Shown: one piece after another, positions 1 through 39,262 of the stretch
How the letters are laid out: each line of letters begins with the position of its first letter
How positions within the stretch are numbered: the stretch's first letter is position 1
DNA from: Bacteroidaceae bacterium
GTDB taxonomy: Bacteria; Bacteroidota; Bacteroidia; Bacteroidales; Bacteroidaceae
Direction of reading: 5' to 3'
Assembly (NCBI GenBank): GCA_017617575.1
Contig: JAFZVY010000027.1
Location: 1-39,262 of the forward strand
DNA: 39,262 nt
Notes under the pieces: model-generated
Told to the model about the DNA's origin: nothing
What the model saw: only the letters and a program-made list of their open reading frames with translations
Database searches by the model: none
Made by a program: the position numbers and the translations under genes

Positions 1-807
1 GTTGTGACAACTGTTGAGGATGGCATAGTGAAATCATACAATATTTCTACAGATTACAAGTTCAGATTTTTTAGCGAAGATCTTAGATACAATGATTATC
101 TTGAATATTCTGTAACATACAAGTTGAATGATAAAGGTGAAAAAGAAGCTGCACCTTTCAAGATTGAACGCAAATTCTTGTCATTCTTACATGGTAGTGA
201 ATGCAAATACACATTTGTAGATTTACTTGATGCTGAAAGCGACAATAATGTTGAATGTAATTATTATGACGAGAATGGTTATTTAATAGCAAGCTTCAGC
301 CCTAATTTAAAGCATTATTCTGACGCAAAGGCTTGCTTAGACGATTTAGAAAGCAATAGCATTAACAAATATGCTGAATTCCATGGTGAAGAATATGAAT
401 ACCAATATCTGAATGGTATAAATGTAGGTTGTACTTATAATGGCACAATAGAATTTGGGTACTGTGGTTTTGGTCGCCAAAGATGTGTTCGCGACACAAA
501 CTACAAAAACGTGAAAGGCTCAGATGCTATCTGCCCAGTAATATACAGTATAAATGAAGGTGACTGGCTTCCAAGTATTGCTTATTCTATCTTCTACTAT
601 TCAAGCGAGGACGGTACGATTGAGGCAAGACATAACGCAACAGCCATTACGGATATTGCTGATGACTCAAAGCCTGCTTCTGCTGTCATCTATGACGTTC
701 AAGGAAAAGTCATCAAGACTTGCTCAGGCAACAACATCACTCTTCCTGAGGCATCAGGCATCTATATTGTCCGTCAGGGCAACAATGTGATGAAGATGAA
801 GAAATAA
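1..807 (+). CDS. secreted protein of unknown function with sorting-type C-terminus, 5'-truncated by window edge
   Basis: The reading frame is open from base 1, so the true start lies upstream; the GTG at 4 is an internal codon. The 268 visible residues match the C-terminal half of the next gene (1239-2936) along their whole length, for example the shared GYCGF, CVRDT and NVKGSDAICP blocks. This makes the two genes tandem paralogues. The last ~50 residues (AVIYDVQGKVIKT, then GIYIVRQGNN and a basic KMKK end) look like the type A sorting tails that direct Bacteroidetes proteins to the type IX secretion system or surface. That reading comes from family resemblance. I recognise no catalytic motif and infer no function. 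It lacks the acidic insert present in its neighbour. A terminator-like hairpin follows at 837-866. Confidence 0.8.
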   Translation, partial: VVTTVEDGIVKSYNISTDYKFRFFSEDLRYNDYLEYSVTYKLNDKGEKEAAPFKIERKFLSFLHGSECKYTFVDLLDAESDNNVECNYYDENGYLIASFSPNLKHYSDAKACLDDLESNSINKYAEFHGEEYEYQYLNGINVGCTYNGTIEFGYCGFGRQRCVRDTNYKNVKGSDAICPVIYSINEGDWLPSIAYSIFYYSSEDGTIEARHNATAITDIADDSKPASAVIYDVQGKVIKTCSGNNITLPEASGIYIVRQGNNVMKMKK

Positions 808-836
808 TGTTGCTTTTGAAAGTGATTATAAAAAAT

Positions 837-866
837 AAAATCGGGTCTCTTTTGAGGCTCGGTTTT
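837..866 (+). terminator. intrinsic terminator after the first paralogue
   Basis: An A-rich arm, then CGGGTCTC, a TTTT loop and GAGGCTCG form an 8-bp stem with two G-U wobbles. The flanking AAAA/TTTT lengthens the stem and supplies the U-rich tail. It lies 30 nt after the stop codon at 807. Confidence 0.65.
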
Positions 867-994
867 GTTGCATTTTGGGATAATAAGGAATGAGCAAAAC
901 ATGAAACTTTGAGGATGGCGTTTTGTCTTTTTATGAAGAAAATGCCAAACTTACATTTTGCTACCATTCTTTCCGTTTTTGCATCCATTGTGCT

Positions 995-1049
995 ATCTCT
1001 CATAATAGTCTCATATACCTCCCTAATGAGTCCCTAATTAGTCTCATAC
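995..1049. repeat. 11-nt-period array (5 units)
   Basis: Five consecutive 11-mers lie end to end in the spacer between the two paralogues: ATCTCTCATAA, TAGTCTCATAT, ACCTCCCTAAT, GAGTCCCTAAT and TAGTCTCATAC. On the reverse strand they read as TATGAGACTAA- and TTAGGGACTCA-like units. These are the same two variants that make up the arrays at 30428-30460 and 27904-27936. Confidence 0.75.
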
Positions 1050-1167
1050 TTTTTCCAGTCAAGATGTAAGCACGCATGTATCTTTTTATGACAGAATGTC
1101 ATCATGCTATTTTGCTGTTAAAATGCAAATTGTGAACCTTTAGTGAACTTTTTCTTGACTATTTTCC

Positions 1168-1197
1168 TTGTTGACACACATAAAATGTGTATTTTTG
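1168..1197 (+). promoter_or_regulatory. Bacteroidales-type promoter for the 1239 gene
   Basis: The -7 element TATTTTTG (1190-1197) fits TAnnTTTG. A TTG at 1168-1170 lies 19 nt upstream and serves as a partial -33 element. Transcription would start near 1204, leaving a ~35-nt leader. The remainder of the 808-1238 spacer holds only the terminator and the 11-nt array. Confidence 0.6.
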
Positions 1198-1238
1198 CAT
1201 CGTAAAAACAAACTAACATTTCTAAATTCTAATCAATT

Positions 1239-2936
1239 ATGAAAAAGAACTTTACCTTATTACTGTTCCTTCCTACCATGTTTGCACTTAATGCCAATGC
1301 GCAGGAGGACTTTGAAGACCAACTACCAAAGAGTCTTGTCGTATTTCACAACCCTAACGTCAAAGGAGTACGCCTTGACAGTATCGTAACAAGGGTTTAT
1401 GACAATCAGCATGTCCTGATTAGTCAGGGTGTGTATCTTGACCGTATTTCTAATTTCGACGAATACGACTCAAAGGCTGTGTTTGACTACCCTGAGGATG
1501 GAGGCGCACCTACGAGACGACTCGTAAGTGGTTACTTTGATTATGATTATTGGGCCAATATCCCAGTTAATTATGATAAGGTTATCAACGGTATCAAACT
1601 GGCATACAAGAAGAACTACTTTATCAGCTTCGGCGATAATGGAAAACGTGACACTTTAGGCTATACAGAATTACTGGGTGATTTTCCTGTTAAGGAAGTA
1701 AACCTCAAGGATGGTGTTGTGACGAGTGAGACAAACTACGAGTACAACAATAACCTGGATATGACTTTGCGTCTTCTTAAAAACTTTGATGCCGAAGGCA
1801 ACGTGACTGGTGGCGAGAAGGTTACTGTTGACTATAAGGATGGCTATCGTACAGAGATAAGCCACAATTATGACACAGCCAAGAAAGACTTCATACCTGT
1901 CCGTAAGACTGTGACTAAGTCTGTCAATGACTACGGATGGATTGCAGAAAAGTACATCTATAATGCTGATGCGGAAGGAAACTTCGGCGAAAGCTCATAT
2001 TCATTAGTCATGAACGTGGACGATGTTGATTTCCCCGATTTTGAGATTCGTGACGTAAGAGGCATTATGACTGTCATGGAAGATGGTGTAAAAAAGACAT
2101 ATAAAGTGTCAACGGATTACATATCCAAACCTATCGAGGAAATGGCGGAACATGGATGTTATAACGACTATATTGAATATGCTGCTACTTACAAGCTTAA
2201 TGATAATGGAGGAAAAGCTGATGAAGAAGAGGAAGACGTGGATATAGATGAAGATGAAAAGGTAGATAGAGAAGCTGTGCCATTCATGATTGAGCGTTTA
2301 TATCCAACTTTCTTTAGTAAAAACATCGATACAAAATTCCAGCTTGTCGATTTGCTTAATGGCGGAAAAAAAGAGAGTGTGGAGGTCTTAATGTATGATG
2401 ACTATGGATATTTAAGTACAAGGTATAGTACTTCAGTAAAAGGCTACTCTGATGCAAAGACATGCATGGAAGATTTGGAAAAAGCCGATTTCCATAACCT
2501 GAATGTATACAATGGAGCGGCGTTCGGCTATCTGTATGAAAACGGAGTTAATGTCGGTTGGACACGCAATTATAATAAATCTTTTGGATATTGCGGCTTT
2601 AGTAATAATAGATGCGTTCGCGACACCAAATATAGGAATGTTAAGGGCTCAGATGCTATATGTCCTATAATATACAGTATAGGCTGGTATGACTGGTCTC
2701 CAAGTTTTGCATATTCAATCTACTACTATTCAAGCGAGGACGCAACTCTTGAGGCAAGACATAACGCAACTGCCATTACGGATATTGCTGATGACTCAAA
2801 GCCTGCTCCTGCTGTCATCTATGACGTTCAAGGAAAGGTCATCAAGACTTGCTCAGGCAACAACATCACTCTTCCTGAGGCATCAGGCATCTATATTGTT
2901 CGCCAAGGCAATAACGTAACTAAGATAAAGAAGTAA
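1239..2936 (+). CDS. secreted protein of unknown function with sorting-type C-terminus (paralogue of upstream gene)
   Basis: The product is 565 aa. It starts with a clear signal peptide (MKKNFTLLLFLPTMFALNANA, cleavage before QED), so it is exported. The N-terminal half contains repeated Tyr/Asp-rich beta-like stretches (for example YDNQHVLISQGVYLDRIS) typical of uncharacterised Bacteroidales secreted proteins. The C-terminal half matches the truncated gene at 1-807. The final ~50 residues (IYDVQGKVIKT...GIYIVRQGNN...KIKK) resemble a type A sorting domain. A very acidic insert at about residues 328-346 (DEEEEDVDIDEDEKVDRE) is absent from the paralogue. The last ~180 bp are almost identical in DNA to the paralogue, whereas the middle is clearly diverged. 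No enzymatic motif is recognised. It has its own promoter and ends at the bidirectional terminator at 2977-3030. Confidence 0.85.
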   Translation: MKKNFTLLLFLPTMFALNANAQEDFEDQLPKSLVVFHNPNVKGVRLDSIVTRVYDNQHVLISQGVYLDRISNFDEYDSKAVFDYPEDGGAPTRRLVSGYFDYDYWANIPVNYDKVINGIKLAYKKNYFISFGDNGKRDTLGYTELLGDFPVKEVNLKDGVVTSETNYEYNNNLDMTLRLLKNFDAEGNVTGGEKVTVDYKDGYRTEISHNYDTAKKDFIPVRKTVTKSVNDYGWIAEKYIYNADAEGNFGESSYSLVMNVDDVDFPDFEIRDVRGIMTVMEDGVKKTYKVSTDYISKPIEEMAEHGCYNDYIEYAATYKLNDNGGKADEEEEDVDIDEDEKVDREAVPFMIERLYPTFFSKNIDTKFQLVDLLNGGKKESVEVLMYDDYGYLSTRYSTSVKGYSDAKTCMEDLEKADFHNLNVYNGAAFGYLYENGVNVGWTRNYNKSFGYCGFSNNRCVRDTKYRNVKGSDAICPIIYSIGWYDWSPSFAYSIYYYSSEDATLEARHNATAITDIADDSKPAPAVIYDVQGKVIKTCSGNNITLPEASGIYIVRQGNNVTKIKK

Positions 2937-2976
2937 GACAAGTATAACAGACATCTTCTTGCAATAGGGCAGACAT

Positions 2977-3030
2977 AAAAAATCCTTCAATTTGGTCGGT
3001 TCACCAGAACTTCCAAATTGAAGGTTTTTT
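2977..3030. terminator. bidirectional terminator between convergent genes
   Basis: CCTTCAATTTGG (2984-2995) pairs perfectly with CCAAATTGAAGG (3013-3024). Six A's on the left and six T's on the right give a U tract in both directions. The loop is 17 nt. It serves the + gene ending at 2936 and the - gene ending at 3045. Confidence 0.9.
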
Positions 3031-3044
3031 ATTTGTCTTTGCGA

Positions 3045-3308
3045 TTACTCTTTTTCGCTCTTTTCCTGCAACTTGCTGACAGCTTCGTTGTATTGTTCCT
3101 CTGTTATGTGGCCTCTGTTCCTCAGTTTCTGGAGGTTCTCTAAGTCTTCATTCGTTGTCTGAGGGTCAAGATTCATAAAGGTATTCTTGTTCCAAAATTG
3201 CCAACGCCACTGTAACATCATCTGTCGGAAGATGAAATAAGCAACAATACCAATAATAACTAATGCGAAATAGCCAATTGATTCGAAAAGATTAGTTAGA
3301 TTTTCCAT
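3045..3308 (-). CDS. small SHOCT-domain membrane protein
   Basis: The product is 87 aa. One hydrophobic segment at about residues 10-30 (IGYFALVIIGIVAYFIF) is followed by a soluble tail ending in LQKLRNRGHITEEQYNEAVSKL. This fits the SHOCT motif, a short C-terminal helix pair often joined to a membrane anchor and thought to mediate oligomerisation. The ATG at 3306-3308 lies just downstream of a -7 element at 3338-3345, giving a short leader of about 20 nt. The gene stands alone, with a bidirectional terminator after it. The function is unknown; SHOCT is the only recognisable feature. Confidence 0.8.
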   Translation of the reverse strand: MENLTNLFESIGYFALVIIGIVAYFIFRQMMLQWRWQFWNKNTFMNLDPQTTNEDLENLQKLRNRGHITEEQYNEAVSKLQEKSEKE

Positions 3309-3337
3309 TGTTATATTTTTTATGGTTAGAACTGTTG

Positions 3338-3345
3338 CAAATATA
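3338..3345 (-). promoter_or_regulatory. -7 element for the SHOCT gene
   Basis: On the minus strand this reads TATATTTG, an exact TAnnTTTG match, 30 nt upstream of the start codon. I see no good TTTG at the expected -33 distance. Confidence 0.5.
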
Positions 3346-3413
3346 CAGATTCCAGATGAAAGTTAATCTTTTTCGCAACGTTTTTTTTACCAAAGAGCGG
3401 CGTGTCCCGGCAT

Positions 3414-3571
3414 GTTAATTATTAACTGAATGTTAATTGGTAATTGATTGTTAATTGCATGTTAATTATTAATTGGTAATTGAATGTAAATTGTATGTTA
3501 ACTGTTAATTGAATTTAATTGGTAATTGAATGTTAACTGCATGTTAATTGTTAATTATTAATTGTTAATTA
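3414..3571. repeat. mixed 7/11-nt TTAATTG repeat tract
   Basis: About 158 bp are made almost wholly of variants of GTTAATT (7 nt) and GTTAATTGAAT or GTTAATTGCAT (11 nt), in blocks of 7+11, 11 and 7+7+11. The tract lies immediately after the stop codon of the lipoprotein gene (3579). It occupies most of the 270-bp spacer before the SHOCT gene. Confidence 0.85.
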
Positions 3572-3578
3572 CTTCGCT

Positions 3579-4679
3579 TCACTCTTCCTCCAGAGTCAGC
3601 GAGTGGAAGAGGCGTATGCGTTTTAGAGTGACACGACCGCCATGCCATGAACTAAGAGAAATGGTTGTGACACTATCCTTGTCTGCATAATAGACCTTTT
3701 CATTAGTAGATACACCTTTCTTCGCATGAATGTAATCGCTTTTGAATCGATTGCCATTGTTATAATTCAAACTGACGGATGCATTGTCATCTGTCATGTC
3801 AAGGTCGAGGGTAAAGGCAAGAAGTCCCTTGAATCTCATGGTGACAAGGTCCTGCTCACCTGTGAAGCAAACATAGCCATCGTTGAGGTCGTTGAAGCGA
3901 TAGAACACGTTGTCAAGCTTGTCAAGTTCAGCAAGCGTGAAGTTTATCACTTTTGCCGTGTCAAGCTGAAGGTACGGCATAACGCGTGTGCCTTCCTTCT
4001 TTGCCTTCGTAAACATCTTGCTAGACTTCCTTGTTGCGGCATTTGCATCAGCCAACTTTGCCTCAAGAACCTTGCGAGCCTCAGCATTACGCACACGTTC
4101 CTTGAGCAGCAATGTGTCGCGCACCCTATCCTTCTCTTCTATCTTGCGATATTGCTTGTTTCGCATCACAGGGCGTATGAACTTATGTATGAACTTTTCG
4201 GAATAGCTCATGCTGACATACGCATTGTTCATATACATGATTCCTATGAAAGGCTTGTGCTCCTTGTCTATCTCCGATGTCCAGTAGTCCATGCTCTCAT
4301 TGGCAAAACGACGCACAAAGATGGTGTTTCCGTTAGGTCCTGTCACGATGTAGCCCTCCACACCATCCTGCTTAGTGCTTCGCCAGTCGCACTCATCTAT
4401 CAGTTCCTGCATCTGTGCAATGGTAGGCGAATGCCAGCCTCCACCCCACATGAGCTTGGCAGTATCGACCACTTTCTTCTTACCCTTCGTCTCCATAGGT
4501 AGCGAGATACCGCTATCTGTCACGCACTCGCCTCCCAAGTTATGGTCAGCCCACAACACGGAAAGTCCCAAATCAACTGGCTTTCCAATAGTACCAATAA
4601 GTTCCGTCTCCGTCTTGCATCCTGTCATGTGTGCAAGTATGCCAGCACAAAGAACAATAATAATCTTGTTTGTTTTCAT
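3579..4679 (-). CDS. lipoprotein with Fibrobacter-major-paralogue-like domain
   Basis: I place the start at the ATG at 4677-4679, giving 366 aa. A GTG 21 nt further upstream overlaps the likely -7 element. The N-terminus (MKTNKIIIVLCAGILAHMTGC) is a lipoprotein signal with the lipidated Cys at residue 21, so an envelope location is expected. Residues ~30-165 carry VDLGLSVLWADHNLGG, WGGGWHSPT, LIDECDW, GYIVTGPNGNTIF and YWTS. This is the pattern of the fibro_major (FSUC) / DUF1566-like domain found in many Bacteroidales surface proteins. A Lys/Arg/Ala-rich helical stretch (~180-235) follows. The ~130-residue C-terminal domain is rich in predicted beta-structure and I do not recognise it. It may bind a ligand, but that is inference. 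Confidence 0.8.
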   Translation of the reverse strand: MKTNKIIIVLCAGILAHMTGCKTETELIGTIGKPVDLGLSVLWADHNLGGECVTDSGISLPMETKGKKKVVDTAKLMWGGGWHSPTIAQMQELIDECDWRSTKQDGVEGYIVTGPNGNTIFVRRFANESMDYWTSEIDKEHKPFIGIMYMNNAYVSMSYSEKFIHKFIRPVMRNKQYRKIEEKDRVRDTLLLKERVRNAEARKVLEAKLADANAATRKSSKMFTKAKKEGTRVMPYLQLDTAKVINFTLAELDKLDNVFYRFNDLNDGYVCFTGEQDLVTMRFKGLLAFTLDLDMTDDNASVSLNYNNGNRFKSDYIHAKKGVSTNEKVYYADKDSVTTISLSSWHGGRVTLKRIRLFHSLTLEEE

Positions 4680-4699
4680 TGTATTCTTGAAGTTTTCCA

Positions 4700-4707
4700 C
4701 AAAAGTA
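4700..4707 (-). promoter_or_regulatory. -7 element for the lipoprotein gene
   Basis: The minus strand reads TACTTTTG, an exact TAnnTTTG match, 21 nt upstream of the ATG at 4679. This argues against translation from the upstream GTG. No clear -33 element is visible. Confidence 0.45.
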
Positions 4708-5243
4708 CGGAATCGTTGCGTCTTTCCACATGCCTCCCCTTACCAACATCCCAATGTGTCCAATATTTGTACATCGCCGTGTCCATTTTTTAGACATCCC
4801 ATGTTTTGAGAGCAAATTATCGCGCCAAGGCGCAGACGAAGAAAAACAAAGGGAAAACAGATAAAAACAGGAAAAACAGATTTGTATGGTGTTATTGAAA
4901 GCATTTCGTAAAATAACCTCAAGGGGTTAAGAACACGGGTAGGGTGTGTGGCGTAGAATAATCCATATATATAATGTGGCGATAAGTCCTTCTGTTTGTC
5001 TTTTTACGCTATAATTATTGCTTGTGCAGCATAAAAATGGGGCTGTACCTTGAAAATAAGACGGAATGTGCTAATATGTTTTTGGAAATGCTTAAATTTG
5101 CACGATGAAATAACTTCCCCTTTAGGGGAGTTAGAAATTAGGAGTTAAGATTTGGTGAATAAGAAAAGATTGTTCGTTTGTGAAATCACATGTCGGACAG
5201 TCTTTCGTAATAACTTCTTTTTTTACAACTTTTAATCTTCAAC
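4708..5243. other. non-coding spacer before the mur/fts cluster
   Basis: I find no credible gene here. It contains a -7-like TAAATTTG (5093-5100) and a small GC-rich hairpin at ~5111-5130 (TTCCCC, TTTA, GGGGA). Short AT-rich overlapping frames in this stretch have no recognisable protein features. A promoter for murD probably lies here, with a leader of ~185 nt if the 5093 element is used. Confidence 0.5.
5093..5100 (+). promoter_or_regulatory. possible -7 element for murD
   Basis: TAAATTTG matches TAnnTTTG exactly, but no TTTG lies 19-21 nt upstream. A long leader containing the octamer array would separate it from the murD start. Confidence 0.35.
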
Positions 5244-5283
5244 AAGAACTTAAAAACTTACAAACAAAAGAACTTAAGAACTC
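5244..5283. repeat. 8-nt-period array directly upstream of murD
   Basis: Five successive octamers (AAGAACTT, AAAAACTT, ACAAACAA, AAGAACTT, AAGAACTC) end 8 nt before the murD start codon, so they would sit in the ribosome-loading region of the mRNA. Confidence 0.7.
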
Positions 5284-5291
5284 AAAATAAA

Positions 5292-6623
5292 ATGAAACGA
5301 ATAGTAATACTTGGTGCGGCAGAGAGTGGTGCAGGTGCTGCCGTACTTGCTAAGGTAAAGGGATTTGACGTGTTCGTAAGTGACATGTCAAAGATTAAGG
5401 GTAATTATAAGGCCCTCCTTGACAGTCATCAGATTGTGTGGGAGGAAGGCAAGCATACAGAGGAACTTATCCTCAATGCTGACGAGGTAATCAAGAGTCC
5501 GGGTATTCCAGAGAATGCTCCGATGATTCTCAAGATAAAGGAAAAGAATATTCCTATCATAAGCGAGATTGAGTTTGCTGGTCGTTACACTAATGCAAAA
5601 ATGATTTGTATCACTGGTAGCAACGGTAAGACTACAACCACTTCGCTCATCTATCACATCCTTAAGCAGGCTGGTTATAACGTAGGTCTTGCTGGTAATA
5701 TCGGACGAAGCCTTGCACTTCAAGTGGCAGAAGAGAACTTCGACTATTATGTCATAGAGCTTAGTAGCTTCCAACTTGACAATATGTATGACTTCAAGGC
5801 TGATATTGCTGTTCTTATGAACATCACGCCTGACCACCTTGACCGTTACGATTTCAAGATGCAGAACTATGTGGACAGCAAGATGCGTATCACACGTAAC
5901 CAAACAGAAAAGGATGCTTTCGTGTTCTGGAACGATGACCCAATAGTTAGCGAGGAACTCAAGAAGTATGACATCAAGGCTCGTCTCTGTCCATTCTCTG
6001 AGTTTAAGGAGAAGGGTGTTATTGGCTACGTAAGCGACAAGACTTTCACTGTGGAGGGCCCAACTCCATTCAACATGGAACAGGAGGAACTTGCCCTTCG
6101 TGGTAAGCATAATCTCTATAACTCACTTGCAGCAGGTATCACAGCTGACCTTGCTGGTGTGAGCAAGGAACAGATTCGTAAGGGTCTCAGCGACTTCGCT
6201 GGCGTTGAGCATCGTCTTGAGAAGGCAGGTAGGGTTCGCGGCGTTGACTTTGTTAATGACTCAAAGGCAACAAACGTGAATGCTTGCTGGTATGCGCTTG
6301 AGAGTATGACTCAGCCTACAGTCCTTATCCTTGGTGGTAAGGACAAGGGTAATGATTACTCCGAGATATTCGACCTCGTGAAGGAGAAGTGCATTGGTCT
6401 CGTGTTCCTTGGCGTGGACAACTCAAAGCTTCATGCTGCATTTGACAACTTCGGTATTCCTATTGCTGATGTCAAGAGCATGAAGGACTGCGTGGACGAG
6501 TGCTACAAGATGGCTAAGCCGGGCAGTTGCGTACTTCTCAGTCCTTGTTGCGCAAGCTTCGACCTCTTCAAGAACATGGAGGATAGAGGTGAACAGTTCA
6601 AGGAGTGCGTGAAGAACTTGTAG
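5292..6623 (+). CDS. murD: UDP-N-acetylmuramoyl-L-alanine:D-glutamate ligase
   Basis: MurD adds D-glutamate to UDP-MurNAc-L-Ala, using ATP, in the cytoplasmic phase of peptidoglycan synthesis. At 443 aa it has the usual family length. It shows the N-terminal nucleotide-binding start (VILGAAESGAGAAVLA), the KSPGIP motif near residue 70, the Mur-ligase ATP loop GSNGKTTT at residues 109-116, then NITPDHLDRY, a GKHNLYN block and VNDSKATN. LILGGKDKGNDY lies in the C-terminal domain. It is the first gene of the division cluster in this window. The mraY/murE/ftsI genes that precede it in many bacteria are not directly upstream, where a lipoprotein gene on the other strand lies instead. ftsW follows after 139 nt. 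Confidence 0.97.
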   Translation: MKRIVILGAAESGAGAAVLAKVKGFDVFVSDMSKIKGNYKALLDSHQIVWEEGKHTEELILNADEVIKSPGIPENAPMILKIKEKNIPIISEIEFAGRYTNAKMICITGSNGKTTTTSLIYHILKQAGYNVGLAGNIGRSLALQVAEENFDYYVIELSSFQLDNMYDFKADIAVLMNITPDHLDRYDFKMQNYVDSKMRITRNQTEKDAFVFWNDDPIVSEELKKYDIKARLCPFSEFKEKGVIGYVSDKTFTVEGPTPFNMEQEELALRGKHNLYNSLAAGITADLAGVSKEQIRKGLSDFAGVEHRLEKAGRVRGVDFVNDSKATNVNACWYALESMTQPTVLILGGKDKGNDYSEIFDLVKEKCIGLVFLGVDNSKLHAAFDNFGIPIADVKSMKDCVDECYKMAKPGSCVLLSPCCASFDLFKNMEDRGEQFKECVKNL

Positions 6624-6721
6624 GCTCCCATTCCCGACCATCCCCGATGGGTGGAGGTGATTTCCAAGGGAACTAACTTAATTGAGAATCGACAATTGGT
6701 TTTGGGGTGGGTATTACATAC

Positions 6722-6749
6722 AATTCCTCATTCCTAATTGCTCATAATA
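6722..6749. repeat. 7-nt-period array before ftsW
   Basis: Four successive heptamers (AATTCCT, CATTCCT, AATTGCT, CATAATA) end 13 nt before the ftsW start. The rest of the 6624-6762 spacer holds a GC-rich palindromic stretch (CCATCCCCGATGGGTGG) and AATTGAGAATCG-like sequence. Confidence 0.6.
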
Positions 6750-6762
6750 TTAAACAAGACAA

Positions 6763-8070
6763 ATGTCATTATCTAACATTCATTTCGGTAGGGTACTGAA
6801 AGGTGACAGGGCAGTATGGATGATATTCTTCTTCCTGTGCTGCGTGTCAATCGTTGAAGTATATAGTGCATCAAGCCGTATGACGTTTAGTAGTGGTAAC
6901 CACTGGGCACCGCTGCTTAACCAGTTCACGTTCTTGGTGGCTGGCTTCATCATAGTACTTGTGCTTCACTATGTGCCTTGCAGTAAGTTGAACTGGGTAG
7001 CCCCGTTCTTCTGGCCGATAAGCATGTTCCTATTGATACTTACCACGTTTGGTTCGGGCGGCTCGTTGAACGGTACTCATCGTTGGACTCAGATATTTGG
7101 TGTGAGTCTTCAGCCGTCAGAGCTTGTCAAGGGAGCCATGGTCTTTTGGACTGCGCTTGTGCTTGCAAGAACTCAGACGGTTAGGAGGTTGGATAGTGGC
7201 AAGATAATATCCGGGGCGGTTAAGGGACCGACACCTGCAAGACCGTTCTGGTTCATAGTTGTTCCTCTTTCTATTTCTTGCCTCGTCATCTTTAAGGATA
7301 ATGTCTCCACAGCCGTGATGCTCTTTACGGTAATATTCGTGATGATGGTTATCGGAAAGATTTACTGGGTTTACCTGCTGAAGTTGGCAGGAACGCTGGT
7401 TGTCTTGGGAGGTGTGGTACTCTTTAGTATCATGACTCTTCCTGATGAGGTGGTGGAAAAGGTTCCTGGACTTGATCGTACGCTTACGGTGAAACATCGT
7501 ATTCAGCGATTTGACGAGGATAAGGCTGCCTTTGGTTCGGAAGAATGGAAAAAACAACAGCTTGAGGACAAGAACTCGCAGAGTACATACGCCAAGGTGG
7601 CTATTGCCAACTCCAACGGTATAGGTTTGTGGTTCGGTAACTCAGTACAGCGTGACTTCCTTCAGCATGCAGAGTCGGACTTCATTTATGCCATTATCAT
7701 CGAGGAGTCTGGCGTAATAGGTGCGTTGGTTGTTATGTTGCTTTATCTCTTCCTTTTCATGAGAACAGGCAAGATTGCACAGAAATGTCGTAAGTTCTTC
7801 CCAGCCTATCTCGTCATAGGACTCGGACTTATGATGACCTTGCAAGCCCTTGTGAATATGGCGGTTGCTGTAGGTGCGATACCTGTCACGGGACAGACTT
7901 TGCCGTTTATCAGTCGAGGTGGTACGTCCATTATTGTGACGAGTTTCTATTTTGCTGTAATCTTGAGTGTCAGCAGATATGCAGATGCTGCCCAATTGGC
8001 AGAAAAATCTACCGAGCCAATGGTGGAAGGAGAGACAACGGAGTATGCATCGGAGGGAAATATGTCATAA
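6763..8070 (+). CDS. ftsW: SEDS-family peptidoglycan glycosyltransferase FtsW
   Basis: FtsW is a polytopic inner-membrane protein that polymerises lipid II into septal glycan, with its partner class B PBP. At 435 aa it has about ten hydrophobic segments. Family hallmarks are GSLNGTHRWTQIFGVSLQPSELVK, the cytoplasm-to-periplasm stretch HAESDFIYAIIIEESG, and GQTLPFISRGGTSII near the C-terminus. A hydrophilic loop of ~55 residues (about 230-285, RIQRFDEDKAAFGSEEWKK...) lies between transmembrane segments, and a short acidic tail ends the protein. Its position between murD and murG supports FtsW rather than RodA. A strong intrinsic terminator follows at 8111-8147. Confidence 0.95.
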   Translation: MSLSNIHFGRVLKGDRAVWMIFFFLCCVSIVEVYSASSRMTFSSGNHWAPLLNQFTFLVAGFIIVLVLHYVPCSKLNWVAPFFWPISMFLLILTTFGSGGSLNGTHRWTQIFGVSLQPSELVKGAMVFWTALVLARTQTVRRLDSGKIISGAVKGPTPARPFWFIVVPLSISCLVIFKDNVSTAVMLFTVIFVMMVIGKIYWVYLLKLAGTLVVLGGVVLFSIMTLPDEVVEKVPGLDRTLTVKHRIQRFDEDKAAFGSEEWKKQQLEDKNSQSTYAKVAIANSNGIGLWFGNSVQRDFLQHAESDFIYAIIIEESGVIGALVVMLLYLFLFMRTGKIAQKCRKFFPAYLVIGLGLMMTLQALVNMAVAVGAIPVTGQTLPFISRGGTSIIVTSFYFAVILSVSRYADAAQLAEKSTEPMVEGETTEYASEGNMS

Positions 8071-8110
8071 AAACATATTATTTGAGAAAAAATATGCACT
8101 TAATTGCAAA

Positions 8111-8147
8111 TAGTGGGGCAAAAGCACTTTTGTCCCACTATTTTTTT
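8111..8147 (+). terminator. strong intrinsic terminator between ftsW and murG
   Basis: TAGTGGGGCAAAAG and CTTTTGTCCCACTA form a 14-bp stem with a single G-U pair and a minimal loop, followed directly by seven T's. It lies inside what is usually one co-transcribed cluster. Confidence 0.88.
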
Positions 8148-8156
8148 GTAAATTTG
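8129..8156 (+). promoter_or_regulatory. putative murG promoter overlapping the terminator
   Basis: The -7 element TAAATTTG (8149-8156) matches TAnnTTTG. The nearest TTTG (8129-8132) lies in the terminator stem at 16-nt spacing, shorter than the usual 19. Transcription would start near 8163, ~30 nt before the murG ATG. Confidence 0.5.
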
Positions 8157-8193
8157 TGACGTAAATAGACTAAAAGTAAAGTAATTGACGCGT

Positions 8194-9315
8194 ATGGAAA
8201 ATAAAGAACCGTTAAGGGTTATAGTCAGCGGTGGAGGAACAGGTGGTCATATCTTCCCTGCTGTTTCTATCGCAAACGCAATAAAGAATATCGAGCCAAG
8301 TGCTGAGATACTCTTCGTGGGAGCACAAGGCAGAATGGAAATGCAGAGAGTTCCTGCAGCAGGATATGAAATAAAAGGCCTTCCCGTTCGTGGTCTCATC
8401 CGCCCTCTTTGGAGCCCTAAGAACATCGGTGTCATGATGGACTTCTTCAAGAGCAAGAATATGGTTAAGCAGATTATCCGTGACTTCAAGCCACAGGTTG
8501 CTGTCGGTGTTGGTGGATATGCTTCTGCTCCTACTCTTAATGCTGCTCACGCCATGGGCATCCCTTGTCTTATCCAGGAACAGAACAGCTACGCTGGCGT
8601 GACAAACAAGTCGCTTGCCAAGAAGGCAGAGAAGGTTTGTGTGGCTTACAGTGGCATGGAACGATTCTTCCCAGCAGACAAGATTATCATGACAGGTAAC
8701 CCTGTTCGTCAGAATCTTCTTAATGCAAGCATCAGCAAGGATGAGGCTATCAAGAGTTTTGGTCTTGAACCAGGTAAGCGTACAGTTCTTATCATCGGTG
8801 GTAGCCTTGGCGCACGTACCGTAAATGAGAGTGTACTTAGCCATCTTGAGGAGATTCGTGAGAGCGATGTCCAGTTTATTTGGCAGACAGGTAAGTATTA
8901 TAGCGAAAGCATACATCAGTCACTCTCAAAGGTGGATACTATTCCAAACCTTTATGTGACAGACTTCATCTCAAGCATGGATAATGCTTACGCTGCAGCA
9001 GACCTCGTAATCTCTCGTGCAGGTGCAAGCTCAATCTCAGAACTTTGTCTACTTGAGAAACCTTCAATCCTTGTTCCTTCGCCTAATGTGGCAGAGGATC
9101 ACCAGACAAAGAATGCGCTTGCCCTTTCAACAAAGGATGCTGCACTCTTCGTGAAGGATTCAGAAGCTGTTAGCAATCTTATTCCGTTGACACTAAAGAC
9201 TGTCGTGGATGATGCAAAGCTCAAGTCTCTTGGCGAGAATGCAGGCAAGCTTGCTTTCAAGGATTCTGCTGATGTGATAGCAAGAGAGGTTATTAAGCTT
9301 GCGAGAAAAGGTTAA
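8194..9315 (+). CDS. murG: UDP-GlcNAc:undecaprenyl-PP-MurNAc-pentapeptide GlcNAc transferase
   Basis: MurG is a GT-B glycosyltransferase at the inner face of the membrane that converts lipid I to lipid II. I start it at the ATG at 8194 (373 aa); a TTG nine bases earlier is less likely. The first Gly-rich loop, SGGGTGGHIFPA, begins at residue 12, followed by VGVGGYAS and IQEQN. The second Gly-rich loop is GGSLGARTVNES. The donor-sugar motif is ISRAGASSISELCLLEKPSILVPS, with EDHQTKNA after it. Domain order and length are normal for the family. It lies behind its own likely promoter, and murC follows after 98 nt that contain a dispersed hairpin element. Confidence 0.96.
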   Translation: MENKEPLRVIVSGGGTGGHIFPAVSIANAIKNIEPSAEILFVGAQGRMEMQRVPAAGYEIKGLPVRGLIRPLWSPKNIGVMMDFFKSKNMVKQIIRDFKPQVAVGVGGYASAPTLNAAHAMGIPCLIQEQNSYAGVTNKSLAKKAEKVCVAYSGMERFFPADKIIMTGNPVRQNLLNASISKDEAIKSFGLEPGKRTVLIIGGSLGARTVNESVLSHLEEIRESDVQFIWQTGKYYSESIHQSLSKVDTIPNLYVTDFISSMDNAYAAADLVISRAGASSISELCLLEKPSILVPSPNVAEDHQTKNALALSTKDAALFVKDSEAVSNLIPLTLKTVVDDAKLKSLGENAGKLAFKDSADVIAREVIKLARKG

Positions 9316-9319
9316 TCAG

Positions 9320-9383
9320 TCTCAAGATTTCAAATCTTTTATTTATGCTTCTGGGGTATGTGCACTGGACGCATAAATTTGAT
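9320..9383. repeat. hairpin element, copy 1 (murG-murC spacer)
   Basis: A left flank TCTCAAG..TCAAAT is followed by an inverted pair ATTTATGC-T-TC / GA-C-GCATAAAT (9341-9378) with a loop of ~16 nt. The same flank and stem recur at 29576-29636, 20 kb away. There is no U-tract, so it is not an ordinary terminator. Confidence 0.6.
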
Positions 9384-9413
9384 AAATAAATTCAATAAAA
9401 CTTCATTTACTCC

Positions 9414-10778
9414 GTGGTAAAGTCAGTATATTTCGTAGGCGCTGGTGGTATTGGAATGAGCGCACTTGTACGTTACTTCCTTAGCTCTGGCTACAATGTA
9501 GGTGGTTATGACAAGACACCAAGCGAACTTACAGAAAAACTTATAGAAGAGGGTGCACAGATTCACTATGCTGAGGACGTCGACAGTATTGCACCATGTT
9601 TCAAGGATAAGGAGACAACTCTCGTGGTTTACACTCCTGCCATCCCAGCAGAGCATAAGGAACTTGTTTATTTCAAGGAGAACGGCTTCGACGTTCAGAA
9701 GCGTGCTCAGGTACTCGGTTTCCTTACTCAGGAACATAAAGGACTTTGTGTGGCAGGTACACATGGAAAGACAACAACGTCTTCAATGGCTGCCCACATC
9801 CTTCATCAGAGTCATGTTGACTGCAACGCCTTCCTTGGCGGTATTACTAAGAACTATGGTACAAACTATATTCTTTCAAAGGATAGTGACTATGTAGTCA
9901 TCGAGGCAGACGAGTTTGACCGTTCATTCCATTGGCTCCGTCCTTATGCTACGGTTATCACGGCTACTGATGCCGACCATCTTGATATTTACGGAACAAA
10001 AGAGGCTTACCTCGAAAGTTTCCGTCACTATACAACACTTATTCAGCCGGGTGGCGCACTCATCATCCACAAGGGACTTGAGATGAAGGCAGACCCACAG
10101 GCAGGTGTTAAGGTTTATGATTATTCACGTACTGAGGGTGACTTCCATGCTGAGAACATCCGCATTGGTGGAGGAGAGATATTCTTCGACTTCGTCACTC
10201 CAAAGGGAACAATCAAGGATATCCAACTTGGCGTACCTGTAAGCATCAACATTGAGAATGGTATTGCAGCCATGGCTCTTGCACAGCTTGCTGGTGCTAC
10301 TGACGAGGAGATACGTGAGGGAATGCGCACGTTTGCTGGTGTTGACCGTCGCTTCGACTTCAAGGTCAAGAATGACAAGGTTGTCTTCCTCAGCGACTAC
10401 GCTCACCATCCAAATGAGATTGACCAGAGCATCCGCTCTATTCGTGAACTCTATCAGGACAAGAAGATTGCTGCCATTTTCCAGCCTCACCTCTACACTC
10501 GTACTCGTGACTTCTACAAGGAATTTGCAGCAGCCCTTTCACTTCTTGACGTTGTTTATCTCTGTGACATCTATCCTGCTCGTGAACTTCCTATTCCAGG
10601 AATCACTTCAAAGATTATCTACGACAACCTCAGCGCAGGATGCGAGGGACATCTTATCCATAAGGAAGATATCCTTGGCATAGCAGAGAAGGGCGACTTC
10701 GACGTACTTATCTCACTTGGAGCTGGTGATATCGAGAACTATGTTCCTGAGATTGCGGAGATATTGAAGAAGAAGTAA
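9414..10778 (+). CDS. murC: UDP-N-acetylmuramate:L-alanine ligase
   Basis: MurC adds the first amino acid, L-Ala, to UDP-MurNAc in the cytoplasm. The product is 454 aa. Visible motifs are the Rossmann start VGAGGIGMSALV (residues 8-19), the ATP loop AGTHGKTTTS with Lys119, EADEFDRSF, TATDADHLDIY, and DYAHHPNEI in the C-terminal domain. The start codon appears to be GTG at 9414: the frame is closed by TAA at 9396-9398 and no ATG lies between. The N-terminus begins right at the first strand, a few residues shorter than many MurC proteins. ftsQ follows after 181 nt of repeat-rich spacer. No ddl gene sits between murC and ftsQ. Confidence 0.96.
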   Translation: MVKSVYFVGAGGIGMSALVRYFLSSGYNVGGYDKTPSELTEKLIEEGAQIHYAEDVDSIAPCFKDKETTLVVYTPAIPAEHKELVYFKENGFDVQKRAQVLGFLTQEHKGLCVAGTHGKTTTSSMAAHILHQSHVDCNAFLGGITKNYGTNYILSKDSDYVVIEADEFDRSFHWLRPYATVITATDADHLDIYGTKEAYLESFRHYTTLIQPGGALIIHKGLEMKADPQAGVKVYDYSRTEGDFHAENIRIGGGEIFFDFVTPKGTIKDIQLGVPVSINIENGIAAMALAQLAGATDEEIREGMRTFAGVDRRFDFKVKNDKVVFLSDYAHHPNEIDQSIRSIRELYQDKKIAAIFQPHLYTRTRDFYKEFAAALSLLDVVYLCDIYPARELPIPGITSKIIYDNLSAGCEGHLIHKEDILGIAEKGDFDVLISLGAGDIENYVPEIAEILKKK

Positions 10779-10794
10779 AAGACTTGACCTTCCC

Positions 10795-10840
10795 CCAGTC
10801 TCCTCTCTTTCAGGGCGGGGAGTAGTTACCAAGGGGGGGC
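10795..10840. repeat. GC-rich element in the murC-ftsQ spacer
   Basis: C-rich CCTTCCCCCAG followed by G-rich CAGGGCGGGGAG and AAGGGGGGGC can pair. It resembles the other GC-rich hairpin elements of the window (17688-17808 and 21223-21345). Confidence 0.5.
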
Positions 10841-10849
10841 AATAATGTA

Positions 10850-10944
10850 ATTGATAATTGACAATTGAGAATTGATAATTAGTTTTGAGAGAAGTGGAAC
10901 ATTTAAATCCTCATTACTGATTTCTCATTCCTCATTCCTAATTA
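10850..10944. repeat. two 7-nt-period arrays before ftsQ
   Basis: 10850-10877 holds four heptamers (ATTGATA, ATTGACA, ATTGAGA, ATTGATA). 10910-10944 holds five of different sequence (CTCATTA, CTGATTT, CTCATTC, CTCATTC, CTAATTA). The second array ends 15 nt before the ftsQ start. Confidence 0.75.
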
Positions 10945-10959
10945 AATAATATAGAAAGA

Positions 10960-11739
10960 ATGTCAAAAGCTAAGAAGATTGCTAAGATTGTTTTGGTGAC
11001 TATTCTGCTTCTTGCAGTAGTAGGTTACCTCTCTTTCTATATGTTTTGCGAGTCGAAAGCTAATCCTGACATCCGTTGCACAGGCGTGGAACTCGTGATG
11101 GATGGTGATGGCTGTTCTCCTTTCGTCAACCAGAAGGATGTGGATGACATCCTCAACAAGAATCATCTCACTCCTACGGGATGTATGATGAGGGAGATTG
11201 ATACCAAGAACATTGAGACTTACGTGGCAAAGAATCCTTTTGTTAAGGAGGTTAATTGTTTTAAGTCATCAACGGGAAAGGTAATCGTGAAGGTGGTACA
11301 ACGTACTCCTGTTGTTTATGTCTTGCCAGAGGATAAGGAAGGCTATTTCCTTGATGAGACTGGTGCGGTGATACCGAACAATAGATATGTGAGTAACATC
11401 GTTGTTGCCACGGGTGTGATAGATGAGAAGTATGCCAAGAACGAGTTGCTTCCTTTCGCTCTCTTCCTCCAGGGAAATGAGTTCTGGAACAACCAGATTG
11501 AGCAGATAAATGTTGTCCTCGACAAGAAGCACCGTAGGGTGGTGGAACTTGTCCCACGAGTGGGTGACCAGATTATCTATCTCGGAAGGATGAAGAACTT
11601 TGAAGACAAGCTGCATCGTATGAAGGTATTCTACGACAAGGCGTCCGGAGTTGTTGGTTGGGGAAAATATTCCAAATTTAATCTTGAATACGATAATCAA
11701 TTAATCTGTACTAAACATAAGACAGACTCTAAGAATTAA
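10960..11739 (+). CDS. ftsQ: cell division protein FtsQ
   Basis: FtsQ is a bitopic inner-membrane division protein that links early and late divisome components through its periplasmic domains. The 259-aa product has a short basic cytoplasmic start (MSKAKKIAK) and one transmembrane helix at about residues 9-30. A POTRA-like region follows (VELVMDGDGCSPFVNQKDVDDIL, with IDTKNIETYVAKNPFVKEV), then the FtsQ beta-domain (VVQRTPVVYVLPEDKEGYFLDETGAVIP), which is the FtsQ-type core. Its place between murC and ftsA supports the call. ftsA begins 61 nt downstream. Confidence 0.93.
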   Translation: MSKAKKIAKIVLVTILLLAVVGYLSFYMFCESKANPDIRCTGVELVMDGDGCSPFVNQKDVDDILNKNHLTPTGCMMREIDTKNIETYVAKNPFVKEVNCFKSSTGKVIVKVVQRTPVVYVLPEDKEGYFLDETGAVIPNNRYVSNIVVATGVIDEKYAKNELLPFALFLQGNEFWNNQIEQINVVLDKKHRRVVELVPRVGDQIIYLGRMKNFEDKLHRMKVFYDKASGVVGWGKYSKFNLEYDNQLICTKHKTDSKN

Positions 11740-11800
11740 CCTTGGGCTGTGTGCCTTGTGGCTGGTTGTTAGAATTTGTTATAAGCAGTAATAACTTATT

Positions 11801-13423
11801 ATGGCGGATAAAGACTTTATAGTTGCAATTGAATTAGGTTCATCCAGAATCTCAGGTATTGCTGGAAAGAAGAAAGATGGTGTCATGCAGGTTGTCGCAT
11901 ACGCAGAGGAGAATCCTGTGCAGTGTGTGCAGCGTGGTGTTATCTTGAACATCGAAAAGACATACCAAAGCATAAACTCTATTATAACTAAGCTTGAGGG
12001 TACCATCAAGGCACCTATTGCGCGTGTGTACGTAGGTGTGGCTGGTCAGTCTGTACGTTCGTACAGAAACACTATCAAGCGTAATATGGTTACTCATAGT
12101 TATATTACTGCTGAGTGTATAGAGGGTATCCGTAAAGAGAGCTACGACATTCCTTTCTCTGAGTGTCAGGTGCTCCAGAACTTCCCACAGGACTTCGTGG
12201 TTGATTCCAACCTCGTGCCAGAGCCTGTTGGTATCATGGGTACTAATATAGAGGGTGACTTCATCAACGTAATAGCTAATAAGAAGCTCCTTAACAACAT
12301 CACTACTACCTTTGATGCTACAAAGGTGAAGATAGCTGACGTGCTCCTCGCTCCTTATGAGTTGTGTGAGCAGGTTCTTACTGATATTGAGAAGCGCAGT
12401 GGTTGTGCCGTTGTTGACCTTGGTGCAGAAACGACTACCATTGTTGTTTACAAGAACAAGGTGATTCGTTTCCTTGCTACCCTCCCAATTGGTATGAACT
12501 GCATCAACAAGGACCTTTCTGCCATCTCACTCTTCGATGACGAGGCAGAGACCGTTAAGTGCATGTATGCTGATGCCTTCCCTTCATCTTCGGAGGCAGA
12601 GAAGGAACCACAGACATTCGTCACTAACGTGGGAACACAGATTAGTGTTGATGTTATCCGTACGGTTATTGATGCTCGTCTCACAGAGATTATCGCAAAT
12701 GTAAACAATCAGCTTGAGCGTTCTGGCTATGCTGACAAGCTCCTTGCAGGTCTTGTACTTGTGGGTGGTGGTAGCCAGATTAAGAATATTGAGGTTGCAT
12801 TCCAGAATGCCACTAAGGTGGAGAAGGTACGTATTGCAAACTCTGTTGACGTACTTATTCAGAAGGCTTCTGGCATGGGCAACCCTGCCATCTTTGAGAC
12901 TCCAGTTGGTCTTTCAGTCCTTTCTCTTCTCCTTGCAGGTAAGGAGAACTGTGCTGGCGATAGCAAGGAAGAAGCTCCAACTCCTCAGCCAGACCTCATC
13001 GCACAGATGGAGCATGAGGCAGAGCGCGAGAAGATTAAGAAAGAACAGGAGGAGCGCGATAAGGCAGACATGCAGTGTGCCATTGAGTTTGACGGTATCA
13101 AGAACAAGATACGTGCCCAGTACGAGACTGTGATGAAGACCCTTGAGGAGGTAAAGAACCACGGCAACGACAAGAAGGTGCGTGAGGCTGCCGAGAAGGT
13201 GTGCGACTCTGCACTCAGCGTTCTCACAGAGGACTTCCAGCAGCATGTTGACACACTCTCTTCAAAGGACAAGTACAAGCTGAGTGCTGCCGAGGGAACA
13301 CAGCTTGCCCAGAAGCTTCGTGACGTAACAGGTAAGCTTCGTGATGCTGTTGCAAAGGCAAAGGAAGACAACAAGTTCTTCTCACGCATCGGTAGGTTTA
13401 TCTCAGATATAGTATCAGAATAA
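11801..13423 (+). CDS. ftsA: cell division actin-like protein FtsA with long coiled-coil linker
   Basis: FtsA is the actin-like ATPase that ties FtsZ filaments to the membrane. The core spans residues ~1-378: VAIELGSSRISGIAG (phosphate 1 loop), the SHS2 insertion around VYVGVAGQSVRS, VVDLGAETTTIVVY (phosphate 2), and LVLVGGGSQIKN (adenosine motif). The product is 540 aa against ~420 in E. coli. The extra length is a charged, probably coiled-coil linker at ~390-520 (MEHEAEREKIKKEQEERDK..., VREAAEKVCDSAL..., LRDVTGKLRDAVAKAKED). It ends in an amphipathic helix, FFSRIGRFISDIVSE, which fits a membrane-targeting sequence. It is followed by ftsZ after 86 nt. Confidence 0.95.
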   Translation: MADKDFIVAIELGSSRISGIAGKKKDGVMQVVAYAEENPVQCVQRGVILNIEKTYQSINSIITKLEGTIKAPIARVYVGVAGQSVRSYRNTIKRNMVTHSYITAECIEGIRKESYDIPFSECQVLQNFPQDFVVDSNLVPEPVGIMGTNIEGDFINVIANKKLLNNITTTFDATKVKIADVLLAPYELCEQVLTDIEKRSGCAVVDLGAETTTIVVYKNKVIRFLATLPIGMNCINKDLSAISLFDDEAETVKCMYADAFPSSSEAEKEPQTFVTNVGTQISVDVIRTVIDARLTEIIANVNNQLERSGYADKLLAGLVLVGGGSQIKNIEVAFQNATKVEKVRIANSVDVLIQKASGMGNPAIFETPVGLSVLSLLLAGKENCAGDSKEEAPTPQPDLIAQMEHEAEREKIKKEQEERDKADMQCAIEFDGIKNKIRAQYETVMKTLEEVKNHGNDKKVREAAEKVCDSALSVLTEDFQQHVDTLSSKDKYKLSAAEGTQLAQKLRDVTGKLRDAVAKAKEDNKFFSRIGRFISDIVSE

Positions 13424-13509
13424 TGTCTTATAAGTATTAAAAGGTAGTAAAGAGACTAATGACTTGCTCCTTTTTACTTCCTATAACTACTTAATAAAAA
13501 ATATATACA

Positions 13510-14844
13510 ATGGACGAACAGAATAATGGTATCGCAGAGTTTACGTTTCCTGCGAATGTTCCAAACAATTCATCGCCTAATATAATAAAGGTAATAGGTG
13601 TAGGCGGTGGTGGCGGTAATGCTGTTAACCACATGTACAATGAGGGTATCCACGACGTTACCTTCGTTGTATGTAACACAGATAATAAGGCTCTTCAGGA
13701 CTCACCTGTGCCTCACAAGATTCAGCTCGGTTCTGAGGGACTCGGTGCGGGAAACCGACCAGAGCGTGCCCGCAAGGCTACTGAGGAATCAATCGAAGCT
13801 GTCAAGAACATGCTCAACGACGGCACAAAGATGGTGTTCATCACAGCTGGAATGGGTGGTGGTACTGGTACAGGTGCTGCTCCTCTCATTGCCAAGACAG
13901 CAAAGGAGATGGGCATCCTTACAGTGGGTATCGTAACAATCCCATTCAAGTGGGAAGGTGTCAAGAAGATAGACCAGGCACTCGACGGAGTGCAGGAGAT
14001 AAGCAAGAACGTGGATGCACTTCTCGTAATCAACAACGAGCGTCTCCGTGAGATTTATCAGGATTTCACTGTAGTCAAGGCATTCGCCAAGGCTGATGAC
14101 ACGCTCTGTAATGCAGCACGTTCCATTGCCGAAATCATCACCATGCACGGTATCATCAACCTCGACTTCAATGACGTGAGCACAGTGCTCAAGGATGGTG
14201 GAGTTGCCATTATGAGCTCTGGTTATGGTGAGGGCGAAGGACGTGTGACAAAGGCTATTCAGGATGCACTCAACTCACCACTCCTCAACAATAGCGATAT
14301 CTACAACTCCAAGAAGATTCTTCTCCGTATCTCATTCCCTGGTGACGAGACAGACGGTGGAGCACTCATGATGGAGGAGATGAACGAGGTACACGAGTTC
14401 ATGGACAAGATACAGAACAAGGATGTGGAGACTAAGTGGGGACTCTCCGTTGACCAGTCGCTCAAGGACAAGGTCAAGGTGACAATCCTTGCCACAGGCT
14501 TCGGCATCGAGAACATCGACTCAGAGGAACTCGGACAGCGCTTCAAGTCAAAGGCTGAGAAGGTTCTTACTCCAGAGGAGGCAGAGGCACAGGCTGAGAA
14601 GGCAGCTCTCCGCGGTCAGTACTACGGTGAGGACAAGAAGGGCGGTTCAATCCGTCGTCCTGTCTATTCATACCTTTTCAAGGACGAAGACTTGGACAAT
14701 GACGACATCATCAGCATGGTGCAGTCATCACCAACATACAAGAGAACGAAGGAGACTCTCCGTCAGTTCAATGAACGTCCGGGTGCACCAGTACCAGAGG
14801 ACAAGCCACTCACAGCTGGCGGTGTCAAGTCAATAGAGTTCTAA
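13510..14844 (+). CDS. ftsZ: cell division GTPase FtsZ
   Basis: FtsZ is the tubulin-like GTPase that forms the division ring. The 444-aa product contains VIGVGGGGGNAVNHM (residues 28-42), the tubulin signature GGGTGTG at 116-122, NNERL, and the T7 synergy loop NLDFNDVSTVL needed for GTP hydrolysis. A variable linker follows residue ~340. The C-terminus (AGGVKSIEF) is short and does not look like the enterobacterial FtsA-binding peptide. The spacer upstream contains partly self-complementary sequence (AGTAAAGAG...CTCCTTTTTACT) but no clear promoter. It is the last gene of the cluster. Two hairpins follow, at 14857-14910 and 14955-14984. Confidence 0.98.
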   Translation: MDEQNNGIAEFTFPANVPNNSSPNIIKVIGVGGGGGNAVNHMYNEGIHDVTFVVCNTDNKALQDSPVPHKIQLGSEGLGAGNRPERARKATEESIEAVKNMLNDGTKMVFITAGMGGGTGTGAAPLIAKTAKEMGILTVGIVTIPFKWEGVKKIDQALDGVQEISKNVDALLVINNERLREIYQDFTVVKAFAKADDTLCNAARSIAEIITMHGIINLDFNDVSTVLKDGGVAIMSSGYGEGEGRVTKAIQDALNSPLLNNSDIYNSKKILLRISFPGDETDGGALMMEEMNEVHEFMDKIQNKDVETKWGLSVDQSLKDKVKVTILATGFGIENIDSEELGQRFKSKAEKVLTPEEAEAQAEKAALRGQYYGEDKKGGSIRRPVYSYLFKDEDLDNDDIISMVQSSPTYKRTKETLRQFNERPGAPVPEDKPLTAGGVKSIEF

Positions 14845-14856
14845 ACTCTTGCATGC

Positions 14857-14910
14857 TGTATGTTTCCTCATACTCATTCCTACTGAGTGAGCGACATTGC
14901 GGAACATACA
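14857..14910. repeat. nested inverted repeat after ftsZ
   Basis: TGTATGTTTCC (14857-14867) pairs with GGAACATACA (14901-14910) with one bulge. An inner ACTCA/TGAGT stem lies between them. There is no T-tract, so the role is unclear. Confidence 0.55.
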
Positions 14911-14954
14911 TTAAGGTAAAACCAACTTGACTAAATACTATTATAACCAACTCG

Positions 14955-14984
14955 TAGGGGGCAGGCAGCGATGCTTGTCCCCTA
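14955..14984 (+). terminator. hairpin after ftsZ, possible terminator
   Basis: TAGGGGGCAGG (14955-14965) pairs fully with CTTGTCCCCTA (14974-14984), G-U pairs included, with an 8-nt loop. The following sequence, ATCGTGTTTAAAC, is only weakly T-rich, so termination is uncertain. Confidence 0.5.
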
Positions 14985-15146
14985 ATCGTGTTTAAACAGT
15001 CAAGTTTGATACATGGAGTTTACATATTACGTATTAGATTGATGATTTTCATTATCACACATCAATATGTTCGATTTTTCTCTTGAAAAGTGTGGTTGGA
15101 TAAAACAGTATGTTTACATTTGCCACGTTGATAGTTTGATTCACTC

Positions 15147-15282
15147 AAACGATACGCATAGATTAAATGATTGATGCGTATAGATTGATTAAACGATACG
15201 TATAGATTAAATGATTGATGCGTATAGATTGACTAAACGATACGTATAGATTAAATGAACGATGCGTATGGTTGTTTCGGAT
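15147..15282. repeat. 44/22-nt-period array upstream of the HU-related gene
   Basis: A 44-nt unit beginning AAACGATACG occurs at 15147, 15191 and 15235. Each unit holds two GATRCGTATAG-type sites. The six sites begin at 15151, 15173, 15195, 15217, 15239 and 15261, a spacing of exactly 22 nt. Alternate sites carry a TACGTA or GCGTA core. The last copy is degenerate. It lies ~330 bp upstream of the HU-related start. Confidence 0.9.
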
Positions 15283-15289
15283 AAAGTAC

Positions 15290-15324
15290 ATCAAGTGCTA
15301 TCGTCGAAACGAATCAAGTGCTAT
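15290..15324. repeat. short direct repeat ATCAAGTGCTAT
   Basis: Two copies, at 15290-15301 and 15313-15324, lie 23 nt apart, between the two 22-nt arrays. Confidence 0.7.
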
Positions 15325-15347
15325 TGACGATGCATATAAACTGCTCC

Positions 15348-15413
15348 GACAGTCTAAGATAATCGGTCTGTTAGCCTAAGAAAACCGACTCGTTATTTTA
15401 AGATATTCACTCA
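15348..15413. repeat. second 22-nt-period array, different sequence
   Basis: Three adjacent 22-mers (15348-15369, 15370-15391, 15392-15413) share a GTTA-x-x-x-TAAGA start and a CGGTCT/CGACTC/CACTCA end. They are clearly diverged but keep exact length. Apart from the arrays and hairpins listed, the 14845-15597 spacer holds nothing I recognise and no convincing ORF. Confidence 0.7.
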
Positions 15414-15597
15414 AACTACAAGCGATGTCAGAGCGTTTTATCCTTATTGTTACTATCATTTTATTTGTTTGAACCGACCCTGTTGAAGATTATAACTGGT
15501 TCAGGCAATAAATATAAATCAAGATATTGAAACCTGTCATTGCGACAGATAGTATTAATTAACTCTATTGTATCACTTTTTACTTAAATTTTCTATT

Positions 15598-16074
15598 ATG
15601 ATTTATTTGGTTAAGAAAAAGGGTGTTAACCCGCTGACGAAAACTGAATTGTTTTACCCTAAGTGGACACGTCAGACAACTGTGAACGAGACACAACTTG
15701 CAAAGCGCATGGCTCGTGGCTCCACATTTTCAATTGGTGAGGTAAGCGGTGTGTTTGCCGATTTCCCTCAGTGCATCTTCGATGAGTTGCTCAGCGGAAA
15801 CGCTGTCAGCATTGATGGTCTTGGAACGTTCAAATTGAAGGTTTCAGGCAAGAGTCAGCTCAAGAAGGAGGAAGTTACCAGTCAGGGTGCTACAATCTCG
15901 GTTGTCTTTGACCCTTCCGATGAGCTTACGTCTCGTCTCAATGACGAAAAGGAGTTCCGCTTCGTCGAGGTTCCTACCAAGGACGGAAAGCAGGATGCTG
16001 AGGAAGATGACAACAACACAACCCCTCCTGACGATAATGGCGGAGGCGATGACAATGGTGGCGGTGGCTTCTAA
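15598..16074 (+). CDS. HU-related DNA-binding protein with acidic Gly-rich tail
   Basis: I use the ATG at 15598 (158 aa); a TTG 30 nt upstream only adds a non-homologous stretch. Residues ~1-120 match the Bacteroidales HU-related family: start MIYLVKKKGVNPLTK, then TVNETQLAKRMARGSTFSIGEV, LSGNAVSIDGLGTFKLKV and late beta-strands. These resemble the bacterial histone-like fold that bends DNA. The tail (EEDDNNTTPPDDNGGGDDNGGGGF) is acidic and Gly-rich. Its specific role is unknown. The gene is monocistronic, with a perfect terminator at 16103-16139. It lies downstream of the 22-nt repeat arrays, which could be its own or another protein's binding sites (inference). Confidence 0.85.
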   Translation: MIYLVKKKGVNPLTKTELFYPKWTRQTTVNETQLAKRMARGSTFSIGEVSGVFADFPQCIFDELLSGNAVSIDGLGTFKLKVSGKSQLKKEEVTSQGATISVVFDPSDELTSRLNDEKEFRFVEVPTKDGKQDAEEDDNNTTPPDDNGGGDDNGGGGF

Positions 16075-16102
16075 TCTGTAGCCCTTACTACAGTAACATG
16101 AG

Positions 16103-16150
16103 AGCAGGACGTTTCCCCTTACTATGGAAACGTCCTGCTTGTCTGTTCTT
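16103..16150 (+). terminator. intrinsic terminator after the HU-related gene
   Basis: AGCAGGACGTTTCC (16103-16116) and GGAAACGTCCTGCT (16126-16139) form a perfect 14-bp stem with a 9-nt loop, followed by TGTCTGTTCTT. Confidence 0.9.
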
Positions 16151-16203
16151 ATTGTGTACCGGTGTTTTGTTTTATTGCTGCGAAGAGTGTTCAAATAAAC
16201 ATT

Positions 16204-16244
16204 AAAGGTGGTATGAACGGAAGAGTTCGTACCACCTTTTTATA
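16204..16244. terminator. second hairpin terminator, likely for the hisS operon as well
   Basis: AAAGGTGGTATGAAC (16204-16218) and GTTCGTACCACCTTT (16225-16239) form a 15-bp stem with one G-U pair and a 6-nt loop. It has a T-rich tail on + and AATGTTTATTT on -, so it can act at the end of the minus-strand operon. Confidence 0.8.
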
Positions 16245-16306
16245 TAGTGAGAGCTATACGCTATTTGGAATGATTGTTATCGTCCAGCGTTGTATATGCT
16301 CTGAGG

Positions 16307-17662
16307 TTATCGGATTGCGTTGGCAATGTCAGCTGGGGCAACCATCTGCTGCTCGCCAGTAATCATGTTCTTGAGGTTTACCTTGCCCTCTGCCATCTCG
16401 CTTTCACCTACGATTGCAACGAATGGGATGTTCTTGGCATTGGCGTATGACATCTGCTTCTTCATCTTGGCAGCGTCTGGGTAAATCTCTGCACGGATAC
16501 CTGCCTTGCGCACCTCTGCGAGGATAGGGAGGCAGAAGTCTGCCTCTGCTTCGCCAAAGTTGACGAAGAGGAGCTGTGTGGCGTTGACAGCCTCCTTTGG
16601 GTAAAGGTCGAGCTGGTTGAGTACGTCGAAGATACGGTCTGCACCGAATGAGATACCCACACCACTGAGTCCTGGCATACCGAATATACCTGTGAGGTTG
16701 TCGTAGCGTCCACCACCAGTGATAGAGCCAATCTGTACGTCGAGAGCCTTAACCTCGAAGATGGCACCTGTGTAGTAGTTGAGACCACGTGCGAGTGTGA
16801 GGTCAAGCTCTATCTCGTTGTTGAGGCTTGTGAGCTTTGAAAGGATATATTCGCTTTCCTCTACACCCTTGAGACCAATCTCGCTGTCCTTGAGTACCTC
16901 CTTCATTGTGGCAAGCTTCTCTGCGTTTGTACCGGAAAGCTTGATGATAGGCTGGAGTTTCTCAATGGCGTCAGCAGGTATGCCGTCGTTGGCAAGTTCC
17001 TCGTTGACTGCGTCAAGACCAATCTTGTCGAGCTTGTCGATGGCTACTGTGATGTCAACAATCTTGTCTGCCTGTCCAATCATCTCTGCAATACCTGTGA
17101 GAATCTTGCGGTTGTTAATCTTGATGCATACACGTACACCGAAACGAGTGAAGACTGTATCGACAATCTGCATAAGTTCAACCTCATTGAGGAGTGACTC
17201 TGAACCTACGACGTCGGCATCACACTGGTAGAACTCGCGATAGCGACCCTTCTGTGGACGGTCAGCACGCCATACTGGCTGAATCTGGTAACGCTTGAAA
17301 GGAAGTGTGAGTTCCTCGCGGTGCTGAACGACGAAACGTGCGAAAGGCACTGTGAGGTCGTAGCGGAGACCTTTCTCACAGAACTTGCTTGCAAGCTTGA
17401 GTGTGCTTGTGTTAGCCACCTCGTCAGCAGTCATTCCGTGGAGGAAGTCGCCTGAGTTAAGAATCTTGAAGAGGAGCTTGTCGCCCTCCTCGCCGTACTT
17501 ACCCATGAGAGTTGAGAGGTTCTCCATTGCTGGAGTCTCAATCTGCTGGAAGCCGTAGAGAGCATACACATCCTTAATGGTGTTGAATATGTAGTTACGC
17601 TTTGCCATCTCTACTGGTGAGAAGTCGCGTGTACCTTTTGGAATACTTGGTTTCTGTGCCAT
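16307..17662 (-). CDS. hisS: histidyl-tRNA synthetase
   Basis: HisS is a class II aminoacyl-tRNA synthetase that charges tRNA-His, in the cytoplasm and as a dimer. At 451 aa it is near family length. It shows [10 protein letters not shown] at the start (residues ~7-16), motif 2 around [23 protein letters not shown], the histidine-binding [15 protein letters not shown], and a motif 3 region [13 protein letters not shown]...[11 protein letters not shown]. The C-terminal anticodon-binding domain is [16 protein letters not shown]... It is the last gene of the minus-strand run. A 146-nt spacer with GC-rich hairpins lies between sufS and it, so it may be partly uncoupled from suf. Confidence 0.97.
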
Positions 17663-17687
17663 AAAAAATTAAAAATATAATGGATGG

Positions 17688-17808
17688 CCCCCTCCTAACC
17701 TCCCCGTGGGGGAGGAAAATGACAGATGGGGCGTTGTTAGTTTTTTTAAGAAATTACCCGGATGGTTCTCCCTCCCCATAGAGGGGGAGGGCTGGGGAGA
17801 GGGTCTTC
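17688..17808. repeat. paired GC-rich hairpins between sufS and hisS
   Basis: Two elements lie here: CCTCCCC-GT-GGGGGAGG (~17698-17715) and CCCTCCCC-ATAG-AGGGGGAGGG (~17770-17791). A T7 run sits between them on +. Read on the minus strand, the second forms a stable hairpin right after the sufS stop. Confidence 0.7.
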
Positions 17809-19053
17809 TTAGAACATCTTAGCCACTCTCTCTATTCCTGCAACAAGTGCGTCAACCTCTTCCTTTGTGTTGTAGAGCCCGAAGCTTGCACGTACCGTTC
17901 CCTCGATGCCGAGACGACGCATGAGAGGCTCTGCGCAATGGTGACCTGTGCGTACTGCTATGCCAAGACGGTCGAGGAGAGTACCCATGTCAAGGTGATG
18001 GATGTCGCCGACAAGGAAACTGATGACAGCATCCTTATGGCTTGCCGTACCTATGAAGCGCATACCGTCAATTTGGCTCATACGTTCCATGGCGTAGCGT
18101 GTCAGTTCCTGCTCATGGGCGTAAATGTTGTCCATGCCGAGTGACGAAACATAGTCGAGTGCCTTTGCAAGTGCGTGGGTTGCCACATAGTCTGGTGTTC
18201 CTGCCTCAAACTTATAAGGAAGCTCGTTGTATGTTGTTTTCTCAAATGATACGTTCTTTATCATTTCGCCACCACCTTGGTAAGGAGGAAGCTTGTCAAG
18301 CCACTCTTCCTTTCCATATAGTACGCCTACACCGGTAGGACCATATATCTTGTGGCCAGAGAATGCGAAGAAGTCGCAGTCAAGCTCCTGCATATCCACC
18401 TTAAAGTGTGGCGTGCTTTGTGCACCGTCAATAAGGACTGGCACGTTGTGCTCATGTGCTATGCGTATGATGTCCTTGACAGGATTGACCGTACCGAGTA
18501 CGTTGCTCACGTGAGCACAGCAAACGAGTTTGGTATGCTCGTTGAACATCTCCTCAAAGCTCTGTCCCTTGAGGCAGCCCTCTTCTGGTGTTAGTGGGCA
18601 AAGCTCACCATTGTCTGTCATAGGTATGACACGAAGCGTGGCGCCCTTGCGTTCGCATAACATCTGCCAAGGCACGATGTTGGAGTGGTGCTCCATTGTG
18701 CTGACAATTATCTCGTCGCCTTCATGTATGAATGCCTCACCAAAGGAGAATGCAAGTAGGTTGATGCTCTCTGTTGTACCGCGAGTGAAAAGAATCTCAT
18801 TGGTACTCTTTGCATTGATAAATGAACGTACTGTCTCACGGCTTGCCTCGTGGAGGTCTGTTGCCTGTTGTGACAGGAAATGTACACCACGATGTACGTT
18901 GGCATTTACATTATAGTATTCATCCACCATAGCTTCTACCACACAGCGTGGTTTCTGTGTGGTAGCTCCATTGTCCAGATAGACGAGTGGACGGTTATAT
19001 ATCTTGCGTGATAGGATTGGGAAATCCTCACGAACCTTGGTTATATCGTACAT
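17809..19053 (-). CDS. sufS: cysteine desulfurase SufS
   Basis: SufS is a PLP enzyme that takes sulfur from cysteine as a persulfide for Fe-S cluster assembly. At 414 aa it has full family length. Visible are the start MYDITKVREDFPIL, YLDNGATTQKP, the PLP region THHSN-like STMEHHSNIVPWQ, and LIDGAQSTPH. The Schiff-base lysine lies in FAFSGHKIYGPTGVGVLYG. The catalytic Cys373 lies in RTGHHCAEP. The group II (SufS) character is supported by the short catalytic-loop region and the suf gene context. It follows sufD by 153 nt of heptamer and direct repeats. No sufE/sufU partner is in the window. Confidence 0.96.
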   Translation of the reverse strand: MYDITKVREDFPILSRKIYNRPLVYLDNGATTQKPRCVVEAMVDEYYNVNANVHRGVHFLSQQATDLHEASRETVRSFINAKSTNEILFTRGTTESINLLAFSFGEAFIHEGDEIIVSTMEHHSNIVPWQMLCERKGATLRVIPMTDNGELCPLTPEEGCLKGQSFEEMFNEHTKLVCCAHVSNVLGTVNPVKDIIRIAHEHNVPVLIDGAQSTPHFKVDMQELDCDFFAFSGHKIYGPTGVGVLYGKEEWLDKLPPYQGGGEMIKNVSFEKTTYNELPYKFEAGTPDYVATHALAKALDYVSSLGMDNIYAHEQELTRYAMERMSQIDGMRFIGTASHKDAVISFLVGDIHHLDMGTLLDRLGIAVRTGHHCAEPLMRRLGIEGTVRASFGLYNTKEEVDALVAGIERVAKMF

Positions 19054-19063
19054 TGTTTCTTTG

Positions 19064-19208
19064 TTAGAAATTAGTAATTAGTAATGAGTAATAGCCATTC
19101 GGCCCATATAACGCTAACTAGTTAATACTAAATTGTCATTATTAAAAGCCATTCGGCCCACATGAGGCTAACTAGTTATTACTAATTACTAATTACTCAT
19201 TTCTCATT
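19064..19208. repeat. heptamer arrays flanking a duplicated element (sufD-sufS spacer)
   Basis: 7-nt arrays lie at 19064-19091 (TTAGAAA, TTAGTAA, TTAGTAA, TGAGTAA) and 19174-19208 (AGTTATT, ACTAATT twice, ACTCATT, TCTCATT). They are roughly inverted with respect to each other. Between and partly over them, AGCCATTCGGCCCA...GCTAACTAGTTA occurs at 19093-19131 and again at 19147-19185, a 54-nt period. Confidence 0.8.
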
Positions 19209-20424
19209 ATTTACAGAGTCTGCAATCATCACATTTCTCAAGTTCGCCACGGAAACGCTTCTCAACCTTGACAAAGAGTTTGTCACGAAGAGGCTGAAGT
19301 TGTATCTGGTCGATGACCTGACCCATGAAAGCGTTCTTGAGAAGCATACGTGCTTCTTCCTCAGGCACACCTCTCTGTCGCATATAGAAGAGAGCCGTCT
19401 CGTCCATGACACCTACTGTAGAGCCGTGGGCACATTTCACGTCGTCAGCGTATATCTCAAGCATAGGTTGAGTGAACATACGAGCGTCGGCTGATGCACA
19501 CAGGTTAGAGTTGGTTTCGTGGCTCACGGTCTTCTGTGCATCCTTCTCTACAAGAATCTTACCAGCAAAAGCTCCTACTGACTTGTCATCTACGACGTAC
19601 TTGTATAGTTCGTTGGATGTACAGTTAGGTACACGATGGTCGATGAGAGTATTGTTGTCAATACGCTGGCTTCCACCTGCTATGGCGCAACCGTTGAGTG
19701 TTACCTCGGAGTTCTCGCCTTTGAGTACCACGTCGCAGAGGTTGCGTGTCTGACCGTTGTAGAGTGTTATGCTATTATGCTTGACCGTACAGTCGCGCTC
19801 CACATTTATATATACATTGGAGAATCGGCTACAGAGTGGGGTTGTCTCCTCTATCTCGTAGATGTCGAGGTGGCTGTTATCCTTGCAGAAAATCTCCATG
19901 ACCTGTGTCGTGAGGAAGCGTTGCTTGTCCTCGGCATGGTCATTCATTATGATGGTAGCTTCTGCTCCTTGCTCAAGAATGACCAAGACACGGCGGTTCA
20001 CCATTGTTGAAGTGTTGCCGCGAAGCCAGTTGTCAACCTGTATAGGGTCTTCGGCTCTCGTGTTTCTTGGCACGTAAATGACCAAGGCATCATGTGCAAT
20101 GGCAGTATTGAGGGCTGTGATGCCGTCATTATTATCTGCTATTGTGTTGTAGTATGCTGATAGGTCTATTGGTGACTCGGCAAGACGGAAGATGTACTTT
20201 GAAGGCTTAACCTCAAGTGTGTTGAGCGACACACCATAGTTAGGCGCGAAATAAGCATCCACGTCCGTGTACTTATATCGCTCCACCTTCTTGGAAGGAA
20301 ATCCCACCTTCTCAAACGAAGCGAATGCGGCATCACGAACATTGTTCATAATGTCGCAACTCTTCTGCTTGATAAGGTTGCTTACCTCACCATAGAGTTC
20401 TATATATTGCTGTTCACTTTTCAT
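19207..20424 (-). CDS. sufD: Fe-S cluster assembly protein SufD
   Basis: SufD joins SufB and the ATPase SufC to form the SufBC2D scaffold that builds and transfers Fe-S clusters. At 405 aa it is typical of SufD. It starts MKSEQQYIELYGEV, has the GFPSKKVERYKYTD region near residue 40, a beta-helix core (for example EGAEATIIMNDHA, VTLNGCAIAGG), and the SufB/SufD C-terminal block VKCAHGSTVGVMDETALFYMRQRGVPEEEARMLLKNAFM. It is less conserved than SufB and pairs with sufC upstream through a 42-nt spacer holding a perfect 22-nt palindrome. Confidence 0.94.
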   Translation of the reverse strand: MKSEQQYIELYGEVSNLIKQKSCDIMNNVRDAAFASFEKVGFPSKKVERYKYTDVDAYFAPNYGVSLNTLEVKPSKYIFRLAESPIDLSAYYNTIADNNDGITALNTAIAHDALVIYVPRNTRAEDPIQVDNWLRGNTSTMVNRRVLVILEQGAEATIIMNDHAEDKQRFLTTQVMEIFCKDNSHLDIYEIEETTPLCSRFSNVYINVERDCTVKHNSITLYNGQTRNLCDVVLKGENSEVTLNGCAIAGGSQRIDNNTLIDHRVPNCTSNELYKYVVDDKSVGAFAGKILVEKDAQKTVSHETNSNLCASADARMFTQPMLEIYADDVKCAHGSTVGVMDETALFYMRQRGVPEEEARMLLKNAFMGQVIDQIQLQPLRDKLFVKVEKRFRGELEKCDDCRLCK

Positions 20425-20436
20425 AATTTGAGTTTT

Positions 20437-20458
20437 TGAGTACCGAGCTCGGTACTCA
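20437..20458. repeat. perfect palindrome in the sufC-sufD spacer
   Basis: An uninterrupted 22-nt palindrome centred on CCGAGCTCGG, with arms TGAGTA/TACTCA, begins 8 nt past the sufC stop and ends 13 nt before the sufD start. It could be a protein-binding site or an intercistronic mRNA hairpin. Confidence 0.85.
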
Positions 20459-20466
20459 TTATGGAA

Positions 20467-21222
20467 TTAGATGGAAGCAAGTTCTGCCTTAATCCAGTCG
20501 AATCCTTCGTTCTCAATCTTGAGTGCGAGGTCTGGTCCACCAGTCTTTACAATCTTGCCGTCGATAAGTACGTGTACGATGTCTGGCTTGATGTAGTCAA
20601 GAAGACGCTGGTAGTGTGTGATGACCATGGCGCTTGTCTCTGAAGTGCGAAGCTTGTTGAATCCTTCGGCTACGATACGGAGGGCATCTACGTCAAGACC
20701 TGAGTCTGTCTCGTCGAGGATGCAGAATGTAGGTTCGAGCATAGCCATTTGGAATATCTCGTTACGCTTCTTCTCACCACCAGAGAATCCTTCGTTAACG
20801 GAACGATTCATGAGCTTCTGGTCTATCTCAACGAGCTTGCGCTTCTCACGCATAATCTTGAGGAAGTCTGTTGACTTGAGTGGTTCCTCACCCTTAGCCT
20901 GACGACGTGCATTAACAGCGGCACGCATGAAGTTAGTCATGCTCACTCCCGGAATCTCTATAGGAGTCTGGAATGACATGAATATACCTTCGTGTGCACG
21001 TTCCTCTGGCTTCATGGCAAGGAGGTCCTTGCCATTAAAAGTGATGCTACCTTCTGTAACCTCATATGCAGGGTTGCCGACGATGACATTAGAGAGTGTT
21101 GACTTTCCGGCACCGTTAGTACCCATGACGGCGTGTATCTCGCCATCGTTGATGGTGAGGTCGATTCCCTTTAATATCTCTTTGCCATTAACTGTGGCGT
21201 GTAAATTCTTTATTTCTAACAT
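20467..21222 (-). CDS. sufC: Fe-S assembly ATPase SufC
   Basis: SufC is the soluble ABC-type ATPase of the SufBC2D complex. I choose the ATG at 21222 (251 aa, normal for SufC). A longer frame from 21255 would add residues encoded by a GC-rich repeat and is rejected. Walker A is GTNGAGKST at residues 34-42. The signature is FSGGEKKRNEI. Walker B is CILDETDSGLDVDAL, and the switch His lies in VITHYQRLLDYI. The FMSFQTPIEIPGV stretch is characteristic of SufC. It is followed by sufD and preceded by sufB across 118 nt containing GC-rich hairpins. Confidence 0.97.
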   Translation of the reverse strand: MLEIKNLHATVNGKEILKGIDLTINDGEIHAVMGTNGAGKSTLSNVIVGNPAYEVTEGSITFNGKDLLAMKPEERAHEGIFMSFQTPIEIPGVSMTNFMRAAVNARRQAKGEEPLKSTDFLKIMREKRKLVEIDQKLMNRSVNEGFSGGEKKRNEIFQMAMLEPTFCILDETDSGLDVDALRIVAEGFNKLRTSETSAMVITHYQRLLDYIKPDIVHVLIDGKIVKTGGPDLALKIENEGFDWIKAELASI

Positions 21223-21340
21223 AAAGCCCCCCGACCCCCAAAAGGGGGTGGCCATTCGGTTTGGGGGGAATGGCTTAGTGTTTTCCCCGAATATGCAAAC
21301 ATCTTTTTCAGGATGACTGCCCCCTTCGGGGGTTAGGGGG
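21223..21340. repeat. GC-rich hairpin pair in the sufB-sufC spacer
   Basis: Three self-complementary blocks are visible: ACCCCCAAAAGGGGGT (~21234-21249), GCCATTC/GAATGGC (21251-21257 with 21268-21274), and CCCCCTTCGGGGG (~21320-21332). GCCATTCGG is also the start of the duplicated element at 19093 and 19147. Confidence 0.7.
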
Positions 21341-22786
21341 CTATCCTACTGTTCCTTCGAGACTCACGCTAAGAAGTTTCTGTGCCTCTACGGCGAACTC
21401 CATAGGGAGCTTGTTGATGACATCCTTGGCGTAACCATTCACGATGAGTCCTACAGCTTCCTCTGTGGATATTCCTCTTTGGTTACAGTAGAAGAGCTGG
21501 TCTTCGTTAATCTTTGAAGTCGTGGCTTCGTGCTCTACTGTGGCTGTATTGTTGTGAATGTCCATATAAGGGAAAGTATGCGCTCCACATTCTGAACCGA
21601 GAAGCAGGGAATCACAACTTGAGTAGTTACGTGCACCGTCTGCCTTTGTTCCCACCTTCACAAGTCCACGGTATGAGTTCTGGCTCTTACCTGCACTTAT
21701 ACCTTTAGATATAATAGTGCTTCGTGTGTTCTTGCCGATGTGAATCATCTTGGTACCCGTATCTGCAACCTGATGGTTGTTCGTCACGGCAACAGAGTAG
21801 AACTCTGCCTGTGAGTTGTCACCCTGAAGGATGCATGAAGGATACTTCCATGTGATGGCTGAACCTGTCTCTACCTGTGTCCATGAGAGCTTTGAGTTAA
21901 CGCCACGAAGATGTCCTCTCTTTGTAACAAGGTTAAGGACACCACCTTTGCCATTCTCATCACCTGGATACCAGTTCTGGACAGTAGAATACTTTACCTC
22001 GGCATTGTCCATGACCACTATCTCGACGATTGCGGCGTGTAGCTGGTTCTCGTCACGCATAGGTGCGGTACATCCCTCAAGGTAGCTTACGTACGAACCT
22101 TCATCGCAGATGATGAGCGTACGCTCAAACTGTCCAGTGTTGCGGGCGTTAATGCGGAAGTATGTCGAAAGTTCCATAGGACAACGAGTGCCTTGTGGAA
22201 TATATACAAATGAGCCGTCGCTGAACACGGCAGAGTTGAGTGCTGCGAAGTAGTTGTCACGATAAGGGACAACGCTACCAAGATATTGCCTTACAAGGTC
22301 TGGATATTCCTTTACCGCCTCGCTGATGGAACAGAATATGATGTTCTTCTCAGCAAGCTTCTCCTTGAAGGTGGTCTTGACAGATACGGAGTCCATGACG
22401 GCATCTACCGCCATACCGCTGAGGGCAAGTCGTTCCTCAAGAGGAATGCCTAACTTGTCGAACGTCTTTACGAGTTCTGGGTCAAGCTCCTTCTTCTCTC
22501 CGTCTGCGCTCTTCTTTGTTGGGTCGGCATAGTAGGATATGGCTTGGTAGTCAATCTCCGGAAGAGTGAGATGCCCCCATGTTGGCTGTTCCTGAGTAAG
22601 CCAGTAGCGATAAGCTTCGAGGCGGAACTCAAGTAACCATTCTGGTTCTCCCTTCTTGGCAGAGATTGTGCGAATCACATCCTCGTTGAGACCCTTGTCT
22701 ATGATTTCTGTCTGTACATCGGTGGTGAATCCAAATTCATATTTCTTCTCCGCCACCTCACGAACAAACTGGTTCTGTTCACTCAT
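21341..22786 (-). CDS. sufB: Fe-S cluster assembly scaffold protein SufB
   Basis: SufB is the main scaffold of the SufBC2D complex on which clusters form. At 481 aa it has full length. It shows YKFGF-like [33 protein letters not shown], the block [63 protein letters not shown], and the beta-helix and C-terminal signature [37 protein letters not shown]. It is the first suf gene. Its start codon lies only 14 nt after the stop of the CvpA-like gene, so the two are probably co-transcribed. Confidence 0.97.
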
Positions 22787-22800
22787 ATATGATATACATA

Positions 22801-23382
22801 TTATTCGTCTTCTCCAAAGGCGGAGTCAACGGCTTTATCAACGGCATTTTCAACAGATGTCTTGATGCCTCTCATTGGCTTGGCACCATTGGCTTCTTCC
22901 GTAGCATCGGTCACGATGATGATGTCCGGTACTATGAACTGTGCCGTTTGCTTGATGATGTAAAATGATGCTGGACGTTCCTCAAGGTTCTCCGTATGAT
23001 AACCGCATGAACTCTCGACGAAGTCGTAGAAATTGAATACTGCACTCAAGAGTAGGGTGTAGCTTACAACACCAATGGCAGCACCACATATTCTATTAAC
23101 AAATCCGAGGTGTACAGACTCAAATGCCTTAGTAAGGAGTGACGCTATCCATCCAAGAACTATTGGTACGAGGAGGAAGATAATCACGAAGGCAAATATC
23201 CTGCCTACGCTTGACGAAGTGGAACTTGCAGATGCAAGGAAATCGCCAAAGCCCTTGTAGAGCATAGATGCCAATATAAGTCCGAGAATGACACCACAAA
23301 GATGTGCTATCTGCTTAAAAGCACCCTGATAGAAGCCTATGGAGGCTCCTATCAGAAGTACTATCAATATCAATAAGTTCAT
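22801..23382 (-). CDS. CvpA-family membrane protein
   Basis: The 193-aa product has four hydrophobic segments (about 2-18, 27-44, 62-86 and 98-118). Its features are the CvpA/colicin V production family start ([24 protein letters not shown]) and the [19 protein letters not shown] stretch. CvpA proteins are inner-membrane proteins of poorly defined role, linked in other bacteria to envelope stress and colicin V export. The C-terminal ~60 residues are hydrophilic. It lies between infB and sufB, as in other Bacteroidales. The 175-nt spacer to infB contains inverted octamer arrays and an 18-nt direct repeat. Confidence 0.85.
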
Positions 23383-23391
23383 ATTCTTTTG

Positions 23392-23553
23392 AGTTTGTTA
23401 GTTTTTAAGTTTATAAGTTTTTATGTTCTCGCGGAAATACCATCAAGCTAAGAACTTTAAAAAAATCGCTATTCGGTTTCTAATTTCTTATGTTCTCGCG
23501 GAAATTGCAATAGAACTAAAAAACTCAAAAACTTACGAACTTACAAACTTAAA
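23392..23553. repeat. inverted octamer arrays around a duplicated 18-mer (infB-cvpA spacer)
   Basis: 23392-23423 holds four octamers (AGTTTGTT, AGTTTTTA, AGTTTATA, AGTTTTTA). 23514-23553 holds five of the complementary type (AACTAAAA, AACTCAAA, AACTTACG, AACTTACA, AACTTAAA). Between them TTATGTTCTCGCGGAAAT occurs exactly twice, at 23421-23438 and 23488-23505. Confidence 0.8.
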
Positions 23554-23557
23554 AGTC

Positions 23558-26410
23558 TTACAATTTTGCCTTAACCTCAACCTCTGTGTATGTCTCAAGG
23601 ATATCACCCTCGCGGATGTCGTTGTAGTTAACGATTGAGATACCACAGTCGAAGTCACGACCAACTTCCTTGACGTCGTCCTTGAAGCGCTTGAGGGCGA
23701 GGATTTCACCTGTGTGAACAACGATACCGTCACGAATAACGCGAATCTTGTCTGAACGGTGAATCTTACCATCAGTAACCCATGCACCAGCAACAGTACC
23801 GACCTTTGTAATCTTGTAAACCTGACGAACCTCTGCCTGACCTGTGTTCTCTTCCTTGACTGTTGGTGCAAGCATACCCTCCATGGCGTCTGTAATCTGC
23901 TCGATACAGTCGTAGATGATAGAGTAGAGACGGATGTCCACACCTGCCTGGTCAGCAAGCTTGCGTGCAGCAGCTGAAGGACGAACCTGGAATCCGATGA
24001 TGATTGCGTCTGAAGCCTCTGCAAGAGTTACATCGCTCTCTGAGATTGCACCCACAGCCTTGTGGATGACGTTGACCTGAATCTTCTCTGTAGAGAGCTT
24101 GATGAGTGAGTCGGAGAGTGCCTCGATAGAACCGTCCACGTCACCCTTGACGATAAGGTTAAGCTCCTTGAAGTCGCCAAGTGCGATACGACGTCCAAGC
24201 TCGTTGAGGTCAACACGCTTGAGGGTACGGAGACCCTGCTCGCGCTTGAGCTGCTCACGCTTGTTACAAATCTCACGAGCCTCCTGCTCTGTCTCCATTG
24301 TGTGGAATGTATCACCTGCTGTAGGTGCTCCGTTGAGACCGAGGATAACGGCTGGCTCTGCTGGGAGAGCCTGCTGGATGCGCTGTCCACGCTCGTTGAA
24401 CATAGCCTTGATACGTCCGTAGTGAGTACCTGCGAGTACGATGTCACCCTGATGGAGAGTACCATTGCTTACGAGTACTGTTGCTACGTAACCACGACCC
24501 TTGTCGAGAGTTGACTCGATGATTGAACCTGTTGCCTTACGGTTAGGGTTAGCCTTGAGGTCGAGCATCTCAGCTTCGAGGAGTACCTTCTCCATAAGCT
24601 CAGCTACTCCGATACCCTGCTTTGCAGAGATTTCCTGACACTGGTACTTACCACCCCAATCCTCCACGAGGAGGTTCATGGCAGCAAGCTGCTCGCGAAT
24701 CTTATCTGGGTTAGCTCCTGGCTTATCAATCTTGTTGATGGCGAATACCATAGGTACGCCTGCTGCCTGTGCGTGAGCAATAGCCTCCTTTGTCTGAGGC
24801 ATGATTGCGTCGTCGGCAGCAACGATGATGATGGCGATATCCGTTACCTGAGCACCACGGGCACGCATGGCTGTGAACGCCTCGTGACCCGGAGTATCGA
24901 GGAATGTGATGTGACGGCCGTCAGACATCTTCACGTTGTAGGCACCGATGTGCTGAGTGATACCACCAGCCTCACCTGCGATGACGTTTGTCTTGCGGAT
25001 GTAGTCGAGGAGTGAAGTCTTACCGTGGTCAACGTGTCCCATCACGGTGATGATAGGAGCACGGCTCTCAAGGTCTTCCTCCTTGTCCTCTTCCTCAACG
25101 ATGGCGTTGGAAACTTCCTCACTCACGTAGTTAGTTGTGAAGCCGAACTCCTCTGCTACGATGTTGATTGTCTCGGCATCAAGACGCTGGTTGATACTTA
25201 CCATCATACCGATAGCCATACATGTACCGATAACCTTGTTGACAGGTACGTCCATCATAGTGGCGAGGTCACTTACAGTCACGAACTCAGTAAGCTTGAG
25301 TACCTTGCTCTCTGCGTTCTCCAACTCTTCCTCCTCAGACATACGCTCGCGTGCTGCGTTACGCTTGTCCTTACGGTACTTGACTGCCTTCTTTTCCTGC
25401 TTGGTAGTAAGACGAGCAAGAGTCTCCTTAACCTGCTTTGCTACCTCTTCGTCAGTGAGCTCAACAGGCTTCTGTGGCTGCTTGTTCTTTTTCTTCTTGC
25501 CCTGGTTAGGCTGGTTAGCGTTGCCGCCACCGTTGTTGTTCTTATTCTTGCCTTGGTTTGGCTGGTTGGCGTTATTGTTGTTGCCACCGCCACCATTATT
25601 GTTCTTTTTCTTCTTGCCCTGGTTCTGCTGGCTCTGCTCCTTTGCAGCAGCTTCAACGTCCACGCGCTGGTTGTTCATACGGTTACGCTTCTTCTTCTCA
25701 CCGTTCTCACCGTTCTTCTCGTTGCGCTCCTTCTTCTTCTCTGCCTTGCTCTTGCGGTCAGGGCGAGTCTTTGAGTTGAGGCTTGAGAGGTCGATGAATC
25801 CAACCTGCTTGAACTGTACGCTTGGCTCCTGTGGTGCAGAGAGACGGTAAACGCCGTCCTCAGTCATCTCAAGACGGTCGCTTACGCTCTTCTTTGTCTT
25901 GTCTGACTCAGGTGCAGGAGTGACAGTAGCAACTGGAGTTGCCTCTGGCTTTGTTTCTTTAACTGCGGCAGGTGCCTCTTTTGCAACTTCCTTCACAGCT
26001 TCCTTGACTACTTCAGTAGCCTTGGCAGGAGCAGGTGCCTGAGCCTTCTCCTCCTCAGCCTTCTTGCCGTCGTTGATGTTGCCGACAACCTTGAGCTGAA
26101 GCTTCTGCTTCTCAGCGTTGAGACGGAAAATCTCCTGTTCCTTGCGGAGCTTCTCCTCGCGGTTCTTCTCCTTGAGTTCCTTCTTTTCCTGCTTCTCACG
26201 CTCCTTGCGCTCAAGAATCTTCTGCTGAGTCTCGTCATGCTTGTTCTTGTCGTCGCCGAAAGCACTCATAAGCAACTTGTATTGCTCATCCGTGATCTTT
26301 GCGTTAGGGCTGGCGTCCTCAAGAGCCTGTCCCTTCTTCTGTAGGAATTCTGCCACGGTGTTGATTCCTACATTGAGTTCCTTTAATGCTTTATTTAGTC
26401 TTACTGCCAT
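23558..26410 (-). CDS. infB: translation initiation factor IF-2
   Basis: IF-2 is the GTPase that brings initiator fMet-tRNA to the 30S subunit and promotes subunit joining. The product is 950 aa. The N-terminal IF2_N domain ([25 protein letters not shown]) starts at residue 3. A long charged, low-complexity region (~60-330) includes KEKR-rich helices and repeats of NQPNQGK(N/K)K with poly-Asn/Gly. A second IF2_N-like unit ([20 protein letters not shown]) follows. The G domain has GHVDHGKT at ~458-465, DTPGHEAF and NKID. The C-terminal domains hold [22 protein letters not shown] and the fMet-tRNA-binding C2 region. The middle region is the most variable part, as usual. Confidence 0.97.
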
Positions 26411-26419
26411 CTTTTCTTG

Positions 26420-26541
26420 TTTAGTGTTTAGTGTTTAGAGTTTAGAGACCTTTACTGTTAAGCCAAATCGTGTTGGGGTTTAATGAGTGAATAGAGTAAA
26501 GTCTCTCAACTCTAAGCACTCATCTCTCATCTTTCATAAGA
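26420..26541. repeat. 7-nt-period arrays in the nusA-infB spacer
   Basis: 26420-26447 holds TTTAGTG twice then TTTAGAG twice. 26507-26541 holds five heptamers (CAACTCT, AAGCACT, CATCTCT, CATCTTT, CATAAGA). The first lies ten bases upstream of the infB start on the minus strand. Confidence 0.75.
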
Positions 26542-26543
26542 GA

Positions 26544-27806
26544 TTATTGTTCAAACTCTGCACGGAGAATATTGAGGACGTCGTCCACAGTGTTCTCTTC
26601 GAGGTCTGCCTTGGCGATAATCATGTCGCGTGGAGCGTTGAGTACGCTCTTGGCAGTTTCGAGGCCAATGCCCTTGATGGCGTCGATAATCCACTCGTCG
26701 ATTTCGTCCTTGAACTCATCGAGGAGGATATCCTCTTCGTCTGGCTGGCTACCGTCAAGCTCACGGAATACGTCGATAGTGTAGTCTGTGAGCATACTTG
26801 CGAGCTTGATATTGTGTCCGTTCTTACCGATGGCAAGAGAAACCTGATCTGGCTTGAGGTAAACCTCTGCCTTCTTGTTCTCGTCGTCGATGACGATTGA
26901 CTCTGTACGTGCAGGGCTAAGTGCACGCTGGATGAAGAGCTGGAGGTTGTTAGCATAGTTGATAACGTCGATGTTCTCGTTGCAAAGCTCGCGAACGATA
27001 CCGTGGATACGGCTACCCTTCACACCGACGCAGGCACCAACGGCGTCAATACGCTCGTTGTAGCTCTCAACGGCAATCTTTGCACGCTCACCAGGGATAC
27101 GCGCAATCTTGCGTACTGTGATGAGTCCGTCGTTGATTTCTGGGATTTCGTTCTCAAGAAGTCTCTGGAGGAACTCAGGTGCAGTACGGCTGAGGATAAT
27201 CTTTGGGTTGTTGTTGAGGTTATCCACACGGAGAACGACGGCACGAGCAGTCTCACCCTTGCGGAAGTAGTCGCCTGGAATCTGCTCTGACTTTGGAAGG
27301 AGAAGCTCGTTACCCTCGTCGTCGATGAGGAGAGTCTCACGCTTCCATACCTGATAAACCTCACCACTTACGATAGTACCAACCTTGTCGATGTACTTGT
27401 TGTAGAGGTTGTCGTGCTCAAGGTCAAGGATTTTGCTTGCCATAGTCTGACGGAGTGTGAGGATGGCGCGGCGACCGAAGTCTGCGAAGTTTACCTTCTC
27501 ACTCACGTCCTCGCCAATCTCGAAGTCTGCGTCAATCTTCTGAGCATCTGAAAGGCTGATTTCAGCGTTCTCGTTCTGTACCTCGCCATCTGCTACAACC
27601 ACGCGGTTGCGGTAGATTTCGAAGTCACCCTTGTCTGGGTTCACGATAACGTCGAAGTTCTCATCTGAACCGAATGTCTTCTGTAATACGCTACGGAATG
27701 AATCCTCGAGAACGCTGACGAGGGTTGCTCGGTCAATGTTCTTTGTCTCCTTGAAGTCCTTGAAGGTGTCAATCAAGTTTACCTGTTCTTCTTTTTTCTT
27801 TGCCAT
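26544..27806 (-). CDS. nusA: transcription elongation/termination factor NusA
   Basis: NusA binds RNA polymerase and nascent RNA and modulates pausing, termination and antitermination. At 420 aa it has an N-terminal polymerase-binding domain (~1-130, LVSVLEDSFRSVLQKTFG...), an S1 domain (GTVVS-like GTIVSGEVYQVWKRETLLI), and KH1/KH2 domains (ARIPGERAKIAVES, GACVGVKGSRIHGIVREL, VSLAIGKNGHNIKLAS). The acidic tail has one helix-hairpin-helix-like segment (IDAIKGIGLETAKSVLNAPRDMI). It lacks the two acidic repeats of E. coli NusA, normal for this phylum. It sits between rimP and infB, the classic order. Confidence 0.96.
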   Translation of the reverse strand: MAKKKEEQVNLIDTFKDFKETKNIDRATLVSVLEDSFRSVLQKTFGSDENFDVIVNPDKGDFEIYRNRVVVADGEVQNENAEISLSDAQKIDADFEIGEDVSEKVNFADFGRRAILTLRQTMASKILDLEHDNLYNKYIDKVGTIVSGEVYQVWKRETLLIDDEGNELLLPKSEQIPGDYFRKGETARAVVLRVDNLNNNPKIILSRTAPEFLQRLLENEIPEINDGLITVRKIARIPGERAKIAVESYNERIDAVGACVGVKGSRIHGIVRELCNENIDVINYANNLQLFIQRALSPARTESIVIDDENKKAEVYLKPDQVSLAIGKNGHNIKLASMLTDYTIDVFRELDGSQPDEEDILLDEFKDEIDEWIIDAIKGIGLETAKSVLNAPRDMIIAKADLEENTVDDVLNILRAEFEQ

Positions 27807-27841
27807 TATATTTTAGTTTTAATTTTTATTCTTGTTTTGGT

Positions 27842-27863
27842 AAAATGCCGTACACGGCATTTT
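27842..27863. promoter_or_regulatory. hairpin in the rimP-nusA spacer
   Basis: AAAATGCCGT (27842-27851) and ACGGCATTTT (27854-27863) form a perfect stem with T-tracts possible on both strands. On the minus strand it lies 36 nt before the nusA start and could act as an attenuator or a processing site. Confidence 0.6.
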
Positions 27864-27903
27864 GTTTGTTAGAATATTTTTCTCTTGCCTTTCCAAGGAA
27901 AAA

Positions 27904-27936
27904 TTAGGGAACCTTTAGGGAACCTTAACGAAGGAT
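27904..27936. repeat. 11-nt-period array (3 units) between rimP and nusA
   Basis: TTAGGGAACCT occurs twice in exact tandem (27904-27925), followed by a degenerate TAACGAAGGAT. It fits the 11-mer family seen at 995, 30428, 38290 and 38889. Confidence 0.7.
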
Positions 27937-27977
27937 TTCCGGAGGCTCTCGCTGGGAAAAATATTCTGCCAGACTTG

Positions 27978-28445
27978 TTATTTGAAGTCGATTATGCTCT
28001 TAACCCACTTTACGTCAGAGTAAGCATACTTCTTTTCTACCTCGACAAGCTGAGGACGTTTCTTGCCTTCAACCTTCTGCTTCTCCTGTACGAGTACGCT
28101 GAATCCGTTCTCGTCTGCCTCCTTGAGGCATCCTTCCATCTTGATGCCGTCGGCTGTGAGAAGCTCCACGTCGTAGCCGATGTTGTTAATGTATTGCTGT
28201 ACCACCTTGAATGGCTGGCCTATTCCGGCAGAGCCTACTTCAAGTTCAAAGTCCTCAACCTCACGGTCAAAGTGCTCTTCGATGAACTTGCTGAGTTCAC
28301 AGCAGTCCTCAATCCATACACCATCCTTGTGGTCAATCTCAACCGTAATCTTGTTCTGGTCGTCCACGTTGGCGTCAACGAGGAAATATTCCTTACCTGA
28401 AAGCCACTCAAGTGCTAACTCCTTTACTTTGTTTTTGTCGATCAT
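27978..28445 (-). CDS. rimP: ribosome maturation factor RimP
   Basis: RimP assists late maturation of the 30S subunit. I start it at the ATG at 28445 (155 aa, the usual RimP size); the frame extends upstream without homology. Features are VDANVDDQNKITVEIDHKDGVWIEDCCELSKFIEEHFDR (the family's conserved Asp-rich strand-helix unit) and FELEVGSAGIGQPFK, corresponding to the ELEVSSPGxxRPL motif. LQ-like Sm-type C-terminal strands follow, ending in VKWVKSIIDFK. It is the first gene of the rimP-nusA-infB-suf run. It has a ~145-nt leader behind the promoter at 28596-28626. Confidence 0.93.
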   Translation of the reverse strand: MIDKNKVKELALEWLSGKEYFLVDANVDDQNKITVEIDHKDGVWIEDCCELSKFIEEHFDREVEDFELEVGSAGIGQPFKVVQQYINNIGYDVELLTADGIKMEGCLKEADENGFSVLVQEKQKVEGKKRPQLVEVEKKYAYSDVKWVKSIIDFK

Positions 28446-28595
28446 AGAAATTCGTAAAAATAACTTTTGATAAGATAAGTCGGATTCCAATCGGCTGTCT
28501 TGCCTCCTGAAATTATTGTTTGAAATCAGAACCCGACGTAAGTTCTTAAAATTAGAGAGAGGGAACTTTGCAGCCCCCTCTCCTTTTCTACGCTG

Positions 28596-28626
28596 CAAAA
28601 TTACGAATAATATTCTTAATTACAAA
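28596..28626 (-). promoter_or_regulatory. promoter of the rimP-nusA-infB-suf operon
   Basis: On the minus strand, TTTG (28623-28626), exactly 19 nt, then TAATTTTG (28596-28603), is a full Bacteroidales -33/-7 match. The start is expected near 28589. The ~145-nt leader can form a GAGAGGGGG/CCCTCTCTC stem-loop just after the start (~28553-28584). Confidence 0.8.
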
Positions 28627-28707
28627 AAAATGTGAGGATTTAAACCATTTTTTATTGTAAATATCTAACTTTTGCTCGATTTATCGCATAAATAATAAAA
28701 AAAATGC

Positions 28708-28715
28708 TATTTTTG
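28708..28715 (+). promoter_or_regulatory. -7 element for the VTC-domain gene
   Basis: TATTTTTG matches TAnnTTTG and lies 53 nt before the ATG. No clear TTTG is present at the usual distance. Together with the rimP promoter it makes this 323-nt spacer a divergent promoter region. Confidence 0.5.
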
Positions 28716-28768
28716 CACAAGATAAAAGAATAAAAAATGATTTTTACCGTAAAACAATTTAACCATTA

Positions 28769-29569
28769 ATGAATGAATTGAACGAATTGGACAAGGAAAT
28801 ATCTTCTTTACTTTCTTCGATGACGCCAATCACATTGGAGGAAATGTCAGGAATACGCCTGATGAATCGTCTCGACACCAAGTATGTGGCGAACAAGAGA
28901 CAATTGATTCAGTTGCTGGGATTGGTTCAGGATAAATATTATGTTCAGGAAACTTTAAACAACAGAATTATTCCATACTGTACAACTTACTATGACACGG
29001 ATGACCATGCAATGTACATGATGCACCACAACAAGCGTGCAGGACGTTGCAAGGTAAGGGTTCGTACGTATCTTGCCTCAGACATTACGTTCCTTGAGGT
29101 GAAGAACAAGAACAACCACGGACGTACCAAGAAAAAGCGTATCGAGGTGCCTTCGCAGGACAACTTCCGCGACACGGAGGGTGCTGGCGAACTCGTAGAG
29201 CGTAAGACTGGATTCCGTCTTGACAGCCTCAACGCCGTGGTACAGAATCACTTTGACCGTGTCACTCTCGTGAATCACGAAAAGACTGAGCGTCTGACGA
29301 TAGACTTCAACATCCGCTTTGACAACTTCGAGACAGGACAGGAACACGGTACCGACCAGCTCGTGGTTATCGAATTGAAGCGTGACGGAAACGTCTATTC
29401 GCCAATCATCAATCTTCTTCGCGACATCCACGTGCCTGTGTCAGGATTCAGCAAATGCTGCATCGGCATGGCGCTGACAGACATGTCGCTGAAGCGTAAC
29501 AATTTCAAGCCAAGGCTCAGGAACATAGAAAAGATTAACGGACGCAAGTTCATAAAGAATCCAATTTAA
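28769..29569 (+). CDS. VTC-domain polyphosphate-polymerase-like protein
   Basis: The 266-aa product belongs to the VTC (vacuolar transporter chaperone) / CYTH-like tunnel family. The eukaryotic member Vtc4 makes polyphosphate from ATP. Visible elements are MNRLDTKYVANKRQLIQLL (start of the tunnel), TTYYDTDDHAMYMMHHNKRAGRCKVRVRTY (with the paired basic strand), TFLEVKNKNNHGRTKKKR, LTIDFNIRFDNF and VVIELKRDG. These acidic and basic pairs are expected to hold phosphate and metal. No membrane segment is seen. It is followed by a DUF4956 membrane protein, the usual bacterial partner. Activity is inferred from the family, not demonstrated. Confidence 0.88.
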   Translation: MNELNELDKEISSLLSSMTPITLEEMSGIRLMNRLDTKYVANKRQLIQLLGLVQDKYYVQETLNNRIIPYCTTYYDTDDHAMYMMHHNKRAGRCKVRVRTYLASDITFLEVKNKNNHGRTKKKRIEVPSQDNFRDTEGAGELVERKTGFRLDSLNAVVQNHFDRVTLVNHEKTERLTIDFNIRFDNFETGQEHGTDQLVVIELKRDGNVYSPIINLLRDIHVPVSGFSKCCIGMALTDMSLKRNNFKPRLRNIEKINGRKFIKNPI

Positions 29570-29575
29570 CAAGAA

Positions 29576-29636
29576 TCTCAAGTCTCAAATTTATAATTTA
29601 TGCGTCCCGATATGAGCCGGAGGCATAAATTTGACA
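29576..29636. repeat. hairpin element, copy 2 (VTC-DUF4956 spacer)
   Basis: AATTTATGCGTCC (29595-29607) pairs with GGAGGCATAAATT (29619-29631) with one mismatch. The left flank TCTCAAGTCTCAAATTT matches the element at 9320-9383. Confidence 0.65.
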
Positions 29637-29693
29637 TGATAGATTTCACATTATACTAAACGAATTATTAACTAAAAAAATTACTACAATACA

Positions 29694-30392
29694 ATGGATG
29701 CAATTAATGATTTCCTCGCGGTACTTTCAAGTGATACTTGTCGTATTCTTGACCTCATTCTCCGCTTGATTATTAACACATTTTTCTCAATGGTCATCGC
29801 ACGATGCTTTTATTTCCCAAAGGCACGTCGCAAGGACTTCTTCTTCACTTACATTCTCGTAGGTTTCTGTATCTTCATGCTTATCCACCTCATGGGTGAC
29901 GCTAAGATTAAGACAGGTATTGCAATGGGACTCTTCGCTATCTTCTGCATCATGCGTTATCGTACAGAGTCTGTGCCAATCCGCGAGATGACCTACCTCT
30001 TCCTTATCATCTCACTCTCAGCAATCAACGGTCTTGCATGGGAGGCAGACATCAGTCCTAAGCATCCAGAGTTTGCAGGTCCACTTATGACTTCTATGGG
30101 TGAGCTTATCCTCACAGATGCAATCTTCATCTTTGGTGTTTGGATGGCTGAGGCTAACATGCTCGTAAAGAGCCTTTCTTCAAAGTACATCAAGTACGAC
30201 AAGATTGACCTCATCAAGCCAAGCAAGCGCGAGGAACTTATTGCTGACCTCAAGGAGCGTACAGGTCTTGACATCACAAACGTAGCTATTGGTTCTATTG
30301 ACTTCCTCAAGGATATGGCACTCATCAAGATTTACTATAATACAGATGAGGAGGACGAGTCAGTTAAGAAGATGCCAAAGGAGTATCAGTAA
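29694..30392 (+). CDS. DUF4956-family membrane protein
   Basis: The 232-aa product has hydrophobic segments at about residues 17-36, 47-66, 73-85 and 98-115, plus one near 140-155. A hydrophilic C-terminal domain with a ferredoxin-like pattern follows (REELIADLKERTGLDITNVAIGSIDFLKDMALIKIYY). This matches DUF4956 membrane proteins, which commonly sit beside VTC-domain proteins in bacteria, presumably as membrane partner. The function is not established. 124 nt separate it from the VTC gene. An 11-nt repeat array follows 35 nt after its stop. Confidence 0.85.
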   Translation: MDAINDFLAVLSSDTCRILDLILRLIINTFFSMVIARCFYFPKARRKDFFFTYILVGFCIFMLIHLMGDAKIKTGIAMGLFAIFCIMRYRTESVPIREMTYLFLIISLSAINGLAWEADISPKHPEFAGPLMTSMGELILTDAIFIFGVWMAEANMLVKSLSSKYIKYDKIDLIKPSKREELIADLKERTGLDITNVAIGSIDFLKDMALIKIYYNTDEEDESVKKMPKEYQ

Positions 30393-30427
30393 TCTTCAAT
30401 TTTCAGTAGGAAGAAAGTACTGACTAT

Positions 30428-30460
30428 TATGAGACTCATATGAGACTTGTATGAGACTCT
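30428..30460. repeat. 11-nt-period array (3 units) after the DUF4956 gene
   Basis: TATGAGACTCA, TATGAGACTTG and TATGAGACTCT lie in exact tandem. The same word in reverse complement makes up part of the array at 995-1049. Confidence 0.85.
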
Positions 30461-30520
30461 TGGCAAAAATACAATTTACGGCTACTTAGCATTTTTTTGT
30501 AACCGCAAAAAGAAATTTAT

Positions 30521-31315
30521 ATGAATAAAAAAATATTGGGCACACTTGCCCTTCTCATGCTCTTGCCATCATTCTCATTTGCACAGGATGACGACTTCGG
30601 TGTTGACCTTGGCGTGAGTGCTGAGAAAAAACTGACAAAGGGCGTGAACCTCGAAGCAGAACTTGGAGTGCGCACTCAGGACAACAGCAAGGAGGTAGAG
30701 CGTTGGAGCGCAGGTCTCGGACTTGACTTCAAGCTATACTCTTCTGCTTCAAAGAAGTTTGACCTCAAGGCTTCTGCTGGATGGGAGTACATCTGGCAGA
30801 ACAAGCTCGGACTTACTGAGGATAAGTTTGATGAAGGCGGCAATAGTAAGGGCTTCAACGTGACTAAGCAATATTGGCAGCCACGTCATAGGACTACCGT
30901 AGGTCTTGGTGCTTCATACAAGCCAAACAAACGTTGGAGCTTCTCACTCAAGGAGTCTGTTCGCTACAATCATTATAATGCCGTTGATAGCGTTAATTTC
31001 AAGTATCGTTACAACGACGATGATGAGGCTTACTTGAAGTCTGTTAGTGGCAAGGATTCACGTGACCGTTTTGAACTTCGCTCTAAGGCTGAGGTTCAAT
31101 ATGATATCAAGCGTTGCCCATTGGCTCCATTCGTATCTGTTGACTACGGCTGTGGCTTGAACTATACAGGTCACAAGTGGAAGCTTTCAGGAGGAACGGA
31201 TTATAAACTCGGCAAGACTGACAAGTTGACTATCTATTATCGTTTCCAGACGGAAAATGATGATGATGAGCCAAATGGTCACATCTTTGGATTGGGTTAT
31301 AACCATAAATTCTAA
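30521..31315 (+). CDS. DUF2490-like outer-membrane beta-barrel protein
   Basis: The 264-aa product has a signal peptide (MNKKILGTLALLMLLPSFSFA, cleavage before QDDD). The rest alternates short amphipathic strands (VNLEAELGVRTQ, RWSAGLGLDFKLY, FDLKASAGWEYIW, KWKLSGGTDYKLG, KLTIYYRFQ) and ends in Phe (GLGYNHKF). This is the C-terminal signature of outer-membrane barrels. The pattern fits DUF2490, whose role is unknown. It likely forms a co-transcribed unit with the next two genes, the first of which starts 5 nt after its stop. Confidence 0.82.
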   Translation: MNKKILGTLALLMLLPSFSFAQDDDFGVDLGVSAEKKLTKGVNLEAELGVRTQDNSKEVERWSAGLGLDFKLYSSASKKFDLKASAGWEYIWQNKLGLTEDKFDEGGNSKGFNVTKQYWQPRHRTTVGLGASYKPNKRWSFSLKESVRYNHYNAVDSVNFKYRYNDDDEAYLKSVSGKDSRDRFELRSKAEVQYDIKRCPLAPFVSVDYGCGLNYTGHKWKLSGGTDYKLGKTDKLTIYYRFQTENDDDEPNGHIFGLGYNHKF

Positions 31316-31320
31316 TTTTT

Positions 31321-31713
31321 ATGAAGAAGTTTTTAATGATGTTTGCAGCAATGGCTTTCACCATGTCTGCCTTTGCTGAGGACTATACTCTTTATTACGA
31401 ATCTGCCACAGAGGGTGGAAACGTGGAGGTAAGTGCCGTTGCCAAGTTGCAGAAGCTCGTCTTCAAGAATGGCGTGCTTGCTGTTACTTTTAAGGATGGA
31501 ACAACTCAGACGACAAACCTCTCTGCAGTTAAGCGTCTTTTCTTCGCTACTCCTGCCACAGGTGTGGAGAGCGTTGAGGCAGAAGATGTCGAGAACGTTA
31601 AGGTGGAAGGTGCTGTATATGACCTCATGGGTCGCAAGGTGAGCGAAAACTTTGGGGACAATCTTCCAAAGGGAATGTATATTGTTGGTGGCAAGAAGGT
31701 GCTTGTAAAATAA
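31321..31713 (+). CDS. small secreted protein with sorting-like tail
   Basis: The 130-aa product has a signal peptide (MKKFLMMFAAMAFTMSAFA, cut before EDY). A short beta-module follows, LVFKNGVLAVTFKDGTTQTTNLSAVKRLFFA, of a kind repeated in many Bacteroidales secreted proteins. The C-terminal stretch AVYDLMGRKVSE...LPKGMYIVGGKKVLVK resembles a type A sorting tail. Almost nothing lies between the module and the tail, so it looks like a minimal carrier or remnant. It starts 5 nt after the barrel gene and ends 9 nt before the next start, suggesting translational coupling. Function unknown. Confidence 0.78.
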   Translation: MKKFLMMFAAMAFTMSAFAEDYTLYYESATEGGNVEVSAVAKLQKLVFKNGVLAVTFKDGTTQTTNLSAVKRLFFATPATGVESVEAEDVENVKVEGAVYDLMGRKVSENFGDNLPKGMYIVGGKKVLVK

Positions 31714-31722
31714 AGGTGCGTT

Positions 31723-33015
31723 ATGAAAAGACTATTCTTATTTGCGCTTCCTCTCATGGTGGGAGCGAGTGCAAGTGCCCAGCAACAGGTATATGTCTGT
31801 GACGGCTTCAATGCAGAGGCTGTTACGGTCAACTCCACAGAGGACATTGTTGTTTCAGAGGCATCAAACACCATTAAGGTAGGAAGCAAGACATTCAAGC
31901 TCTCAGATGTTGACTCCCTTACTTTCTCTGCACCTATGTTCAACGAGGTGAAGGTGGCTTACAATGGCTCTACCGCAACTGTCACAATCCCTTCATACGT
32001 GAAGGGCGTTACAAGTTCCGTGACAGGAAGTACGGTTGTCCTCACAAGCAAGAACACTACTGATGAGATTCTTTATACTGTTTCAGGAACAAGTAGCAAC
32101 GGTTCTCTCACAATCATAGGTGACTATAAGCTGAGTGTTGCCTTGGCAGGATTGAACCTCACAAGTACGACTTCAAAGGCACCAGTTGACATCGAATGTG
32201 GTAAGCGTATTGAGCTTAACCTTGTGGCTGGTACGGAAAATACAATCGTGGATGCCTCTTCAAATGCGGCAAAGGGTGCTTTCTACACATCTGGTCACCT
32301 TGAGATTGGCGGTAGCGGAACTCTTAACGTGAAGGGAAATGCCAAGCATGCCCTTTGTGCCAAGGAGTATCTCCAGATTAAGAAGACAACAGGTAAAATC
32401 AATATCCTTGGTGCCGTGAGCGATGGAATACATTGTGGCAAGGGCAAGGTGAATGATGACAACAGCTTCTTCCAGATGAATGGAGGAGAGGTAACAATAT
32501 CAAATGCTGGTTCCGACTGTATTGACTGTGATGACTATGGTTGCGCAATCATCAAGGGTGGTAATCTTACCCTTAATGTCTCACAGCAGGACGGTACAGG
32601 CTTGAAGGTTGACTCTTGTCTCTATATGACAGGTGGCGACATCAAGTTTAACGTGACAGGTAACATCTCCGATGGTATTCGTACTTCCTATGCAGCATAC
32701 TTTGACGGTGGCTCTTTGAGCGGAACAGTTGCAGGAATGGGTGCAAGGGGAATACGTGCAAAGAAGACTACAAAGACAACCGACACAGTCCTTAATGGCG
32801 GTTATATGTACTTCAACGGCACAAATGCCGACATTACCGTAACTGGAGCAAAGAATGTTTCTGACAATACCGTATGCTATGGCATCAAGGCTGATACTGA
32901 GTTCAAGCAGACAGCAGGAACTATCAACATCACAGTATCATCTACGGATTCCACAACAAAGGCTTACAACTTCAAGAACAACACAAGTACAGGTGGCGCT
33001 CTTAATGTGAAGTAG
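31723..33015 (+). CDS. secreted beta-helix carbohydrate-binding protein (Cthe_2159/DUF4353-like)
   Basis: The 430-aa product has a signal peptide (MKRLFLFALPLMVGASASA, cut before QQQ). A module IKVGSKTFKLSDVDSLTFSAP is related to the one in the preceding small protein. From residue ~80 it is a long parallel beta-helix with repeated turns such as VDIECGKRIELNLVAGTENTI, LEIGGSGTLNVKG, DGIHCGKGKVND and IDCDDYGCAIIKGGNLTLNV. This matches the Cthe_2159/DUF4353 carbohydrate-binding family, whose founder binds acidic polysaccharide with calcium. Ligand specificity here is unknown. It lacks a clear sorting tail, unlike its neighbour. It is the last gene before the terminator at 33036-33081. Confidence 0.82.
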   Translation: MKRLFLFALPLMVGASASAQQQVYVCDGFNAEAVTVNSTEDIVVSEASNTIKVGSKTFKLSDVDSLTFSAPMFNEVKVAYNGSTATVTIPSYVKGVTSSVTGSTVVLTSKNTTDEILYTVSGTSSNGSLTIIGDYKLSVALAGLNLTSTTSKAPVDIECGKRIELNLVAGTENTIVDASSNAAKGAFYTSGHLEIGGSGTLNVKGNAKHALCAKEYLQIKKTTGKINILGAVSDGIHCGKGKVNDDNSFFQMNGGEVTISNAGSDCIDCDDYGCAIIKGGNLTLNVSQQDGTGLKVDSCLYMTGGDIKFNVTGNISDGIRTSYAAYFDGGSLSGTVAGMGARGIRAKKTTKTTDTVLNGGYMYFNGTNADITVTGAKNVSDNTVCYGIKADTEFKQTAGTINITVSSTDSTTKAYNFKNNTSTGGALNVK

Positions 33016-33035
33016 TTTTTACTTCTATTTTATAT

Positions 33036-33081
33036 AAAAAAGTAAGGCATATTCCTCATTGGAATATGCCTTAACTTTTTT
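33036..33081. terminator. bidirectional terminator
   Basis: TAAGGCATATTCC (33043-33055) and GGAATATGCCTTA (33061-33073) form a perfect stem with a 5-nt loop. A6 lies on the left and T6 on the right. It serves the + operon ending at 33015 and the - gene ending at 33141. Confidence 0.92.
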
Positions 33082-33140
33082 CTACCGCTTGTTCTTTTTT
33101 GTTCCTTTTAGAAGTGATAGACAAAAATGTTGAAAATCTT

Positions 33141-33701
33141 TTATTCTGTCATCAGATAAGAATAACTGTTGACTATGGCATAGACGGCATAAACTGTCTG
33201 TCCGTTGAATGTTTTCTCGTCGCCGTAAGTGCTTTGAAGAACCTTACCTACTATTGTTTGTGGCATACAGTCGGCATTCTCGTCGAGAATCTTGAGTGCC
33301 TTCTCTGGATAGCGAGTTACGCTCATGAACTGGGCATTATAGCCTAAGTCATATTTACGTTCCTCTACGAGGTCTTCTGTTTTCTTACAGCATTTGAGGA
33401 TAAGCTTGTACTCTACCGGACCTGAAGTATATGTGTCTACGTTGTACGAGACCGTTTCGTCGTCCTCCGAGTATGCATCTGCCTTCTTGAGGTTAGTCTT
33501 GCTGACAGTTTTTCCGTCACATACAGCCTCTACTTTCACGTCATATATCTCCATAAGATCCTTGCTGAAAGAGTAAAGAGCGACATGATGAATAGCTTTT
33601 TCCGATGTGTTGTCTATAACTTCTTCTTTGGTACACGATGTGTTGAAAATAGCTCCAAGTGATAATAATATCACGAGCATAATAGTGTTTGACTTGTTCA
33701 T
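33141..33701 (-). CDS. lipoprotein of unknown function
   Basis: The 186-aa product begins with a lipoprotein signal (MNKSNTIMLVILLSLGAIFNTSC) with the lipidated Cys at residue 23, followed by TKEEV. An outer-membrane or periplasmic location is expected. The remainder is a small beta-rich domain (VALYSFSKDLMEIYDVKVEAVCDG; VEYKLILKCCKK) with no motif I recognise. Three further Cys residues (CDG, CC) are present. It is transcribed alone, opposite to its neighbours, and shares the terminator at 33036-33081. No function is proposed. Confidence 0.75.
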   Translation of the reverse strand: MNKSNTIMLVILLSLGAIFNTSCTKEEVIDNTSEKAIHHVALYSFSKDLMEIYDVKVEAVCDGKTVSKTNLKKADAYSEDDETVSYNVDTYTSGPVEYKLILKCCKKTEDLVEERKYDLGYNAQFMSVTRYPEKALKILDENADCMPQTIVGKVLQSTYGDEKTFNGQTVYAVYAIVNSYSYLMTE

Positions 33702-34070
33702 AATAGTGGACCTGTTAGTGGGTGAGAAATTAATTGCAAAGATGAAAAATATACGATTGCAAATATCCTCTTTTATTCAAATAAAAGCAAGCCTTTTTGT
33801 TTGTTTTTTTGGCTTTTTATGTAAAAAAACTTACACCTCCGACAATATGTGAGAACAAAAATGTAAATATGATAATGAGAATTGACCAATATTTACACTA
33901 TTTATGTAACTTACTAATTATCCGCAAGTAAAGCGTGTGTGTTTGACACTTATTTTTGTGTCGTTTTTAGCTAAAAGCTTTGTTATCCGTGTGTCTAATA
34001 TAAATGATGGGAATTGAAAAATTGTGAAAATACATGTTTTAAGAAAATATCTTTATCTCTAACTGGCGTA
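33702..34070. other. divergent spacer between lipoprotein and transporter genes
   Basis: This AT-rich stretch has no credible gene. On the minus strand a near -7 element (CATCTTTG, 33737-33744) lies 36 nt before the lipoprotein start. A weak GACAC/GTGTC stem followed by T's lies at ~33939-33966. Nothing else is recognised. Confidence 0.4.
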
Positions 34071-34095
34071 TTTTGTGTAATTTTGAGTAACTTTG
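34071..34095 (+). promoter_or_regulatory. stacked -7 elements before the BASS gene
   Basis: TAATTTTG (34078-34085) and TAACTTTG (34088-34095) both match TAnnTTTG, 10 nt apart. A third near-match, GTATTTTG, lies 10 nt further upstream (34068-34075). No clear -33 TTTG is present. The start codon follows at 34161. Confidence 0.55.
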
Positions 34096-34160
34096 TGGCG
34101 TTAAGTGATTCTTTCCAATTATTGTGATAACAAAATAAAACGAACTACATACTTTTTCCT

Positions 34161-35144
34161 ATGTATAGTATTCTTAAGAAAATATCTGACGTGTTGAGTG
34201 GCAAGGCAAGTATCTTTGTCATTCTTGTTGCAATTATCACCTTTTTCGTTCCCGAACTCTTTGTATGGGTGAAGGGTAATACACAGACCGTTATCTTGGG
34301 TATCATTATGCTCACCATGGGACTTACGTTACGTCCCGAGGATTTTCGATTGCTTGCGAAGCGTCCTTTCGACATCTTCCTCGGAACACTCGCTCAGTTC
34401 ACAATCATGCCCTTGGTAGCTTTCACGCTTTCATGGCTTTTCGGTCTTGTTCCTGCCTTTGAACAGTATGCTACGGCTATGGCTATCGGCATAATTCTCG
34501 TAGGATGTTGTCCGGGAGGAGTAAGTTCAAACATCATGTCTTTCCTTTGTGGTGGTGACGTGGCTTATTCCGTTGGAATGACTTGCGCCAGTACCTTGCT
34601 TGCTCCTGTCCTTACCCCTCTGCTCGTCCTTTGGCTTGCAGGTGCAAGGGTAGATGTCGATGCCATGGGTATGTTCCAACAGATACTTATCGTCACGATT
34701 ATTCCTATTGCCGTAGGTTTCTGTCTTAACTTATGGCTTGGACATAAGGATGTATTTCAGAAAATTCAATCCACTATGCCTGGACTTTCCGTAGCTTGCC
34801 TTGCTTGCATCGTAGGTGGAGTGGTGACTACCGTCCACGACCCACTTGTGGAGAATGGACTTGTGCTGTTCCTCCTCACGTTCGGTATGGTATTCTGTCA
34901 CAACACCATAGGCTATGTTCTTGGCTACAGCGTAGGTACTCTTTTTAAGTTCTCCAAGGCTAAGAAACGTACAATAAGCATAGAGGTGGGTATGCAGAAT
35001 GCAGGACTTGGCACAAACCTTGCCATGACTTTCTTTGTTGCCACAAATCCAATGGCAGTCGTTCCTTGTGCTATTTCTTGTGCTTGGCATTCAATTAGCG
35101 GTACCATCCTTGCCAATATATTCAAGAGTAGAGATGGTGTATGA
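34161..35144 (+). CDS. bile acid:sodium symporter (BASS)-family transporter
   Basis: The 327-aa polytopic inner-membrane protein has about nine or ten hydrophobic helices. Family hallmarks are LGIIMLTMGLTLRPEDF (helix 2), the first crossover motif ILVGCCPGGVSSNIMSFLCGGDVAYSV, and the second crossover region EVGMQNAGLGTNLAMTFF. These are conserved in BASS/SBF transporters that use a sodium gradient to import organic anions, including bile acids, pantoate and keto acids. The actual substrate cannot be told from sequence. It is a single gene with stacked -7 elements upstream. A weak hairpin (ACGGCC, T5, GGTCGT at ~35244-35260) follows. Confidence 0.9.
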   Translation: MYSILKKISDVLSGKASIFVILVAIITFFVPELFVWVKGNTQTVILGIIMLTMGLTLRPEDFRLLAKRPFDIFLGTLAQFTIMPLVAFTLSWLFGLVPAFEQYATAMAIGIILVGCCPGGVSSNIMSFLCGGDVAYSVGMTCASTLLAPVLTPLLVLWLAGARVDVDAMGMFQQILIVTIIPIAVGFCLNLWLGHKDVFQKIQSTMPGLSVACLACIVGGVVTTVHDPLVENGLVLFLLTFGMVFCHNTIGYVLGYSVGTLFKFSKAKKRTISIEVGMQNAGLGTNLAMTFFVATNPMAVVPCAISCAWHSISGTILANIFKSRDGV

Positions 35145-35309
35145 AAATCATGTAATAAAGAGTTGTTAGAAGTGTTTTTTGCTCCATTTTACTACTAAAC
35201 TTTCAGAAAACATGATTTAAAACAATATAGAAATTGGGGTTGACGGCCTTTTTGGTCGTATTATTATAATTTTTTGCGTGTTTATATGTTTAGTTTTTAT
35301 AAATGTTCA

Positions 35310-35317
35310 TATATTTG
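35310..35317 (+). promoter_or_regulatory. -7 element for the regulator gene
   Basis: TATATTTG matches TAnnTTTG, 23 nt before the ATG at 35341. Only a weak TTTA lies near the -33 position. Confidence 0.45.
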
Positions 35318-35340
35318 CCGCAATAATATCCTTATAATAT

Positions 35341-38229
35341 ATGATTGCTCAGAGACTTAAAACTTTATTAACGGGTGCTATATTGCTGATGTGCAATAGC
35401 GTTTGGGCGCAGAACTTGCAGGTTAGGGAACTGCCTACTTATTCGCAGTTGCCTGTTACCAACCTTCACCATATAGCTCAGGACAAGGAGGGCTATATGT
35501 GGTATGGTACGGATGCAGGTCTCTGTCGTGACAACGGTTACCAGATAGACGTGTTCCATAATGACTTGAAGAACCCAAACTACTGGAAGTCTAACAGGAT
35601 AATGGATATTACTGTTGGCAAGAACGATTATATTTGGGTGGTCACAACATCTGGCTTGTACTATCTGGACAAGTCTGACTATACTATGCACGAGGTAGTG
35701 CATAAGGATATTCCTACAGACGAACTTAATTTCATCTTCTGTGCTTCAGATGGCTCTATATGGGTTACGGGAGGCAAGAAGGTCATTCGTCTCTCTTCAC
35801 TTGGCGAGGTCATAAAAACTTATGATGCCAAGAACAAAGGCGACGGTCATAAGTACCTCAATCAGGTGAGCGAGGACATGAATCATAATATATGGCTATA
35901 CGAGTGTAGGGGCGTTCTTTGCAAGCTTGACAAGAAGAAGGACGACTTCGTACAATGTGCATGGCCAAATGACTGTGAACCTCATGGAGGCTTTGTACAC
36001 GACACCAAAAACAACTGCTTCTGGATATCCACATGGGGCAAGGGAGTGGTGAAATACATCCCTGACGGAGGAGATGGTACGAAGGGTACGGTAGAGTATC
36101 AGCCTTGTACCATAGAGGGTAATACCCTCAACGCCAACAAGGCTAAGATAGTTTCCATGACGTCATCAAGTGACAAGAGCCTTATCGTGTGTTGTGCCAT
36201 GGATGGCATGTATGTGTACAAGGTAGGTGGTGACGGTAAGCTCCATCCGTTTAATATTGACGGATTGCTCCCTCCGGGCAAGAAGGTTCTTGCCCCTATG
36301 TATAGGGATGCCAAGGGCAATATATGGGTTTCATCCTATTCGCCTCACACGTTCATCTTGTCGCAGAAGGACAAGACTATTGAGAGGTATGACATCCCTA
36401 ATGTGTTTGCCAAGAATGACATACAGACAATCGTGGAGAATATCGTCTTTGAGGACGACTATGCATGGATATGGCACCTTCGCCTCGACCTTATGCTTCA
36501 CAATATCAAGACAGATGCCGATAACATAGTTCTTAGCAAGCAGCACGAGGGATTTGGTTCCAACGTGATGGCAAAATGTATGAGTGGCGATGGCGTGTGG
36601 TCAACAAAGGGCAATCGCGTGTGTCTTCTTCAGCATAGCGACATGACGGTTCGCAATACCGATGTAGTTGAGGTTGACAAGGTCATTCGTGCCCTATATG
36701 AGGATAGTGAACAACGTCTGTGGGTAGGTACGGATTCTTCCATCTGGTGCTATGATATTGCCAAGAAGGCTGTGAAGAAGGTATTTGACCATACGGGTAT
36801 TGTTCAAAGGATTAGGCTTCACAAGGACACAAAGAAGCTATATTTCATTTCCGAGAAACTTGGACTTGCCGAAGGTGACGTCAAGACTGGCAAGATAAGG
36901 ATAATCTCAGAAGGAATAAAGGAACTGTTCAAGTCGTTCGACATCTCTCCTCTTGGCGATATTTGTGCCACTACGGAGGTGGGAAGCGTGTACCTCTATA
37001 GCATCAAGACGGATAGGTTTGTCCTTACGCCTAATGCCACATTGGAGAATAACGACGAGATATCGGATATTGCTTTTGATGCCAATAACCACCTTTGGCT
37101 GTTGACAAGACAGTATGTAAGGGAGTTTAACCCTTCGACAAAGACTTCACGCTACCTTTATGCTTCGGATAGCAATATTGACCTCGACTACCTCACTTGT
37201 TTACAGAAGGTAGGCAACAAGATGTGTGTGGCTGGTGCAGGTGGCTATTGCCTTGTGCCTTCCTCAAAGGCTATCGACGGTAAGGTCGTAGGTGTCGTAC
37301 CAGTTGCCACTTCGTATGTGGAGGACGGCGAGAAACGTATCATTCCATCATCAGTCAAGGAGATTGAGATAGAACCAGACGTGATGAACGTGTCAATCAA
37401 TTTCAGTACCTTCGACCATCTGGAAACAGACCGTATTCGCTATGCTTATTGCTTGCACGCAGCAGGTTCTGAACCATCAAGGTGGGTGGAACTCCCACGT
37501 GGACACAATACCGTCTATCTGGTTGACATCAAGTGCGGAAAATACGACCTTGACGTTCGTGCAACAGATGCCTATGGCAATTGGAGCGACCCAGTTACGT
37601 GCTTGGCTATTGACCGCCTGCCAGCTTGGTATGAGACATTCTGGTTCCACTTTACATGGCTTGTGTGCTTGATACTTCTCGTGTGCTTCATAGCAGGCAT
37701 TTATTATCGCAATAAGATGCAAAACATGGAGATACAAAAGCTCATCAACCTTGCCAAGGAGGTGCGCGAAACTCAATCTTTACGTAACGCTCAAGGCGAG
37801 GGAGATGACGAGGAAGAACCAGATGAGGAAGAACCAGAGGAAGGCATGGAAGAGGACGAGAAGGCAGAGTCAGAGGAACCTGCAGAGAGGGTACTCACCA
37901 AGGCTGACCAGAAGTTCCTTGCTGACGCAAAGGCGATGGTAGAGAAGCATCTTAGTGACTCAAGCTACACCACTGAACGCTTTGCAAGTGACATGTGTAT
38001 GAGTCGTATGAACCTCTATCGCAAGATACAGAAGATAACAGGTCAGAAACCATCTGAGTTTGTGCGTATGATACGTCTCCATACCGCAGCCAAGATGCTT
38101 CGTGAAGAAGATGCATCTGTATCTGCCGTAGCTGAGAAGGTAGGTTTCTCTTCACCTTCTTACTTTACTAAGTGTTTCAAGGAAGCATTTGGCATGCAGC
38201 CACTTCAGTATCACTATTACAAGAAGTGA
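35341..38229 (+). CDS. transmembrane sensor-regulator: periplasmic propeller, AraC-type HTH, no kinase
   Basis: The 962-aa product has a signal peptide (MIAQRLKTLLTGAILLMCNSVWA). Residues ~30-660 carry repeated two-component-propeller motifs (for example GYMWYGTDAGLCR, NIWVSSYSP, LWVGTDSSIWCYD). A Y_Y_Y-type domain at ~670-760 (VSINFSTFDHLETDRIRYAYCLHAAG; YDLDVRATDAYGNWS) and one transmembrane helix at ~768-788 follow. The cytoplasmic part is a short helix, then an acidic linker (~819-851, DDEEEPDEEEPEEG...). The C-terminal AraC helix-turn-helix domain (~860-960) has FASDMCMSRMNLYRKIQKITG and VSAVAEKVGFSSPSYFTKCFKEAFG. Histidine-kinase and receiver domains of the usual Bacteroidetes hybrid system are absent. 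It would therefore signal directly across the membrane to DNA (inference). Its target is unknown. Confidence 0.9.
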   Translation: MIAQRLKTLLTGAILLMCNSVWAQNLQVRELPTYSQLPVTNLHHIAQDKEGYMWYGTDAGLCRDNGYQIDVFHNDLKNPNYWKSNRIMDITVGKNDYIWVVTTSGLYYLDKSDYTMHEVVHKDIPTDELNFIFCASDGSIWVTGGKKVIRLSSLGEVIKTYDAKNKGDGHKYLNQVSEDMNHNIWLYECRGVLCKLDKKKDDFVQCAWPNDCEPHGGFVHDTKNNCFWISTWGKGVVKYIPDGGDGTKGTVEYQPCTIEGNTLNANKAKIVSMTSSSDKSLIVCCAMDGMYVYKVGGDGKLHPFNIDGLLPPGKKVLAPMYRDAKGNIWVSSYSPHTFILSQKDKTIERYDIPNVFAKNDIQTIVENIVFEDDYAWIWHLRLDLMLHNIKTDADNIVLSKQHEGFGSNVMAKCMSGDGVWSTKGNRVCLLQHSDMTVRNTDVVEVDKVIRALYEDSEQRLWVGTDSSIWCYDIAKKAVKKVFDHTGIVQRIRLHKDTKKLYFISEKLGLAEGDVKTGKIRIISEGIKELFKSFDISPLGDICATTEVGSVYLYSIKTDRFVLTPNATLENNDEISDIAFDANNHLWLLTRQYVREFNPSTKTSRYLYASDSNIDLDYLTCLQKVGNKMCVAGAGGYCLVPSSKAIDGKVVGVVPVATSYVEDGEKRIIPSSVKEIEIEPDVMNVSINFSTFDHLETDRIRYAYCLHAAGSEPSRWVELPRGHNTVYLVDIKCGKYDLDVRATDAYGNWSDPVTCLAIDRLPAWYETFWFHFTWLVCLILLVCFIAGIYYRNKMQNMEIQKLINLAKEVRETQSLRNAQGEGDDEEEPDEEEPEEGMEEDEKAESEEPAERVLTKADQKFLADAKAMVEKHLSDSSYTTERFASDMCMSRMNLYRKIQKITGQKPSEFVRMIRLHTAAKMLREEDASVSAVAEKVGFSSPSYFTKCFKEAFGMQPLQYHYYKK

Positions 38230-38269
38230 TTATTTATAAGCCGCACAACAGTTTTTCCTTGTATTTCTC

Positions 38270-38332
38270 TTATGTTCCCTTATCATCTGTAAGAGAACGT
38301 AAGGGAAACATAAGAACTCATATGATAAGAGG
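38270..38332. repeat. 11-nt-period units overlapping a hairpin after the regulator gene
   Basis: TAAGAGAACG, TAAGGGAAACA, TAAGAACTCAT and ATGATAAGAGG follow each other at 10-11 nt (38290-38332). CTTATGTTCCCTTA upstream (~38271-38284) pairs with TAAGGGAAACATAAG with one bulge. Confidence 0.6.
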
Positions 38333-38369
38333 CAAAACGTAAATTCTTACGTTTTGCCTCTTTTGTTTG
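38328..38369 (+). terminator. intrinsic terminator after the regulator gene
   Basis: AGAGGCAAAACGTAA (38328-38342) and TTACGTTTTGCCTCT (38347-38361) form a perfect 15-bp stem with a 4-nt loop and a TTTGTTTG tail. Confidence 0.92.
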
Positions 38370-38888
38370 ATGTATTGCCGTAATTAACCAACATCAAATG
38401 TAATTCCTATTTTGACTACTGTTCATATGTGAATATATATGTCTATCGGATTCATAAAATACGATAAGTATGAGGTACAAGAATGCATACGCTATTGTCC
38501 TTTAAAATACGTGGAAATTGGTAATTTTTTCGTGCGCGTAGAAAAAATTTTTTGTACGCGTACAAAATTAATTTTGTTCGAGAAGCAAATATTTTTTTGT
38601 CGCGTGCAATTTTTGAAAATCTCGCCAAACAGAATTTTTATGACGCAAAATTTACGATAAGTCATCCCTAAGGTCGTGAAAAGAAATCGTACAAAAAGAA
38701 CAAATGTATGGTTTGATTCCTCATTCCCTTGAAAGTCTTAAACGCTATTGCTCATTGCTAATTACTTCACTATGGATGATGAATCTTCTTCGCTTAGTAG
38801 TAAATAGCAAATTATCACTTGTTTTTCTACAGATTATTTGTTGTCTTTTCGTTGTGATTACGTTGTGGCTCCGCTTTCTCTACTATAA
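38370..38888. other. non-coding AT-rich spacer with CGCG palindromes
   Basis: No convincing gene is present. 38527-38610 holds three GC-cored sites set in A/T tracts: CGTGCGCGTA (38531), an 18-nt perfect palindrome centred on GTACGCGTAC (38550-38567), and GTCGCGTGC (38599). A 14-nt palindrome CAAAATTAATTTTG overlaps the second (38563-38576). Small hydrophobic frames here overlap repeats and are not supported. Confidence 0.5.
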
Positions 38889-38954
38889 TAGTAGAGCCAT
38901 AGCGAACTCACTTCGGACTCACTACGGAGTCATAGCGAAGTCATGATGGAGACA
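38889..38954. repeat. 11-nt-period array (6 units)
   Basis: TAGTAGAGCCA, TAGCGAACTCA, CTTCGGACTCA, CTACGGAGTCA, TAGCGAAGTCA and TGATGGAGACA lie in exact tandem. This is the longest 11-nt array of the window. The units differ at several positions but keep length and the (G/A)-A-(C/G)-T-C-A end. Confidence 0.85.
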
Positions 38955-39042
38955 GGGCAAATGTAAAACGTAAAGTGGATGGAAATTGAAAAAATGACTT
39001 TCTTAATTGAAGTCAAAAAAATAATCTTTTTTGCTGTTATTG

Positions 39043-39073
39043 TTTGTCCTTTTTGGGAATAGTATTACCTTTG
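39043..39073 (+). promoter_or_regulatory. canonical promoter for the gene at the right edge
   Basis: TTTG (39043-39046), 19 nt, then TACCTTTG (39066-39073) is a full -33/-7 match. The ~70-nt leader can form a stem between TATCTTGT (39095-39102) and ACGAGATA (39122-39129). Confidence 0.75.
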
Positions 39074-39150
39074 CATTAGAACTTTAGAATTCCCTATCTT
39101 GTGAGGTTAAAAACACAGGTAACGAGATATCCTAAGAAAAACTAGACTCT

Positions 39151-39262
39151 ATGAATAATAACTCTTTAAATATCAAGAAAAATTTTGTTTCGACAGCAAG
39201 AAAAGTTGCTGGAATGTTTGCATATTTCATAAAAATGTGTAACAATACAATACAATACAATA
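39151..39262 (+). CDS. start of an unidentified gene, cut by the window edge
   Basis: An ATG at 39151 opens a frame that stays open to the last base (37 codons: MNNNSLNIKKNFVSTARKVA, then GMFAYFIKMCNNTIQYN). A canonical promoter lies at the right distance upstream, supporting a real gene. The N-terminus is basic with a weak hydrophobic patch (GMFAYFI) and is not a clear signal peptide. The last visible codons are made of an ACAAT repeat that runs out of the window. I do not recognise the protein. The true start could lie further right. Confidence 0.5.
   Translation, partial: MNNNSLNIKKNFVSTARKVAGMFAYFIKMCNNTIQYN
39242..39262. repeat. ACAAT pentanucleotide repeat at window edge
   Basis: Four complete ACAAT units (39242-39261) plus the first base of a fifth reach the end of the window. 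The total copy number is unknown. Confidence 0.8.

Follow-up and report, generated by a model that had tools for sequence, protein, structure and literature searches.

Cyanobacterial STRRs are intergenic short direct repeats with a 7-nt unit, and the long simple sequence repeats are reportedly a class of genome statistics, defined without hairpin arms, element ends or dispersed families. Units of the latter measure 5-11 nt (Mrazek 2007, through PMC4679880), and the class covers 7-11 nt units in bacterial genomes. The TAACTGA heptamer arrays, which occur in Beggiatoaceae, cyanobacteria and five Bacteroidetes and, in the principal genome of that account, for the most part directly precede start codons, are likewise intergenic short direct repeats found at many loci with a fixed unit length; however, their 7-nt unit is of fixed sequence (PMC4679880), whereas the 7-nt arrays of the genome studied here form a looser set. 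REPs and REPINs, which are associated with RAYT transposases (PMC2817692, PMC3116915, PMC3733652), are non-autonomous intergenic palindromic repeats as well, but they are palindromes of 20-40 bp rather than arrays of 11-nt units. BrickBuilt, a MITE of P. gingivalis, encloses a minisatellite of 23-nt units and is predicted to form stem loops; it has leader and tail regions, GAGACC.. ends resembling those of the IS5-family element ISPg1, a 4-nt target duplication and 19 copies (PMC4596501). A limited phrase search of the literature, covering titles and the starts of abstracts, found no description of a family of intergenic 11-nt arrays.

BrickBuilt is the nearest described system to the arrays analysed here, similar in build and different in unit, ends and duplication. 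Both are found in Bacteroidales, are intergenic, and place a minisatellite within a short non-coding element with TIRs and long predicted stem loops; further points of likeness are that BrickBuilt is strain-variable and carries a nested MITE at one site (PMC4596501). By contrast, the units described below are 11 nt long, occupy both arms and fall into several sequence families, and the one resolved family, that of AAGGAGTTAAA, has approximately 9-bp duplications and TCAAGTTT ends, which differ from GAGACC.

The window, that is, the whole stretch of 39,262 nt that was analysed, constitutes the complete contig C92 (JAFZVY010000027.1) of a Bacteroidaceae assembly (GCA_017617575.1) that comprises 3.38 Mb in 162 contigs and is 86% complete. 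The NusA protein is 84-85% identical to those of the five nearest public loci, which come from uncultured assemblies mostly filed under Bacteroidales/Bacteroidaceae, with several titles naming ruminant hosts, and 76% identical to that of Segatella copri. A comparison of the segment 26411-31000 with plasmid records yielded no match. We compared this genome (G000) with that of a sister species (G037), in which the DUF4956 protein is identical and the syntenic blocks are 65-93% identical. Five spacers of the window had been predicted to carry 11-nt arrays; the features considered here are the following.

A1, 995-1049: about five units of 11 nt, read on the minus strand, TATGAGACTAA TTAGGGACTCA TTAGGGAGGTA TATGAGACTAT TATGAGAGATA
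A2, 27904-27936: between rimP and nusA, three units of 11 nt, TTAGGGAACCT twice and TAACGAAGGAT
A3, 30415-30458, plus strand: four units after the DUF4956 gene, AAGTACTGACT ATTATGAGACT CATATGAGACT TGTATGAGACT
A4, 38260-38332, ends approximate: inverted repeat with units of about 10 nt, TTCTCTTATGTTCCCTTATC / GTAAGAGAACGTAAGGGAAACATAAG
38328-38364, plus strand: terminator-like strong stem with a T-run just after A4, read directly, the stem being present in the fold of 38230-38400
38455-38715: dispersed repeat with a 22-nt palindromic core (TTTTTTGTACGCGTACAAAA-like), in the same spacer as A5
A5 left arm, 38840-38888: decayed inverted 11-nt units, read directly, GTTGTCTTTTC GTTGTGATTAC GTTGTGGCTCC GCTTTCTCTAC TATAA
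A5 right arm, 38889-38954: six 11-nt units, TAGTAGAGCCA TAGCGAACTCA CTTCGGACTCA CTACGGAGTCA TAGCGAAGTCA TGATGGAGACA

The genes next to the arrays are ordinary (nusA and rimP at A2, the DUF4956 gene at A3), and A4 and A5 follow the gene of a protein that combines Reg_prop and AraC-type domains. When the lag-11 match in each predicted interval was set against the best equal-length window of dinucleotide-shuffled spacers, the 11-nt period held at four of the five sites. The A5 match of 0.64 was equalled in none of 1000 shuffles, and in none of 300 when any lag from 5 to 22 was allowed; for A3, the match over 30428-30460 was 0.82 (0/1000 and 1/300, respectively), and direct reading gives this array four units, at 30415-30458. 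A1 (0.59; 4/1000) and A2 (0.73; 0/1000) lose much weight once any lag from 5 to 22 is allowed (16/300 and 56/300, respectively). The fifth site, A4, has a period of about 10 nt instead: over 38290-38332, its lag-11 match of 0.31 was equalled by all 1000 shuffles, and its lag-10 match is 0.52. In A1, A2, A3 and A5, the lag-7 match is just 0.12-0.20 and the peak lies at lag 11, and the 7-nt unit of the STRRs and heptamer arrays is not found in them.

A5 proved to be a 115-nt inverted pair (38840-38954), the arms of which face each other around TACTATAATAGTA; its inverted partner scores 14 versus a shuffle maximum of 12 (0/200). The predicted RNA fold of 38820-38960 reaches -48.2 kcal/mol, and the hairpin is weak as single-stranded DNA (z -1.9, versus z -6.9 for a AAGGAGTTAAA element). 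A4 also has an inverted partner (2/200 shuffles as good), and none was found in their own spacers for A1 (87/200 shuffles equally good), A2 or A3. The original prediction contained neither the inverted pairs at A4 and A5 nor the observation, detailed below, that A5 and units of the AAGTACTGACT type belong to repeats with copies elsewhere. With the bar placed three points above the best of 20 shuffles, inverted partners in the same spacer accompany 128 of 323 arrays in the genome under study and 123 of 308 in the sister species, versus 45 and 43 arrays with a direct partner; the corresponding figures for smaller sets are 64/176 and 72/168, versus 26 and 23. Among 11-nt arrays, 25/47 and 19/52, respectively, have an inverted partner.

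Periodicity extends far beyond these five sites. The spacers of the window show local hot spots at lags 7, 8, 11 and 22, together with a few others, whereas shuffles show almost none. A sample of 236 kb from the same genome (137 spacers) holds 36 hot runs at lag 7, 10 at lag 8, 20 at lag 10, 21 at lag 11 and 19 at lag 22, against 0.0-0.3 expected per lag; the anticipated excess of 11-nt autocorrelation over shuffled spacers is thus borne out (21 versus 0.1). The first samples of this genome were chosen by contig number, and the simple longest-ORF rule used for gene calling leaves spacer edges rough. In a less biased sample of 484 kb, with 268 spacers and 72 kb of spacer DNA, there are 176 arrays, as compared to approximately four per shuffle (22 hits in total, before overlap removal, in five shuffles of the 268 spacers); the unit measures 11 nt in 23 of these arrays and 10 nt in 13, and 112/268 spacers (approximately 42%, sampled by contig number) hold at least one. 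An enlarged set of 476 spacers (135 kb) contains 323 arrays, of which 87 have 7-nt, 27 8-nt, 13 9-nt, 24 10-nt, 47 11-nt and 29 22-nt units, with two each at 12 and 13 nt. Unit lengths peak at 7-8, 10-11 and 21-24 nt, with next to nothing at 12-13, and 11 nt cannot be singled out as a special period: arrays of 7-8 nt are commoner and those of 21-24 nt nearly as common (0.84, 0.53 and 0.44 arrays per spacer kb for the 7-8, 10-11 and 21-24 nt classes, respectively).

Array density per spacer kb is 2.39 in this genome, 2.64 in the sister species, 1.67 in 20 congeners (one stretch from each genome), 0.75 in 75 public-record Bacteroidales loci and 0.11 in E. coli (two 50-kb stretches, with one array in 46 spacers); the later sample of the genome under study and both sister samples include match-selected regions, which biases their densities upward. 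For 10-11 nt arrays alone, the respective densities are 0.53, 0.66, 0.12, 0.05 and 0. Hence, arrays of 7-8 and of 21-24 nt occur widely across the order as sampled, whereas this pair of sister species is several-fold enriched in those of 10-11 nt.

The expectation that unit length stays constant while sequence differs was supported: counting unit families apart if they are more than 28% different under any rotation or strand, we found 16 unlike families at exactly 11 nt. There are 12 such families at 7 nt, four at 8, 10 at 10, three at 12 and two at 13 nt, and, among longer units, 14 at 21, 25 at 22, 19 at 23 and 11 at 24 nt, the calls at 21-24 nt being less firm, with copy numbers near 2. Contrary to a clean quantisation, there are also eight families (19 arrays) at 9 nt and seven families with eight arrays each at 15 and at 19 nt. 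Period 22 as a doubled 11 was considered and rejected, given that the halves are at least 60% alike in only 24% of 58 units; the 22-nt units are mostly a class of their own, whereas periods 14, 16 and 20 look mostly like doubled 7, 8 and 10. Arrays of 7 and 8 nt are also present in the window, at 10848-10943, 19064-19209, 23387-23563 and 26418-26537, several of them in inverted pairs, and 21 of 22 8-nt arrays from both species fall into one unit cluster, AACTTAAA. A perfect 20-bp palindrome, GAGTACCGAGCTCGGTACTC, lies at 20438-20457, and the orthologous place in the sister species is occupied by an 8-nt inverted-array hairpin instead.

The five arrays had been ascribed to one family with a common core. 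Removal of redundancy from the 99 11-nt arrays of the two species leaves 16 units, the best joint alignment of which, over rotations and strands, reaches 5.98 bits, versus 5.95 ± 0.23 for letter-shuffled units; since the non-redundancy filter itself disfavours finding a core, this test leans against the common-core claim. A single core for all 11-nt units was accordingly rejected, and the claim falls on its own terms, namely, that the core should not vanish when more loci are added. A GACTCA-like core is common to TATGAGACTCA, TAGCGGACTCA and, partly, AAGTACTGACT units, and TATGAGACTCA and AAGTACTGACT units are also mixed within single arrays, but AAGGAGTTAAA, TTAACGAAGGG, TTAGGGAACCT and further units show no sign of it. 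The pattern GGGACTCAN{0,10}GACTCA had no match in the genome under study (one for the reversed control).

Among the window families, those of A5 and of the AAGTACTGACT units in A3 are evidently dispersed; in the sampled sequences, A1 and A2 have few related arrays, and A4 has one weak match. The A5 region (38838-38960) has 22 matches in its own genome, itself included and mostly partial, and nine in the sister species, with no match in six other congeners (E 0.001). The arrays of this family decay gradually, which blurs their ends (16 loci with flanks, L296 and L297 left out). Arrays of AAGTACTGACT units have 15 matches in their own genome, at least 41 in the sister species and one across the six other congeners, and often share flanks outside the array, for instance, TGAACTTTAGGACAA. 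Near-identical multi-unit arrays with common flanks recur at many loci. A1 has relatives at L020:5841-5882, where the identity is 81% over 42 nt, and in L147, stretches related to A2 are found in L174, L148, L160, L178 and L155, and the single weak match of A4 is in L154 (E 0.002).

Other repeats adjoin these arrays. The repeat at 38455-38715 has dozens of matches in the sister species and 58 in the sampled sequences, some of which are other-strand self-matches; the arrangement of the window, with a repeat of this type upstream of an A5-type array, recurs in L175. Elsewhere, composite islands bring A5-type arrays next to palindromic 22-nt arrays of other kinds (ACGTACTGGGAGTACGCTCGCC; CAGACTATCGATAGTTCGTTTG):

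L020:4360-4620, composite island
L149:1040-1300, composite island
L299, L301, L305 and L309, composite islands

At 29590-29690, the window carries a member of a dispersed hairpin-like family, TTTATGCGTCCCGA ... GGCATAAATTTGA, with 17 matches in the sampled sequences, a weak relative of which is found inside a AAGGAGTTAAA element (L004 656-757). The contig ends in an ACAAT microsatellite (39242-39262), probably the point where the assembly stopped.

The AAGGAGTTAAA family, which lies outside the window, provides the clearest view of how such arrays are packaged. It yields at least 97 alignments in G000 and at least 35 in G037 from 40 scored candidates per genome, counts that include both arms and both strands, and its right-end pattern, with up to two mismatches, has 33 and eight matches, respectively (zero and one for the reversed control). 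Full-length copies were picked by the ends TCAAGTTT/AAACTTGA, which were first spotted by eye and form part of the search pattern, with mismatches allowed. There are 23 (20 in G000 and three in the sister species), measuring 181-357 bp, some with nested inserts. Direct repeats of at least 7 bp flank 15/23 copies, as compared to 4.7% of mismatched flank pairs, and the mean flanking repeat is 7.39 versus 4.35 ± 0.22 in permuted pairs; 8/23 copies lack a repeat of this length. L269 and L273, both counted among the 23, represent one orthologous site common to the two species, indicating that at least one insertion predates their split. Across 41 arrays, 93 units follow AGTTAAA..G., three positions of which lie at 0.40-0.56, a positional conservation that is biased because the arrays were chosen by similarity to a reference.

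In G000, 19/29 left ends pair with a same-strand right end within 6 kb; the distance is 195-357 bp in 18 of these pairs and 1456 bp in the remaining one. The latter pair encloses an O-methyltransferase-like gene, and its right end also belongs to a nearer copy. Ten left and 15 right ends are unpaired, some of them at contig ends. The elements carry no transposase gene, being too short to hold one, and no pair of AAGGAGTTAAA ends was found around a transposase in G000, an 86% complete assembly, where the domain scan near unpaired ends covered the L335 ORF; ends common to the family and an autonomous insertion sequence were not found in this genome, although, with unpaired ends and part of the assembly missing, a parent element may exist. 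With TIRs, target duplications of approximately 9 bp, short length and dispersal, the AAGGAGTTAAA family is MITE-like. Terminal repeats and target duplications were established for this family only, not for those of A1, A2, A3 and A5, and none of the window families offered a clear example of an empty site carrying one copy of the target.

Comparison of the sister species points to rapid turnover, with marked differences in the size and location of the element families. Among the 67 orthologous spacers obtained from 440 spacers of G000 and the sampled part of the sister genome, 31 differ by more than 60 bp, several of them by whole elements, and 16 by no more than 5 bp. At the A5 locus of the sister species, different genes follow the shared sensor gene. 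After four short pairs were dropped and spacers were cut at 600 nt, 63 pairs entered a hairpin comparison: in the 33 low-identity pairs, hairpin strength is uncorrelated (Spearman 0.13, p 0.46), a strong hairpin being present in both species in nine pairs, in one only in 15 and in neither in nine, and conservation of hairpins at orthologous positions was rejected. The constancy of unit length had been taken to suggest selection on spacing; such selection does not emerge from these data, in which an array or hairpin of one sister species is often absent from the other.

The 11-nt arrays look like parts of copied, often hairpin-forming repeats rather than one new regulatory motif. We consider it rather probable that they form the minisatellite interior of small non-coding elements that are dispersed between genes and belong to several families, the best resolved of which is MITE-like. 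A AAGGAGTTAAA element has TIRs, two inverted arrays of about four 11-nt units that would form a long stem, and a variable centre that can carry nested inserts. Movement would occur in trans through a transposase recognising the ends, and the iterated units might help as its binding sites. Unit number would change through slippage, units are replaced in phase, as seen at the orthologous A2 and A3 sites, and the elements would be tolerated best in co-directional spacers. Transposition is, by extension from the analysed family, the putative origin of all five window arrays.

Rather less likely, both the arrays and the hairpins are formed locally, through replication slippage and template switching at quasi-palindromes, and similar families result from local mutation and gene conversion, with no transposition involved. 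Polymerase slippage has been proposed earlier, along with heptamer enrichment, for bacterial repeats (Mrazek 2007, as related in PMC4679880). Such an origin is consistent with the absence of detected ends and of inverted partners at A1, A2 and A3, and with the behaviour of A2 and A3 in the sister species, where, by eye, the phase is kept and the units are replaced (those at A3 being AAGTACTGACT and CATGAGACT there), in keeping with the predicted combination of fixed length and drifting sequence. At the A3 locus of 28 other congeners, no such 11-nt array was seen by eye, and one of them (L130) has a 7-nt array. However, the fixed ends and target duplications of the AAGGAGTTAAA family, the recurrence of near-identical multi-unit arrays with shared flanks and the very unlike family sizes in the two sister species all argue against formation in place.

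The MITE-like model leaves the unit lengths common to unlike families without explanation. The favoured lengths are near two thirds, one and two helical turns, and it is this concentration across unrelated families that may surprise a specialist. An unlikely reading is that a length-measuring process sets the period at about 7-8, 10-11 or 21-24 nt, while the sequence drifts and is swapped in phase; candidates for the measuring device are the footprint of a polymerase or another protein, or a transposase needing phased sites. The unlike unit families may also descend from common ancestors.

It appears very improbable that the arrays serve, each as a set of helically phased sites, to bind a protein involved in regulation or chromosome organisation. 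A unit of 11 nt does approximate one helical turn, and some positions of the AAGGAGTTAAA units are nearly fixed and others free, albeit in arrays picked by similarity, but the 16 units have no core in common, and the 7-8 nt arrays, which keep no helical face, are commoner. Furthermore, the presence of arrays is poorly conserved between the sister species, and array density in the two species peaks in co-directional spacers, at 2.9 and 3.1 per kb, and is at its minimum, 1.4 and 1.9 per kb, in divergent ones, where regulators would act; such scarcity is expected if insertions near promoters are lost. No more credible are functional RNA hairpins, that is, terminators or mRNA 3' stabilisers that keep the hairpin while the sequence drifts: strong predicted RNA hairpins and the higher density in co-directional and convergent spacers agree with this function, but hairpin strength does not correlate between orthologous spacers, the window has no Rfam match at the gathering threshold, and A4 already adjoins a separate terminator-like stem.

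Being present in approximately 42% of the sampled spacers, with fast turnover between sister species, the arrays shape the intergenic DNA of this lineage. Should a measuring mechanism indeed operate, comparison of strains would show how bacterial minisatellites are born and copied.
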